Shown here in pieces: positions 1-51,830 of a stretch of 51,830 nt of DNA. Source of the DNA: Eubacteriales bacterium (lineage in GTDB: Bacteria; Bacillota; Clostridia; Lachnospirales; Lachnospiraceae); contig JAUNOP010000014.1 in the NCBI GenBank assembly GCA_030537135.1, positions 1-51,830 on the forward strand. The letters are read 5' to 3'. A program made the position numbers and the translations under genes. The notes beneath the pieces are model-generated. The model saw only the letters and a program-made list of their open reading frames with translations, was not told the origin of the DNA and ran no database searches. Within the stretch, counting starts at the first letter, position 1. Every line of letters begins with the position of its first letter.

Positions 1-4
1 CTCT

Positions 5-93
5 GGAGATGTACCCAAGTGGCTGAAGGGTCCGCACTCGAAATGCGGTAGGCCGGCATTCCCGGTGCGAGGGTTCAAATCCCTCCATCTCCG
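5..93 (+). tRNA. tRNA-Ser (anticodon CGA)
   Basis: Full cloverleaf with a long variable arm. The acceptor arms GGAGATG (5-11) and CATCTCC (86-92) pair, with discriminator G93. The anticodon loop CTCGAAA (37-43) gives anticodon CGA at 39-41, reading UCG. CCA is not encoded. A terminator follows. Confidence 0.95.
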
Positions 94-107
94 CTTCTGC
101 TAAAGCC

Positions 108-156
108 CTCAGCTATATCCGTATTCTTACCATGCGAATATAGCTGAGTTTTTTTT
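108..156 (+). terminator. Intrinsic terminator after tRNA-Ser
   Basis: The inverted repeat CTCAGCTATA / TATAGCTGAG is followed by eight or more T residues. It ends the tRNA-Ser transcript on the plus strand. Confidence 0.85.
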
Positions 157-187
157 GCGCGAAACGGCTTTTAAGAAAATGCATGCT

Positions 188-250
188 TCTCTCTGCATGG
201 CAGGTCCTGCGCCTGCCATGCAGAGAGGAAAGCTTGCTTTCATATTTCCT
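188..250. repeat. Dispersed hairpin repeat, copy 1
   Basis: A perfect 16-bp inverted repeat (189-204 with 212-227, 7-nt loop, core CTGCATGGCAGG) is followed by GGAAAGCTTGCTTTCATA. A degenerate copy with the same order of blocks lies at 33614-33675, where the right arm has decayed. There is no T-run, so it is not an obvious terminator. Confidence 0.6.
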
Positions 251-272
251 AGAACAGCAGACAAAATACCTT

Positions 273-301
273 TTGCTTTGTGTATCATACAATATTGTAA
301 T
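273..301 (+). promoter_or_regulatory. Candidate sigma-A promoter of sodC-like gene
   Basis: TTGCTT (273-278), a 17-nt spacer, then TGTAAT (296-301). Transcription would start near 308, only a few bases before the first ATG at 311. The 5' UTR would then be very short, or one of the ATGs at 320 or 326 would be used. Confidence 0.4.
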
Positions 302-310
302 AAGAAATTT

Positions 311-841
311 ATGGACTGTATGTTTATGTTTGAAAATAAAAAAGATTCATGTCAGCTTACGCGCTTTCTTTCACATCTAAAGCAATATCCCCATGCCATA
401 GCCATTATAAGAGGAAGCAGACAATATCCTCAAATTCACGGCAGCGTCCGATTCTATCAGACACAGTACGGAGTTCTCACAGCAGCCGAGCTGTTCGGAC
501 TTCCAAGCCCAGAAGAGGTCTGCAAAAGCCCTGTTTTTGGTTTTCATATCCATGAAGGAGGCGAGTGCAGCGGAAATAAAAAGGATCCTTTTGCAGACAC
601 TGGAATGCATTATGATCCAAACGGCTGCGAACATCCGTATCATGCTGGAGATATGCCTCCACTCTTTGGAAATCACGGATACGCGCTTAGTATCTTTCTG
701 ACTGACCGCTTCCCTATAAACGATATCATTGGCAAAGCCATTATTGTTCATTCTATGCCCGATGATTTCCATACACAGCCCTCCGGCAATTCTGGTGATA
801 AGATAGCCTGCGGGCTGATCCGTGCTTTGGATTTGCGCTGA
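311..841 (+). CDS. sodC: Cu/Zn superoxide dismutase family protein
   Basis: About 176 residues of the Cu/Zn superoxide dismutase fold, which dismutates superoxide. From ATG 311 the ligand motifs are visible: HIHE with H79 and H81, GMH with H100, the HPYHAGD block with H111 and D114, and VHSMPDDF with H147. The Cys pair of the family (C86 in GGEC, C167 in IACG) is present. A lysine (K164) sits where the active-site arginine of animal enzymes normally precedes ACG. There is no signal peptide, unlike periplasmic SodC of Gram-negatives, so the product is probably cytoplasmic. Frame extension upstream to 155 would overlap the tRNA terminator and was rejected. ATGs at 311, 320 and 326 all lack a good Shine-Dalgarno, so the exact start is uncertain. 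Monocistronic, with its own terminator. Confidence 0.85.
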   Translation: MDCMFMFENKKDSCQLTRFLSHLKQYPHAIAIIRGSRQYPQIHGSVRFYQTQYGVLTAAELFGLPSPEEVCKSPVFGFHIHEGGECSGNKKDPFADTGMHYDPNGCEHPYHAGDMPPLFGNHGYALSIFLTDRFPINDIIGKAIIVHSMPDDFHTQPSGNSGDKIACGLIRALDLR

Positions 842-922
842 TATCTGACCCGGAGCTTCCTTTCCCTATAGAGTCTGTCACTCTAGAGAACTGGCAATGG
901 GAGGAATGGCTTTTAAGCGCCA

Positions 923-957
923 AGGAGGACAGCTTACGCTGTCCTCCTCTTTCTCTT
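923..957 (+). terminator. Terminator of sodC-like gene
   Basis: An 11-bp perfect stem AGGAGGACAGC / GCTGTCCTCCT with a TTAC loop, followed by CTTTCTCTTTT on the plus strand. Confidence 0.8.
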
Positions 958-981
958 TTGTGAAATTCCGACTCTTTAAAA

Positions 982-1845
982 TCAAGCCTTTCCAACAGAA
1001 CCGAATAATTCCATTTTTTCCTTTACAGTAGCCTTGATTGCCTCAAATCCAGGATTCAGAAGCTTACGTGGGTCATAGCCCTTGCCCTGAAGATCCTTGC
1101 CTGCCTCAATATACTTACGGGTAGCTTCAGCAAATGCAAGCTGGCACTCTGTATTTACGTTTACCTTGGACACGCCCAGGGTAATAGCTTTGCGAACCAT
1201 CTCAGCCGGGATACCGCTTCCGCCGTGAAGAACTAATGGAAGGTCTCCTGTCTTCTGCTGAATGCTGTCCAGAACCTCAAAATTCAGGCCTGTCCAGTTA
1301 GCAGGATATTTTCCATGAATGTTGCCGATGCCTGCTGCCAGGAAGTCAACACCCAGACCTGCGATCATCTCGCACTCTGCAGGGTCAGCGCACTCACCGC
1401 CGCCTACAACGCCGTCTTCCTCACCACCAATAGCGCCAACCTCTGCTTCTACAGAGATTCCCTTGCTGTGAGCCAGAGCAACGATTTCTTTGGTCTTCTC
1501 AATATTCTCTTCGATTGGATAGTGGCTTCCGTCAAACATAACAGAAGTAAATCCGGCTTCAATACATGCCTTTGCGCCTTCATAGCTGCCGTGATCCAGA
1601 TGCAGAGCTACCGGTACTGTGATTCCAAGAGAATCATGCATAGTCTTAACCAGAGCTGCAACTGTCTTGAATCCGCCCATATATTTTCCGGCGCCCTCAG
1701 ACACGCTGATGATTAACGGAGACTTCTGCTCCTCTGCTGTTAAAAGGATAGCCTTTGTCCACTCCAGGTTGTTGGTGTTGAAATGACCAACTGCATAGTG
1801 GCCTGCTTTTGCTTTCTGTAACATTTCTGCTGCGTTAACTAACAT
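982..1845 (-). CDS. fba: Class II fructose-1,6-bisphosphate aldolase
   Basis: A 287-residue zinc-dependent aldolase that cleaves fructose-1,6-bisphosphate to dihydroxyacetone phosphate and glyceraldehyde-3-phosphate in cytoplasmic glycolysis. Visible are LHLDHG with catalytic D84 and zinc ligand H85, the AEVGAIGG loop, a GNIHGKY zinc-histidine motif, the LHGGSG phosphate loop and the KVNVNTE segment. The start at 1845 is chosen over an upstream in-frame ATG because TAGGAGGT stands 6-10 nt before it and the N-terminus MLVNAAEMLQKA is typical of the family. It is a single gene, convergent with the sodC-like gene. Confidence 0.96.
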   Translation of the reverse strand: MLVNAAEMLQKAKAGHYAVGHFNTNNLEWTKAILLTAEEQKSPLIISVSEGAGKYMGGFKTVAALVKTMHDSLGITVPVALHLDHGSYEGAKACIEAGFTSVMFDGSHYPIEENIEKTKEIVALAHSKGISVEAEVGAIGGEEDGVVGGGECADPAECEMIAGLGVDFLAAGIGNIHGKYPANWTGLNFEVLDSIQQKTGDLPLVLHGGSGIPAEMVRKAITLGVSKVNVNTECQLAFAEATRKYIEAGKDLQGKGYDPRKLLNPGFEAIKATVKEKMELFGSVGKA

Positions 1846-2032
1846 GAAATATTTACCTCCTAATCTTTCTTGGATACAGAATATGCTGCGCTGCCATTCC
1901 CCTGCAAAGCTGCGGGCAGCAGCCTTTGTCCTGTTCATCCATTACCCTATAGTTTACCAGATTTTTCGGGCTTCGTCCACTCAAATTTCCTAATTTCATC
2001 AAGTTTTGTATCAAAAAAATATGAAAAACAGC

Positions 2033-2061
2033 TTGCATTTTTTCGCTGTATCCTATATAAT
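2033..2061 (+). promoter_or_regulatory. Promoter of tRNA-Tyr
   Basis: TTGCAT (2033-2038), 17-nt spacer, consensus TATAAT (2056-2061), ending 13 nt before the mature tRNA. Confidence 0.75.
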
Positions 2062-2074
2062 AAATAGCAGTTTT

Positions 2075-2156
2075 GGATGGATTCCCGAGTGGCCAAAGGG
2101 GGCAGACTGTAAATCTGTTGGCGGTGCCTTCGAAGGTTCGAATCCTTCTCCATCCA
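2075..2156 (+). tRNA. tRNA-Tyr (anticodon GTA)
   Basis: Acceptor arms GGATGGA (2075-2081) and TCCATCC (2149-2155) with discriminator A2156. The loop CTGTAAA gives anticodon GTA at 2109-2111. Long variable arm as expected for bacterial tRNA-Tyr. CCA is not encoded. Confidence 0.95.
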
Positions 2157-2159
2157 TTT

Positions 2160-2199
2160 AAAAATCACCTGGAGGAATATCTTCCAGGTGATTTTTAAT
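2160..2199 (+). terminator. Terminator after tRNA-Tyr
   Basis: AAAATCACCTGG / CCAGGTGATTTT stem followed by T residues. Its A-rich left arm would also make it usable on the minus strand for the GH13 gene. Confidence 0.85.
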
Positions 2200-2223
2200 T
2201 CAGAGAGGAATCATTTCCTTTCC

Positions 2224-4332
2224 TCACCTCTGATCACGATGATAAAGAATCATAACTCCATATCTTGGTATCGTTACCTTCACCACGCCGCCTCTGGCAG
2301 TATATTCATAGGGCTTTGTAGAGAAGCCATCATGATAGGACAGAAGAATCCCCTTAAGCTTCACATTTTCCAGTCTTGTGATTCCCGCGCCCCACAGTTC
2401 AATATCCACGGTTTTCTCATAGGTTTCATTGCTGATAATAACGATTATCTGCTCCCAATCAGAGAAACGCGCATAAGCAATTCCCTGATAGTCATTCCAC
2501 AGAAATTTCAGGGAGCCTGAACGCAGAATCCTATATTTTTTGTGAATCCGAATCATTTCCTTATGGAAGGCAAGCATTTCCTTATCTTCCCTGCCCCAGG
2601 GATAGGTACGCCTGCTGTCCGGGTCTGTAAAACCGCACACCCCCGCTTCATCGCCATAATACAAAGTGGGAGCTCCTGGCCAGGTCATCTGAATCGCTAC
2701 TGCCTCTCTCATCACTGCCGGATTCACCCCCTCATTTGCAGCCTCTGCCCCTGCATAGGAGATTCTTCCTACCTTCCGGTTCGTTCTTGTTAGGAAGCGG
2801 GAATGGTCATGATTGGAAAGCTCATTCATCGCCACATACAAGGCTCCCATATGAAGGGTCTCCATGTGCGTGTTCATAGCATTTATAAAAGCCTCGCTGT
2901 TTCCCAGCAAATCCTGTCTGTACTCATCGCTGTGCTTTTCCATTCCTGTCAGAAACCACGTCACAGGCTCCATAAAGGCGTCATAGTTCATCACCGTATC
3001 CCACTCATCTCCCTGGAGCCATCCGTCCGGATTTCCATAATGCTCCGCAAGAATAATCGCTTCCGGATTCGCTTCCTTCACAGCCCTTCTGAAGTCCTTC
3101 CAAAACCTGTGATTAAACTCATTGCTGTAGCCCAAATCCGCAGCCACATCCAGTCTCCATCCATCCACCTGAAAGGGTGCAGACACCCATTTCCTTCCAA
3201 TATCCAGCACATACTGATACAGCTCTGAAGATTCCTCATAGTTCAGCTTTGGAAGCGTGTCATGGGTCCACCAGCCGTCATAGGAGGAATTATAAGGCCA
3301 TTGGTTCTGGTCATGGAACTTAAAAAATGAGCGGTACGGGCTGTCTGCTGACACATAGGCTCCCTTTGCATAGCCCTCTTCATTTTCATAAATTCTCTCT
3401 CTGTCCATCCACTTATTAAAGGAGCCGCAATGATTAAAAACACCATCTAAAATAATCCTCATGCCTCTTCTGTGAATCTCCTCCACAAATCTGCAGAACA
3501 GCTCATTGCTTGCCTCAAGGTTTTTCTTATCTGTGACTCTCTTAATGTATTTTTTTGCATGGGAATTATCTCTGTCACCATTATACAGGATTTCTCCTCC
3601 ATCCTCCACAATCTTTCCATAATGAGGATCCACATAATCATAATCCTGACAGTCATACTTATGGTTGCTCGGAGAAACAAAAATCGGGTTCAGATACAGA
3701 ACCTCCACGCCCAACTCCTGAAGATAATCAAGCTTATCCATGATTCCCTGAATATCTCCTCCATAGAATTCCCTCACTCCCATGACTGCCGGAACCTTGT
3801 TCCAGTCCTCCACGCGAGTACTCACGTCTCCAATATAAAAATACTCTCCAGTCTGTACATCATTGGATTTATCCCCATTATAAAAACGATCCACATAAAT
3901 CTGGTACATAACAGCACCTCTTGCCCATTCCGGAACATGGTACCCCGGATAGATAGCAAACTGATAGTCAGTCACAGGGTCTACGGTAACTCCCTGAAAA
4001 TTGTAATAGCATGTCACCCAGCCATAATGAATCTCAAAATAGTAGTAAAAAATCTCCTTTTTTACCCGAACATTTACAGAGTAAAAGTCAAATCCCTTTC
4101 TGCTCTGAGCAACAGTCATTAGAAATTTCTTTCCCTCATGAACCAGATATACTTCATCTATATTATTTTTCTGTGTACGGAACCGAATGGTCACTGTCTG
4201 ACCAGGCTCAGGCTCTGCAGGTGAACGATAATACTCGCTCCCATCTGAAAAAAATGCTGACTTATTCAGCACCGGTCTCATATTCAGAATATATTTCATT
4301 GACCGCTTTGACTGCTCTCTATTCTTCTCCAT
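2224..4332 (-). CDS. GH13 alpha-glucan hydrolase (neopullulanase/cyclomaltodextrinase-like)
   Basis: About 702 residues. The first ~125 form a beta-rich N-terminal domain like that of neopullulanases and cyclomaltodextrinases. The GH13 barrel follows, with all four conserved regions: DGVFNH (D296), GWRLDV with nucleophile D395, the AEHYG acid/base E430 and SNHD with D509. It should hydrolyse alpha-1,4 (and possibly alpha-1,6) links of maltodextrins or cyclodextrins. No signal peptide, so intracellular. ATG 4332 is preferred to a TTG at 4428 in the same frame; GGAG lies about 14 nt upstream, so the start is only moderately supported. It stands alone, separated from ftsH by 400 nt of odd non-coding DNA. 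The exact substrate cannot be read from sequence. Confidence 0.9.
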   Translation of the reverse strand: MEKNREQSKRSMKYILNMRPVLNKSAFFSDGSEYYRSPAEPEPGQTVTIRFRTQKNNIDEVYLVHEGKKFLMTVAQSRKGFDFYSVNVRVKKEIFYYYFEIHYGWVTCYYNFQGVTVDPVTDYQFAIYPGYHVPEWARGAVMYQIYVDRFYNGDKSNDVQTGEYFYIGDVSTRVEDWNKVPAVMGVREFYGGDIQGIMDKLDYLQELGVEVLYLNPIFVSPSNHKYDCQDYDYVDPHYGKIVEDGGEILYNGDRDNSHAKKYIKRVTDKKNLEASNELFCRFVEEIHRRGMRIILDGVFNHCGSFNKWMDRERIYENEEGYAKGAYVSADSPYRSFFKFHDQNQWPYNSSYDGWWTHDTLPKLNYEESSELYQYVLDIGRKWVSAPFQVDGWRLDVAADLGYSNEFNHRFWKDFRRAVKEANPEAIILAEHYGNPDGWLQGDEWDTVMNYDAFMEPVTWFLTGMEKHSDEYRQDLLGNSEAFINAMNTHMETLHMGALYVAMNELSNHDHSRFLTRTNRKVGRISYAGAEAANEGVNPAVMREAVAIQMTWPGAPTLYYGDEAGVCGFTDPDSRRTYPWGREDKEMLAFHKEMIRIHKKYRILRSGSLKFLWNDYQGIAYARFSDWEQIIVIISNETYEKTVDIELWGAGITRLENVKLKGILLSYHDGFSTKPYEYTARGGVVKVTIPRYGVMILYHRDQR

Positions 4333-4432
4333 AACGATGTAGCCCCTTCTCCATATACTCCGATACTTCCAGTGCCTGCGCACATCAGAATATTTATTTT
4401 TATATACCTGTTGAACGATACGGTTCAAGAGG

Positions 4433-4733
4433 ATAAGATAGTGTATTCTTTTATTTTATCCTAATTTCCGAAATTATACAATGTTTTCTCGCTTCTCAGA
4501 GAAATTTTTTTCTGTAACGCCTCCCCCTCAAGCAGACCTCTGGTCATACGTAAAGGCGCCGACTAGAAAGCCGGCGCCTTTGGAGAAGGTATTTCTTCTT
4601 ATGGGGTGTAGCAAAAACTATATAATGTATTGGGGGGTTTTTACGATATATATAATAGCATGAGAAGCGGAAAAAGTCTGCACAAATCAAAAAAAATTTC
4701 AAAACTTTTTTTGTATAAATATTCGTTTGTTTT
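4433..4733. other. Non-coding gap with strong GC hairpin and G-rich motifs
   Basis: No convincing ORF. It holds a perfect stem (AAAGGCGCCG 4551-4560 with CGGCGCCTTT 4571-4580, ~10-nt loop). Reading plus, the G-rich tracts TATGGGGTGTAG (about 4600) and TATTGGGGGGTTTTTAC (about 4629) and an AT stretch ATATATATAATA (about 4647) follow. The stem lacks a long T-run, so termination is not its obvious role. It may be a structured RNA or a leader of the GH13 gene; function unknown. Confidence 0.4.
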
Positions 4734-6560
4734 TTATGCGTTCACTTTTTCTTCTGTAAAAAGTGCCTCAAATTCCTCTCTGTGTACCTTTTCTTTTATG
4801 AGCAGCAATTCTGCACACCGGTGAAGCACCTCTTCATGCTCTAAAATCAGTTCCTTTGCCCTCTCATGGCAGCTCTCCACAATGGACTTTACCTCCTCGT
4901 CAATCGCATTTGCCACGTTCTCACTGTAGCTTCTGGTATGAGCAAGGTCGCGTCCAATAAATACCTCGTCGTCATCATTTCCATAATTGATAAGTCCCAG
5001 TCTCTCAGACATGCCATACTTTGTCACCATAGAACGCGCCGTAGCGGTCGCTCTCTTGATATCGTTGGAGGCTCCAGTAGTGATATCGCCGAAAATAATT
5101 TCTTCTGCCACTCGTCCTCCCAGAAGCGTTGTAATATCCTCAAGCATTTGATTCCTGGTGTTAAACATTTCATCCTTTTCCGGAAGAGGCATTGTATAGC
5201 CCGCTGCTCCCATGCCAGTAGGAATAATAGAAATTGTATATACAGGTCCCATATGCGGCAGAACATGGAACAAAATCGCGTGGCCTGCTTCATGGTAGGC
5301 GGTAATTCTCTTCTCTTCCTCTGAAATCACCTTACTGTGCTTCTCAGCGCCAATTCCCACCTTGATAAATGCGTCTTTAATATCCTGCTGCACCAGGAAA
5401 AAGCGTCCCTGCTTTGCCGCGGCAATCGCTGCCTCGTTCAAAAGATTCTCCAAATCTGCGCCTGTAAAGCCTGCGGTTGTCTGTGCAATCTGTTTTAAAT
5501 CCACATCCTCTGCCATAGGCTTATCCTTTGCATGAACGCGAAGAATCTCCTCCCTTCCCTTCACATCCGGTCTTCCTACAGCAACCTTTCGGTCAAAACG
5601 GCCAGGACGCAGAATTGCAGGATCCAGAATATCCACACGGTTGGTGGCCGCTATCACAATAATTCCCTGATTCACGGCAAAGCCGTCCATTTCCACAAGG
5701 AGCTGATTGAGGGTCTGTTCCCTCTCATCATGGCCGCCTCCCATGCCAGTCCCCCTCTGTCTGGCAACTGCGTCAATTTCATCAATAAAAATAATACAGG
5801 GTGCATGTCTCTTGCCTTCCTCAAACAAGTCGCGAACACGAGAGGCTCCCACACCTACGAACATCTCGACAAAGTCAGAACCAGAAATAGAGAAAAACGG
5901 AACCCCAGCCTCCCCGGCAACAGCCTTTGCAAGAAGCGTCTTTCCTGTTCCAGGAGGACCCACAAGAATCACTCCCTTGGGAATTCTGGCGCCTACTCCT
6001 GTGTACTTCTCAGGAGATTTCAGAAAATCTACAACCTCCTCAAGGTCTTCCTTTTCCTCCTCAAGGCCCGCCACATCGGCAAAGGTCACTTTCTTTGCAT
6101 CCGGCAGAATCATCTGAGCCCGGCTCTTTCCAAAGTCCATCATCTTGCCGCCGCCTCCTGCTGACATCTGCCTGTTCATCATGGAAAAAATCATCAAAAA
6201 CATAATTCCCATCACAAGCACAGGAAGCATACTCACAAGAAATGTATTTTCTTTTTCCACATTATACATTACTGCATTTACATTTTCATCCTGCATCTCA
6301 TTAAAGAGCGTATTTATATCTGATGAAAAAAACTGTCGTTTATCAACCGTCAGGAGAGTCACAACCACACGTCCTGTCGGAACCTCCTGGTTTGGATAAA
6401 ATTCAATCTTGGATACCTTTCCCTCCTTAACGTCCTCTCTCAACTGCTTCATAGAATAATTACTCTGCATAGCTGCCTGTTTGTTAAGATACCAGTAGCC
6501 GCCCAGCAGCATGGCTGCCATCACAACATACAGAACAATTCTGCTTAGCTGTCTGTTCAC
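4734..6560 (-). CDS. ftsH: ATP-dependent zinc metalloprotease FtsH
   Basis: A 608-residue membrane-anchored AAA+ protease that degrades damaged and regulatory membrane proteins. Two membrane segments (about 8-24 and 107-127) flank an extracytoplasmic domain. Walker A GPPGTGKT is at 201-208, Walker B FIDEID near 258-263, the second region of homology with two arginines near 318-322, and the zinc motif HEAGH at 423-427. The start is GTG with AGGAG about 10 nt upstream. It is the last gene of the spoIIE-tilS-hpt-ftsH run, 17 nt after hpt, the same order as in Bacillus. The protein is slightly short at the C-terminus compared with 630-650-residue homologues but complete in all domains. Confidence 0.97.
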
Positions 6561-6577
6561 GTTTCAGAAATCTCCTT

Positions 6578-7102
6578 TCAATCTAACTCTACTGCGCCCA
6601 CAAAAGGAAGATTCCTGTACTTCTGTGCATAATCCAGACCATAGCCCACTACAAACTCATCTGGAATCTCAAAGCAGCAGTAATCTACCTTCACCGGTCT
6701 CACCCGGCGCTCCGGTTTATCAAGAAGGGTGCAAAGACGCAGACTTGCAGGATTTCTGGATTTAAGATTTTCCAGAAGATAGCTCAGGGTTCTTCCTGAG
6801 TCAATGATATCCTCCACAACAAGTACATCCTTTCCTTCCAGAGGCTCGTCCAAATCCTTGACAATCTTCACTACTCCACTGGATTTTGTGTCATCCCCGT
6901 AGCTGGAAACAGACATGAAATCCAGAGAAACCGGCACTGTAATTCTCTTTGCCAGCTCACATGTAAAAAAGACCCCGCCCTTAAGTACACACACCAGATG
7001 TACGGATTTTCCTTCATACTCATGACTGATGACAGCTGCGATTTCGCGGATTTTAGCCTCTACCTCTTCTTCACTGATTAACACTCTGACCTTTTCCCTC
7101 AC
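6578..7102 (-). CDS. hpt: Hypoxanthine phosphoribosyltransferase
   Basis: A 174-residue purine-salvage enzyme that transfers phosphoribosyl from PRPP to hypoxanthine or guanine. The PRPP loop EDIIDSGRT (97-105), the LKGG loop (40-43) and the late GYGLDY block of HPRTs are all present. The start is GTG at 7102, with GGAGGG 8 nt upstream. Both lie inside the 3' end of tilS, giving a 32-nt overlap that suggests translational coupling. This tilS-hpt-ftsH order is conserved in Firmicutes. Confidence 0.96.
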   Translation of the reverse strand: MREKVRVLISEEEVEAKIREIAAVISHEYEGKSVHLVCVLKGGVFFTCELAKRITVPVSLDFMSVSSYGDDTKSSGVVKIVKDLDEPLEGKDVLVVEDIIDSGRTLSYLLENLKSRNPASLRLCTLLDKPERRVRPVKVDYCCFEIPDEFVVGYGLDYAQKYRNLPFVGAVELD

Positions 7103-8498
7103 GGCCTTTCCCTCCTTTGTACTCTAATTCCAGGACTGTCCTGGTATCTGCGCTGATTTTGCCGCCTTCACCTATCCTGCCTCCAATAACCCACAGAATT
7201 TCACTTCCGCAGGCTATAAGCCAAAGGGCGTCCCTTTGCTCTCCCGGAATCTTCTCATCAATCAAATACCGGTTCAGCTTCTTTGTACTGCCCTGTGCAT
7301 TGACAGTCAGATAATCTCCTGTTATGCGGTTTCTGATACACAGTTTCCCTTTTATTTTATCATAATCTAACCATTTCGTATACTTTTTTTGAGGAATCTC
7401 CTGACCCTGATAAGAAAAAATTTTTATTTTCAGGAGCCCCCCGTCCGGAAGCGCAAGCTCTCCTGGAGAAGATATTGAAAAATTCCAAGCTCCTGTCTTT
7501 TCCCGGCGCACTGGCTGAAAAAGAATTCCCTCATATACACGAACCGCTTCCAGTCCATAAGGAAGGCAGATCTGTCTGCCCACCTGCCTGCCGGCAAGCT
7601 CCCAGACAGAATGAACATGGGCTGCCGTCAAATCCCGGCTCTTTCCTGACAGCTCCTTGAGTACCCTTCTGATTCCGTAGTTGCCTATAATCTCCCTGTT
7701 TTCAAAAAACGGAAGCTTTATGAGAATTCCCTCTCCCCTTGGCTGCGCCTGAGACCTTAGAAGCTCCCCTGCTCTTTCCTCCAGAAATTCATCTGCCTGC
7801 CACGCCACAAGACTTAGCTCTCTCATATGCGCCTCTGCTCTGGTATTTACCTCGCTCTTTAAGCTGGGAAGCACCTGATGGCGGATGCGGTTTCTTGTAT
7901 AAGCTTCGCTTAAATTGGAAGAATCTGTCTCATAAGGAATCTGCCTGTCTCTTAAATACTCCTCAATTTCCGCCCGTTCCAGACACAAAAAGGGACGGAT
8001 TTTATTTCCATTTACAGGGCGGATTGCTGCCAATCCCCGAAGACCTGTGCCTCTTGCCATGTGATGCAGCATGGTCTCTGCAAGGTCGGTTCCATGATGA
8101 GCCAGCGCGATTTTCACAGGCATCCCGCTCTCCTTCTTAAGCGCAGCCTCTGCCTCCCCAAAGGCTTTGTCCCTGGCCCATCTCCCCGCTTCCTCAAGTC
8201 CCATTTTCTGCTCTCTGGAAATCCTTTGTACATCATATGCAAACCGTAAAAAGGGAATTTTCCTATCTCTGCAAAAGCTCTCCACAAGCGCGGCGTCTCT
8301 GTCCGCCTCTTCTCCCCGGAGACCATGATGAACATGAAGCGCATACAGAGAAAACCCTCCTCTTTCCTTTCGCCTGCTCAGCATCCACAGAAGAGCCATA
8401 GAGTCTCCTCCTCCAGACGCTCCCACAATCACCCGGTCTCCTGGCTCAATCATGCGATATTCCTGAATATATCTCTCTACCTTTTGTTCTGTATTCAC
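7071..8498 (-). CDS. tilS: tRNA(Ile)-lysidine synthetase
   Basis: A 475-residue enzyme that ligates lysine to C34 of tRNA-Ile(CAU), so that it reads AUA. The N-type PP-loop SGGGDS (28-33) lies in an ATP-pyrophosphatase domain (about 1-230). The TilS substrate-binding and C-terminal domains follow, including the RNRIRHQVLP segment. The GTG start is supported by AGGAGAAGG just upstream. The 3' end encodes the start of hpt. Essential in most bacteria. Confidence 0.95.
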   Translation of the reverse strand: MNTEQKVERYIQEYRMIEPGDRVIVGASGGGDSMALLWMLSRRKERGGFSLYALHVHHGLRGEEADRDAALVESFCRDRKIPFLRFAYDVQRISREQKMGLEEAGRWARDKAFGEAEAALKKESGMPVKIALAHHGTDLAETMLHHMARGTGLRGLAAIRPVNGNKIRPFLCLERAEIEEYLRDRQIPYETDSSNLSEAYTRNRIRHQVLPSLKSEVNTRAEAHMRELSLVAWQADEFLEERAGELLRSQAQPRGEGILIKLPFFENREIIGNYGIRRVLKELSGKSRDLTAAHVHSVWELAGRQVGRQICLPYGLEAVRVYEGILFQPVRREKTGAWNFSISSPGELALPDGGLLKIKIFSYQGQEIPQKKYTKWLDYDKIKGKLCIRNRITGDYLTVNAQGSTKKLNRYLIDEKIPGEQRDALWLIACGSEILWVIGGRIGEGGKISADTRTVLELEYKGGKGREGKGQSVNQ

Positions 8499-8635
8499 CT
8501 GACCTTCTCCTTTGTATAAAGTCTATTTTCTTAACCCAGACAATCCGGAACCAAGATCTTGCTATTTTGCTCAGAATTTCATTGATAAGCGCCTCAAGAA
8601 AGACTGTTTCTTTTCACCTGTGTTTACAGATTTCT

Positions 8636-10129
8636 TTATTTTTTCCATATACCCGCGGCCAGAACAGTCATATCGTCTCTGGCTCTGTAATCACTATAGG
8701 CCAGAACCCGCTCCAGAATCTCCCGGCTCATATCCTTTGGGGTCTCCTCCTTTACATCCAGAATAATATCCTTCATCGTCTCCTCAGACTTTTCAGGAGG
8801 AAGCGCATCCAGAACCCCGTCTGTAACCATAATAATGTAATCTCCATGATAAAGCTTTCTTGAGGCCGTCTCAAAATCCAGCTCCTCCACCATACCCAGC
8901 GCCAGACTTGTGGAGGAAATCGCCTCCACCCAATGATCTCTCTTAATAAACGTGGATGCTGCGCCCGCCTTCAGGATCCTGCACAGACCGCTGTATAAAT
9001 CCACAGAGCACACATCCATAGTGGAAAAGCTCCCGTCCTGTCTTCTGAGTACTAACGCTGAATTCACCATCCTTGCCGCTGTCTCCTGAGAAAATCCCGA
9101 ATCCAGAAATTGCTCCAAAAGCTCCACCACCATCTCACTTTCCCTGCTTGCATCTGCTCCTGAACCCATACCATCAGAAAGGCACATGACAAATCGGCCG
9201 TTTTCTTCTTCTCTGCATGTATAATTATCCCCTGAGACCTGCTCGTCCTCCCTGGTAATTCTTGCCACGCCATGAAGCATGTGGTAGCTTGCATCCTCCT
9301 GAAACTGCACAGTATGAAAGGAGCCGTTCACAATAGACCGGGAATCCCTGGCAGAGACCATAGGACAGCCGCAGATTTCCGAGAGAAGAAGCGATACATC
9401 CATCATGGAAATACATTGCCCGCTTCTTGCTCTCATATTGACAAAAACCTGCTTTCTCCCTTCTTCTGTCTTCTCAGGCATCCATACCTGCCGCACAAGC
9501 ACATGACGTTTCTTCAGCTTTCTTCTGACCTCCTCATGAAACTGCGGCTCTGCTCTGGAGAGGTCGTACAAATCCTCTGCAACCGTTTCCATCATTCCTG
9601 CAATCTCCTGCATCTGCTGCGCCACTGCAAGACGACTCTCAATCATCCGATTATCCCATATAAGATTCTGCTTTTCTCTCTGCATGGCCTCCTCTGCTGT
9701 ATCCAGAAACTGTCCTGCTCTTGCGCATAGTCCCATCCACGCAGAGCGTGTCCTGCGAAGCGTCTCCTCTTCTCCTTCCTCCATGGCCCGTACAGCGGCC
9801 AGAGCCTCCTGATAGGTTGTCTCCATACGCTCGCCCCAGCACATCCCCTGCTGATAGCAATGGCTGCAAATCCGATCGTTCGCTTCCTCCAGGACTCTGT
9901 CCACCTGATCCCTGCTCAGGTAGTCCTTGCGAAAGGGCATCCCATAATACGTATCTGACAGGCGTCGAAAAGCCGCCGCATATCGCTCCACCCTTGCCTT
10001 CTGGGGATTCTCCTCTGCCATCAGAGCCTCTTCTCCCCGCATAGCTCTTGCTGTTATGAAAATTTTTGCCATGTCCCGCACTATCAGCATTATGCCGATT
10101 ACGAACATGGCAATCATCCATTCCTGCAT
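8636..10129 (-). CDS. spoIIE: SpoIIE-like PP2C phosphatase, short form
   Basis: A 497-residue serine phosphatase related to SpoIIE, which dephosphorylates SpoIIAA to activate sigma-F in the forespore. Only one membrane segment is visible (about 4-26), where Bacillus SpoIIE (827 residues) has ten. The central region keeps a cysteine cluster (C88, C91, C97) and a long helical part. The PP2C domain (about 285-497) carries SGD (D301), DGMG (D319), VTDG and RDDMT metal-binding aspartates. The position between divIC and tilS is that of spoIIE in Bacillus. GGGGGAGGGG precedes ATG 10129. A Spo0A-box promoter lies upstream. Membrane location is likely; the missing transmembrane block is the oddity. 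Confidence 0.88.
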   Translation of the reverse strand: MQEWMIAMFVIGIMLIVRDMAKIFITARAMRGEEALMAEENPQKARVERYAAAFRRLSDTYYGMPFRKDYLSRDQVDRVLEEANDRICSHCYQQGMCWGERMETTYQEALAAVRAMEEGEEETLRRTRSAWMGLCARAGQFLDTAEEAMQREKQNLIWDNRMIESRLAVAQQMQEIAGMMETVAEDLYDLSRAEPQFHEEVRRKLKKRHVLVRQVWMPEKTEEGRKQVFVNMRARSGQCISMMDVSLLLSEICGCPMVSARDSRSIVNGSFHTVQFQEDASYHMLHGVARITREDEQVSGDNYTCREEENGRFVMCLSDGMGSGADASRESEMVVELLEQFLDSGFSQETAARMVNSALVLRRQDGSFSTMDVCSVDLYSGLCRILKAGAASTFIKRDHWVEAISSTSLALGMVEELDFETASRKLYHGDYIIMVTDGVLDALPPEKSEETMKDIILDVKEETPKDMSREILERVLAYSDYRARDDMTVLAAGIWKK

Positions 10130-10166
10130 ATATTCCCCTCCCCCAATGAACTGTCATTTGGGAGAT

Positions 10167-10200
10167 ATTATAAAGGGTTTGTTTTGAAATCTTTGTCGAA
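10167..10200 (-). promoter_or_regulatory. Spo0A-type promoter of spoIIE
   Basis: On the minus strand a TATAAT (10167-10172) is preceded, 21 bp upstream, by TTCGACA (10194-10200). This is the complement of the Spo0A box TGTCGAA. Bacillus spoIIE and spoIIG use sigma-A promoters with a Spo0A box in the -35 region. Spacing and gene identity fit; binding is inferred. Confidence 0.6.
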
Positions 10201-10247
10201 TACAAGGATACACTGCATAAAATTTTCCTGCAAAAAGCACTTTTTTT

Positions 10248-10577
10248 CTACTGTGCTTCTTTAAAAATAATCTCGTTCTCCTTTACCAGTCCCAGCTTTT
10301 CCCTGGCTACAGACTCAATATATTCATCTGTTTTCATATATTCTTCTGTTTCTCTGATTTCTATTGTACGTGCCTTCTCTTCCTCAATCTGCGCTTCCAG
10401 AGACTCCAGGCGACTATTATAATAATCCAACCGTGTCTGCAGCGTCTGCGCCTGGGTAATAAAGCTTCCCAGAAGAAGCAGGGCGATGCCGCTTATCAAA
10501 AACATGCCTAATCGGTTATTTCTCCGAATTCTGCTTTGCCTGTTGTCTGATTTTTTCACGTTTTCTAATCCTCTCAT
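10248..10577 (-). CDS. divIC: DivIC/FtsB-like septum formation initiator
   Basis: A 109-residue bitopic division protein of the FtsL-DivIB-DivIC complex. A basic cytoplasmic N-terminus is followed by one membrane segment (about 24-41), a coiled coil (about 45-75) and the conserved EYIESVAREKLGLVKENE block typical of DivIC. ATG 10577 is chosen; a GTG at 10601 is in frame but its GGGGAGGA touches the codon. The gene overlaps the end of yabQ by about 60 nt, implying coupling. Confidence 0.88.
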   Translation of the reverse strand: MRGLENVKKSDNRQSRIRRNNRLGMFLISGIALLLLGSFITQAQTLQTRLDYYNSRLESLEAQIEEEKARTIEIRETEEYMKTDEYIESVAREKLGLVKENEIIFKEAQ

Positions 10578-11007
10578 CCGCAAAAATTCGGGAGGAATCA
10601 CTCCTCCCCATATTCTTCCAGCCTCTAATGATTAAAATTCTACAACTTCTTTGCAAAAATAGCAACCTTTTTATCAAAAATCGAAGGCATTTAACAGGAA
10701 ATTCCAGTATTCGTAAAAGTAAACCAATAAACAACGGTTCTGCCGTCATTTTCCATAGAATTATGCCGCATATCGCCGCTGCAATCACATAAAACCGCAC
10801 AATCCCATTGTTATCCCTGTAAAGCCTGCAGAAAAGATATACTCCGCAGCCAATTCCAAACAATATATCCTCCGCAGCTCTGGCAATTCTGGCATGTGGG
10901 ATCAGCTTCCGAAGTACCTGAAGGACACTGTATACAAAGGCAAGCAAAATCCCGTCTCTCATAAAGCTTAGAAACAGAAACATCTCATGGTTGATCTGCT
11001 CACTCAC
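10516..11007 (-). CDS. yabQ: Spore cortex biosynthesis protein YabQ
   Basis: A 163-residue membrane protein of the YabQ family, needed for spore cortex formation in Bacillus. There are hydrophobic segments around 8-30, 48-64 and 70-100, then a strongly basic tail. The start is probably the GTG at 11007, which follows the yabP stop after 3 nt (TAG GCT GTG). No strong Shine-Dalgarno of its own is seen, so reinitiation from yabP is likely. The neighbours yabP and divIC are the classic context. Confidence 0.88.
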   Translation of the reverse strand: MSEQINHEMFLFLSFMRDGILLAFVYSVLQVLRKLIPHARIARAAEDILFGIGCGVYLFCRLYRDNNGIVRFYVIAAAICGIILWKMTAEPLFIGLLLRILEFPVKCLRFLIKRLLFLQRSCRILIIRGWKNMGRSDSSRIFADERIRKREKIRQQAKQNSEK

Positions 11008-11010
11008 AGC

Positions 11011-11289
11011 CTACCGGAACATCCTTTTCCAAAAGGATTCCTCTGGCTGCGCACTCTTTTGTACATATTGAAAGCAATCCACTCGGCCTGTAATATCCAC
11101 TTCGCCCTGCGCAAGATCCAGACGGCCTACGTGCAGCTTCTCGCCCTTTAAAATCATTTTTCCGAAATCTGTAAGAAGCAGGATTTCCTTATCGTCAAAG
11201 GAACTCACGTCCCGTACTCCAGTCACCGTACCTCCCTGTCGGTTGGTGAACGTTACCTTGTGGGAAAAAGCACTTTTTTTCTCTTCCAA
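11011..11289 (-). CDS. yabP: Sporulation protein YabP
   Basis: A 92-residue YabP/YqfC-family protein expressed in the mother cell and required for cortex assembly together with YabQ. The recognisable VRDVSSFDDKEILLLTDFG core is complete. The start is TTG (11289) with GGAG 8 nt upstream; no ATG exists nearby in frame. The 125-nt gap upstream contains an 8-bp hairpin and, on the minus strand, CATAGAAT, which resembles a sigma-E -10 element. A matching -35 is not clear. Confidence 0.9.
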   Translation of the reverse strand: MEEKKSAFSHKVTFTNRQGGTVTGVRDVSSFDDKEILLLTDFGKMILKGEKLHVGRLDLAQGEVDITGRVDCFQYVQKSAQPEESFWKRMFR

Positions 11290-11414
11290 AGCTCTGCTCC
11301 ATCCTTATTCTGCAGCTGCTGTTCTTTTTTTATTCTATGATAAATCCATGCTGTCTAGTACAGCAGTGCATGGATAAGGCAGGAAAGAAGCCTCTGCAAA
11401 AAAGGAGCAAGGCC

Positions 11415-11654
11415 TTATAAATACTTGTAGAGGCTTTCCACTTCGTCTTTTTTTACGGTTTCCTTTACATCCAGCACCTCTACTCTTACATTCCTGCTTC
11501 CAAACTGAATCTCCAGAATATCCCCTGCCTTTACCTGTGCAGAAGCCTTGGCAGGCTTATCATTTACCAGAACTCTGCCTGCATCACAGGCCTCATTTGC
11601 CACGGTTCTTCTCTTAATAAGCCGTGACACCTTCAAAAATTTATCCAAACGCAT
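11415..11654 (-). CDS. rqcP: S4-domain RNA-binding protein RqcP (YabO)
   Basis: A 79-residue protein that is nearly all S4 RNA-binding domain (MRLDKFLKVSRLIKRR, then VLVNDKPAKAS). In Bacillus, RqcP sits next to yabP and helps RqcH add alanine tails to stalled nascent chains on the 50S subunit. Size, motif and neighbourhood match. GGAGGAG is 7 nt before ATG 11654. Confidence 0.88.
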   Translation of the reverse strand: MRLDKFLKVSRLIKRRTVANEACDAGRVLVNDKPAKASAQVKAGDILEIQFGSRNVRVEVLDVKETVKKDEVESLYKYL

Positions 11655-11720
11655 AGTTTTCTCCTCCTGTCAAATGAATCTCAAATATCCGCTCTTCATA
11701 GGATACTTTTCTGACTCGCT

Positions 11721-11748
11721 AAAAAGGAGGGGACAATCAGTCCCCTCC
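11721..11748 (-). terminator. Terminator of HU gene
   Basis: On the minus strand a 9-bp perfect stem GGAGGGGAC / GTCCCCTCC is followed by TTTTT. Confidence 0.85.
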
Positions 11749-11767
11749 CCGGCATATCAGAACGCCA

Positions 11768-12043
11768 TCAGCCATTAATCATATCTTTCAAAGCCCTGCC
11801 AGCTTTAAATTTAGGAGCTTTTGAAGCTTCGATTGTCATTGTTTCGCCAGTCTGAGGATTTCTTCCTTCTCTTGCAGCTCTCTCGCTCACTTCAAAGGTA
11901 CCAAAGCCTACCAGTTGAACCCTCTCGCCATTCTTTAATTCTTTTGATACGACGTCAATAAAAGACTTCAATACGGCCTCAACATCCTTCTTTGATAAAT
12001 TGGTTTCTTTCGCCATTGCTGCAATTAATTCTGTTTTATTCAT
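11768..12043 (-). CDS. hup: DNA-binding protein HU
   Basis: A 91-residue histone-like protein that bends and compacts the chromosome. It starts MNKTELIAAMA and keeps the signature GFGTFEVSERAAREGRNP with the DNA-intercalating RNPQTG arm. ATG 12043 is preceded by AGGAGG at ideal spacing; an in-frame extension to 12103 has no ribosome site. It has its own promoter and terminator. Confidence 0.96.
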   Translation of the reverse strand: MNKTELIAAMAKETNLSKKDVEAVLKSFIDVVSKELKNGERVQLVGFGTFEVSERAAREGRNPQTGETMTIEASKAPKFKAGRALKDMING

Positions 12044-12117
12044 GGTGTTTCCTCCTAAACTAATCTCATTCTTGATAATTCGTAGTACTGAAAGCTCCCT
12101 CATGGTACTCTTAGCAT

Positions 12118-12146
12118 AAGATATACCTTTTCCTTCACATTGTCAA
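12118..12146 (-). promoter_or_regulatory. Promoter of HU gene
   Basis: Minus strand TTGACA (12141-12146), 17-nt spacer, TATCTT (12118-12123), about 75 nt before the start codon. Confidence 0.6.
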
Positions 12147-12184
12147 GGCTTTTCCTTCACTTTCACAGCAGCCTTGGAATTACA

Positions 12185-12211
12185 GTTACTGTTCACTGCG
12201 TTCACAGCAAC
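12185..12211. repeat. Solo end fragment of the 142-bp inverted-end element
   Basis: A 27-bp stretch (GTTACTGTTCACTGCG followed by TTCACAGCAAC) is identical to the end of the elements at 18287 and 48862. It sits 3 bp after the phosphohexomutase stop codon. Confidence 0.7.
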
Positions 12212-12214
12212 GAA

Positions 12215-13945
12215 TTACATCATGGAATTTACCATTGCCAGAACATCCTTGCCCATTGCCTCGGATTTTGCTTCTGCATCAGCCATAGAATCTCCCTTTA
12301 CGCCATAATAGAACTTCACCTTAGGCTCTGTTCCAGAAGGTCTTACACACAGCCATGCGCCGTCAGACAAATCATAATAGAGAACATTGGATTTCGGAAG
12401 TCCTGTAGGAGTAATTTCTCCTGTGGCCATGTCTTTAACAGTATCAAGCTTATAATCTCTTGCAGAGAGAACCTTATAGCCGGCAAACTCTACCGGAGGC
12501 TCTGCACGGAGTGTATCCATGATTTCCTGAATCTTCTGAAGACCTTCGATTCCCTTTAAGGTCACAGACTGGATATCATCCTTATAATAGCCGAATTCCT
12601 CATACATATCAATCATAGCATCCCACAGAGTCTTGCCCTGGGTCTTATAGTAGGCAGCTGCCTCGCAGAGAGCCATAGTAGCGACAATCGCATCCTTGTC
12701 TCTTGCATAGGTTCCGATAAGGCAGCCATAGCTCTCCTCAAAGCCGAACAGATAGGTTCCCTTTCCGCTTGTCTCAAAGCCAAGAATCTGCTGTCCAATA
12801 AACTTAAAGCCTGTCAGAACCTCAATAAGCCGTGCATTATATTTCTCAGCCAATCCATTTACCAGGTTTGTGGTAACAATGGTCTTAATCAGAGCGCCAT
12901 CCTCTGGAAGTCCGTACAGCGCCTTTCTCTGGCTGATTTCATAGTTTGCCAGAAGGCTTCCTGACATATTTCCTGTCAGAGTATGATACTCGCCGTTCTT
13001 ATCCTTTACACGCACACCCAGACGGTCTGCGTCAGGGTCAGTGGCCAGAACCAAATCTGCGTCCACCTCTCTGGCAAGCTTCAGACCCAGCTCAAAGGCC
13101 TCTGCTGCCTCTGGATTCGGATAGGAAACAGTTGGGAAATCTCCGTCCGGAAGCTCCTGCTCTTTGACAACATACACGTTCTCAAAGCCCAGCTCTGCCA
13201 GGATTCTTCTTGCCGGAATGTTTCCGGTTCCATGAAGCGGAGAATAAACAATCTTCAGGTTCTTTCCTTCCTTTTCGATGGCGTCCATATGAAGCACCTG
13301 CTTCTTCAGCTCTGCCATATAGGCGTCGTCAATGGCCTGTCCGATAACCTCGAAAAGTCCTGCCTCCTCGGCTGCCTTCTTATCCATGGTCTTCACGGTT
13401 GCCCAGTCGGAAATAGCTTTTACCTGCGCCATAATTCCAGTGTCATGAGGCGGTGTAATCTGTGCGCCGTCCTCCCAGTATACCTTGTAGCCGTTGTATT
13501 CCGGCGGATTGTGGCTGGCTGTGATATTAATACCTGCGGCGCAGCCCAGATGACGAACTGCAAAAGACAATTCCGGCGTAGGTCTTAAGGACTCAAAAAT
13601 ATAAGCCTTAATGCCGTTGGCTGCCAGACAGAGAGCAGCCTCCTGCGCAAATTCCGGCGACATATGACGGGAATCGTAAGCAATTGCCACGCCCTGGGAC
13701 TGCTTATTTACAGAAGCAATATAGTTTGCCAGACCCTGTGTAGCACGGCGCACTACATAGATATTCATGCGGTTTGTTCCCGCTCCGATAATACCTCTAA
13801 GTCCTGCTGTGCCAAATTCCAGGTCCATATAGAAACGCTCTTTAATCTCGTTCTCATTTTCCTCGATTGCCTTCAGTTCTGCCTTTGTCTCCTCATCAAA
13901 ATATGGATTGTTCAGCCAACTCAAATACGCTTCCTTATAATCCAT
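12215..13945 (-). CDS. pgcA: Phosphoglucomutase/phosphomannomutase
   Basis: A 576-residue alpha-D-phosphohexomutase that interconverts glucose-6-phosphate and glucose-1-phosphate (and possibly the mannose forms), feeding UDP-glucose and glycogen. The phosphoserine loop ITASHNPPEYNGYK, metal loop DPDADRLG, sugar-binding GFEESYG and phosphate-binding RPSGTEPK are all visible. Length equals the long PgcA-type enzymes of Firmicutes. GGGAGG precedes ATG 13945. The gene is monocistronic in appearance. Confidence 0.95.
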   Translation of the reverse strand: MDYKEAYLSWLNNPYFDEETKAELKAIEENENEIKERFYMDLEFGTAGLRGIIGAGTNRMNIYVVRRATQGLANYIASVNKQSQGVAIAYDSRHMSPEFAQEAALCLAANGIKAYIFESLRPTPELSFAVRHLGCAAGINITASHNPPEYNGYKVYWEDGAQITPPHDTGIMAQVKAISDWATVKTMDKKAAEEAGLFEVIGQAIDDAYMAELKKQVLHMDAIEKEGKNLKIVYSPLHGTGNIPARRILAELGFENVYVVKEQELPDGDFPTVSYPNPEAAEAFELGLKLAREVDADLVLATDPDADRLGVRVKDKNGEYHTLTGNMSGSLLANYEISQRKALYGLPEDGALIKTIVTTNLVNGLAEKYNARLIEVLTGFKFIGQQILGFETSGKGTYLFGFEESYGCLIGTYARDKDAIVATMALCEAAAYYKTQGKTLWDAMIDMYEEFGYYKDDIQSVTLKGIEGLQKIQEIMDTLRAEPPVEFAGYKVLSARDYKLDTVKDMATGEITPTGLPKSNVLYYDLSDGAWLCVRPSGTEPKVKFYYGVKGDSMADAEAKSEAMGKDVLAMVNSMM

Positions 13946-14005
13946 GATTCTAGTACCTCCCTATACGTTTTTCTCTATTATATACCAATTTCATAAAAAA
14001 GGAAA

Positions 14006-14992
14006 TCAAAACAATCCTTTTATGAAACATTTTTTTCCGAAATCCTCCCATGTCTCTCTCTGTTCTACCAGAATTCGGAGCTTTTCCACATTTTTTTCCG
14101 AAATCCACGCCTTATTGTGAGAAAAATAATGATTTGCAAGCTTCCAATATTTCTCTGGATAAAGAAAGCGGATTCTCAGATTCTCTTTTTCCTCTGCCCG
14201 AAGAGGCCGATGCTTCTCATACTGGCGCACAATCTCCTGAAAAACTTTCTTGTCCCAATTATATTTTTCCAAAATCTTTCTGGAAAACCGATATAAATCC
14301 GCGGTCTGAAGGTCAAAATTCCAATGTCCAAAGCCTGTCACTGCGGCAGAGTTTTTCATTATCAGCACATTATGCTGATTATATTCTCCGTGGCAGACTC
14401 TTCCCTGTGCATGTGCTTCTTCAAGAAGCTCCTCATATCCAGAGACCCGAAGAAGCCCAAGAGCCTCCTCTCCTTTTTCTAGGAACCAGTCTGCACTGGA
14501 AAGAAAGAGCTTTTCAAAGGCATTGGAAGCCCCCTTATTTCTGATAAATTTCCTGATTTTGCGAAGCTCACGGTTATGCCGCTCAAATTCCTCATCCAGG
14601 GTTCTCATCCCATAATCTGCCTGAAAGGGAAGATGCATGACATTATGTAGCTCTGCCATGGCAGCTGCGCTCCTTCTAATATCCTCAGCAGATTTTGTAT
14701 CACACTCTCTGCCTTCATACCATTTCTGAAGAGTATACCCATTTCCATCCCGGTCAATACTGATTAGTTCTCCATCCTGGTTTTCCAGGAAATAATCCAC
14801 CTGGCATTTTCCAGAAGCTCTCACAGAAAGCAAAAGCTCCTGCTGCTTTTCAAGCTTGCGCGCAGAACCCTCAAAAGCCTTCAGAAGATACACTCCCTGT
14901 TCATATCTGCACAAAAGCGCCCCTCTTGTTCTTCTTGTCTCTGCCTTTTTCATTCCATACTGCGCCAGAACGCTTAGTCCATAATCATTCAA
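14006..14992 (-). CDS. CotS-family spore coat protein, kinase fold
   Basis: A 328-residue CotS/YsxE-type protein with an aminoglycoside-phosphotransferase-like fold. The catalytic-loop-like CHGEYNQHNVL motif is present, but the usual metal-binding aspartate motif after it is replaced by TGFGHWNFD, so kinase activity is doubtful. Members occur only in spore formers and are coat-associated. The start is TTG 14992, with GGAGGGGGAG 9 nt upstream. The gene probably follows cca, but the cca terminator lies between them. Confidence 0.75.
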   Translation of the reverse strand: MNDYGLSVLAQYGMKKAETRRTRGALLCRYEQGVYLLKAFEGSARKLEKQQELLLSVRASGKCQVDYFLENQDGELISIDRDGNGYTLQKWYEGRECDTKSAEDIRRSAAAMAELHNVMHLPFQADYGMRTLDEEFERHNRELRKIRKFIRNKGASNAFEKLFLSSADWFLEKGEEALGLLRVSGYEELLEEAHAQGRVCHGEYNQHNVLIMKNSAAVTGFGHWNFDLQTADLYRFSRKILEKYNWDKKVFQEIVRQYEKHRPLRAEEKENLRIRFLYPEKYWKLANHYFSHNKAWISEKNVEKLRILVEQRETWEDFGKKCFIKGLF

Positions 14993-14996
14993 TAGA

Positions 14997-15053
14997 AAAC
15001 TCCCCCTCCTGAGATTATACCTGTCTATAAGTATGTCTCAGAAAGGGGAGTTA
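14997..15053 (-). terminator. Terminator after cca
   Basis: Stem AACTCCCC / GGGGAGTT with an inner CTGAGA / TCTCAG pairing, followed on the minus strand by TTTTC. It overlaps the ribosome site of the CotS-like gene, so partial read-through is possible. Confidence 0.55.
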
Positions 15054-15083
15054 TGTTTTATGATAGAAAAATTCTCTGTCTCT

Positions 15084-16415
15084 CTACAGTCCCTTTTCCT
15101 GTACTATTTTCAGAAGAAGCTCCTTCTGATTATGCTCTGGGTTCTCAAGGACATCCTCAAGAAGAGCCTCCAGGATAGCTCCCAGATGAGGTCCCGGAGC
15201 AATTCCCAGAGCAATCAGATCCTTTCCTGTGACAGCGAGATCCCGGATAGAAATACACTGCCCCTGCTCTTCAATCTGCTCATACAGAGCCTCTACCCTC
15301 TGAATTCTCTCAAGCTTTTGTTCCCTCTCATAGCTGCTCTGTGCCAGGACATCTGCTCTCTGCACCTGAAGGCACAGGGGGAACATTTCCCGTCCTATGC
15401 GGTTCATGGCTCTGCGAACCGCCCTTTCATCAGGCATTGGCCTGTAATCATGCCATTTGACCAGAGTCTTAACCTTTGAAATCGTGTCATTGTCAAATTT
15501 GAGCCTTCGTAAAATTCTGCCGGCAAGAGCCTCCCCAGCTTCCGGGTGTCTCAGGAAATGGTCGCGCCCATTCTCGTCTGTTGTGCGTACAAGAGGCTTT
15601 CCGCAGTCATGCAAAAGCATAGTGAGCCGAAGCACCTTATCCGGGGGGACATTTCCAAGGCTCTGCAGCGTGTGTTCTCCCACACTTCCCCAATGATGCG
15701 GCGTATTCTGGGGCGTATGCATCATAGCGTCCAGTTCTGGCAGAAAGTAAGGTGTCAGCTCCGCCTCATAGGCAATCCGAATATAGTCGGGGTGGGGCGA
15801 AACAAGGAGTTTTACCAGCTCTGTCTGGATTCTCTCTGCACTCACATGCTTCAGATTGGGAGCGAGTATCCGAAGAGCCTCTCTTGTTCCCTCTTCTATA
15901 GTAAATCCAAGCTGCGCAGAAAAACGTACTGCGCGCAGTATCCGAAGGGCATCCTCTGTAAAACGCTCTGTAGGATTTCCGACACAGCGAAGGATTTTTC
16001 TCTGCAAATCCTGCTGACCGCCAAAAGGATCCATAATTCCCCTCTCTGGATGATAGGCCATGGCATTTATAGTAAAATCTCTTCTTTGCAGGTCTTCCTC
16101 CAGACTCGCGGTAAAGGTAACTTCCTTTGGGTGACGTCCGTCCTCATATTCTCCGTCTACCCGGTAGGTAGTCACCTCAAAGCCCTCCTTTCCCATCATC
16201 ACGGTCACGGTTCCGTGCATAAGCCCGGTGTCTATGGTTCTTCTGAAAAGAGCCTTTATTTCCTCTGGCTTTGCTGAGGTGGTGATATCCCAGTCATTGG
16301 GAACCCGGCCCAGAATGGCGTCCCGGACGCATCCGCCGACGGCATAGGCTTCATATCCATGTGACTCGATTGTGTGCAGAATACTCTCCACGAATTCAGG
16401 AATCTCCAGCTTCAT
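15084..16415 (-). CDS. cca: CCA tRNA nucleotidyltransferase with HD domain
   Basis: A 443-residue class II nucleotidyltransferase that adds or repairs the 3' CCA of tRNAs, needed here because the visible tRNA genes do not encode CCA. The head has GGCVRD, the DWDITT metal aspartates and the RRDFTINAMA motif; the ERFTEDALRILRAVRF region follows. A C-terminal HD phosphohydrolase domain carries LLHDCGKP and KWHDYRP. AGGAGGG precedes ATG 16415. Confidence 0.95.
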   Translation of the reverse strand: MKLEIPEFVESILHTIESHGYEAYAVGGCVRDAILGRVPNDWDITTSAKPEEIKALFRRTIDTGLMHGTVTVMMGKEGFEVTTYRVDGEYEDGRHPKEVTFTASLEEDLQRRDFTINAMAYHPERGIMDPFGGQQDLQRKILRCVGNPTERFTEDALRILRAVRFSAQLGFTIEEGTREALRILAPNLKHVSAERIQTELVKLLVSPHPDYIRIAYEAELTPYFLPELDAMMHTPQNTPHHWGSVGEHTLQSLGNVPPDKVLRLTMLLHDCGKPLVRTTDENGRDHFLRHPEAGEALAGRILRRLKFDNDTISKVKTLVKWHDYRPMPDERAVRRAMNRIGREMFPLCLQVQRADVLAQSSYEREQKLERIQRVEALYEQIEEQGQCISIRDLAVTGKDLIALGIAPGPHLGAILEALLEDVLENPEHNQKELLLKIVQEKGL

Positions 16416-16437
16416 TGTCCATCCCTCCTTTTTCTAA

Positions 16438-16475
16438 AAAAGAACAACACCCCCTGTGAGTGCTGTTCTTTTGGA
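16438..16475 (-). terminator. Terminator of proS
   Basis: Minus strand AAAGAACAGCACT and a complementary arm ending GTTGTTCTTTTTT. Confidence 0.8.
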
Positions 16476-16491
16476 TTGTTCTCATCTGCTT

Positions 16492-17931
16492 TTAATAAGC
16501 CCGCCCCCAATAAACCATCTTTTTGGCAGGCTTTCCGCAGCATACGCATACATCGGAAAGCTGCTCCTGCTCAAACGGGATACAGCGTGAGGTAGCCTGT
16601 ACGTCCTCTTTAATCTTGTCCTCGCATTCCTGGCAGCCGCACCACATGGCCTTTACAAAGCCTGGTTTCTCATTGATAGTCTGTTTGAATTCTTCATAGT
16701 CCACTGCTGTATAGGTGTGCGCGTCTCTGTGAGCGCGCGCTCTTTCGAGCATATCCTTGTGCATAGTGTCCAGAATTTCCAGGACTTTTCCAGGCAGCTC
16801 CTCAAAGGTGACTACTATCTTTTCTCTTGTATCTCTGCGGCAGATAACTGCCTGGCCATTTTCAATATCCTTTGGACCACATTCAATACGAACCGGGATT
16901 CCGCGCATTTCCTGCTCTGCAAACTTAAAGCCAGGACTCTTGTCCGTGTCATCTACTTTTACTCGAACGCCTGCTGCCTTGAGAGCGGCAAAGAGTTCGT
17001 CCGCCTTCTCCAGAACGCCGGCCTTTCTCTGCTGAATCGGAATGATGATCGCCTGCACCGGCGCAATACGGGGCGGAAGAACCAGTCCGCTGTTGTCTCC
17101 ATGAACCATGATAATGGCTCCAATCATACGAGTGGTCATTCCCCAAGAGGTCTGATGCACATACTGAAGCTTATTTTCCTTGTCTGTGTACTGGATGCCA
17201 AATGCCCTTGCAAAGCCGTCCCCAAAGTTGTGGCTTGTTCCTGACTGCAGTGCCTTTCCATCATGCATCAGGGATTCAATTGTGTAGGTTGCCTCTGCTC
17301 CTGCGAACTTCTCCTTGTCTGTCTTCTTTCCCTTGATAACAGGAATTGCCAGCACCTGCTCGCAGAAGTCTGCATACACATTGAGCATCTGAATGGTGCG
17401 CTCCTCTGCTTCCTCTGCTATGGCATGAGCCGTGTGCCCTTCCTGCCACAGAAACTCTCTGGAACGAAGGAAAGGACGGGTTGTCTTCTCCCAGCGCACA
17501 ACAGAACACCACTGATTATATACCTTTGGCAGGTCTCTGTGGGAGTGAATCTCCTTCTGGTAGAAATCGCAGAACAGTGTCTCTGAGGTCGGACGCACGC
17601 ACAGGCGCTCCTGCAGCGGGTCCAGTCCCCCATGTGTCACCCACGCCACCTCAGGCGCAAAGCCTTCTACATGATCCTTTTCCTTCTGAAGCAGAGATTC
17701 TGGAATAAACATGGGCATGTATACGTTCTGCACACCTGTCTCCTTGAATCTTCGATCCAGCTCATTCTGAATATTTTCCCAGATAGCATAGCCTGCCGGC
17801 TTAATAACCATGCAGCCCTTTACGCTGGTGTAATCGCACAGTTCGGCCTTCTTGACCACGTCTGTATACCACTGGGCGAAATCCTCTTCCATAGAAGTAA
17901 TGGCTTCTACGAGTTTTTTATCCTTTGCCAT
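16492..17931 (-). CDS. proS: Prolyl-tRNA synthetase (short, ProS type 3)
   Basis: A 479-residue class II aminoacyl-tRNA synthetase that charges tRNA-Pro. It is the short eukaryote/archaea-like type without the editing insertion. Recognisable are the RPTSET motif 2 region, WQEGHTAHA, the [15 protein letters not shown] motif and a C-terminal domain with cysteine pairs (CGCQEC, CVCCGK) that ends in the conserved Tyr. ATG 17931 is chosen, with AGGAGAC 8 nt upstream. The frame is open through the T-box leader up to 18192, but that part is leader RNA, not protein. Regulated by the T-box. Confidence 0.95.
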
Positions 17932-17956
17932 AAGTATTGTCTCCTTTTGATTTTTT

Positions 17957-18225
17957 TTGAAAATAAAAAAAGCTCCCCATCCCTCAAAGGGACCGAAAGC
18001 TTCGGCGGTACCACCCTGATTAACGCTCCTTCTTAAAAAGGACACTTCGCCCCCTTCCTTCCAGAGCATTCTCTCTGACTCCGTTAACGCCGGAAATACG
18101 TCACGCTTATTCACATGAAGCTCCAAGGCCGGTTCCACTGGTCGCTCGCAGGACTTCCCACCATGCAATCCCTCTCTGGAGCTTGCTTCCAATGTACTAT
18201 TCTCTTCATCGCCGTTTCTTTATCA
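17957..18225 (-). promoter_or_regulatory. T-box leader of proS
   Basis: On the minus strand the T-box core AGGGTGGTACCGCC (18003-18016) is followed by a terminator hairpin ending in a T-run at 17964-17971. The upstream stem I region contains AGAGAGGG-like and GGAACCGG segments. A proline codon (CCG or CCT) could be the specifier, but I cannot fix it by eye. Uncharged tRNA-Pro should stabilise the antiterminator. Confidence 0.88.
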
Positions 18226-18231
18226 TGCCTT

Positions 18232-18260
18232 ATTCTAAGGGAAAAAAGAGCATTTGTCAA
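18232..18260 (-). promoter_or_regulatory. Promoter of proS
   Basis: Minus strand TTGACA (18255-18260), 17-nt spacer, TAGAAT (18232-18237). Confidence 0.75.
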
Positions 18261-18286
18261 GGAGGAAGTTCCTGCGCTTGTCAGGA

Positions 18287-18428
18287 GTTACTGTTCACTG
18301 CGTTCACAGCAACACGCTTCGCGATGCACAGAAATGCTGCATTCTGCCGCATTTCGCGCCGATTATCTCGGGATTTTCGTGCCAGAGGCACGAAACACCT
18401 CGCGGAATAGTCGCCTGTGAGCAGTAAC
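18287..18428. mobile_element. 142-bp non-coding element with inverted ends, copy 1
   Basis: It begins GTTACTGTTCAC and ends GTGAGCAGTAAC, so the 12-bp ends are inverted repeats with one mismatch. It contains palindromic segments such as TTCGTGCCAGAGGCACGAA. The copy at 48862-49004 in the opposite orientation differs at only a handful of positions. No ORF of note. It fills the space between the uvrB stop (2 bp away) and the proS promoter (26 bp away). Confidence 0.75.
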
Positions 18429-18430
18429 CA

Positions 18431-20416
18431 TCAGGAAGCCTCCTGCAGATTTTTCTTCAGCTCAAGCATCTTATCACGCAGCTCTGCTGCTGCCTCAAAG
18501 TTCAGATCCGCGGCAGCGGCGCGCATCTGCTTCTCCACCTGGGCAATCAGCTTCTGAAGCTCCTTCTTGTTCATGGATTCCGGCGCCTTTGCCATTGTTT
18601 CCTCTGTTCTGGCAACTGCCTTTGACACGGCAATCAAATCGCGCACTGCCTTTTGAACTGTAGTGGGAGTAATTCCATGCTCCCTGTTATATTCCTCCTG
18701 AATCCTCCGGCGGCGCTCTGTCTCGTCAATCGCTCTTCTCATAGAATCTGTGACAGTATCTGCATACATAAGGACACGTCCGTCTGCATTACGCGCGGCT
18801 CGTCCAACCGTCTGAATCAGCGAAGTCTCGGAGCGCAGAAAGCCCTCCTTATCTGCATCCAGAATAGCAACCAGAGAGATTTCCGGAATATCCAGTCCTT
18901 CTCTTAAGAGATTAATTCCTACAAGCACATCAAACACATCCAGACGCATGTCCCGAATAATCTGGCTTCTCTCCAGGGTATCAATATCTGAATGAAGGTA
19001 GCGTACTCGAATCCCAAGATTTTTCATATATTCTGTCAAGTCCTCTGCCATACGCTTGGTCAGAGTGGTAATCAAAACCTTGTGATGCTTTTCTGTCTCC
19101 TTGTAAATCTCCCCTGCCAGGTCGTCTATCTGTCCTTTCACAGGCCGCACCTCCACCTTGGGATCCAAAAGTCCTGTAGGACGGATAACCTGCTCTGCGC
19201 GCAGCATCTCATGCTCGCTCTCATACCGTCCCGGCGTGGCTGAGACAAACATCACCTGGTCAAGCTTTTGTTCAAATTCCTGAAAATTCAGAGGACGGTT
19301 ATCCTTTGCCGACGGCAGACGAAAGCCATAATCCACCAGGGTCTGCTTTCTGCTCTGGTCGCCCGCATACATGGCTCCTACCTGAGGAATGGTCATATGC
19401 GACTCGTCTATGATGAGAAGAAAATCATCTCCAAAATAATCCATCAGCGTATACGGCGGCTGTCCTTCAGCCAGTCCTGTCAGGTGTCGGGAATAGTTCT
19501 CTATGCCTGAGCAAAAGCCTGTCTCCTTCATCATTTCTATATCAAAATTGGTTCTCTCTGCGATTCGCTGCGCCTCAAGAAGCTTGTCTTCTCCTTTAAA
19601 ATAAGCGACTCTCTCTTCCAGCTCCTTCTGAATAGCTTCTGCTGCCTTCAGGATTTTCTCCGGGGCTACCACATAATGGGAAGCAGGAATAATGGCCACA
19701 TGGCTGTCCTCGCACTTAACTGCCCCTGTTAGCACGTCAATCTCTGTAATTCTGTCAATCTCGTCCCCAAAAAATTCCACCCGCACAGCCCTGTCTGTGA
19801 AGTTGGCTGGGTAGATCTCCAGCACATCTCCTCTCACGCGGAAGGTTCCTCTGTGAAAGTCCATCTCATTCCTGTCATACTGAATATCAATCAGCTTACG
19901 TATCACTTCATCTCGATCCCGCACCATCCCCGGACGCAGAGACAAAACCATGTTAAAGAATTCCTCTGGTCCGCCCAGTCCGTAAATACAGGACACAGAA
20001 GAAACCACTATCACATCCCTGCGTTCTCCCAGAGAGGCAGTAGCAGAGAGACGAAGCTTATCTATCTCATCGTTTGTGGCAGCGTCCTTGGCAATATAGG
20101 TGTCTGAAGAGGGGACGTAGGCTTCGGGCTGGTAGTAATCGTAGTAGGACACAAAGTATTCAACGGCATTATTGGGAAAATACTCTTTAAATTCCCCGTA
20201 AAGCTGTGCAGCAAGCGTTTTATTATGTGCCAAAATCAGAGTCGGCTTGTTCAAAGCCTGTATCACATTTGCCATCGTAAAAGTCTTGCCAGAGCCCGTA
20301 ACCCCTAGTAAAGTCTGGCATTGGTTGCCTTCCTTGAATCCATTCACGAGCTTCTCAATCGCCTGCGGCTGGTCGCCGGTGGGCTTGTATTCTGATACCA
20401 ATTCAAATCTTTCCAT
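18431..20416 (-). CDS. uvrB: Excinuclease ABC subunit B
   Basis: A 661-residue damage-verification helicase of nucleotide excision repair, loaded by UvrA and recruiting UvrC. Walker A GVTGSGKT (38-45), the beta-hairpin [10 protein letters not shown] (91-100) that clamps one strand, DESH, the ATP-site QTVGRAARN motif and the C-terminal UVR domain (about 622-657) that contacts UvrC are all present. It is not followed by uvrA. The long upstream region has two LexA-type boxes, fitting SOS control. The inverted-end element lies directly after the stop. Confidence 0.97.
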
Positions 20417-20456
20417 AGCACAATCTCTCCTTACTATGATTACTATTCGCCAGCAA

Positions 20457-20528
20457 ATTCGTGTAATTGCCAGCTGTTTTTTCGATCATTTGTTCGTTTT
20501 TCGGGTTATTTTGCCCAATTACACGAAT
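20457..20528. promoter_or_regulatory. LexA-like box inside a 13-bp inverted repeat, uvrB leader
   Basis: The perfect arms ATTCGTGTAATTG (20457-20469) and CAATTACACGAAT (20516-20528) flank CGATCATTTGTTCG (20483-20496), one mismatch from the Gram-positive LexA consensus CGAACNNNNGTTCG. The site lies about 65-80 nt upstream of uvrB, within its leader. Confidence 0.6.
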
Positions 20529-20651
20529 CCGGTCACCTAAACGCTTTTTCTGACTCCGCAGCACCAGACAACACAAGTCAAAATAAAATGTATAATTTCC
20601 GTCAAAAACCGAATAATTATACCTATCTTCTTATCCCTTGTTTACGGTATT

Positions 20652-20701
20652 ATGCTACCATAAAGTACTCTATAAATCAACACCTTTTTGAACATATGTT
20701 C
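20652..20701 (-). promoter_or_regulatory. uvrB promoter with LexA palindrome
   Basis: Minus strand TTGATT (20675-20680), 17-nt spacer, TAGCAT (20652-20657). The perfect palindrome GAACATATGTTC (20690-20701), the core of the Gram-positive SOS box, lies 9 bp upstream of the -35. Confidence 0.55.
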
Positions 20702-20799
20702 TATTCTTTGTTCTGTAATAATTTTCACTCGCGCACATCGCTAGTTTCATTTAAAATCATTTCAAAAACACAGCCGTTTTATTATAGCAAAACCTATAG

Positions 20800-20840
20800 A
20801 AAAAGAAAAGCAGGGAATGTTTTATTTGCACATTCCCTGC
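20800..20840 (-). terminator. Terminator after integrase remnant
   Basis: Minus strand GCAGGGAATG / CATTCCCTGC stem followed by TTTTCTTTTTC. Confidence 0.75.
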
Positions 20841-20856
20841 TCTCACGTGACACCAA

Positions 20857-21069
20857 TTATATCACCTTTTTCTGATTGCAATCTGCATCAGACATTTCTT
20901 TGAGTAATTTCTTATCTTCATCACTATATGGATGAACCTCATTAATAAAAGATTGAATATTCTCCACCCAATCTTCAATGATTACTTTCTTATCCGTATA
21001 TACATCTACAGTAATAATAGAATTGGCATGCCCCATCACCTCAGCAACTGCTTTCTGGTTAATATTATT
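20857..21069 (-). pseudogene. C-terminal remnant of a tyrosine recombinase
   Basis: About 70 codons are open from 21069 to the stop at 20857, with stop codons directly upstream in frame. The translation contains AVAEVMGHANSIITVDVYTD, which matches the last part of the catalytic domain of phage/ICE integrases (GH motif, then the nucleophilic Tyr), followed by a typical tail. The rest of the integrase is missing. It keeps its terminator and marks the left side of an accessory region. Confidence 0.65.
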
Positions 21070-21139
21070 TTACTAACAATGTTGCACTAAGTATAAATAA
21101 CGGCACAAATAAAATCAATAACCTACAGTCTGCACAGTT

Positions 21140-21712
21140 TCATTTATGGTGGTGCCAAGTGTGCGGGCATGGAAGTTTAACAAAAAATGTACCCGTTTCA
21201 ATAAAGCAAAACGTAATCTTTTGCGCAACACATTCTGCCCTCATTTTTTTACCCATTCAAAATCACAAGGTCTTGCGCCGTCATAATTTTCGCCGCCACA
21301 TATCACTTGCTCAATCTGCCCGGAGTCCAAGATACTTTTCAATACTCACTGCACCAATGAACGGCGCGCACATGATGCCTTTATGCTTAAACGGCAAATC
21401 AAGCAAAACCGGGATACGCTCATCGGCTCTTCGCTGATTCTCGCAGGTAACATTGAGCATAACGTTCTCCCAACCTTCACCCCAGTCCTCTGGCAGGCAG
21501 TCTCTTACCCTCTGTGGTCTTTTCGTCAGCAGAAAAAATTTTACATCCGGACGCTGGCGCATAATCTCCCACGCTTCCTCCCGCCATCCATCCGCTGCTT
21601 CCAAAAAGAAATCAGAAGTCATACAGACGCGGTCAAGAAAATACATGTAGCAGTTCTGGCACCCCTCGCTGCACTTTATACAGCCGTGCCAAGGATTCCA
21701 TATGTCGTGCAT
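21140..21712 (-). pseudogene. Degraded DUF5131 (phage Gp37/Gp68-like) gene
   Basis: It starts MHDIWNPWHGCIKCSEGCQNCY, the cysteine-rich opening of DUF5131 proteins (related to phage Gp37/Gp68; radical-SAM-like cysteines). The part from CMTSDFF to FKHKGIMCAPFIG also matches. Between LDR and VCMTSDFF roughly 45 residues normal for the family are absent, an in-frame deletion. After SIEKYL an extra G shifts the frame to an early stop; the next frame continues with SGQIEQVICGGENYDG to a stop at 21140. Function of intact relatives is unknown. Clearly inactive here. Confidence 0.75.
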
Positions 21713-21729
21713 AGGAAAACCTCCCAAGC

Positions 21730-22056
21730 TCAAAATAACAACTGCACCAGCAGCATATAACATATCGTCCCGCCCGCAATCGACAAAAGCATCTGCCTTT
21801 TCCAATAATGCAGCAGGATAACCACTGCAATCGCAATCAGTTCCGGCAAGCCATGACTTCCGCTAAGAATACTGACATCTTTTAAGCAATAAATAACGAG
21901 CAATCCGAATACTGCTGCCGGAAGCACCTTTCCAAGATACCCTATGTATTTCGGTATAGGCTTGTCTGCCGGGAATAGCAGGAACGGAAGGAAACGGGTA
22001 ATCATAGTCCCGGTCACAACCATAAGGATCGTAATAATCTGCTGTGTCAAAGTCAT
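21730..22056 (-). CDS. azlD: AzlD-family branched-chain amino acid exporter subunit
   Basis: A 108-residue membrane protein with about four hydrophobic segments and the family motif [10 protein letters not shown] near the N-terminus. AzlD pairs with AzlC to export branched-chain amino acids or their analogues. ATG 22056 overlaps the azlC stop by 4 nt. Because its partner azlC has lost its N-terminus, this gene is probably non-functional in practice although its own frame is intact. Confidence 0.85.
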
Positions 22057-22532
22057 TTTGTACCGCCGCCTTTCTCCATTGGATTTCTCAGAAGGGTAAG
22101 TACGCCAAGAATTGCAAGCATTGCTGGGATGATAAAATGATCCGCCCCGAAAATAATCAGGCAGAGAGCAGAAATTCCCAAGCAAAGAAGCGCACTGGTA
22201 TGGTTTTTATCCTTCATCCACTGCTCCATGAAAATCACTGCAAACATGGCTGTCATTACAAAAGCCAGCCCTTCCGTATTAAAATGGATAAAGGAACCAA
22301 AAATGCCTCCCAGCGTTGCGCCGGAAAACCAGTAAAAGTGGTTCAACAAAGTAACCCAAAACATAAACCATACTTTATCCACATCCTCTGGAATCTCTGC
22401 GGTATAGTTAATGGAAAAGCTCTCATCACACATCCCGAAAATCAGATAAAATTTTTTCCAGCCGGTTCCCTTGTATTTATCCAGCATGGAAATCCCATAA
22501 AACAAATGACGTGCATTGATCATCAAGGTCAT
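22053..22532 (-). pseudogene. azlC: 5'-truncated azlC
   Basis: About 159 residues match the C-terminal two thirds of AzlC (MTLMINARHLFYGISML onwards, several membrane segments), but the usual first ~75 residues are missing. In-frame codons continue upstream only to a TAG near 22555, reading ALISCPS. There the sequence changes to a terminator hairpin, which suggests a recombination joint. A short protein could be made from ATG 22532, but there is no Shine-Dalgarno. Confidence 0.75.
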
Positions 22533-22566
22533 GGATGGGCAGGAAATTAAAGCCTAAAGACAAAAG

Positions 22567-22606
22567 ATACTCCTCACTACCATTGTGGCGGTGAGGAGTA
22601 TTTTTA
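22567..22606. terminator. Hairpin terminator at truncated azlC joint
   Basis: 11-bp perfect stem ATACTCCTCAC / GTGAGGAGTAT followed by TTTTT on the plus strand. Confidence 0.7.
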
Positions 22607-22674
22607 AATCTGAACACAGGCAATGCCATCCATCTCGATTTTCTTTACGGATGCGCCATCCTCTGAAAAAAGTG

Positions 22675-22700
22675 CTATAATAGAAGTGTTTAAGTGTTTA
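22675..22700 (+). promoter_or_regulatory. arsR operon promoter and candidate operator
   Basis: A TATAAT (22675-22680) is followed by the tandem octamer AGTGTTTA AGTGTTTA (22685-22700), about 20 nt before the arsR start. ArsR proteins bind such sites over their own promoters. The -35 is weak. Confidence 0.45.
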
Positions 22701-22719
22701 ATCAAATGGAGATGATGAA

Positions 22720-23079
22720 ATGGCGAATACAATAGAAGATGTCATGCGGCTGGAAAAAGAGTTCAAAGCCTGCCATAAGATTTTGACCGCAATCGGAGAT
22801 GAAACAAGGCAGCACTTGATCTGCGTCATGTTGAAAAGCGAATGCGGCGGGCATCGAGTGATCGACATCGCTGAGCATACCAATCTCTCCCGTCCGGCAG
22901 TATCGCATCATATGCAAGTTCTGAAGGACGCAGGCATCGTGAAAAGCCGAAAAGAGGGAACCTACATCTATTATTATCTGGACCCGGAAGCCAGTCAAAT
23001 TGATGCGCTGCTCACCCTGTTTTCTGATGTGCGCGAGTTCATAAAATATGTTCCTGATAGGAGTGGCGACAATGATTAA
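22720..23079 (+). CDS. ArsR/SmtB-family transcriptional regulator
   Basis: A 119-residue winged-helix repressor. HTH core VIDIAEHTNLSRPAVSHHMQ (about 49-67) and the wing YIYYYLDP are clear. No obvious paired cysteines for metal sensing (CxC in helix 3) are present, so the inducer need not be a metal. GGAGATG precedes ATG 22720. It heads an operon with a metallo-hydrolase (8-nt overlap) and a nitroreductase and probably represses it. Confidence 0.88.
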   Translation: MANTIEDVMRLEKEFKACHKILTAIGDETRQHLICVMLKSECGGHRVIDIAEHTNLSRPAVSHHMQVLKDAGIVKSRKEGTYIYYYLDPEASQIDALLTLFSDVREFIKYVPDRSGDND

Positions 23080-23878
23080 AGTGCATATTTTCCACACAGG
23101 CAAGGTCGTAGTGGACATGGCGATTCCATACAAAGAGAGAAATCCTCTGGCAGTCACAGGTTTTCTGCGTGGAGAGGACAAAAAGGTGGAATTGCCGGTA
23201 TCGTGTTATCTGATCGAGCATCCTAAAGGGCGGGTATTGATCGACAGCGGCTGGAATTCCAAATATGTGACGGAGAAGCCCCATCGTTTTTTCGGTCTGC
23301 TGGATCAGATCAGCACGCCCATCCTGAAAGAAGGTGAGAGCATCGACTGCCAGTTGGAGGTATTGGGATTGAAACCATCCGACATCGACTACCTGTTTTT
23401 CAGCCATCTGGATTTTGACCACACCAGTGGTCTGGCGCTGCTCCAAGGCGTAAAACATATCCAAGCGGCCAGCGAGGAGATCGCAGATTCGAAAAAGTAT
23501 TTCTTCCGCTATGTCAAAACCAACTGGGATTTTGCAGACCTGCGGCCCTTTTTCTATGAAGAAAGCGGAATCGGTCCTGTAGGCAGGAGCTATGATGTGT
23601 TTGGGAACGGGAGTGTCTTTCTGGTCAACACCCCCGGACACAGTCATGGGCATTTCAGCGTCCGTATTCAGAATGGCGGAAAGTATGTCATTCTGGCTGG
23701 AGACGCTGTCTACACGCAAAGATCCATTCAAAATCAAATCATTCCAGGGTTCACAGTAGATAAAAAGCTGGCAAAGACATCTGTGGACTGGGTCTGCCAG
23801 TGCGCGGCTGACCCGTGCTGTATTCTGGTGGCTCCAAACCATGATCCACAGATAAAGCCACAAACCATAGAACTATAG
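23072..23878 (+). CDS. Metallo-beta-lactamase-fold hydrolase (AHL lactonase-like)
   Basis: A 268-residue MBL-fold enzyme with the dinuclear zinc motif SHLDFDH (H112, D114, D116, H117), then the NTPGHSHGH, AGDAVY and APNHDP ligand motifs in order. The long N-terminal loops and the HLDFDH form resemble the N-acyl-homoserine-lactonase subgroup. Substrate cannot be assigned, and lactonase activity in this setting is inference. ATG 23072 is chosen over an in-frame ATG at 23048 because AGGAG lies 9 nt upstream and it overlaps the end of arsR, implying coupling. No signal peptide. Confidence 0.85.
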   Translation: MIKVHIFHTGKVVVDMAIPYKERNPLAVTGFLRGEDKKVELPVSCYLIEHPKGRVLIDSGWNSKYVTEKPHRFFGLLDQISTPILKEGESIDCQLEVLGLKPSDIDYLFFSHLDFDHTSGLALLQGVKHIQAASEEIADSKKYFFRYVKTNWDFADLRPFFYEESGIGPVGRSYDVFGNGSVFLVNTPGHSHGHFSVRIQNGGKYVILAGDAVYTQRSIQNQIIPGFTVDKKLAKTSVDWVCQCAADPCCILVAPNHDPQIKPQTIEL

Positions 23879-23890
23879 GAGGAATCAAAC

Positions 23891-24559
23891 ATGGACTTGT
23901 TTCAGGCAATGCGGGAGCGCCATTCGGTGCGCTCCTATACGGATAAACCATTAGAGGGTAGCGTGAAAGAAAAGCTCTCCGCTTTTATTACGCAATGCAA
24001 TGAGGAAAGCAGCCTGCATATCCAGCTTGTCACCGATGAGCCAAACGCCTTCGACAGCAGGCTGGCCCACTATGGCAAGTTTTCCGGCGTCAGAAACTAC
24101 ATTGTGATGGCCGGCCGGAAAACAGCGGCGCTTGACGAGCTGTGCGGGTACTATGGAGAAAAGATCGTGCTCTACGCCCAGACGCTCGGTTTGAACACCT
24201 GCTGGGTCGCCTTGACCTACAGCAAGAGCAAGGCCGCGTTTCAGCTGGAACAGGGCGAAAAGGTCTGTCTCGTCATCGCCATCGGCTATGGTCAGACCCA
24301 GGGCGTCTCCCACAAGGTCAAGCCAAGGGAAGCCGTTATGAAGGTTCAGGGTACACCTCCTGAATGGTTTATCCGAGGCATCGACGCAGCCCTGCTGGCT
24401 CCTACCGCCATGAACCAGCAAAAGTTTACTTTTTCCCTGGACGGCAGTACGGTCACGGCAAAGGCGGGAATCGGATTTTACAGCAAGATCGATCTTGGTA
24501 TTGTAAAATACCATTTTGAGCTTGGCGCAGGAGCGGAAAATTTTGAGTGGGTATCATAA
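23891..24559 (+). CDS. Nitroreductase-family flavoprotein
   Basis: A 222-residue member of the nitroreductase fold: RHSVRSYTDKPL at the N-terminus binds FMN phosphate, and LAPTAMNQQ near 169-177 is the second FMN loop. Relatives reduce nitro compounds or quinones with NAD(P)H. AGGAGG stands before ATG 23891, 12 nt after the MBL-hydrolase stop. Third gene of the arsR operon; base composition is visibly more GC-rich than the flanking genes, in keeping with transfer. Confidence 0.85.
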   Translation: MDLFQAMRERHSVRSYTDKPLEGSVKEKLSAFITQCNEESSLHIQLVTDEPNAFDSRLAHYGKFSGVRNYIVMAGRKTAALDELCGYYGEKIVLYAQTLGLNTCWVALTYSKSKAAFQLEQGEKVCLVIAIGYGQTQGVSHKVKPREAVMKVQGTPPEWFIRGIDAALLAPTAMNQQKFTFSLDGSTVTAKAGIGFYSKIDLGIVKYHFELGAGAENFEWVS

Positions 24560-24658
24560 CGGAGGGTCTGATTCGTGTAGATGATCCAAGAACAGATGTG
24601 GGGAGGGAGCTTTTATAGGCTCTCTTCCCCTATGTGTTTGCTTCTATAAAACTGCAGT

Positions 24659-24850
24659 TCATTGGAATGAAATCATTGGTCGCCTTTCAACAATGCTCTG
24701 GATATATTGCTCTGAAAGTGCGGTTTTGTTCGCTATCTCCTCAATAATTTCATGGTCGTAATATGCAGTTCCCAGTTTTTCCGCAAGCCTTTTTCCGAGT
24801 TCGCGTCCTCCGCTTCCAAATTCGCGCCCTATGGTAATAATCTTGTTCAT
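24659..24850 (-). pseudogene. N-terminal fragment of a cytidylate-kinase-like protein
   Basis: 63 residues starting MNKIITIGREFGSGGRELGK, the P-loop region of the cytidylate-kinase-like (AAA_26) family, whose members run to about 200 residues. The frame stops soon after RRPMISF and nothing downstream restores it. The start codon overlaps the MATE stop by one base (TAATG), so it was the next gene of that operon before truncation. Confidence 0.7.
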
Positions 24851-26190
24851 TATGACACCCGCCTTTCTTCGGATAATTGTTTTGTATATTTTGACATCAT
24901 CATAATCACATATATAGCAACCACTAATTCTGTTAGTGGCATGGAAAACCAAATTGCATTAGCTCCCGCCATAGCAGGTAAAATATGAATTAAAATGCCG
25001 CTAATCAACGCACCTCTGGATACCGAAACAATGAAAGAAGTAGTGGGCTTCATCAACGCCTGGAAATAATATGTCGAAAAAACATTAAGCGGCAACAGCA
25101 GAAATGAAAGCCCATAGCTGCGTATAATGCTGGGCGCGATTGCAAGGATTTCTTCTGTTGGAGTCATAAAAATACGAACAAACAGGTTAGGTACAAGTTC
25201 GGCAAGCGCAGTCCAAATAAGACCGAACACCGCGGCAGTCCCCAACGCATATTTCAGTATTTGAACAATGCGTTTTCCTTGACTGGCTCCGAAGTTTGTC
25301 GAAATCATAGGCTGTGACGCCTGCCCAATACTATAAGCGCAACACTGAACAAAAGTGCTGATATTAATAATGATTCCATAAACGGATAATGCTTCCGTTC
25401 CCAAATACTTCAAAATCTGCCGATTAAACAGCATTGTCAAAATACCCATAGCTACGTCAATGAAGAATGTGGAAAAACCGGTTATACTGATTGTTTTCAA
25501 CATAGAAAACAGTTTGGTGGGTTTTTCCAGTCTGATTGTATTCTTCCTGCTACGAAAATGGGTAAGCATCATCAGCAAAGAGAATACGGAACCCATGGCA
25601 GTAGCAAGCCCAGCACCCATAATTCCCATATTCAAAACAAAAACAAAAAAGTAATCCCCAAGCACATTGAAGATACCGCCGAACAGGACAGCTTTCGTTG
25701 CAAGTCCGGGGTTTCCGTCATTCCGCAGAAAAGCAGCCATCAACTGGGTAAACAGGAAACTGGGAACGACAAACTTGACCGGGAAAATATACTTTCTTGC
25801 AAGCGGTAATAATGTTTCTTCTGCCCCAAACAGCAGCAGGAGTTCCCTGTCAAAAAAGATAACAATTACCCATGTAACAATCGCTAATGTTACCACTCCG
25901 ATTAGCGCGGCTGTAAAATACTCATTGGACTTTTTCTGATTTTCTTTGGATTCGCCCCTTAATGTGGAGAAAAGGACAGAACCGCCGATTCCCATGAGAA
26001 GTCCCAAACTGTATATGATATTCCATATAGGGCTAACAACCGCTAAGGCGGCTGTTCCGTTCGGTCCTTGATACTGCCCTACCATAGCCATATCGACAAC
26101 ACCATAAATTGATGAAATCAATGCGCTTCCAAAGGCAGCCGTTAGATACTTGAAATACATGGGCTTGACTTTACCTATCAAAAAATCCAT
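24850..26190 (-). CDS. MATE-family efflux transporter
   Basis: A 446-residue transporter with twelve predicted membrane helices in two MATE bundles. The family pattern is seen in MVGQYQGPNGTAALAV, the AFLRNDGNP loop and GQASQPMIS in the second half. It exports drugs or metabolites by Na+ or H+ antiport; substrate unknown. ATG 26190 has AAGGAGG upstream. It is preceded by a ~215-nt leader with a terminator, a competing pairing and a small ORF, and by an almost perfect sigma-A promoter, which together suggest inducible expression. Confidence 0.92.
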   Translation of the reverse strand: MDFLIGKVKPMYFKYLTAAFGSALISSIYGVVDMAMVGQYQGPNGTAALAVVSPIWNIIYSLGLLMGIGGSVLFSTLRGESKENQKKSNEYFTAALIGVVTLAIVTWVIVIFFDRELLLLFGAEETLLPLARKYIFPVKFVVPSFLFTQLMAAFLRNDGNPGLATKAVLFGGIFNVLGDYFFVFVLNMGIMGAGLATAMGSVFSLLMMLTHFRSRKNTIRLEKPTKLFSMLKTISITGFSTFFIDVAMGILTMLFNRQILKYLGTEALSVYGIIINISTFVQCCAYSIGQASQPMISTNFGASQGKRIVQILKYALGTAAVFGLIWTALAELVPNLFVRIFMTPTEEILAIAPSIIRSYGLSFLLLPLNVFSTYYFQALMKPTTSFIVSVSRGALISGILIHILPAMAGANAIWFSMPLTELVVAIYVIMMMSKYTKQLSEERRVS

Positions 26191-26203
26191 ACTGAACCTC
26201 CTT

Positions 26204-26406
26204 AAAAATGAAATTGCGCCCGGTTATTCTTCTAAATAACCGAGCGCACCCGACATCTTTCTCGATTCTGCGGCTACGGCCGCAAATCCTCCGATGACTT
26301 ATTCACTGCACGAAACACAAAAAAGGCTGGATAAGTGACAGACATTTCAGTCTGTTGCCTTATCCAGCCTATCATTTCTTCCGAATGATTTGCCCTCCGA
26401 GCAAGC
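26204..26406 (-). promoter_or_regulatory. Attenuator-like leader of the MATE gene
   Basis: On the minus strand, 5' to 3': GTTGCTT near the transcript start; a GGAGGG; then a long terminator (AGGCTGGATAAGGCAACAGAC paired with GTCTGTCACTTATCCAGCCT, 26323-26371) with seven T. GTTGCTT can instead pair with AAGGCAAC in the terminator's 5' arm. Further on are a hairpin GATTTGCGGC / GCCGCAGAATC and a second (TGCGCTCGGTTATT / AATAACCGGGCGCA) just before the MATE ribosome site. Architecture resembles antibiotic-responsive attenuators; the ligand is unknown. Confidence 0.6.
26224..26256 (-). CDS. Possible 10-residue leader peptide of the MATE gene
   Basis: ATG 26256 to TAA encodes MSGALGYLEE. GAGAAAG lies immediately before the ATG, too close for an ideal ribosome site, with GGAGG some 30 nt further upstream. 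The coding part overlaps the hairpin that precedes the MATE ribosome site, as leader peptides of translational attenuators do. Could be chance. Confidence 0.35.
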   Translation of the reverse strand: MSGALGYLEE

Positions 26407-26412
26407 AACTTT

Positions 26413-26440
26413 ATTATAGCAAAACAGATTTCTTTGTCAA
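26413..26440 (-). promoter_or_regulatory. Consensus promoter of the MATE gene
   Basis: Minus strand TTGACA (26435-26440), 16-nt spacer, TATAAT (26413-26418). Both hexamers are perfect. Confidence 0.85.
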
Positions 26441-26530
26441 TAGATTTTCTCTGGAATAGTAGGGCTGTTTCATGAAAGATTCTGCGGTGATGTTATATAT
26501 AATTTACCTCCGAACATCATATACCTATCC

Positions 26531-27082
26531 CTAAAAAAGCGCATAAAATCCCCTTATCAGTTTAGCAACCTCCGGGATTTCCAGACCAGCTTCCTCATAT
26601 ATATCTGGATCTACAATCATACATTTAACATTGCTGTCAAGAGAAATTCCATAGTTCTTTCCATCATATATACCTGTATCCAGAAGACTCTCCGAAATAG
26701 ATGACGTATCGATCAGGCCGCTCTCAATATATTCATCCAATGGCTCCATCAATCCCTCTGTCATGTACTGCATACAATCTCCTGCTCCTATGAAACCCTG
26801 AAATACATCTGGCATATTGTCTGATGTAGCTGAAATAGAAAGGTTCTCATAGTAAGAATCAAATGGATAAAAGCTGGTTTCCACAATAATATCTGGATTC
26901 TTTTTCATAAAAAGCTCCACCGCTTTATTCGTTTTATCTGCTCGATCCTGACTTCCCCACCATGCAAAACGAATTGTTACCGGTTCTTCGCTTTCTTCCG
27001 CAAAAACCATCTGACTTCCCCCTGCCAGACTTCCCGCAACCATAGTGGCTGTTAAAAGAGTGGTGACTATTTTTTTCTTCAT
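26531..27082 (-). pseudogene. Truncated extracellular sugar-binding protein (family 1)
   Basis: 183 residues. A signal peptide (MKKKIVTTLLTATMVAGS, probable cut after VFA) is followed by the first lobe of a family 1 solute-binding protein (EPVTIRFAWWGSQDRADK). Intact relatives are about 420 residues. After GLEIPE the protein diverges into VAKLIRGFYALF and stops. No lipobox cysteine is visible. AAGGAGAAGG precedes ATG 27082. The joint at about 26560 meets DNA with GGGCTGTTTCATGAAA-like, IS-end-like sequence. The matching permease genes are absent. Confidence 0.75.
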
Positions 27083-27244
27083 GTTCCTTCTCCTTTTCTT
27101 GTTTTATTTTGTAATTAAATCTTACTAAAAATGATGATCCAGAACTAGAAAATTTCTTAGATGGCATCTGTAAAATTCTTATCTTTTTTATTTCACTGCA
27201 ATATTTCAGCTGCTTTATTCCTCTTACCTTTACCGGATTCCAGC

Positions 27245-27296
27245 AAAAAAAACACTCCCTCCAGAGGCAAAAATACCTCCGAAGGGAGTGTTTTTT
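27245..27296. terminator. Bidirectional terminator between GH27 fusion and solute-binding fragment
   Basis: ACACTCCCT / AGGGAGTGT stem with A-run on the left and T-run on the right, plus an inner CCTCC / GGAGG-type pairing. Confidence 0.75.
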
Positions 27297-27319
27297 AGGC
27301 GGCAGGATTACAGAAACCA

Positions 27320-28810
27320 CTATAGCCTTTCCCCTATTCCTCCCAAATAATACACATTTTCATATCCCAGATATACCAGACTGTTGACAGACTGGCTGCT
27401 GCGCTTTCCTGTTGCACAGTAAACAATTATTGCCTGCTTCTTATCCTTCAGATGCTTCTCTGCAATTCCATGCACGTCACAGTATGGAAGATTAATTGCC
27501 CCCTCCAGGTGCTTTTTTTGAAATTCCTCCCTGCTTCGCACGTCTACCAGAACTCCGCCCTCTGCTGCCAGCTGTAGGGCATATTCCATACTGATTTTTT
27601 TGAGTTCCTTTTTCTGTATTTCCCCTCTGTCCCATGGGTCTGCTACTTCTAAGGCGCGCTCACTGGTTACTCTGTATATTTCCGCATCCTTTGCAGCTAC
27701 GGTAAGCACAATTTCCTCTGCGCAGGGACACTCCTCATGCCTCCACAGATTTCGGACAGACTTGATTTTTCCTGCAAGTCCGGCTTCCTTCCAGCTTATT
27801 TTCATTTGCAGGGGTTCCTTGCTTCTGTTCAAAAAGGCGATTGCCTTCTTATTTGATGTTTTCTGACCCAAATCCTTTATCCAGATTTCTCCCAGCAGTG
27901 TTCCGTCCTCTGCTCGGAATTCTTTGATTGGATAAGCCTGAAGACATGCCTCATCCTGATTAATTGCAATCAGCTCTCTATTTTTTACAATTTCCAGCGT
28001 TTCCCGTCTCATCTGCGTCAGGTCGCAGCCCAGCATAAGCGGTGTAGACATCATGCACCACATGGAGAAATGTGTTTTTTCTTCCTCCAAGCTCAGACCA
28101 TTGCCAATCTGCATCATATCCAAATCATTTACATGGCCGGGACTGCAATATCTGGCAAGGGGCTTAATATTGTCAATCTGATGAAGCACTGATGCAAAAT
28201 CCGGTGCAATATCTGCTCCTGTTCGCCAGGAATCAGCTACCTGCGCTGCCCAGGGGCCCGGAAATTGCCAGCGGCAAATATTATAGACAAGACACCGATT
28301 GGTTCTATGGCGGATTTCATCAACAATTCGTCCAATTTTTGAATACTGTTCTTCTTCATCCAAACCCAGGCGTACGCCTCCGCACCAGTCTACTTTGATA
28401 AAATCAAAGCCAAACTCATCCAGATACATATTCAAATCCTGTTCCTCGTGTCCATAAAGTCCCACATCAAGCCCATTGCCGCCCTCATTGTCATAGTAAA
28501 AGCCGCATGTCTTATCGCCGGCATCTGAATAGATTCCTGCTTTTAATCCGATTTCATGAGCATAGTCAGCAAGAACCTTAATACCATTTGGAAAGCGTTC
28601 TTTATGTATCATCAGTCTGCCGTCAGAGGCTCTTCCGCCAAAAAATCCATCATCTATATTGGCATAAATATAACCGCAATCAGCTAATCCTGTGTCCACC
28701 AATGCATCCATCTGTTTTTTAATCAGTTCCTCGTTAATATGAGTTCTAAAGCAATTCCAGGATGCCCAGCCCATTAACGGCGTCTTTCTATACAGCTTCT
28801 GTTCCTCCAT
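27320..28810 (-). CDS. GH27 alpha-galactosidase-like enzyme fused to a rhodanese domain
   Basis: 496 residues. Positions 1 to about 385 form a GH27 clan-D glycosidase: PLMGWASWN at the N-terminus, IDDGFF, nucleophile D141 in KVDWC, acid/base D200 in WRTGAD. It should release terminal alpha-galactose (or beta-L-arabinopyranose, another GH27 activity). Residues about 403-496 are a complete rhodanese domain with VDVRSREEF and the active-site loop CATGKRS (C465 to R470), joined without an apparent break or frameshift. GGAGGAAAG precedes ATG 28810. No signal peptide. It is the third gene of the GH51-GH43-GH27 run. Confidence 0.88.
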   Translation of the reverse strand: MEEQKLYRKTPLMGWASWNCFRTHINEELIKKQMDALVDTGLADCGYIYANIDDGFFGGRASDGRLMIHKERFPNGIKVLADYAHEIGLKAGIYSDAGDKTCGFYYDNEGGNGLDVGLYGHEEQDLNMYLDEFGFDFIKVDWCGGVRLGLDEEEQYSKIGRIVDEIRHRTNRCLVYNICRWQFPGPWAAQVADSWRTGADIAPDFASVLHQIDNIKPLARYCSPGHVNDLDMMQIGNGLSLEEEKTHFSMWCMMSTPLMLGCDLTQMRRETLEIVKNRELIAINQDEACLQAYPIKEFRAEDGTLLGEIWIKDLGQKTSNKKAIAFLNRSKEPLQMKISWKEAGLAGKIKSVRNLWRHEECPCAEEIVLTVAAKDAEIYRVTSERALEVADPWDRGEIQKKELKKISMEYALQLAAEGGVLVDVRSREEFQKKHLEGAINLPYCDVHGIAEKHLKDKKQAIIVYCATGKRSSQSVNSLVYLGYENVYYLGGIGERL

Positions 28811-28867
28811 TTTCTTTCCTCCATTTCCAAATTTTTTTAAAAAATCCTCCCCAAAATCCACTTTGGT

Positions 28868-30652
28868 TCACGTCCAGTCTGCCACCTTCATTTTTCCCTC
28901 TGAATCAAAGATAAGCTCTCTTATGCAGACTTCTCGGTTAAATCCCTTTCCAGCCGCATATTTTTTCACTGGAGTTGCAAATCTGTGAAATGCAATCAGA
29001 TAGCGGTCAGATTCTGGAATATGGCAGATGGAATGATGTCCTGTACCAAGAGAATCTTCCTTTTTTGCAAGAAGGACTCCTTCATACTGGATGGGTCCGT
29101 ACAGGCTGTCTGATATACCATAATTTACATGATACTCTTCACTTCTGGTATCATCGCAGGACCATGAAAAATAGTATCTGCCATTACGTTTGAGTACTGT
29201 TATAGCCTCTCGAAAATCAAACGCTCCCTGCAAATTTACAAGTGTATCCTCTTCTATATGAAGCATATCATCCGAAAGCTTTACAATAGCTGGTTCTCCG
29301 TTTCCGAACAAAAGATATGTGTCCTCTCCCTCAGTGTAGATGGACGGATCAATTGTCTGATTCATGGCTATCCCTTTGCTATGCATGAATTCCATGGTAA
29401 GCAGCGGTTCTTTCTCGGCGGTAAAAGGACCTGTAGGAGAATCTGCCAGCGCTGCGCCAATACAGGAAACGCCTTGCTTATTCTTACCACAGAAATAGAA
29501 ATAATATTTTCCGTTTTTCTGTGCAATACAAGGCGCCCAGGCTGCTCCGATGCTCCAGGGTACCTGTTTTGACGCCAGATCCAAAATTTGTCCCTGGTTC
29601 TTAAAATATTTTCCATCTTTTGAAGAAAAAACAGAAAACGTTGTGCCAGACCATCCTGCAAATCCATCTGTCGTAGGGTAAAGGTAAAAGTTCCCATCAA
29701 AGTATGAAAGGTCTGGATCCGCATACAGCCCATCTATCACCGGATTGTCCTCGCCAAATGCTTTCCAGAGCCTGTCATATTCCTCATCGTTCAGGCGGAG
29801 TACTCCTCCATGGCGCTTTTTATTTTTTCCAAATTCATATTGTTCTTGTGATAAAACCTGGAATTCTCCTGACGCAAGATTTTGTGTTAAAAGAGGCAAA
29901 TATCCTTTCCCTTCCTGAAATTGATCTATAATCAGGCACCAGGTTCGATTATCCGGGAGAAGATAGCATTCCGGTCCTTCCACGCCCTTCCATTCATCCA
30001 GCGTCTTGCTTTCCACCTTCTCAAAGGCTCCATTTATTTCTCTTCCCTTTTCCAGAAGAATACGGCTGTTGGTCTCATCCTTGGAGAATCGATAATAGCA
30101 GTCCTGTGCATACACTATCGTCGTATCAATCACATGATTCTCTCGCTCCATATAAATAAAAGGCTCTGTAAATTCTCGAAAGTCATCCGTATACGTACCA
30201 TAAATTCGCTGCTTAGAATCAGCTTCTCCCGGAAGCTTTACTCTGGAAGAGTAGAACACAAAAAATGCCTCTTTGTGTTCATCATACACTGCCTCTGGAG
30301 CCCACACGCACCCAGCTCCCTGCAGGCCTACCCGGCATGACCGTTCCTTTGACCAGTGTACCAAATCTTCTGATTCCCATACAATCAGATCACGGCTTCC
30401 CTTCCGCTGTGCTGCATCCCAGCCTTTGCCAGCCTCAATGCGCAGGTCTGTTGCAATCAAATAATACTTCTTTTTCTTAGGATCGCGAACCAGAAAAGGA
30501 TCGCGAACTCCTTTTTCTCCAATTTTTGAATACAGCACTGGCTTTCCGCTGTTTAGATCCTTCCAGAACAATCCGTCCTTGCTGAGTGCAAAGTAAATCT
30601 GTTCCCCATCCTTGTGTTCCCCTGTAAAATGTACAAATAAATATCCGCTCAT
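28868..30652 (-). CDS. Double GH43-like beta-propeller glycosidase
   Basis: 594 residues holding two GH43-type five-bladed propellers. The first (about 1-290) has D51 in RDPFLV, WAPE at 117-120, D166 and an EGPE glutamate near 215-218. The second (about 297-594) has YADPDLSYFDG with D302, AAWAP, TIDPSIY and an EAI glutamate. Both therefore keep a plausible catalytic triad. Known GH43 activities are arabinofuranosidase, arabinanase and xylosidase; an arabinose target is inferred from the GH51 next door. GGAG precedes ATG 30652 by 7 nt. No signal peptide. Confidence 0.85.
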   Translation of the reverse strand: MSGYLFVHFTGEHKDGEQIYFALSKDGLFWKDLNSGKPVLYSKIGEKGVRDPFLVRDPKKKKYYLIATDLRIEAGKGWDAAQRKGSRDLIVWESEDLVHWSKERSCRVGLQGAGCVWAPEAVYDEHKEAFFVFYSSRVKLPGEADSKQRIYGTYTDDFREFTEPFIYMERENHVIDTTIVYAQDCYYRFSKDETNSRILLEKGREINGAFEKVESKTLDEWKGVEGPECYLLPDNRTWCLIIDQFQEGKGYLPLLTQNLASGEFQVLSQEQYEFGKNKKRHGGVLRLNDEEYDRLWKAFGEDNPVIDGLYADPDLSYFDGNFYLYPTTDGFAGWSGTTFSVFSSKDGKYFKNQGQILDLASKQVPWSIGAAWAPCIAQKNGKYYFYFCGKNKQGVSCIGAALADSPTGPFTAEKEPLLTMEFMHSKGIAMNQTIDPSIYTEGEDTYLLFGNGEPAIVKLSDDMLHIEEDTLVNLQGAFDFREAITVLKRNGRYYFSWSCDDTRSEEYHVNYGISDSLYGPIQYEGVLLAKKEDSLGTGHHSICHIPESDRYLIAFHRFATPVKKYAAGKGFNREVCIRELIFDSEGKMKVADWT

Positions 30653-30790
30653 TGCAGTCTCCTTCCCAGGCATTTTCTTTGTAAGATGAATTCCTTGTCT
30701 TCCTTTCGCCAGATGGCTTACGTCTGGAGCAATCCTGTGTTCCAGTATCTATGCATACTTTCCTGCTCCTCTTTGCGCAATCAGTCTCAT

Positions 30791-33133
30791 CTATACTGAC
30801 TGTAATCTAAGTACACTAACAGACAATGGCTGCATTTTCCAGCAAAGGCTTCCTTGCACAGGCAAAACCTCTCTGACCTCTGGCACAAATTTCTGCACAT
30901 CTCCCATATGCGCACATGCCTCCTTTTCATAGCCTTCGATAACAAAAGCCTTTCCTTTTACTGCCTCTGCATCTTTCAGGCAAATTTCTGTCTCCTGTGC
31001 AACTGGAAGCAGATTCACCAGCTTCAGAATAATTTCACCTGTATGTTTATCCATGCTGGCAGCAGAATATATAGGCTTTGCCAGAATCGGCCGTACCTGT
31101 GTCTCCAATTCCAGCTCTCCATCGAGCCATACAGACACTCTCTGACCTCTCACCTGGATTTGCACATCATAGATACGATTCTGTTCTACGCTTCTAGATC
31201 TCTGAGTCAGAACAGAATTCCTTCCATTGATGTCTTCTCCGAGCATGGAATCTGCATTTTCCCAGCCGCCGAACTGCCAAAACAGACGATTTTCTTTATC
31301 CTTTTGCGCAAAGCTTACTCGAAATCCCTTCCATCCATCCAGCTCCCTTGCTTTCAGGCAAATCATATAATTGTTTCCAGAGAAAGCTCCCAGGCTTTCA
31401 CTGATCTCTCCAATATTCAGGTGTATCCTTGGAATCTGGATATGCTCCCCGGTGTCCTCATTTATGAGAATAGTCTCTGTAAATTCCATCTCTGTCTCAT
31501 CTCCGGAAAGTACGACCATCCCGCTCATCCGTTCCTGTTCATCCATTCCGATATTGACCAGCTCTCCAGTATTTTCCCATTCCTGCTCAAGCAGTATGTC
31601 GCCCTGATGCTCCATAAATAGCTTCTGTATATAATAATTCGGCGTGTACATAATCTGATGATTATCGTACCAGAGCATATCTGGCTGCCAATTCACATAG
31701 TCCACATTGCACAAAAGCGGAGCATAGCAGGCAAGCTCCACAGCAGGCGCATTATTCTGCAGTCCAGTCATAAATGCTGCCTCTGCCAGCGCATTGAACC
31801 ATGTATTTGCCTTTGACGCATATTCGCCCACAAATACATGCGGCCTTTCCGGAGAAAATGCATCGTATCGGTCTGTATTTGCAATAAACCATTCCGGTGA
31901 CTGATAATAATGCTCGTCCACAAGATCCGCACCATCCTCTACAGCGCTTTTCCATCCTCTTTCATACTCTTTTCCAGCTGCAAAGGGACCGCTGGTGCCT
32001 ATTAAGCGTATTTCTGGATAAGCCTCTTTGATTGCCTTCTGAAACAATGGAAATCGCTCAAAAAATGCTTCTCCGATCTCTTCGTTTCCGATTCCCAGAT
32101 ATTCCAGCCCAAAAGGCTGTGGGTGTCCCATTTCTGCTCTCTTTTTGCCCCATGTGCTGTCCACAGCTCCATTAGCAAATTCGATCAGATCCAGTGCATC
32201 CTGGATAAATTCCTGAAGCAGCTCTCCCTCTGCTGCCTGACGATGGTGGGGATCATAGCCTCCGGGCAGCACTGGAAGAGGCTTTGCCCCTATATCCTCG
32301 CAGAATAGAAAGTATTCATAATATCCCAGACCAAGCGTCTGATTATAGCTCCAATTGCTTCTTCTGGCCGGTCGTTCCCAAAGCGGTCCAATGGAATTCT
32401 TCCAGCGGTACTGGCTGTTTCTATCGTCCGCATTCAGCGAGCCATCATGGATCAGGCAGCCTCCTGGGAAGCGCATAAATTTGGGATGCATATCCTCCAG
32501 TGCTTCAGCCAGATCTCTTCTTAATCCATTTGTCCGACCTTTATAGGTATCTGCCGGAAATAAAGAAACAAAATCAAACTGTACTTCTCCCTTGCCGCAT
32601 ACAGTCAGCTTCAAACGGCCGCACAGGTCTGTGGCCGGAGCCAAAAAGGTCAAATCGTATTTTTTCCAATGCTTTGTAACCCTAAGCGCCTGTTCTGCAT
32701 AGACGCTGCCGTCAGCATCACAAAGCGATACAAGAATCTCAGGAATTCCTGAATCTTCAGCACTTCTTGCAAAGCAGGTAAAATAATACGTTTCGTTTGA
32801 TTTATAAGGAATTCCAGAATTAAATCCAGTGTTCACCACACCAGCCTGTTCCCCATCCTGCTTTACTTTTATAACAAGATAATGCGGATTTTTGCTGCTG
32901 ACGGCATCTCCTTCTGTTACATAAATTTCGGTCAGATTTTCCCTTCCAAAGCATTCCCATGCAGTCAGCGCATTATAATCTGGATGGTCAATGGGAGCAA
33001 ATTCAAAAGAACGATTCTGAATTAGCTCCGCATAAAGTCCTCCATCAGCTGCATGATTTAAATCTTCAAAAAATATTCCAAACAAACTGCCAAGTTCTGC
33101 CTTTTTATTCTTAGTATCTATCGTAAGTTTCAC
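30791..33133 (-). CDS. GH51 alpha-L-arabinofuranosidase
   Basis: 780 residues, intracellular. The catalytic barrel has acid/base E351 in GIGNEE and nucleophile E437 in VFVGEY. A beta-rich region at about 60-195 looks like a carbohydrate-binding insertion between the N-terminal strand and barrel, and the C-terminal beta domain is complete. It removes terminal arabinofuranose from arabinan, arabinogalactan or arabinoxylan oligosaccharides. The start is GTG 33133 with GGAGG about 9 nt upstream. First gene of the hydrolase run; no regulator is adjacent. Confidence 0.92.
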   Translation of the reverse strand: MKLTIDTKNKKAELGSLFGIFFEDLNHAADGGLYAELIQNRSFEFAPIDHPDYNALTAWECFGRENLTEIYVTEGDAVSSKNPHYLVIKVKQDGEQAGVVNTGFNSGIPYKSNETYYFTCFARSAEDSGIPEILVSLCDADGSVYAEQALRVTKHWKKYDLTFLAPATDLCGRLKLTVCGKGEVQFDFVSLFPADTYKGRTNGLRRDLAEALEDMHPKFMRFPGGCLIHDGSLNADDRNSQYRWKNSIGPLWERPARRSNWSYNQTLGLGYYEYFLFCEDIGAKPLPVLPGGYDPHHRQAAEGELLQEFIQDALDLIEFANGAVDSTWGKKRAEMGHPQPFGLEYLGIGNEEIGEAFFERFPLFQKAIKEAYPEIRLIGTSGPFAAGKEYERGWKSAVEDGADLVDEHYYQSPEWFIANTDRYDAFSPERPHVFVGEYASKANTWFNALAEAAFMTGLQNNAPAVELACYAPLLCNVDYVNWQPDMLWYDNHQIMYTPNYYIQKLFMEHQGDILLEQEWENTGELVNIGMDEQERMSGMVVLSGDETEMEFTETILINEDTGEHIQIPRIHLNIGEISESLGAFSGNNYMICLKARELDGWKGFRVSFAQKDKENRLFWQFGGWENADSMLGEDINGRNSVLTQRSRSVEQNRIYDVQIQVRGQRVSVWLDGELELETQVRPILAKPIYSAASMDKHTGEIILKLVNLLPVAQETEICLKDAEAVKGKAFVIEGYEKEACAHMGDVQKFVPEVREVLPVQGSLCWKMQPLSVSVLRLQSV

Positions 33134-33678
33134 ATCCGCTTCCTCCTAAATAAGACAATGTCAAATACCACCTGTTTTTTGTTCCCCTTCGTCAAGCGAA
33201 AATTCGCAATACCCATAGGACACGATGTCCGCTTTGCTACTTGCTTGATACGGTCAAGCGGAAATTCGCAATCCGCTTCGCTGCTTGCTCATAACCGTAT
33301 AGCTGCTGTCGCAGCTTCTCAGAAGGGGACCTCACCCCTTCTGAGACAAGCAAGTCCCCCACCCACCGCTTATTTCTCTGCGAAATGGAAGCGGGGGGAC
33401 TTGCTTGATACGTTAAATTATACTAAAAAAATATTTATTCGGAATTTATTTTATCAGAAGAGGCTTCCTGAAGCCATGTATTTATTTTTAAATTTTGGTA
33501 TTATTTTTTCGGCGTTCTTTCATCTTATCTGAATAAAGAATCCCTCTGGCTGCGCTTGCGCCTCCAGAGGGACATACAGGGCTGTTCTCGTTCCATACAT
33601 AAAATCTCACCTTCCTCTGCATGGCAGATTCTTGGCCTGCCATAAAGGTAGATAGGAAAGCTTGCTTTTATACTTTCG
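33134..33678. repeat. Repeat-filled gap between GH51 and ABC exporter
   Basis: No gene. GTCAAGCGAAAATTCGCAAT (33191) recurs as GTCAAGCGGAAATTCGCAAT (33253). The first unit matches 48384-48458, and the 20-mer ACTTGCTTGATACGTTAAAT (33399-33418) recurs exactly at 48439. A self-complementary TCTCAGAAGGGG / CCCCTTCTGAGA pair lies at about 33318-33344, a hairpin around TCCCTCTGG / CCAGAGGGA at 33541-33572, and the second copy of the 188-250 repeat at 33614-33675. Confidence 0.6.
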
Positions 33679-35376
33679 TCAGTTCGTATTTATTTCTGAT
33701 AGCAATCCGTTTTCCACCTTGTAAACCCGGTCTGCAATCGCCATTGTGGATTCCCGATGAGAAACAAGAATAATGCTTTTCCTGCTTTTTTGCTCTGCAA
33801 GAGCCTTCAGAATAATCCCTTCATTGATACTGTCCACATTGCTTGTGGGCTCGTCAAGCAGGATCAGCTCTCGGCCGCTCAGAAAGGCCCTTGCCAGACC
33901 AATCCTCTGTTTTTCGCCCGCTGACAGATGATTTCCCAAAGCTCCCACTCTTGTTCTGTAGCCGTCTGGAAGAGTCATAATAAAATCGTGCACAGACGCC
34001 ATGCGGCATGCCCTCTCCAGCTCCTCCTGTATGGCGTCTGGCTTTGCAATTCTCAGATTCTCTTCAATCGTGTCGTCAAACAAATAGGTCGTCTGACTTA
34101 CCATTGTTACGTTGTCAAGAAGACTGTCTGAATTGATAGTTTCAATATCCATTCCATTATAATTGATTTCTCCGCTGTTTTTTGTCCAAAATCTGAGCAA
34201 AAGCTTAAGCAGAGTGGATTTTCCGCAGCCGCTTTCTCCGACAATTCCAATAATCTCGCCTTTATCCGCATGCATACAAATATTCTTAAGCACAGGTTCA
34301 TTTTTCTTATAGGAAAACGACAGGTTTTTCACGTCAAGCTGTTCATAAACAATGCTGCTGCCATTTCTGATTTCCTCCACTGCCGGCTGCTCTTCCATCA
34401 GGTTCAAAACTCTGTCGCCGCTGGCCAAAGTCTGTGTCAGATTACCAGGCAAGGCAGAAATCGCAATGACAGGTCCAAAGCTTCCGAATACTGCAACCAC
34501 GCCAATTATCATTTTTCCAGCTGAAAGCTGTCCTGTTCTCATCAGCGCAATGCCAACTACAAGCGAGAGAACAATAAAGACCGTTACAATCAGCTCTGTC
34601 GCAGCAGCAGCCTTTGCAGACGCATCCTTCATCTTCTTTGTCTCCTTCAGAAGAATTTCTGAACGCCGATTTACCTCTTTTTCTCTTTTTTCACCGGCAT
34701 TGTGAAACAAAATATCATAAATGCCCTTGATACTGTCCAGAAAGTAGGAATGAAAGGATGCAAATTCGCGCCGATAGTTTACCCCCGCCTCCTGTAATGC
34801 TCCTGATGAAATCACAGGCACGGCGATTCCGACCGTAAGATAGCCAAGCAGCGCCGTCAATGCCAGATATGGATTCACACCAAAGAAAATGAACAGGAAA
34901 ACAGATAAGGAAACAAGGACTGCAATACAAATCGGAGACAATGTATGCGCGTAGAAAACCTCCAGCGTCTCAATATCCGACGTCAGCATTGCAATAATGC
35001 TTCCCTTTTGTTTGCTCTCCAGCTTTGCCGGACAAAGTTTTCTGAGAACTCTGAAAATTTTGTCTCTCAGACTCGCCAGCAGATGAAACGCAATATAGTG
35101 ATTGCTGTACTGTTCTATGTATCGCAGGAGTCCTCGCAGTATTCCGCAGCCCACGGCAAGTGCGATGATGCCCCCATAGGAGAGAGAAATCTGCTCTCCC
35201 AGTACCTTTGCCACTCCAAGTGCGCCGGATAGTGTTACGCCCATAGCACAGAGATAGCCAATGCTTCCATTGAGAACAGCCAGGAGCAGAACAATGGAGA
35301 AGCTTCCCAGAAGGCTGATAAGCTGCACCATAATACTGACGCCGCCTCTGCGCAGTTTTTGTTTTACCTTACTCAT
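33679..35376 (-). CDS. ABC exporter half-transporter, second subunit (CydC-like)
   Basis: 565 residues. An N-terminal six-helix exporter domain (about 1-310) and a nucleotide-binding domain with Walker A GESGCGKST, signature LSAGEKQR, Walker B LILLDEP and the H-loop SHRES. The start at 35376 overlaps the stop of the upstream subunit by 4 nt (ATGA), so the two form a heterodimer. The substrate is unknown; similarity to CydCD-type exporters is general only. Confidence 0.87.
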   Translation of the reverse strand: MSKVKQKLRRGGVSIMVQLISLLGSFSIVLLLAVLNGSIGYLCAMGVTLSGALGVAKVLGEQISLSYGGIIALAVGCGILRGLLRYIEQYSNHYIAFHLLASLRDKIFRVLRKLCPAKLESKQKGSIIAMLTSDIETLEVFYAHTLSPICIAVLVSLSVFLFIFFGVNPYLALTALLGYLTVGIAVPVISSGALQEAGVNYRREFASFHSYFLDSIKGIYDILFHNAGEKREKEVNRRSEILLKETKKMKDASAKAAAATELIVTVFIVLSLVVGIALMRTGQLSAGKMIIGVVAVFGSFGPVIAISALPGNLTQTLASGDRVLNLMEEQPAVEEIRNGSSIVYEQLDVKNLSFSYKKNEPVLKNICMHADKGEIIGIVGESGCGKSTLLKLLLRFWTKNSGEINYNGMDIETINSDSLLDNVTMVSQTTYLFDDTIEENLRIAKPDAIQEELERACRMASVHDFIMTLPDGYRTRVGALGNHLSAGEKQRIGLARAFLSGRELILLDEPTSNVDSINEGIILKALAEQKSRKSIILVSHRESTMAIADRVYKVENGLLSEINTN

Positions 35377-37100
35377 ATTCTCACCTCCGCATAACCCTGT
35401 TCCAGCTGTTTCTGCCTGCGGTAAAGCTTTGCATAGCCTCCGTTTGTCTCCATCAAGGAAGCGTGGCTGTCGCACTCCTTTACCTCTCCCTTTTCCAGAT
35501 AATAAATCTGATCTGCCGGAACCACATTTTCCAGTCTGTGAGAAATCACAATAACATTCTTTGTCTTTGAAAGCACCTTAATATTTTTCATGATGATCGT
35601 CTCACTCTCAATATCAATATTGCTGGTGGCTTCATCAAAAATATAGATATCTTTATCAGCAACCAGATTAACAGCCAATGCCAGCCTCTGCTTCTGGCCG
35701 CCGGAGATATTGACTGCATCCTCAGAGATTGTCTTATCGAGTCCGCCGTTTTCCTGTATAAATGCCCAGAGATTCACCCTTTCCAGCGCCTCTTTCATCT
35801 GCCCCTCGGAAGCCTTCGGATCAGCCAGAAGGAAGTTGTTTCTCACCGTATCATTGAAAATATAGGTATTATAGCTCACCACTGCAATATGGGCGTAAAA
35901 ATCTGTGCGTGAAAGATGGTTCAGCAAAGTTCCCCCTATTCGCACACTTCCCTTCTGCGGAAGATAATTTCCGTCTACAATACCCACAATGGTGGATTTT
36001 CCGCAGCCAGATTCGCCGACAATCGCACTCATGCCTTTGGCCGGAAAGGTCATACTGATATTTTTCAGCACATCCCTGCTTCCGTCATAAGAAAAAGTCA
36101 CGTCCTTAAGCACCACGTCCCTGCCGCTCATCTTGTTTTCTCCCCATTGAGGTTCTGGCATGTCCAGCAGACGGATAATTTTCTTTCCTGCGCTCACTCC
36201 GTTCATTGCCACATGAAACGCGCTTCCAAATGCCCGAAGCGGAAGAAAGAAATCCACTGCCACCAGCATCAGAAACAGCGCTGCTGTAACAGAAAGCTTT
36301 CCTTTTGAAAGATCCAGAACAGTAAATGCAATGCCAAGTCCTGCGCCGCCGTAAGCCACCAGATCCATGATTGTAGTGCTGGCAAGCTGCATTGTAAGAA
36401 CCTTCATGGTAATCACCCGGAATTCCTCTGCCCTCTGATTCATTCTCTCATGCTGTCTGGCATCTGCCTTAAAAATCTTCAATTCCTTTAATCCCTGCAC
36501 ACTGTCAAGAAAATAGTCTCCCATAGAGGTATACTTATCCCAGTATTTTGCAAAAATCTTTTTCGCCCATTTTGACACTGCAATAATGGAAACCGGAATA
36601 AGAGGGACACAGCCAAGCAGCACTGCCGCCACCTTGACGTCCTGTCTCACTGAAACCAAAAACAGAAGAACCGGTGCCAGCATTGCATAGAAAAACTGAG
36701 GAATATAGGATGAGAAATACAAATCCAGCTGTTCGATTCCTTCCATGCTTACCTGCGTAAGTCCGGCCATACTCATTTCATCTGTGCTTTTCATGCCAAG
36801 ACGTACAATTTTATTATAGGTTCTGGCGCGCAGCTCTCTTTTTGCTTCACATCCGATGCGGTCTTTAAAGGAAGCGGTACAGCGAGTACACAGATACCTC
36901 ATGAGAATCGCCGCCGCGCCGGCGAGCGCGACCCAGGCATAGCTCGACAGCTCGGCAGCGTCTAATGTTAATTGGATGGACGTGCAAATGCACATCGTAA
37001 TTCCCAGATTCGCAAGCAGCCCTCCCAGCATAAAAAGGACTGCATAAACAATGTATTTTCTATTACTGCCAAGGAGTTTTATCAGCTCTTTATCAATCAT
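35373..37100 (-). CDS. ABC exporter half-transporter, first subunit (CydD-like)
   Basis: About 575 residues with six membrane helices (about 15-290), then an ATPase domain with GESGCGKST, ISGGQKQR, IYIFDEATS and SHRLE. The EQLDLYFSSYIPQFFYA segment is typical of CydD-like exporters. ATG 37100 is preferred because GGAG lies 9 nt upstream; ATG 37115 and a TTG at 37133 are also in frame. No cytochrome bd genes are near, so a CydDC role is not supported by context. Confidence 0.87.
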   Translation of the reverse strand: MIDKELIKLLGSNRKYIVYAVLFMLGGLLANLGITMCICTSIQLTLDAAELSSYAWVALAGAAAILMRYLCTRCTASFKDRIGCEAKRELRARTYNKIVRLGMKSTDEMSMAGLTQVSMEGIEQLDLYFSSYIPQFFYAMLAPVLLFLVSVRQDVKVAAVLLGCVPLIPVSIIAVSKWAKKIFAKYWDKYTSMGDYFLDSVQGLKELKIFKADARQHERMNQRAEEFRVITMKVLTMQLASTTIMDLVAYGGAGLGIAFTVLDLSKGKLSVTAALFLMLVAVDFFLPLRAFGSAFHVAMNGVSAGKKIIRLLDMPEPQWGENKMSGRDVVLKDVTFSYDGSRDVLKNISMTFPAKGMSAIVGESGCGKSTIVGIVDGNYLPQKGSVRIGGTLLNHLSRTDFYAHIAVVSYNTYIFNDTVRNNFLLADPKASEGQMKEALERVNLWAFIQENGGLDKTISEDAVNISGGQKQRLALAVNLVADKDIYIFDEATSNIDIESETIIMKNIKVLSKTKNVIVISHRLENVVPADQIYYLEKGEVKECDSHASLMETNGGYAKLYRRQKQLEQGYAEVRI

Positions 37101-37193
37101 TTTCTTCTGCTCCATCCTGTCTTTTTCATCCAATTAGTTTTTCCTAACTTCAATATTTACTATATATCATAAAAGATTTTGGATGTCAACACA

Positions 37194-37232
37194 AAAATCG
37201 CCGTATTTGCCTATGACAAATACGACGATTTT
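37194..37232. terminator. Bidirectional terminator after PTS-like gene
   Basis: Stem AAAATCGCCGTATTTG / CAAATACGACGATTTT with one mismatch; T-runs on both strands. Confidence 0.75.
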
Positions 37233-37267
37233 ATTAAATGCATTTCTTTATTTTCTTGCTCTGTCTT

Positions 37268-38338
37268 CTATCCGAGCTTCAGGTCATTCTCCCCAATCCA
37301 GCCTTTTTTCCTCATAGGAATGGAGATAAGCAGAGTAAGCACTGCCGGAAGTACAAAGCTGATGAGAAGAAGTCCTATCCAGTCCATGCTGGTAATAGCT
37401 GCCTTTGTACCTGCTGCCACATCACTCACCCAGCCGCTGTACACCCCAATCTGCCCTACCAGGCCGCAGGTTCCCATGCCAGAGGATACGGGCGTACCAT
37501 TCATCTGAAGCTTAAAGACACAGGTTGCTATCGGCCCTGTAATTGCAGATGCAAGAGTCGGAGGAAGCCAGATTTTCGGGTTTTTGATGATATTCGGCAT
37601 CTGAACCATAGAGGTTCCGATTCCCTGGGCAACCAGGCCGCCCACTCCGTTTTCCTTAAAGCTCATCACAGCAAAGCCTACCATCTGCGCACAGCAGCCT
37701 GCCACTGCCGCCCCTCCTGCAAGTCCGGTAAGTCCCAGAGCCGCGCAGATAGCGGCGCTGCTTATCGGAAGCGTGAGCGCCACTCCCACAACAACCGATA
37801 CAAAGATTCCCATCAGGAACGGCTGCAGCTCTGTTGCCCACATAATCAGGCTTCCCACTGCGCTGGCAGCTCTTCCAATAGCAGGCGCCAGAAGAGAGGA
37901 CATAATAACGCCCACTCCAATGGTCACAAGGGGAGTGACAATAATATCGACCTTGGTTTCCTTAGAAACCAGCTTTCCTGCTTCTGCTGCAAGAATGGTA
38001 ATCACCAGAACAGCCAGAGGTCCTCCCGCGCCTCCCAGGGCATTTGCCGCACTTCCCACTGTAATCAGTGAAAACAGTACAAGAGGCGGACATTGAAGGG
38101 CAAAGCCAATGGCAACCGCCATGGCAGGACCGCTCACTGCTGTGGCATAGCCTCCCATTTCCACAAGATAAGCCATTCCAAGCTGTTCTCCCAGAGTCTT
38201 AATAATAGTTCCAATCAGAAGAGATGCAAAAAGTCCCTGTGCCATGGCACCCAGAGCATCAATTCCATATCTTTTCACACTGACCTCCACGTTCTTTCTT
38301 TTCAGAAAGGCGCGCAGACCCTTTTCCTGTTGTTTCAT
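37268..38338 (-). CDS. PTS_EIIC_2-family membrane protein
   Basis: 356 residues, about nine to ten membrane segments rich in Gly and Ala. The features resemble the PTS_EIIC_2 family (RYGIDALGAMAQGLFASLLIGTI, the ISSAAICAALGLTGLAGGAAVAGCCAQM stretch). These are permease-like proteins without IIA or IIB domains, and none is encoded nearby, so a phosphotransferase role is uncertain. It starts ATG 38338, 24 nt after the dus stop, and ends in a good terminator, so it is probably cotranscribed with dus. Confidence 0.8.
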   Translation of the reverse strand: MKQQEKGLRAFLKRKNVEVSVKRYGIDALGAMAQGLFASLLIGTIIKTLGEQLGMAYLVEMGGYATAVSGPAMAVAIGFALQCPPLVLFSLITVGSAANALGGAGGPLAVLVITILAAEAGKLVSKETKVDIIVTPLVTIGVGVIMSSLLAPAIGRAASAVGSLIMWATELQPFLMGIFVSVVVGVALTLPISSAAICAALGLTGLAGGAAVAGCCAQMVGFAVMSFKENGVGGLVAQGIGTSMVQMPNIIKNPKIWLPPTLASAITGPIATCVFKLQMNGTPVSSGMGTCGLVGQIGVYSGWVSDVAAGTKAAITSMDWIGLLLISFVLPAVLTLLISIPMRKKGWIGENDLKLG

Positions 38339-38362
38339 TTCTTTTCTCCTCGCTTTCTCGCT

Positions 38363-39334
38363 TTATCCTCTCTTTTCCGGTGGACAATATCCTACTGTTG
38401 GAAGAAATTCCTGCTCATAAAACAGGACATTTACCGCATCCTCATACTTTGCAAGGCTCTGCGCCTTGCAGATTTTCTTCAGATATTTGGGATAGTCTGA
38501 AAACATACACGCCATATAGAACCACAGCTCCTTCATGTGAAACAGTACATTCTTCTCTCCATATAAAACTCTGCGGTGATCCTCATACAGACGGTCATGA
38601 AATCTGCGGAAAGTATCTCTGTCTATTCTCTTCCCAAGCTTTATTGCTTCTGCCAGCGCTGGATTTGTAATCATTCCCCGCCCCAGCATCACCCTGCCTG
38701 CCCGGGGAAATTTCTCTGCAAAAGCATGATAGTCTGCCTCTGTAAACAAATCTCCATTATAGCACACAGGAATTTTGCTTTCCTTCAGAGCCAGGGCAAA
38801 ACACTCCATATGAAGAGGCTTTTTGTAATAATCCTCCCTCACCCTCGGGTGGATAATCAGCTCGCTGACAGGATATTGGTTATAGATCTCAAGAAGCCTT
38901 GCAAACTCCTGTGGACTGTTCATTCCGACTCTGGTCTTTATGGAAATTTTCATATCCAGCTCCCGAAAAATACAGTCCAAAAAAGCATCCAGCTCATCTG
39001 TCTCTCCCAGAAAGCCGGCTCCTTTTTTCTTTGAAACCACGGTTCCTGATGGGCAGCCAAGATTCAGATTTATCTCCTCATATCCCATTTCCTGAAGCTC
39101 CCTTGCCATGCGGATAAAGGGCTGCGCCTTGTTGGCAAGAAGCTGGGGAACTGTGCAGGTGTCCGCATTATTTTCCCTGGAAAGTTCTGCCTTCTCCTTC
39201 TGGCTGAAGCGGCTGTTTTCCTTTGGAACAAAGAAAGGAATGAAATATTTATCCATATGCGGAAAAAATTCGTGGTGTGCCTTTCTGTATACGTATCCGC
39301 TCACGCCTTCCATGGGAGCAAAATAAAATTCCAT
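38363..39334 (-). CDS. dus: tRNA-dihydrouridine synthase family protein
   Basis: A 323-residue FMN enzyme that reduces uridines in the tRNA D-loop. It starts YFAPMEGVSGYVYR, keeps catalytic cysteine in NLGCPSGTVV, KTRVG, HPRVREDYYKKP and the VCYNGDLFT / VMLGRGMI FMN-binding motifs. AGGAGAAG precedes ATG 39334; an in-frame extension to 39400 lacks a ribosome site. The GCPSGT form is a variant of the usual GCPxxK pattern. Confidence 0.9.
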   Translation of the reverse strand: MEFYFAPMEGVSGYVYRKAHHEFFPHMDKYFIPFFVPKENSRFSQKEKAELSRENNADTCTVPQLLANKAQPFIRMARELQEMGYEEINLNLGCPSGTVVSKKKGAGFLGETDELDAFLDCIFRELDMKISIKTRVGMNSPQEFARLLEIYNQYPVSELIIHPRVREDYYKKPLHMECFALALKESKIPVCYNGDLFTEADYHAFAEKFPRAGRVMLGRGMITNPALAEAIKLGKRIDRDTFRRFHDRLYEDHRRVLYGEKNVLFHMKELWFYMACMFSDYPKYLKKICKAQSLAKYEDAVNVLFYEQEFLPTVGYCPPEKRG

Positions 39335-39443
39335 AGCTCTTCTCCTGTGCTTGTATAATTTCTGCGTTCTCATTATAACGTTTTCTTCTGAAAAATACAA
39401 TAACTGTAATGACAGATGTTAAGACAAATATACAAAAAAAGAC

Positions 39444-39517
39444 TGCTGTTCACTGCGTTCACGGCAAAGAGTCCGGCTCTTAAAAGCTTTGTTGACCTTG
39501 CTTTTAAAAGCCGGACT
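39444..39517. repeat. Element-end fragment plus long hairpin
   Basis: CTGTTCACTGCGTTCAC (39446-39462) repeats the end of the 142-bp element. It is joined to an 18-bp-arm hairpin, AGTCCGGCTCTTAAAAGC / GCTTTTAAAAGCCGGACT (39470-39517, one mismatch). No T-run. It fills the gap after the secreted-protein gene. Confidence 0.55.
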
Positions 39518-39565
39518 GTCCGTTTAGCCATACAGCGGGCAGACATTCCCACACGGCTGTCCTTA

Positions 39566-41608
39566 TCAGGCTAATTCTGAGGGTTTATCCACCTGATATT
39601 CTCCCCATGCAGATTTAACAGCTGCCTGAGAGAAATCTGGCTGTTCATCATAGCTTTCTACTGTAATCACATAGTCGCTGTTGCCCTCAACATATATCGT
39701 ACCGTCTGTTCCCTGAATGGTCACTGCGTTTCCATTCTCATCCGCAATTGTTCCTGCGCAGCTTAAATGAGTAAGCGTACTGTCTCCTGTGACTGTCCAG
39801 ACTGCCTGCTCATCCAGGCTGAGGCTGCAATAGCCGTCTCCTCCCTCTCCTGCCCAGGTTTCATCCTGAATAATCGCTCCTGTGAGAGTGCTGTCCTGTG
39901 TCATATAAAAATCCAGGTCACTGATAGAATCCCAGATAACATTACCTTCCATGTTCTGGCTCACAGCAGTAAAGAGGCAGTCAGAGCCATTTGCCCCTGC
40001 ATTTCCCCAGCCTCTGTCATTGGTGTTTCCTGTACACTGAAGAAAGAATTCGCCATCGTCTGCATAAGTGATATCCACATCAGACAGCGTAATCGTACAT
40101 TCTGTATTTGTCGTGTAGAACATTCCGCCATTCTCAGTAGTAAGGCTTCCGCCATTCATCTCGAAAATGCTGTTTCCGACCTCTGAGTCTCCGGACATAC
40201 TCTGATAGAGAATCACATTCCAGGTACAATCATTTTGTTCCAGATCCTGCATATCTCCTGTGAGATCGCAGTCAAAAAGATGCAGGGAATTTCGTCCTTC
40301 TATGCACACAGCCTCAGAGCCTGTGGCAGAAAGCTGGGCACTGCTTACAGCGATATCGGCTGTACAGTATACAGCAGGAGACCCTACCCCATTAGAGGTA
40401 TAAGTTCCTCCCTCCACAACCATGGTTCCGCCTCCCCGATCGCTTCGGATGGCTGCTGCTGATTCTCCGTCTGTCTCTACATTCAGATTCCAGGCATACA
40501 AGGTTCCTCCGCCTGCTGCATGAATTCCCCCTGAGGTATCCTGCTCTGTGGAAATAGTGATATCTGACGCATATATAGTTCCGTCCCCATAGGCAAAAAG
40601 ACCTGCTCCGCCGCGGCTGTCTGTTGTAATGCTGCCTGTATTCAGATACGCTGTTCCGTCTGTTGCAAGTACTGCCGCACCTACTCCATAAAAGCTGGAG
40701 GTATCTCCGCCTGTACTGTCCTGAGAGCTTCTTTCTACTGTAATATTTTCCAGACTTACCTGCGCGCCGTTCAAAATATGAACTGCATTTTCATCTGTTC
40801 CTGATGATGTATAGGAGGTTCCCTCTGCCTCTGTGTTCTCGGTAAATTCTGTTGCTGCCTCATAGCTTTCCACTGCCTGACTCTGTCCGCCCGGATTTCC
40901 CATGCCATCCGGCTTATCCATGGAAAGAAGCGTCACAGTCTCTGCATTTCCTTCGCTGTCAAGAAGCACCAGCACATAATCTCCCTCCTGAATCTCAGAC
41001 AGAGAAATACTCTCTGACGCGCCTTCTCCCTCTGGTTTTTCCGGCGGCTGCTCTCTACCCTCTCCTTCCGGCTGTTCTGACGGCTGCTCTCCGCCTTCCC
41101 CTTCTGGCTCTCCTGATGGTTGCTGCTCACCTTCCGGTTTTTCCGGCGGCTGTCCTCCGCCTTCTCCAGGCTGTCCGCCAAGTCCTCCCATGCTCTGTCT
41201 GGTAAGTACTGTATTTTCTGTCACAGTGATATCCATGGATTCGCCGGTCAGATTGAGCATAGACGTCTCCTGCCCGGATAATGCTTCTGCCTGCGTTTCT
41301 TCTCTGGTTCCCACTGCAATTGTCAGTGTGTTCTCACCCACTGCAGTTACCTTTCCATAAATCCCCTCTTCCTGTTGCGAAGCGCCGTTTTCCTCTGCTT
41401 CTGTCTGTGCTTCCAGGCCTTCTTCAGAACTGCTTTCCTCTGTCTTTTCTTCTGAACCCTCTTCTGCGTCGGTTTCTTCTGTATCCTCTTCCTGTGCATT
41501 TTCTATCTGCAAGCTGTTTTCTTCTGCCAGCACAGGAAACGCGGATATTCCAATTGAGCTGACCGTGAGCATCATTCCCAGCATCATTGCCATATATTTA
41601 TTTTCCAT
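39566..41608 (-). CDS. Secreted acidic beta-helix-like protein with Pro/Glu repeats
   Basis: 680 residues. Signal peptide (about 1-28, ending PVLA), an acidic Glu-rich linker (about 30-85), a beta domain (GIYGKVTAVGENTLTIAVG), then a low-complexity stretch with repeats of the type QPPEKPEGEG (about 145-205). The remainder is many short beta-strand repeats with G-D-G-T, N-A-x-I and similar patterns, suggesting a right-handed parallel beta-helix. No LPXTG motif, membrane anchor or catalytic residues are recognised. Function unknown; extracellular adhesin or glycan-binding roles are possible. AGG precedes ATG 41608 by about 9 nt; ATG 41629 is in frame but lacks a ribosome site. Confidence 0.75.
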   Translation of the reverse strand: MENKYMAMMLGMMLTVSSIGISAFPVLAEENSLQIENAQEEDTEETDAEEGSEEKTEESSSEEGLEAQTEAEENGASQQEEGIYGKVTAVGENTLTIAVGTREETQAEALSGQETSMLNLTGESMDITVTENTVLTRQSMGGLGGQPGEGGGQPPEKPEGEQQPSGEPEGEGGEQPSEQPEGEGREQPPEKPEGEGASESISLSEIQEGDYVLVLLDSEGNAETVTLLSMDKPDGMGNPGGQSQAVESYEAATEFTENTEAEGTSYTSSGTDENAVHILNGAQVSLENITVERSSQDSTGGDTSSFYGVGAAVLATDGTAYLNTGSITTDSRGGAGLFAYGDGTIYASDITISTEQDTSGGIHAAGGGTLYAWNLNVETDGESAAAIRSDRGGGTMVVEGGTYTSNGVGSPAVYCTADIAVSSAQLSATGSEAVCIEGRNSLHLFDCDLTGDMQDLEQNDCTWNVILYQSMSGDSEVGNSIFEMNGGSLTTENGGMFYTTNTECTITLSDVDITYADDGEFFLQCTGNTNDRGWGNAGANGSDCLFTAVSQNMEGNVIWDSISDLDFYMTQDSTLTGAIIQDETWAGEGGDGYCSLSLDEQAVWTVTGDSTLTHLSCAGTIADENGNAVTIQGTDGTIYVEGNSDYVITVESYDEQPDFSQAAVKSAWGEYQVDKPSELA

Positions 41609-41771
41609 AAAAACGTACCTGCCTTTCATTTTTTCTCTATGATTCCTATCATATCCTGTAAACCTTAGACGAACCTAAGAAAACAGTCCTGTTTTTATGA
41701 AGTTCCTGTGAACAGCCCCATAATCTCCTATCACGGCGGCTGTCTCTTCCTTTCTGGCGTTTCAAAGGCTC

Positions 41772-42548
41772 CTAGCCTTCCTTTACAGCATCCTTCATTG
41801 CCTTTACATATTCCCTGACATAAGGCACACAGTTTTCCTGATACTTTGCACACAATTTCACAATTGCAGAGCCAACAATCACCCCGTCTGCCTTGCGGCT
41901 CATCTCTTTTGCCTGAGCCGGAGTGGAAATGCCAAAGCCCACTGCGCACGGAATATTTTTTTCAGCCTTCACAAGCTGCACCATTTTCCCGATGTCTGTA
42001 GTAATCTGACTCCTCACGCCAGTTACTCCGAGTGAGGAAACGCAGTACACAAAGCCTGTTGCTTCCCTTGCAATCATGCCGATTCTCTCCTCTGAGGTCG
42101 GGGCAATCAGAGAAATCAAATCCATATCATATTCCCTGCACAGGTTGTCAAAATCACTCTTTTCCTCAAAAGGAACATCTGGAAGAATCAGTCCGTCCAT
42201 GCCAAGAGCAGAAGCTCTCTTCAGAAAACGCTCTGTTCCATAAGAAAATACCACATTTGCATAGGTCATAAATACCATAGGTATCTGTGTGTTTTTTCGG
42301 ATTTTTTCTACCATTTTAAAAATTTTATCTGTAGTGACTCCTCCTGATAGAGCTCGTTCGCTGGCAGCTTGGATCACAGGTCCCTCTGCTGTGGGGTCTG
42401 AAAAGGGAATTCCCAGCTCAATAAGGTCTGCCCCGGCCTCCTCCATGGCATACACCAGTTTTTCTGTAATTTCCAGACTTGGATCTCCGCAGGTGATAAA
42501 AGGAATAAATGCCCCTCCTTCTTCAAATGCCTTTTGTATATTACTCAT
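41772..42548 (-). CDS. trpA: Tryptophan synthase alpha chain
   Basis: 258 residues; cleaves indole-3-glycerol phosphate to indole, which is channelled to TrpB. Catalytic E44 in [12 protein letters not shown] is present. The residue that corresponds to the second catalytic acid, Asp60 in E. coli (ADGP), is Glu55 here (AEGP). ATG 42548 has GAGG upstream and overlaps the end of trpB by 8 nt. Last gene of the operon; no clear intrinsic terminator was found after it. Confidence 0.95.
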
Positions 42549-43737
42549 AAATATCCTCCCCTCTGTAGCGCGCAATAGCCGCACAATCCTTGTCTCCTCT
42601 TCCTGAAATATTGATTACAATCACCTGCTCCTTTGTCATCTCAGGAGCCAGACGTCTTGCATAGGCTACGGCATGTGCGCTCTCAATAGCCGGAATCACT
42701 CCCTCCATCCTGGAAAGATATTCAAAGGCCTGCACAGCCTCCTCATCTGTCACAGGTACATATTCTGCTCTTCCAATATCATACAGATGCGCGTGTTCTG
42801 GCCCGATTCCAGGATAATCCAGACCTGCTGATATGGAATACACCGGAGCAATCTGGCCGAACTCGTCCTGACAAAAATAAGATTTCATCCCATGGAAAAT
42901 TCCAAGTCTTCCGGTTGCAATAGTAGCGGCAGTCTCCCTGGTATTCACACCCCGTCCTGCTGCCTCGCATCCAATCAGCCGTACTCCTTTGTCCTCAATA
43001 AAATGATAAAACGCGCCGATGGCATTGGAGCCGCCTCCCACGCAGGCAAGAACAGCGTCTGGAAGCTTTCCCTCTGCCTTAAGTATCTGCTCCTTAATCT
43101 CTTTGGAAATCACAGCCTGAAAGTCTCTCACAATTGTCGGAAAGGGATGCGGCCCCATCACAGAGCCAAGGACATAATGCGTGTCTGACACGCGGCTTGT
43201 CCACTCTCTCATCGTTTCTGACACTGCATCCTTGAGGGTTCCTGTTCCTGTGGATACCGGATGAACCTGCGCTCCCAGAAGTCGCATTCTGTATACATTC
43301 AGCGCCTGCCTTCTGGTATCCTCTTCTCCCATGAATATCTCACATTCCATATCCATCAAAGCTGCTGCAGTAGCTGTTGCCACGCCATGCTGTCCTGCCC
43401 CTGTCTCTGCAATCACCCTGGTCTTTCCCATCTTCTTTGCCAAAAGCACCTGACCAAGTACATTGTTGATTTTATGCGCCCCAGTATGATTCAAATCCTC
43501 TCTTTTGAGATAAATTTTGGCGCCTCCCAAATCCTTTGTCATTCTCTGGGCAAAATACAGTCTGGAGGGTCTTCCTGCATAATTATTCAAAAGTTCTGTA
43601 AGCTCTGCCTGAAACTGCGGATCCTTCTTATAATACTCATAGGCCTCCTCCAGCTCTATAACCGCATTCATCAGCGTTTCCGGCATATATTGTCCGCCAT
43701 GTATTCCAAAACGTCCCTTTGACATTATTTTCTTCAT
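42541..43737 (-). CDS. trpB: Tryptophan synthase beta chain
   Basis: About 398 residues; joins indole and serine. PLP lysine K89 lies in HTGAHKINN, with KREDLN before it, GAGQHG, and GGGSNAIG for the PLP phosphate. ATG 43737 has AGGAAAGG close upstream; ATG 43725, which starts MSKGRFG, is an alternative. It follows trpF by 32 nt. Confidence 0.96.
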
Positions 43738-43769
43738 CCTTTCCTGTCGAATCCAATATTTTTCCTTTT

Positions 43770-44384
43770 TTAAGACCTGCCACACTCCTTCATAAAGCGC
43801 CGTATCTTCTCCCTGTCCTTGAAGCCGTCAGTCTCCACGCCGCTCGACACATCCAGACACCAGGGTGCCATCTCCGCTGCCTCCCTTACATTTTCCGGAC
43901 ACAACCCTCCTGCAAGAAAGATTTTTCTGGAAAAGCCCAGGGCTTTGGCCTGTTCTAAGACTTCCCAGGAAAACCGTTTTCCCGTGCCGCCCGCGCCTTT
44001 GTCTAAAAGCAGATAATCGCTCGGATAGTCCTGATATCTTAAAATAGAGGCAGCGTCTGTCACGGATATTGCCTTGATTATAGGAAGTCCTGTGAGCCTA
44101 TGCAGGGTACGGGCATATTCCGGGGGTTCCTGACCATGGAGCTGTATCATACGAATCGTGCCGTCCCATGCAAGCTCCTGAATCACCTTCATCTCTTCAT
44201 TTACAAAGACGCCTACAGGGACTATTCCCTCATCAAGCAGCTCTGTAAGTTCAGCGGCCTCTTCTCTGCTCACTCTCCGCCTGCTTCCTGCAAACACATA
44301 GCCTATAAAGTCTGGCATTGCCTCATTGACATACAAAATATCCGCAGGTCTTCTGAGTCCGCAAATTTTTACCAAAGGGTTCAT
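43770..44384 (-). CDS. trpF: Phosphoribosylanthranilate isomerase
   Basis: 204 residues, a small TIM barrel for the Amadori rearrangement in tryptophan synthesis. [16 protein letters not shown] carries the catalytic cysteine C8, with GVFVNE and the phosphate-binding [10 protein letters not shown]. The catalytic aspartate is in CLDVSSGVE. Overlaps the trpC stop by 4 nt. A separate gene, not fused to trpC as in E. coli. Confidence 0.95.
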
Positions 44385-45169
44385 ACTAAAATCCCCCTCA
44401 GAACAGAAAGCTCTCTTTTCTTGTCCTTTGCACGCATCAGGGTTTCTCCGATCAGCACAGCGTCCGTACCGTTTTCTTCCAGGATTTTCGTATCCTTCCG
44501 TCCTCGTATTCCGCTCTCTGACACAAACAAAATCGAAGACGGCACTAATTTCCGCAGACGCACACTGTTTGTTATATCCACCTGAAAGGTGCGAAGATCC
44601 CGATTATTCACTCCAATGATTCTTGCCCCTGCCTGTAGGGCCCGCAAAACCTCCTCCTCGCTGTGAGCCTCCACCAGGCAGGAAAGTCCCAGGCTGTGGG
44701 CAATATCCAGATATTCGTTTAGCTTTTCATCTGTTAATATCGAACAAATCAAAAGCACGGCAGCAGCGCCAAACAGCTTTGCTTCATAAATCATATAGGA
44801 ATCCACTATAAAATCCTTTCTGAGTACCGGAATCTTTACCTTTTCTGCAATCTCCCTCAGATATTGGCTGCTTCCCTGAAAATATTCCGGCTCTGTGAGG
44901 CAGGAAATGGCAGCCGCCCCTGCCTCCTCGTATTCCTGTGCAATCCTAAGATAAGGAAAGTCCTGCGCAATCAGACCCTTGGAGGGAGAGGCCTTTTTCA
45001 CCTCACAGATAAAGGAAAGCCCCTCCTTTGCCAAAGCCCTCTCAAAGGGAAAGTCCTGCGTATTTCCAAGAACCTGGGCCTGCCTTCTTATTTCCTGTGC
45101 CGAAACCCTCATTTTTTCTTTTTCCACACGTATTCTTGTTTTTGCCGCGATTTCTTCCAGAATATTCAT
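44381..45169 (-). CDS. trpC: Indole-3-glycerol phosphate synthase
   Basis: 262 residues, TIM barrel. The catalytic motifs [39 protein letters not shown] and VSESGIRG are in order. Four-base overlaps at both ends (with trpD and trpF) show tight coupling. Confidence 0.96.
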
Positions 45170-46176
45170 ATATTGCTCTCCCTGATAAATCTCTCCAGCT
45201 GTTCTCTGGCAGCTCCAGAGTCAATAAGTGTCTCTGCAAGGCGAACTCCCTGTTCTATGGAAGCGGTCTTTTCTGCAATGTACAGAGCAGCGCCGGCATT
45301 CAGACACACGGCCTGCCGCTTTGCTCCTCTCTCCTTTCCAGAAAGAATGGCTCTGGTAATTTCAGCATTTTCCTTAGCGCTTCCTCCCATAAGCTCCCCT
45401 TTCTCACATCTCTTATAGCCGAACTGCTCTGGCGCAATGGTATAAGAGGAGAGCTTTCCATCTCTGATTTCACACACACTGGTAGGCGCGCTCATAGAAA
45501 TTTCATCCAGCTTATCCTGCCCATAAACCACCATTCCCTTGATTACGCCGAGGTTTGACATCACCTTTGCAAGCGGCTCTACAAGGGTCTGGTCATACAC
45601 TCCCATAAGCTCCATATTTGCCCCTGCCGGATTGGAGAGTGGTCCAAGAATATTGAACACTGTGCGGATTCCAAGCTCTTTTCTGATAGGCGCCACATAC
45701 TTCATTGCAATATGATAATTCTGCGCAAAGAGGAAGCAAATGTTGATTTTCTTCAGAAGCTCGGCGCTTTTCTCCGGTGAAAGCATGATATTCACGCCAA
45801 GAGCCTCCAAAACATCTGCTGCTCCGCTTCTGGAGGATGCGGCGCGGTTTCCATGCTTTGCCACAGGAACGCCTGCCGCTGAAATAACCAGGGAAGAGGT
45901 AGTGGAAATATTAAAGGAGTTGGAGCCGTCCCCGCCGGTTCCTACAATTTCCAGAACATCCATATCATGAAGAAGCTTGATGCAGTGCGCGCGCATACCT
46001 GCTGCTGACGCTGTAATTTCCTCAATATTCTCTCCCTTCAGAGAAAGGGCTGTCAGATAGGCAGACATCTGCACAGGCGTTGCCTCTCCCCCCATAATTT
46101 CATTCATAACTGCCTCTGCCTCTGAATAACTTAAATCTTCCTTTTTTGCCAGTTTTAAAATCGCTTCCCGTATCAT
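45166..46176 (-). CDS. trpD: Anthranilate phosphoribosyltransferase
   Basis: 336 residues. [14 protein letters not shown] binds PRPP, followed by [21 protein letters not shown] and the [19 protein letters not shown] segment for anthranilate. Start ATG 46176 with GGAGG upstream. It is separated from trpG by 107 nt, the only sizeable gap in the operon, and that gap contains an inverted-repeat element. Confidence 0.96.
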
Positions 46177-46210
46177 CTTATTTCCTCCTGTTTATTTTCC
46201 TGTATTTCAT

Positions 46211-46313
46211 GACGCTGGGGTCAAAAGATATTTTTCTTTTTCTGACGCCCAAGGTCAAAAATCGTCTTGCAAGCAAGCTTGTATCAGCTTCCTGATCTTT
46301 TGACCCTGGCATC
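46211..46313. mobile_element. 103-bp inverted-repeat element at the trpG 3' end
   Basis: The left end GACGCTGGGGTCAAAAGAT (46211-46229) and right end ATCTTTTGACCCTGGCATC (46295-46313) are inverted repeats matching at 16 of 19 positions. A third related unit, TGACGCCCAAGGTCAAAAAT, is inside. The right end encodes the last residues of TrpG (ARVKRSGS), so insertion seems to have rebuilt the stop. Confidence 0.55.
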
Positions 46314-46874
46314 CTTCCATATATTTTTGATAATATATAAGCCCTGTGGGGTCATCACTGACTCTGGGTGAAACTGTACTCCATATATCGGATATTTTGT
46401 GTGCTCCACAGCCATAATTTCCCCTTCCTTGCTCTTTGCCGTCACCTTCAGGCAGGCAGGAAGAGTGTCGTTTTCTGCTGCCAGAGAATGATAGCGCGCA
46501 GCCATAATCTGACTCGGCATCCCCTTAAACATATGACTCAAATTGTTGAGGAACATTTTGTCCTGTTTTCCATGCATCAGCTGCTCGGCATGGATAATCT
46601 CTCCTCCCAGCGCCTCACAGATGACCTGATGTCCCAGGCACACCCCAAAAATGGGGATTTTTCCTGCAAAATACCGCACAACCTCCTCGCAGACACCTGC
46701 CTCAGAGGGCTTGCCAGGTCCTGGAGAGAGGACAATCAGCTCTGGATTCTTCTCCTCTATCTCCTCCAGGGTGATTTTGTCGTTTCTTCTCACCTCAATA
46801 TCTGGATGCACAGAGCCGAGAAGCTGATACAGATTATAAGAAAAGCTGTCATAGTTATCAATTAAAAGTATCAT
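46284..46874 (-). CDS. trpG: Anthranilate synthase component II (glutamine amidotransferase)
   Basis: 196 residues, class I amidotransferase that supplies ammonia to TrpE. The catalytic triad is visible as GVCLGHQ (Cys) and FHPES (His, Glu); the NYDSFSYNLYQ opening and the SPGPGKPSEAG oxyanion loop are conserved. Start overlaps trpE by 4 nt. The last eight residues come from a repeat element, so the tail is probably not native. Confidence 0.95.
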   Translation of the reverse strand: MILLIDNYDSFSYNLYQLLGSVHPDIEVRRNDKITLEEIEEKNPELIVLSPGPGKPSEAGVCEEVVRYFAGKIPIFGVCLGHQVICEALGGEIIHAEQLMHGKQDKMFLNNLSHMFKGMPSQIMAARYHSLAAENDTLPACLKVTAKSKEGEIMAVEHTKYPIYGVQFHPESVMTPQGLYIIKNIWKDARVKRSGS

Positions 46875-48337
46875 TCCAGACCTCCTTCTGCCTGCTCCAT
46901 AGCTGTCACAACAGCCTTTGCCTTGTTAATGCACTCTTCAAATTCCTTTTCAGGAACACTGTCCGCCACAATTCCAGCGCCTGAACGAATACAAATCTGA
47001 CCATTTTTCTTATAAATCAGCCGAATAGCAATACAGGTATCCAGATTTCCCGAAAAATCCAGATAGCCGATGGCGCCTCCGTACACGCCTCTTCTCTTGC
47101 CCTCCAGCTCACGGATAATCTCGCAGGCACGGATCTTGGGCGCTCCTGACAGAGTTCCTGCCGGAAGAATGGCGTCTATTGCATCCAATGCATCCTTATC
47201 CTCGCGGATATGTCCGGTGACTGTGGAGCCAATGTGCATTACATGAGAAAAACGCTCAATGGATTTGTACTTTTCTACCTTCACTGTACCCAGACGGCTG
47301 ATTTTTCCGATGTCATTTCTTCCAAGGTCAACCAGCATATTATGCTCTGCAAGCTCCTTCTCATCTGCAAGGAGTTCTTCTGCAAGAGCCATATCCTCTG
47401 TGTCTGTTTTTCCCCTTTTTCTGGTTCCGGCAAGCGGAAAGGTATGAAGAATTCCGTCCTCAAGCTTTACCAGAGTCTCTGGCGAAGCTCCCGCAATTTC
47501 AATATCATCACTGGAAAAATAAAACATATAGGGCGAAGGATTCTCTGTTCTGAGCGCCCGATAAATATCAAACAGGCTTCCCTCTGCACTCGCACGAAGC
47601 GGATTTGAGAGAACCACCTGGAAAATATCTCCCTCATAAATATATTTCTTTGCCCTTTCCACCATATGACAGTATTCTTCTCTTGAAAACTGGGGAGTAA
47701 GCGGAGAGGTTTTCCGAAAAACAGGAAGCTCTGCCTTGTCTCCTTTTTTCAAAAGCTCTTCCATTTCCAGGAGCTTTGCCTCTGCCTCTGCATAAGAGGC
47801 CTCTGCACAGGAGGTGTCTACTCCTGCAATCAGATAAATTTTCTGACAAAGGTTGTCAAAAGCAATCACCTGGTCAAAGAGCATCAAATCCACATCCCGA
47901 AACGCCTCTGCCTGCTCGTGAAAATCCAGCCTTTCTTCTGCATAACGAATGTAATCATAGGAAAAATATCCCACAAGGCCGCCTGTAAAGGAGGGCATAC
48001 CTGAAAGCTTGGGACTTTTATATTTTTTCAAGATTCTGCGGATAGCCTCTCCTGGATGAGAGGTAAGAGTCTGTATTTCCTTATCTGAGCGAATTTTCAG
48101 CCTCCCCTCGTCGCAGGTAATCTCAAGCGTAGGCTGATATCCCAAAAAGGTGTATCGTCCCCAGCGCTTGGTATCCTCCACGCTCTCCAGCAGAAAGCAA
48201 TGCCGACTTACCTTTTTGAGAATCCTCATGGCTTCTATTGGGGTAATAAAATCGCTGTATATTTCTCTGCATACTGGAATCCTTCCATATGTGTCCTGTT
48301 TCATAAGCTGATATATTTCTTCTAAAGATGGGTACAT
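46871..48337 (-). CDS. trpE: Anthranilate synthase component I
   Basis: 488 residues; converts chorismate to anthranilate. LLES (49-52) is the tryptophan feedback site. The catalytic chorismate domain has FSREEYCHMVERAK, GASPETLV, PLAGTRKRG, LVDLGRNDIG and AGTLSGAPK. AGGAGGAAG precedes ATG 48337. First gene of trpEGDCFBA, controlled by the T-box upstream and probably by feedback inhibition. Confidence 0.96.
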   Translation of the reverse strand: MYPSLEEIYQLMKQDTYGRIPVCREIYSDFITPIEAMRILKKVSRHCFLLESVEDTKRWGRYTFLGYQPTLEITCDEGRLKIRSDKEIQTLTSHPGEAIRRILKKYKSPKLSGMPSFTGGLVGYFSYDYIRYAEERLDFHEQAEAFRDVDLMLFDQVIAFDNLCQKIYLIAGVDTSCAEASYAEAEAKLLEMEELLKKGDKAELPVFRKTSPLTPQFSREEYCHMVERAKKYIYEGDIFQVVLSNPLRASAEGSLFDIYRALRTENPSPYMFYFSSDDIEIAGASPETLVKLEDGILHTFPLAGTRKRGKTDTEDMALAEELLADEKELAEHNMLVDLGRNDIGKISRLGTVKVEKYKSIERFSHVMHIGSTVTGHIREDKDALDAIDAILPAGTLSGAPKIRACEIIRELEGKRRGVYGGAIGYLDFSGNLDTCIAIRLIYKKNGQICIRSGAGIVADSVPEKEFEECINKAKAVVTAMEQAEGGLE

Positions 48338-48383
48338 AGCTTCCTCCTTTGCTGCGTAATAGCCTCTCCGGCTTTTTTTATGA

Positions 48384-48458
48384 CGTCAGGGGGAAATTCA
48401 CAATGCTCACAAGGCACAATATCCGCTTTACACATGAGACTTGCTTGATACGTTAAAT
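48384..48458. repeat. Dispersed repeat in the trp leader
   Basis: This stretch between the T-box terminator and trpE matches 33190-33252 over most of its length (GTCAnnnGnAAATTCnCAAT, then TCCGCTTT) and ends with the exact 20-mer also at 33399. Confidence 0.6.
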
Positions 48459-48479
48459 GTCCGCGCGACAGCTTTATTG

Positions 48480-48788
48480 CACAAAAAAACCGCCCCTGAC
48501 AATTCTGAATTTGTCAAGGACGGGTATTTTCCCGCGGTGCCACCTTGTTTCGCAGAAATCTCTGCGCGCTTATCAGGATACCAACATATCCCCGGCAGCT
48601 GACGTGTGCCTGAACGTCACAGAATACTCAGAGCATCAGAAACCTTCGTTGTCCTCGGATTTTCGCTCCTTTGACCGTGCCCTCAGCGGCCCATTATGAC
48701 GTCCTGCTTTTCCGCCCTTTCTCAGCATCCGGACTCTCTGTAAGCGCATATGACGTCTTTACTTCCGCTTCATCGGTTTATCTCGTTG
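48480..48788 (-). promoter_or_regulatory. Tryptophan T-box leader of the trp operon
   Basis: The minus strand has the T-box core AAGGTGGCACCGCGGG (48532-48547). A terminator stem CCCGTCCTTGACAAAT / ATTGTCAGGGGCG with T-run at 48482-48489 follows. In the stem I region the codon TGG (48691-48693, in AATGGGCC) is in position to be the specifier, matching the operon's product. Confidence 0.9.
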
Positions 48789-48794
48789 AAGTTA

Positions 48795-48823
48795 ATCATA
48801 ATATAATTTTTCCTTTTTGTCAA
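48795..48823 (-). promoter_or_regulatory. Promoter of the trp operon
   Basis: Minus strand TTGACA (48818-48823), 17-nt spacer, TATGAT (48795-48800). Confidence 0.8.
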
Positions 48824-48861
48824 TATCTTGTTGAAATCTTCTTTTCTGAAGCAGCACATGA

Positions 48862-49004
48862 GTTACTGCTCACGGGCGACTATTCTGCGAGGTGTTTTCG
48901 TGCTTCTGGCACGAAAATCCCGAGATAATCGGCGCGAAATGCGGCAGAATGTGGCATTTCTGTGCATCGCGAGGCGTGTTGCTGTGAACGCAGTGAACAG
49001 TAAC
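48862..49004. mobile_element. 143-bp non-coding element with inverted ends, copy 2
   Basis: Reverse-complement copy of 18287-18428 with only a few substitutions and one single-base insertion. Ends GTTACTGCTCAC and GTGAACAGTAAC. It begins 38 bp upstream of the trp promoter -35. Confidence 0.75.
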
Positions 49005-49052
49005 GCACATAAATAGCGCTGCATTTAGAAAAACTACTAAAAGCATTGTATT

Positions 49053-49081
49053 TTGGCAAACTATATTGTATCATATAGATA
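49053..49081 (+). promoter_or_regulatory. Candidate promoter of the acyltransferase gene
   Basis: TTGGCA (49053-49058), 17-nt spacer, TAGATA (49076-49081), 100 nt before the start. Confidence 0.4.
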
Positions 49082-49180
49082 TATAGACCTATCAAATCTG
49101 TACTTTGACAAGGTCAGGCGGAAATGAATGTCAGACTCTTAGAAGCCCACTACCTTCAGGTGACGAAAGGTTCATAATTC

Positions 49181-50476
49181 ATGAATAATAAAAAAAATAT
49201 CCCAAGCAATTCCATCTGGTACAAGCTGGATTTATCTGCAAATGTCTATCCGACTCTGCAGCGCAGAAATTTTTCCAGTGTGTACCGGATTTCGGTTACT
49301 TTAAAAGAAGAAATCAATCCCTTGCTCCTTCAGAAGGCTCTGGATTTGACGCTTCCGCGCTTTCCCACCTTTAAGGTTGCCTTGAAAAAGGGATTATTCT
49401 GGAGATACCTGGAGCCGAACAACAGACCCGGCCCCTTTGTACAGCCTGATATCTCAAATCCCTGTATGCCCATGTCCTTTCACTCAAATAACCGATATTT
49501 GATAAGAGTTTACTATTATCATAAAAGGATATCCCTGGAAATCTTCCATTCTCTTTCTGACGGAAACGGCACTCTGTTCCTTCTTCGGACGCTCACTGCC
49601 ATTTATCTTCGCTTAAAGGGTTATGAGATTCCAAACGGACAGGGAGTATTAGATATTTATGAGGAACCATTGCCAGAGGAGCTGGAGGACGCCTATATGA
49701 AATATGCCTCGTCCCGGGTACGTCCTCCCCGAAGTCAGGAAAAGGCTTACAGGGTCAGAGGAACAAAGGAGGCCTTTTATACTCTGAATATTATCTGCGG
49801 CGTGATTCCTGTTGACCGTATTTTGAAGGTTTCCAGAGGCTACGGCGTCTCTGTCACAGAATATCTGAATGCTGTTTTGCTCTATTCCCTTCTTCAGAGG
49901 CAGAAGGAAGAGCGTGTGTTTCGGGAGAAGCCGGTAAAGCTGGCTCTGCCCGTAAATCTGCGCAGATTTTTTCCCTCAGACACTCTCCGAAACTTTATCA
50001 GTATGGTATATCCTTCTATTGACCCAAGAATGGGAGATTATACCTTTGAGGAAATCCTGACGCAGGTTCATCATTATATGCGCTACTATATCAACAACAA
50101 GTTTCTCAACGCAGATATTGCCACAAATGCGGCAACGCAGAAAAATCCCTTTATACGAATTGTTCCCCTCTTTGTCAAGGACCTTGTTGTACGCCAGTTC
50201 TATATCCGCGTCCAGGATAAACAGTCCTCAGCCGGTCTCACAAACCTGGGAGTCATCCAGACTCCAGAGGCCATGAGAGAGCATGTGGAGCGTTTTGACG
50301 TCCTCATGGGACAGCCTTTTTCTGCACGTACAAACTGCGCCGTTGCCAGCTACCAGAATATCCTTACCATTAACTTTGCAAGCAGTATCATAGAGACAGA
50401 TGTGGAGCGCCTTTTTTTCAGAAAGCTGGTATCTGACGGAATCCCTGTCAAGATTGAGAGCAATCGCAAGAGCTAA
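49181..50476 (+). CDS. Condensation/alcohol-acetyltransferase-fold protein
   Basis: 431 residues of the CoA-dependent acyltransferase (condensation) fold. The active-site motif HSLSDGNG near residue 126 fits HxxxDG; the second half has the LALPVNLRRFFPSDTLRNF segment typical of alcohol acetyltransferase-like proteins, and a C-terminal NCAVASYQNILTINFASSI strand. The acyl donor and acceptor are unknown; surface lipid or glycolipid acylation is a guess. AAAGG is 11 nt before ATG 49181. Followed by a zinc-ribbon membrane protein, a pairing I believe recurs in Lachnospiraceae. Confidence 0.75.
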   Translation: MNNKKNIPSNSIWYKLDLSANVYPTLQRRNFSSVYRISVTLKEEINPLLLQKALDLTLPRFPTFKVALKKGLFWRYLEPNNRPGPFVQPDISNPCMPMSFHSNNRYLIRVYYYHKRISLEIFHSLSDGNGTLFLLRTLTAIYLRLKGYEIPNGQGVLDIYEEPLPEELEDAYMKYASSRVRPPRSQEKAYRVRGTKEAFYTLNIICGVIPVDRILKVSRGYGVSVTEYLNAVLLYSLLQRQKEERVFREKPVKLALPVNLRRFFPSDTLRNFISMVYPSIDPRMGDYTFEEILTQVHHYMRYYINNKFLNADIATNAATQKNPFIRIVPLFVKDLVVRQFYIRVQDKQSSAGLTNLGVIQTPEAMREHVERFDVLMGQPFSARTNCAVASYQNILTINFASSIIETDVERLFFRKLVSDGIPVKIESNRKS

Positions 50477-50509
50477 TACAGCAGCGGCCAAAACAGCTGG
50501 GGCAGATTA

Positions 50510-50608
50510 TTACTTCACGCCGGAAGCCTCTATCCCCTTCTGCAGCTCCTCGTGAAAATTCATCTTGTCAACCACCCACGCCCCAAAAGTCATGGGTTTG
50601 TAATTGCC
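50510..50608 (-). pseudogene. Short coding remnant, unidentified
   Basis: On the minus strand 32 codons between stops read GNYKPMTFGAWVVDKMNF and then HEELQKGIEASGVK. The composition and ending look like the C-terminus of a real protein, but I cannot name the family. The rest of the 430-nt gap (50477-50914) shows no other gene. Confidence 0.35.
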
Positions 50609-50914
50609 CAGTCATAATGAAAGTCTGCTCTTTTACAGGTGAAATCTCTGTTTTACAGGAAATAGCCTTGCTATTCTCTTGTCCTTTATCTATAATAAAT
50701 GTAAGGAATCAACATGGCCAGACACGATAAAACGAAGATACATATCAAACATTAGTCTGCATAAAAGGCGGTCACAATACCCTGGGAAACAGTAAGGTTC
50801 GATAAATGATATATGAGAAGATTTGTAGTATCTGGACATGTTATGAAATTTCTGTAAAATAAAAAATTAAGATGGCAATATAGATGGCGAAAACCATGGA
50901 AAGGAAGATTGCAT

Positions 50915-51619
50915 ATGTCTTATTGTGTAAATTGCGGAGTAGAGCTGGATAAAACCTGCAAGGTGTGTCCTTTGTGTAATACCAGAGTCATCAATCCCGG
51001 CCAGCCTGTGGATGAAATCTCTCCAAAACCCTTTCCTGAACTTCCAGGAAAGCTTGACCCTGTACAGCGCAGCGATATGGCTCTTCTTATGACTGTTATT
51101 CTGGCTTCTACGGCTGTGGTGTGCGGTTTTTTGAATCTGTTGGCTTTCCAGCAGGGACGATGGTCTCTGTATGTGATAGGAATCTGCGTAAATTTATGGA
51201 TTTTTTTTCTTCCTCTCTTTTTCCCTGGGAAGCTGACTCCTTATATAAGTCTGGTTCTGGATGGAATCAGTATTGCGCTGTATTTTGGAGTTATCTCTCT
51301 TCTTCATCCTGCTGGGGGATGGTATGGAGCTATTGCGCTTCCTGTTATTATAGTGCTTACTCTGCTCCTCTTATTGTTTCTCTTTTTTTTAAAATACCTG
51401 CACAGCTCTGTTCTTGCATTGGCTGTAGTGATTATTACTGAGATTGGAGGGATATGTACAGTGGTAGAGCTGCTCATCAATTTGTTTTTGGATAGACCTC
51501 TTTCCCTCTCGTGGGCAGCTATTGTCCTTACCTGCTGTATTATCATTGATTTAGCGCTGATTACTATTTTAAGGCGTTCAAGACTTAGAAATGAAGTCAG
51601 AAGAAGAATGCATATTTAA
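50915..51619 (+). CDS. Zinc-ribbon membrane protein (DUF6320-like)
   Basis: 234 residues. An N-terminal zinc ribbon (SYCVNCGVELDKTCKVCPLCN, four Cys in CxxC pairs at about 4, 7, 16 and 19) is followed by six hydrophobic segments and a basic tail RRSRLRNEVRRRMH. Such proteins of unknown function accompany condensation-fold acyltransferases. AGGAAG lies 8 nt before ATG 50915; an in-frame TTG at 50909 is rejected. Confidence 0.8.
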   Translation: MSYCVNCGVELDKTCKVCPLCNTRVINPGQPVDEISPKPFPELPGKLDPVQRSDMALLMTVILASTAVVCGFLNLLAFQQGRWSLYVIGICVNLWIFFLPLFFPGKLTPYISLVLDGISIALYFGVISLLHPAGGWYGAIALPVIIVLTLLLLLFLFFLKYLHSSVLALAVVIITEIGGICTVVELLINLFLDRPLSLSWAAIVLTCCIIIDLALITILRRSRLRNEVRRRMHI

Positions 51620-51662
51620 GATTCCTCATAGCTGAAGCAAGAGTTTTTACAATACATTGGAT

Positions 51663-51704
51663 AAGTAAAGCATCTCGCTTGTACGGGCGAGATGCTTTAC
51701 TTAA
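51663..51704. terminator. Hairpin after DUF6320-like gene
   Basis: Perfect 16-bp stem AAGTAAAGCATCTCGC / GCGAGATGCTTTACTT with an 8- to 10-nt loop. Few T residues follow, so termination is likely but not certain. Confidence 0.6.
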
Positions 51705-51741
51705 TAAGGTTAGTCCTATGCAAAGCTTTCGTTTAATTGAC

Positions 51742-51776
51742 AAAAAGACCTGTAAGTCATACTTACAGGTCTTTTA
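51742..51776 (-). terminator. Terminator of tRNA-Asn
   Basis: AAAAGACCTGTAAGT / ACTTACAGGTCTTTT, T-run on the minus strand directly after the tRNA. Confidence 0.8.
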
Positions 51777-51777
51777 A

Positions 51778-51830
51778 CTCCCCCTGTTGGACTCGAACCA
51801 ACGACACTTCGGTTAACAGCCGAATGCTCT
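51778..51830 (-). tRNA. tRNA-Asn (anticodon GTT), 5' part outside window
   Basis: On the minus strand the anticodon arm TTCGGCTGTTAACCGAA carries GTT; the T-arm GTTGGTTCGAGTCCAAC and the 3' acceptor strand AGGGGGA with discriminator G51778 follow. The 5' third is cut by the window edge. Confidence 0.92.

Follow-up and report, generated by a model that had tools for sequence, protein, structure and literature searches.

Accessory domains of glycosidases are usually regarded as binding or anchoring modules. An α-galactosidase joined in one chain to an unrelated second enzyme, a sucrose kinase, is reported for AgaSK of Ruminococcus gnavus. The kinase of AgaSK uses the product sucrose and the glycosidase belongs to family GH36. 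To our knowledge, none of the sulfurtransferases TSTD1, RDL1 and YgaP is attached to a glycosidase. Rhodaneses tethered to another enzyme occur in bacterial persulfide dioxygenase–rhodanese fusions, which, judging from a title cited in PMC10135228, have sulfur chemistry in both of their halves.

The protein described here joins a GH27 glycosidase to a C-terminal rhodanese domain and is encoded in a window (the whole stretch of DNA that was analysed) of 51,830 nucleotides from a Lachnospiraceae genome. In contrast to those of AgaSK, its two halves have no known metabolic link. No description of a glycosidase–rhodanese fusion was found in titles and abstract openings, a search for which subscription journals were mostly outside the scope.

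The fusion gene and its surroundings

The sequence-only reading had assigned 27320..28810 to a single frame encoding a GH27 enzyme and a complete rhodanese, and this was confirmed (Table 1). The 496-residue product of the (−) strand matched three Pfam domains above their cut-offs: Melibiase_2 at residues 10–286 (E = 8.1e-42), Melibiase_C at residues 308–381 (E = 1.6e-8) and Rhodanese (PF00581) at residues 409–491 (E = 3.5e-17; 63.2 bits, cut-off 22.2). No cut-off was reached among the 16 NCBIfam families listed for the protein. The mechanical ORF opens at GTG 28861, whereas GGAGGAAAG stands immediately 5′ of ATG 28810.

Table 1. Coordinates of the fusion gene, its parts and its flanking features in the window
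Feature	Position	Strand	Basis or remark
GH27–rhodanese fusion gene	27320..28810	(−)	One open frame, ATG 28810 to stop 27320, 496 residues
GH27 catalytic barrel and C-terminal β-sandwich, residues 10–382	27665..28783	(−)	Pfam Melibiase_2 and Melibiase_C; 1uas alignment; fold match
Linker, residues 383–403, weakly conserved	27602..27664	(−)	Mean majority fraction 0.37
Rhodanese domain, residues 404–496, loop CATGKRS with Cys465	27323..27601	(−)	PF00581 match
Intrinsic-terminator-like site directly 3′ of the fusion stop codon	27249..27294	(−)	20-pair stem and T run
GH43 gene upstream of the fusion, same direction	28868..30673	(−)	PF04616, E = 9e-56, two stretches
α-L-Arabinofuranosidase gene upstream of the fusion, same direction	30791..33133	(−)	ASD1_dom, E = 6.3e-71; Alpha-L-AF_C, E = 1.4e-22

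A structure of the compact fusion containing both domains was predicted with a pLDDT of 91.7 and a pTM of 0.90. Since such a pTM is high for two loosely linked domains, this single value points to a defined packing of one domain against the other.

Terminator-like sites between 26000 and 33500 numbered 11 against 5.6 expected, and promoter-like sites near the fusion showed no excess (12 against 13.9 in shuffled sequence). Because a terminator-like stem lies 3′ of the gene, and the GH43 gene and the α-L-arabinofuranosidase gene (which we take to be GH51) lie upstream of it in the same direction, the gene order makes the fusion look like the last gene of an arabinose- and galactose-trimming cluster.

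Other features of the window were recorded on the same strand. A solute-binding protein gene at 26531–27082 (−) ends at 183 residues, covers 121 of 307 profile positions and is followed by 340 bases with stops in every frame; on account of the short match and of these stops it was read as a remnant. A 12/12 TTGACA-16-TATAAT element with a TG extension lies at 26440–26413 (−), upstream of a MATE transporter gene. Two neighbouring ABC exporter genes occupy 33679–37133 (−), the first of which scored 311 bits as CydC (thiol reductant exporter), slightly below the cut-off of 329, while the second was covered by the Pfam scan only. A frame of 687 residues at 39566–41629 (−) matched neither Pfam (E 0.01) nor NCBIfam (E 1e-5).

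Homologues, distribution and selection

Genome contigs were scanned and 155 relatives were confirmed, the best 80 of which gave 79 distinct loci, all of which were sorted. Homologues of the GH27–rhodanese join, for which a search had been proposed together with the original observation, were found: the compact fusion stands in one open frame at 41 of these 79 loci, on 40 contigs. One of the 41 (L112, 100% identity) is the window's own record or a near-identical one, and in four (L071, L084, L092 and L105) the frame extends to the end of the locus. Two further compact fusions, L090 (8001–9461) and L113 (8001–9442), have an interrupted GH27 frame and an open rhodanese frame with the Cys kept. 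Among the same 79 loci there were six secreted GH27 proteins in which the rhodanese is internal (L118 and L120–L124), two unfused Clostridia GH27s (L114 and L116), four loci cut or broken close to contig ends (L103, L115, L117 and L125) and 24 relatives (23 from Bacteroidetes by title and one from Sedimentisphaerales) in which neither the protein nor the fetched flanks gave a rhodanese by profile (E ≤ 1e-4). L113 comes from a named strain (TWA4), and contig JAGAMG010000029.1 holds two diverged GH27–rhodanese copies about 10 kb apart (L079 and L094), both with the Cys.

Within the genus, 56 of 64 genomes gave a match at E ≤ 0.001 and two (the window's genome and one other) carried the whole fusion, the second copy being 86% identical across residues 3–495; this copy and the 40 end-to-end homologues described below make the fusion more than a product of chance. 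Of 391 genomes of the class, 19 matched at E ≤ 1e-60 and 12 carried the whole fusion, counting the window's own and one with an internal TGA. Two of the 19 matches are partial (G870 and G574) and five, from one genus, have GH27 aligned only to about residue 358–384. In family f14 a rhodanese of the same subfamily was present in a frame of 489–546 residues in 20 of 70 genomes, as classed by rhodanese and frame length. GH27 relatives were present in 37 records of a plasmid collection, and in every one the match spanned less than 80% of the query. The distribution of the fusion is patchy across genus and class. Its carriers are Clostridia, many of animal-gut origin, and several record titles from the contig scan name herbivores such as goat, roe deer, water buffalo and horse. 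A compact fusion 66% identical to that of the window was also present in a record titled Treponema (L075), which may reflect transfer or mis-binning.

An alignment of 41 rows was built from the window protein and 40 compact homologues, with L112, L090 and L113 excluded. The homologues align with the window protein from end to end at 46–86% identity. Asp141, Asp200, Asp423, Arg425, Cys465 and Gly468 are invariant, and the equivalents of Asp423, Arg425 and Cys465 are also kept in all seven secreted members. The mean majority fraction is 0.74 in the GH27 half, 0.60 in the rhodanese and 0.37 in the linker. Values of dN/dS (NG86) were 0.038–0.247 for the rhodanese in all 14 close pairs. For the GH27 half, dS was finite in 12 of these pairs, where the ratio was 0.066–0.207. 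The linker lay above both domains in seven of 12 pairs. Between the window protein and its 86% identical relative the dS of the GH27 half was saturated and the dN/dS of the rhodanese was 0.054.

Both halves are under purifying selection, and the rhodanese is conserved less than the GH27 half yet shows no decay. The earlier argument that the rhodanese is kept by selection is upheld by these ratios and by the presence of the Cys in 41/41 compact and 7/7 secreted proteins, and free decay of the domain in homologues, which had been named as grounds for refutation, was not seen. The patchy distribution and the interrupted GH27 frames of L090 and L113 might suggest a neutral read-through or an assembly artefact, a reading to which we assign a negligible probability, since it is refuted by a single open frame at 41 of 79 loci on 40 contigs with selection on both halves. 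The simple read-through fusion that had been offered as an explanation is excluded by the retention of the Cys and by purifying selection across homologues. The GH27–rhodanese protein is a real, conserved two-domain architecture of Clostridia.

The GH27 half

Membership of GH27 follows from the barrel and sandwich profiles, both above their Pfam cut-offs, and from the fold match to rice α-galactosidase (1uas). The rice enzyme matched residues 9–382 of the fusion in sequence (E = 9.8e-73) and in fold (TM 0.92 by target length), with the difference that it is a chain of 362 residues without a rhodanese. Asp141 and Asp200, which we take to be the nucleophile and the acid/base, respectively, line up with its KxD and SWRTxxD segments. 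The sequence-only reading had described a complete GH27 enzyme with this pair and an intact-looking rhodanese with Cys465, which agrees with the 1uas alignment and with the invariance of all three in the 41 rows.

A β-L-arabinopyranosidase was considered in place of an α-galactosidase because the neighbours in the window belong to arabinose-releasing families. The GH27 β-L-arabinopyranosidase SaArap27A (3a21) is the second-best match, the scores being near-equal (249 bits for the rice α-galactosidase and 243 bits for SaArap27A), and it has the KVDWCGG and CG(F/Y)YY segments in common with the fusion. It differs in having Glu (NIDEGWW) where the fusion has Asp54 (NIDDGFF). In the partial text of PMC4598101, Asp at the key specificity position of GH27 goes with α-galactosidases and a single residue is insufficient to fix the specificity. 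Residue 54 of the fusion, which is Asp and not Glu or Ile, was equated with this position by our own matching. Asp54 counts against a β-L-arabinopyranosidase, although as one residue it is not decisive, and the GH27 half is more likely an α-galactosidase than an arabinopyranosidase.

Redox sensing had also been suggested as the reason for the fusion, and sulfane sulfur from the rhodanese might regulate or protect the GH27 half, for example via Cys102, Cys143, Cys179 and Cys252. These four residues are present in 41/41 compact and 7/7 secreted fusions, and Cys143 adjoins the KVD motif. The same four, however, are present in 24/24 Bacteroidetes-type and 2/2 unfused Clostridia GH27s, so that none of them goes with the rhodanese; Cys20, Cys222 and Cys262, which are common in the compact rows, likewise occur in both unfused Clostridia rows. 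No Cys column of the GH27 alignment tracked the presence of the rhodanese and could thus supply a sulfur partner, and GH3 proteins bear rhodaneses as well. Regulation of the GH27 half through its Cys residues appears quite unlikely; for redox sensing as such, the result speaks neither for nor against.

The rhodanese half

The rhodanese loop of the fusion reads C465-A-T-G-K-R-S (CATGKR, residues 465–470) and is thus a six-residue loop with Cys and with Arg at the loop end, where Arg, Thr or Ser is allowed. The loop Cys and Gly are present in 41/41 compact fusions and the loop-end Arg in 40/41. CATGKRS occurs in 19 of the 41 rows, CSTGKRS in six, CATGKRA in four and other loops in 12. Loops of the same CxxGKR type are given for TSTD1 (CQMGKR), RDL1 (CASGKR) and YgaP (CQAGKR) in Table 4 of PMC8533005, the partial text of which also states that RDL2 requires the loop-end Arg for thiosulfate use. 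Lys469 is present in 37/41 compact and 7/7 secreted fusions, against 0/27 stand-alone rhodaneses. The catalytic Cys is found in 27/27 stand-alone rhodaneses too, so that its retention argues for activity and not for a special role. Judged by these residues, the rhodanese of the fusion is very probably an active sulfurtransferase.

The rhodanese fold could also have been kept as a non-catalytic module for packing, oligomerisation or binding. Such a role would suit the confident two-domain model (pTM 0.90), the replacement of the loop Gly by Ala in six of the seven secreted GH27 forms (CSAAKRS or CSSAKRS) and the inactive rhodaneses that are seen as interaction mediators (PMC10135228, partial text). 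A scaffold, however, has no need of a reactive Cys, and Cys465 persists together with Asp423 and Arg425 in every compact and secreted fusion (41/41 and 7/7); we therefore regard a purely non-catalytic role as unlikely.

Neighbouring genes and cellular location

Start positions were compared in 40 of the 41 compact rows, with L119 left out. The window protein and 22 other rows begin no more than 15 residues ahead of the barrel segment GWxSWN (L092 lies at the locus edge), while in 17 of the 41 the mechanical start lies further ahead, and hydrophobic stretches are present in some of these (L079, L085 and L105). As the window protein appears to have no signal peptide, it is probably cytosolic; in the other 18 of the 41 rows, which are the 17 with early starts and L119, a signal may be present.

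Adjacent genes were taken as those on the same strand within 300 bases, which gave 49 genes at 43 loci (L112 left out). Five of the 49 encode GH78 rhamnosidases, and GH28, GH43, GH88, GH95, GH106 and esterase domains were found among nine adjacent genes that were scanned individually. A carbohydrate gene is adjacent on the same strand at at least 11 of the 43 fusion loci as a raw count, and many adjacent genes are housekeeping genes. A homocysteine S-methyltransferase gene is adjacent once, and of the 74 families of the 49 genes, the 25 that were listed include no recurring sulfur-metabolism family.

Coupling of the fusion to sulfated glycans, another of the explanations put forward originally, was not borne out. 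A GH88 gene lies downstream of the fusion at L071 and PF00884 matches are present in 39 of 43 fusion-bearing genomes, both of which would fit such a coupling. Against it, four of the 43 genomes have no PF00884 match, 58 of the 98 matches lie in frames of at least 577 residues, which are presumably lipoteichoic-acid-synthase-like, and a match in a frame of 430–560 residues, the length expected of sulfatases, was obtained in only 10 of 43. No sulfatase was present among the 25 of 74 adjacent-gene families listed (49 genes), a sample that a rare one could escape, and no genetic linkage of sulfatases to the fusion gene was seen in this sample. Rhodaneses, moreover, act on sulfane sulfur and not on sulfate esters. 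We consider the coupling very improbable.

Secreted relatives, GH3 proteins and evolutionary history

The secreted GH27–rhodanese form comprises seven cases in all, the seventh being a protein of 2020 residues from genome G242. Four of the seven (L067, L118, L120 and L122) were scanned with Pfam, and each contains GH27, Melibiase_C, Rhodanese and NPCBM domains; L121, L123 and L124 align with the scanned proteins to the end. The six aligned secreted proteins open with a hydrophobic segment, as judged by eye and by hydropathy. A model of the secreted form calculated from six rows (pLDDT 64.3, pTM 0.36) was set aside.

A GH27 tree was calculated by a quick method from 89 rows, including 11 of 12 chosen outgroup proteins. 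One Clostridia clade of 54 rows (SH-aLRT 95) holds the compact and the secreted fusions, and 24 unfused Bacteroidetes-type rows are separate (SH-aLRT 95). Inside the Clostridia clade the unfused pair L114/L116 (99) is the sister of 43 compact or cut rows, and L119, the most divergent compact fusion, falls among the secreted rows on a long branch; owing to long branches the placement of L119 and of L067 is unsure. As L114 and L116 have no rhodanese, the GH27 half can do without one. The simplest story would be one gain of the rhodanese followed by its loss in L114/L116, and two gains in GH27 are possible.

The rhodanese trees rest on 92 columns and are weak. In the first, a clade unites the 41 compact rows (92/75), and a single clade of all 48 fused rows was not rejected (p-AU 0.575). 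In the second, for which GH3-type rows were added and the compact rows were cut from 41 to 20, the resolution was poorer: the compact rows were united in 30% of bootstrap trees, and p-AU was 0.329 for a clade of compact and secreted rows.

The GH3-type proteins come from the same class, are secreted, have about 1800–2000 residues and consist of GH3 and Fn3-like domains, often CBM6 or Big_2, and a C-terminal rhodanese. GH3 and rhodanese are in a single frame in L174, L209, L214, L215 and L216; L175, L210, L211, L213, L217 and L218 have part of this make-up, with no GH3 catalytic domain above the cut-off in the frame scanned. Three such rhodanese proteins are encoded in the single-contig genome G649. 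The Cys is kept in the GH3-type rhodanese loops that were inspected. Seven GH3-type rows, of which only L174 and L209 have a GH3 domain in frame, form a clade of their own in the second rhodanese tree (99/93). A single origin of all glycosidase rhodaneses was not rejected (p-AU 0.448), but the separate clade makes two captures likelier than one, and the GH3 rhodanese was probably captured separately from that of GH27. L212:2185-3090 encodes a short protein that combines an S-layer homology domain with a rhodanese and is perhaps a surface-anchored sulfurtransferase.

Proposed function

We think it fairly likely that the fusion is a cytosolic α-galactosidase with a tethered working sulfurtransferase that has a general role where plant glycosides are opened. 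The GH27 half, most likely a cytosolic α-galactosidase, would remove galactose caps from imported plant oligosaccharides, with pectin, arabinan or arabinogalactan side chains as its substrates. For the CxxGKR single-domain rhodanese we infer sulfurtransferase activity; its Cys465 would most likely accept sulfane sulfur, with thiosulfate or a persulfide as the donor, and hand it on to a thiol or to some other small molecule. Speculatively, tethering would place sulfane-sulfur chemistry at the site of glycoside opening without any part in bond cleavage, and this chemistry might be the handling of persulfide or sulfide or the detoxification of a reactive product such as cyanide. A general role is favoured because rhodaneses sit on secreted GH3 proteins as well as on GH27 proteins of both the compact and the secreted form.

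A narrower role would be the conversion by the tethered rhodanese of cyanide to thiocyanate, or the detoxification of another toxic aglycone from plant glycosides. The herbivore sources named in several record titles are consistent with this, as are the rhodaneses on secreted GH3 proteins, GH3 being a family that includes β-glucosidases. We know of no cyanogenic α-galactoside, however, which counts against a cyanide-specific role, and the informative neighbour genes point to pectin side chains; the probability of this narrower role is accordingly small, and the general role remains the preferred reading.

On a wider view, Clostridia might possess a general sulfane-sulfur module on glycosidases, recruited at least twice (by GH27 and GH3) and active inside and outside the cell, which would link glycoside opening to persulfide, sulfide or cyanide chemistry; we put this forward tentatively and as rather doubtful. 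If true, the module would be an accessory domain of a functional class new to carbohydrate enzymes. The occurrence of a conserved, apparently active sulfurtransferase on two glycosidase families, with and without a signal peptide, suggests an unrecognised link of the breakdown of plant fibre to the chemistry of sulfur (or cyanide).
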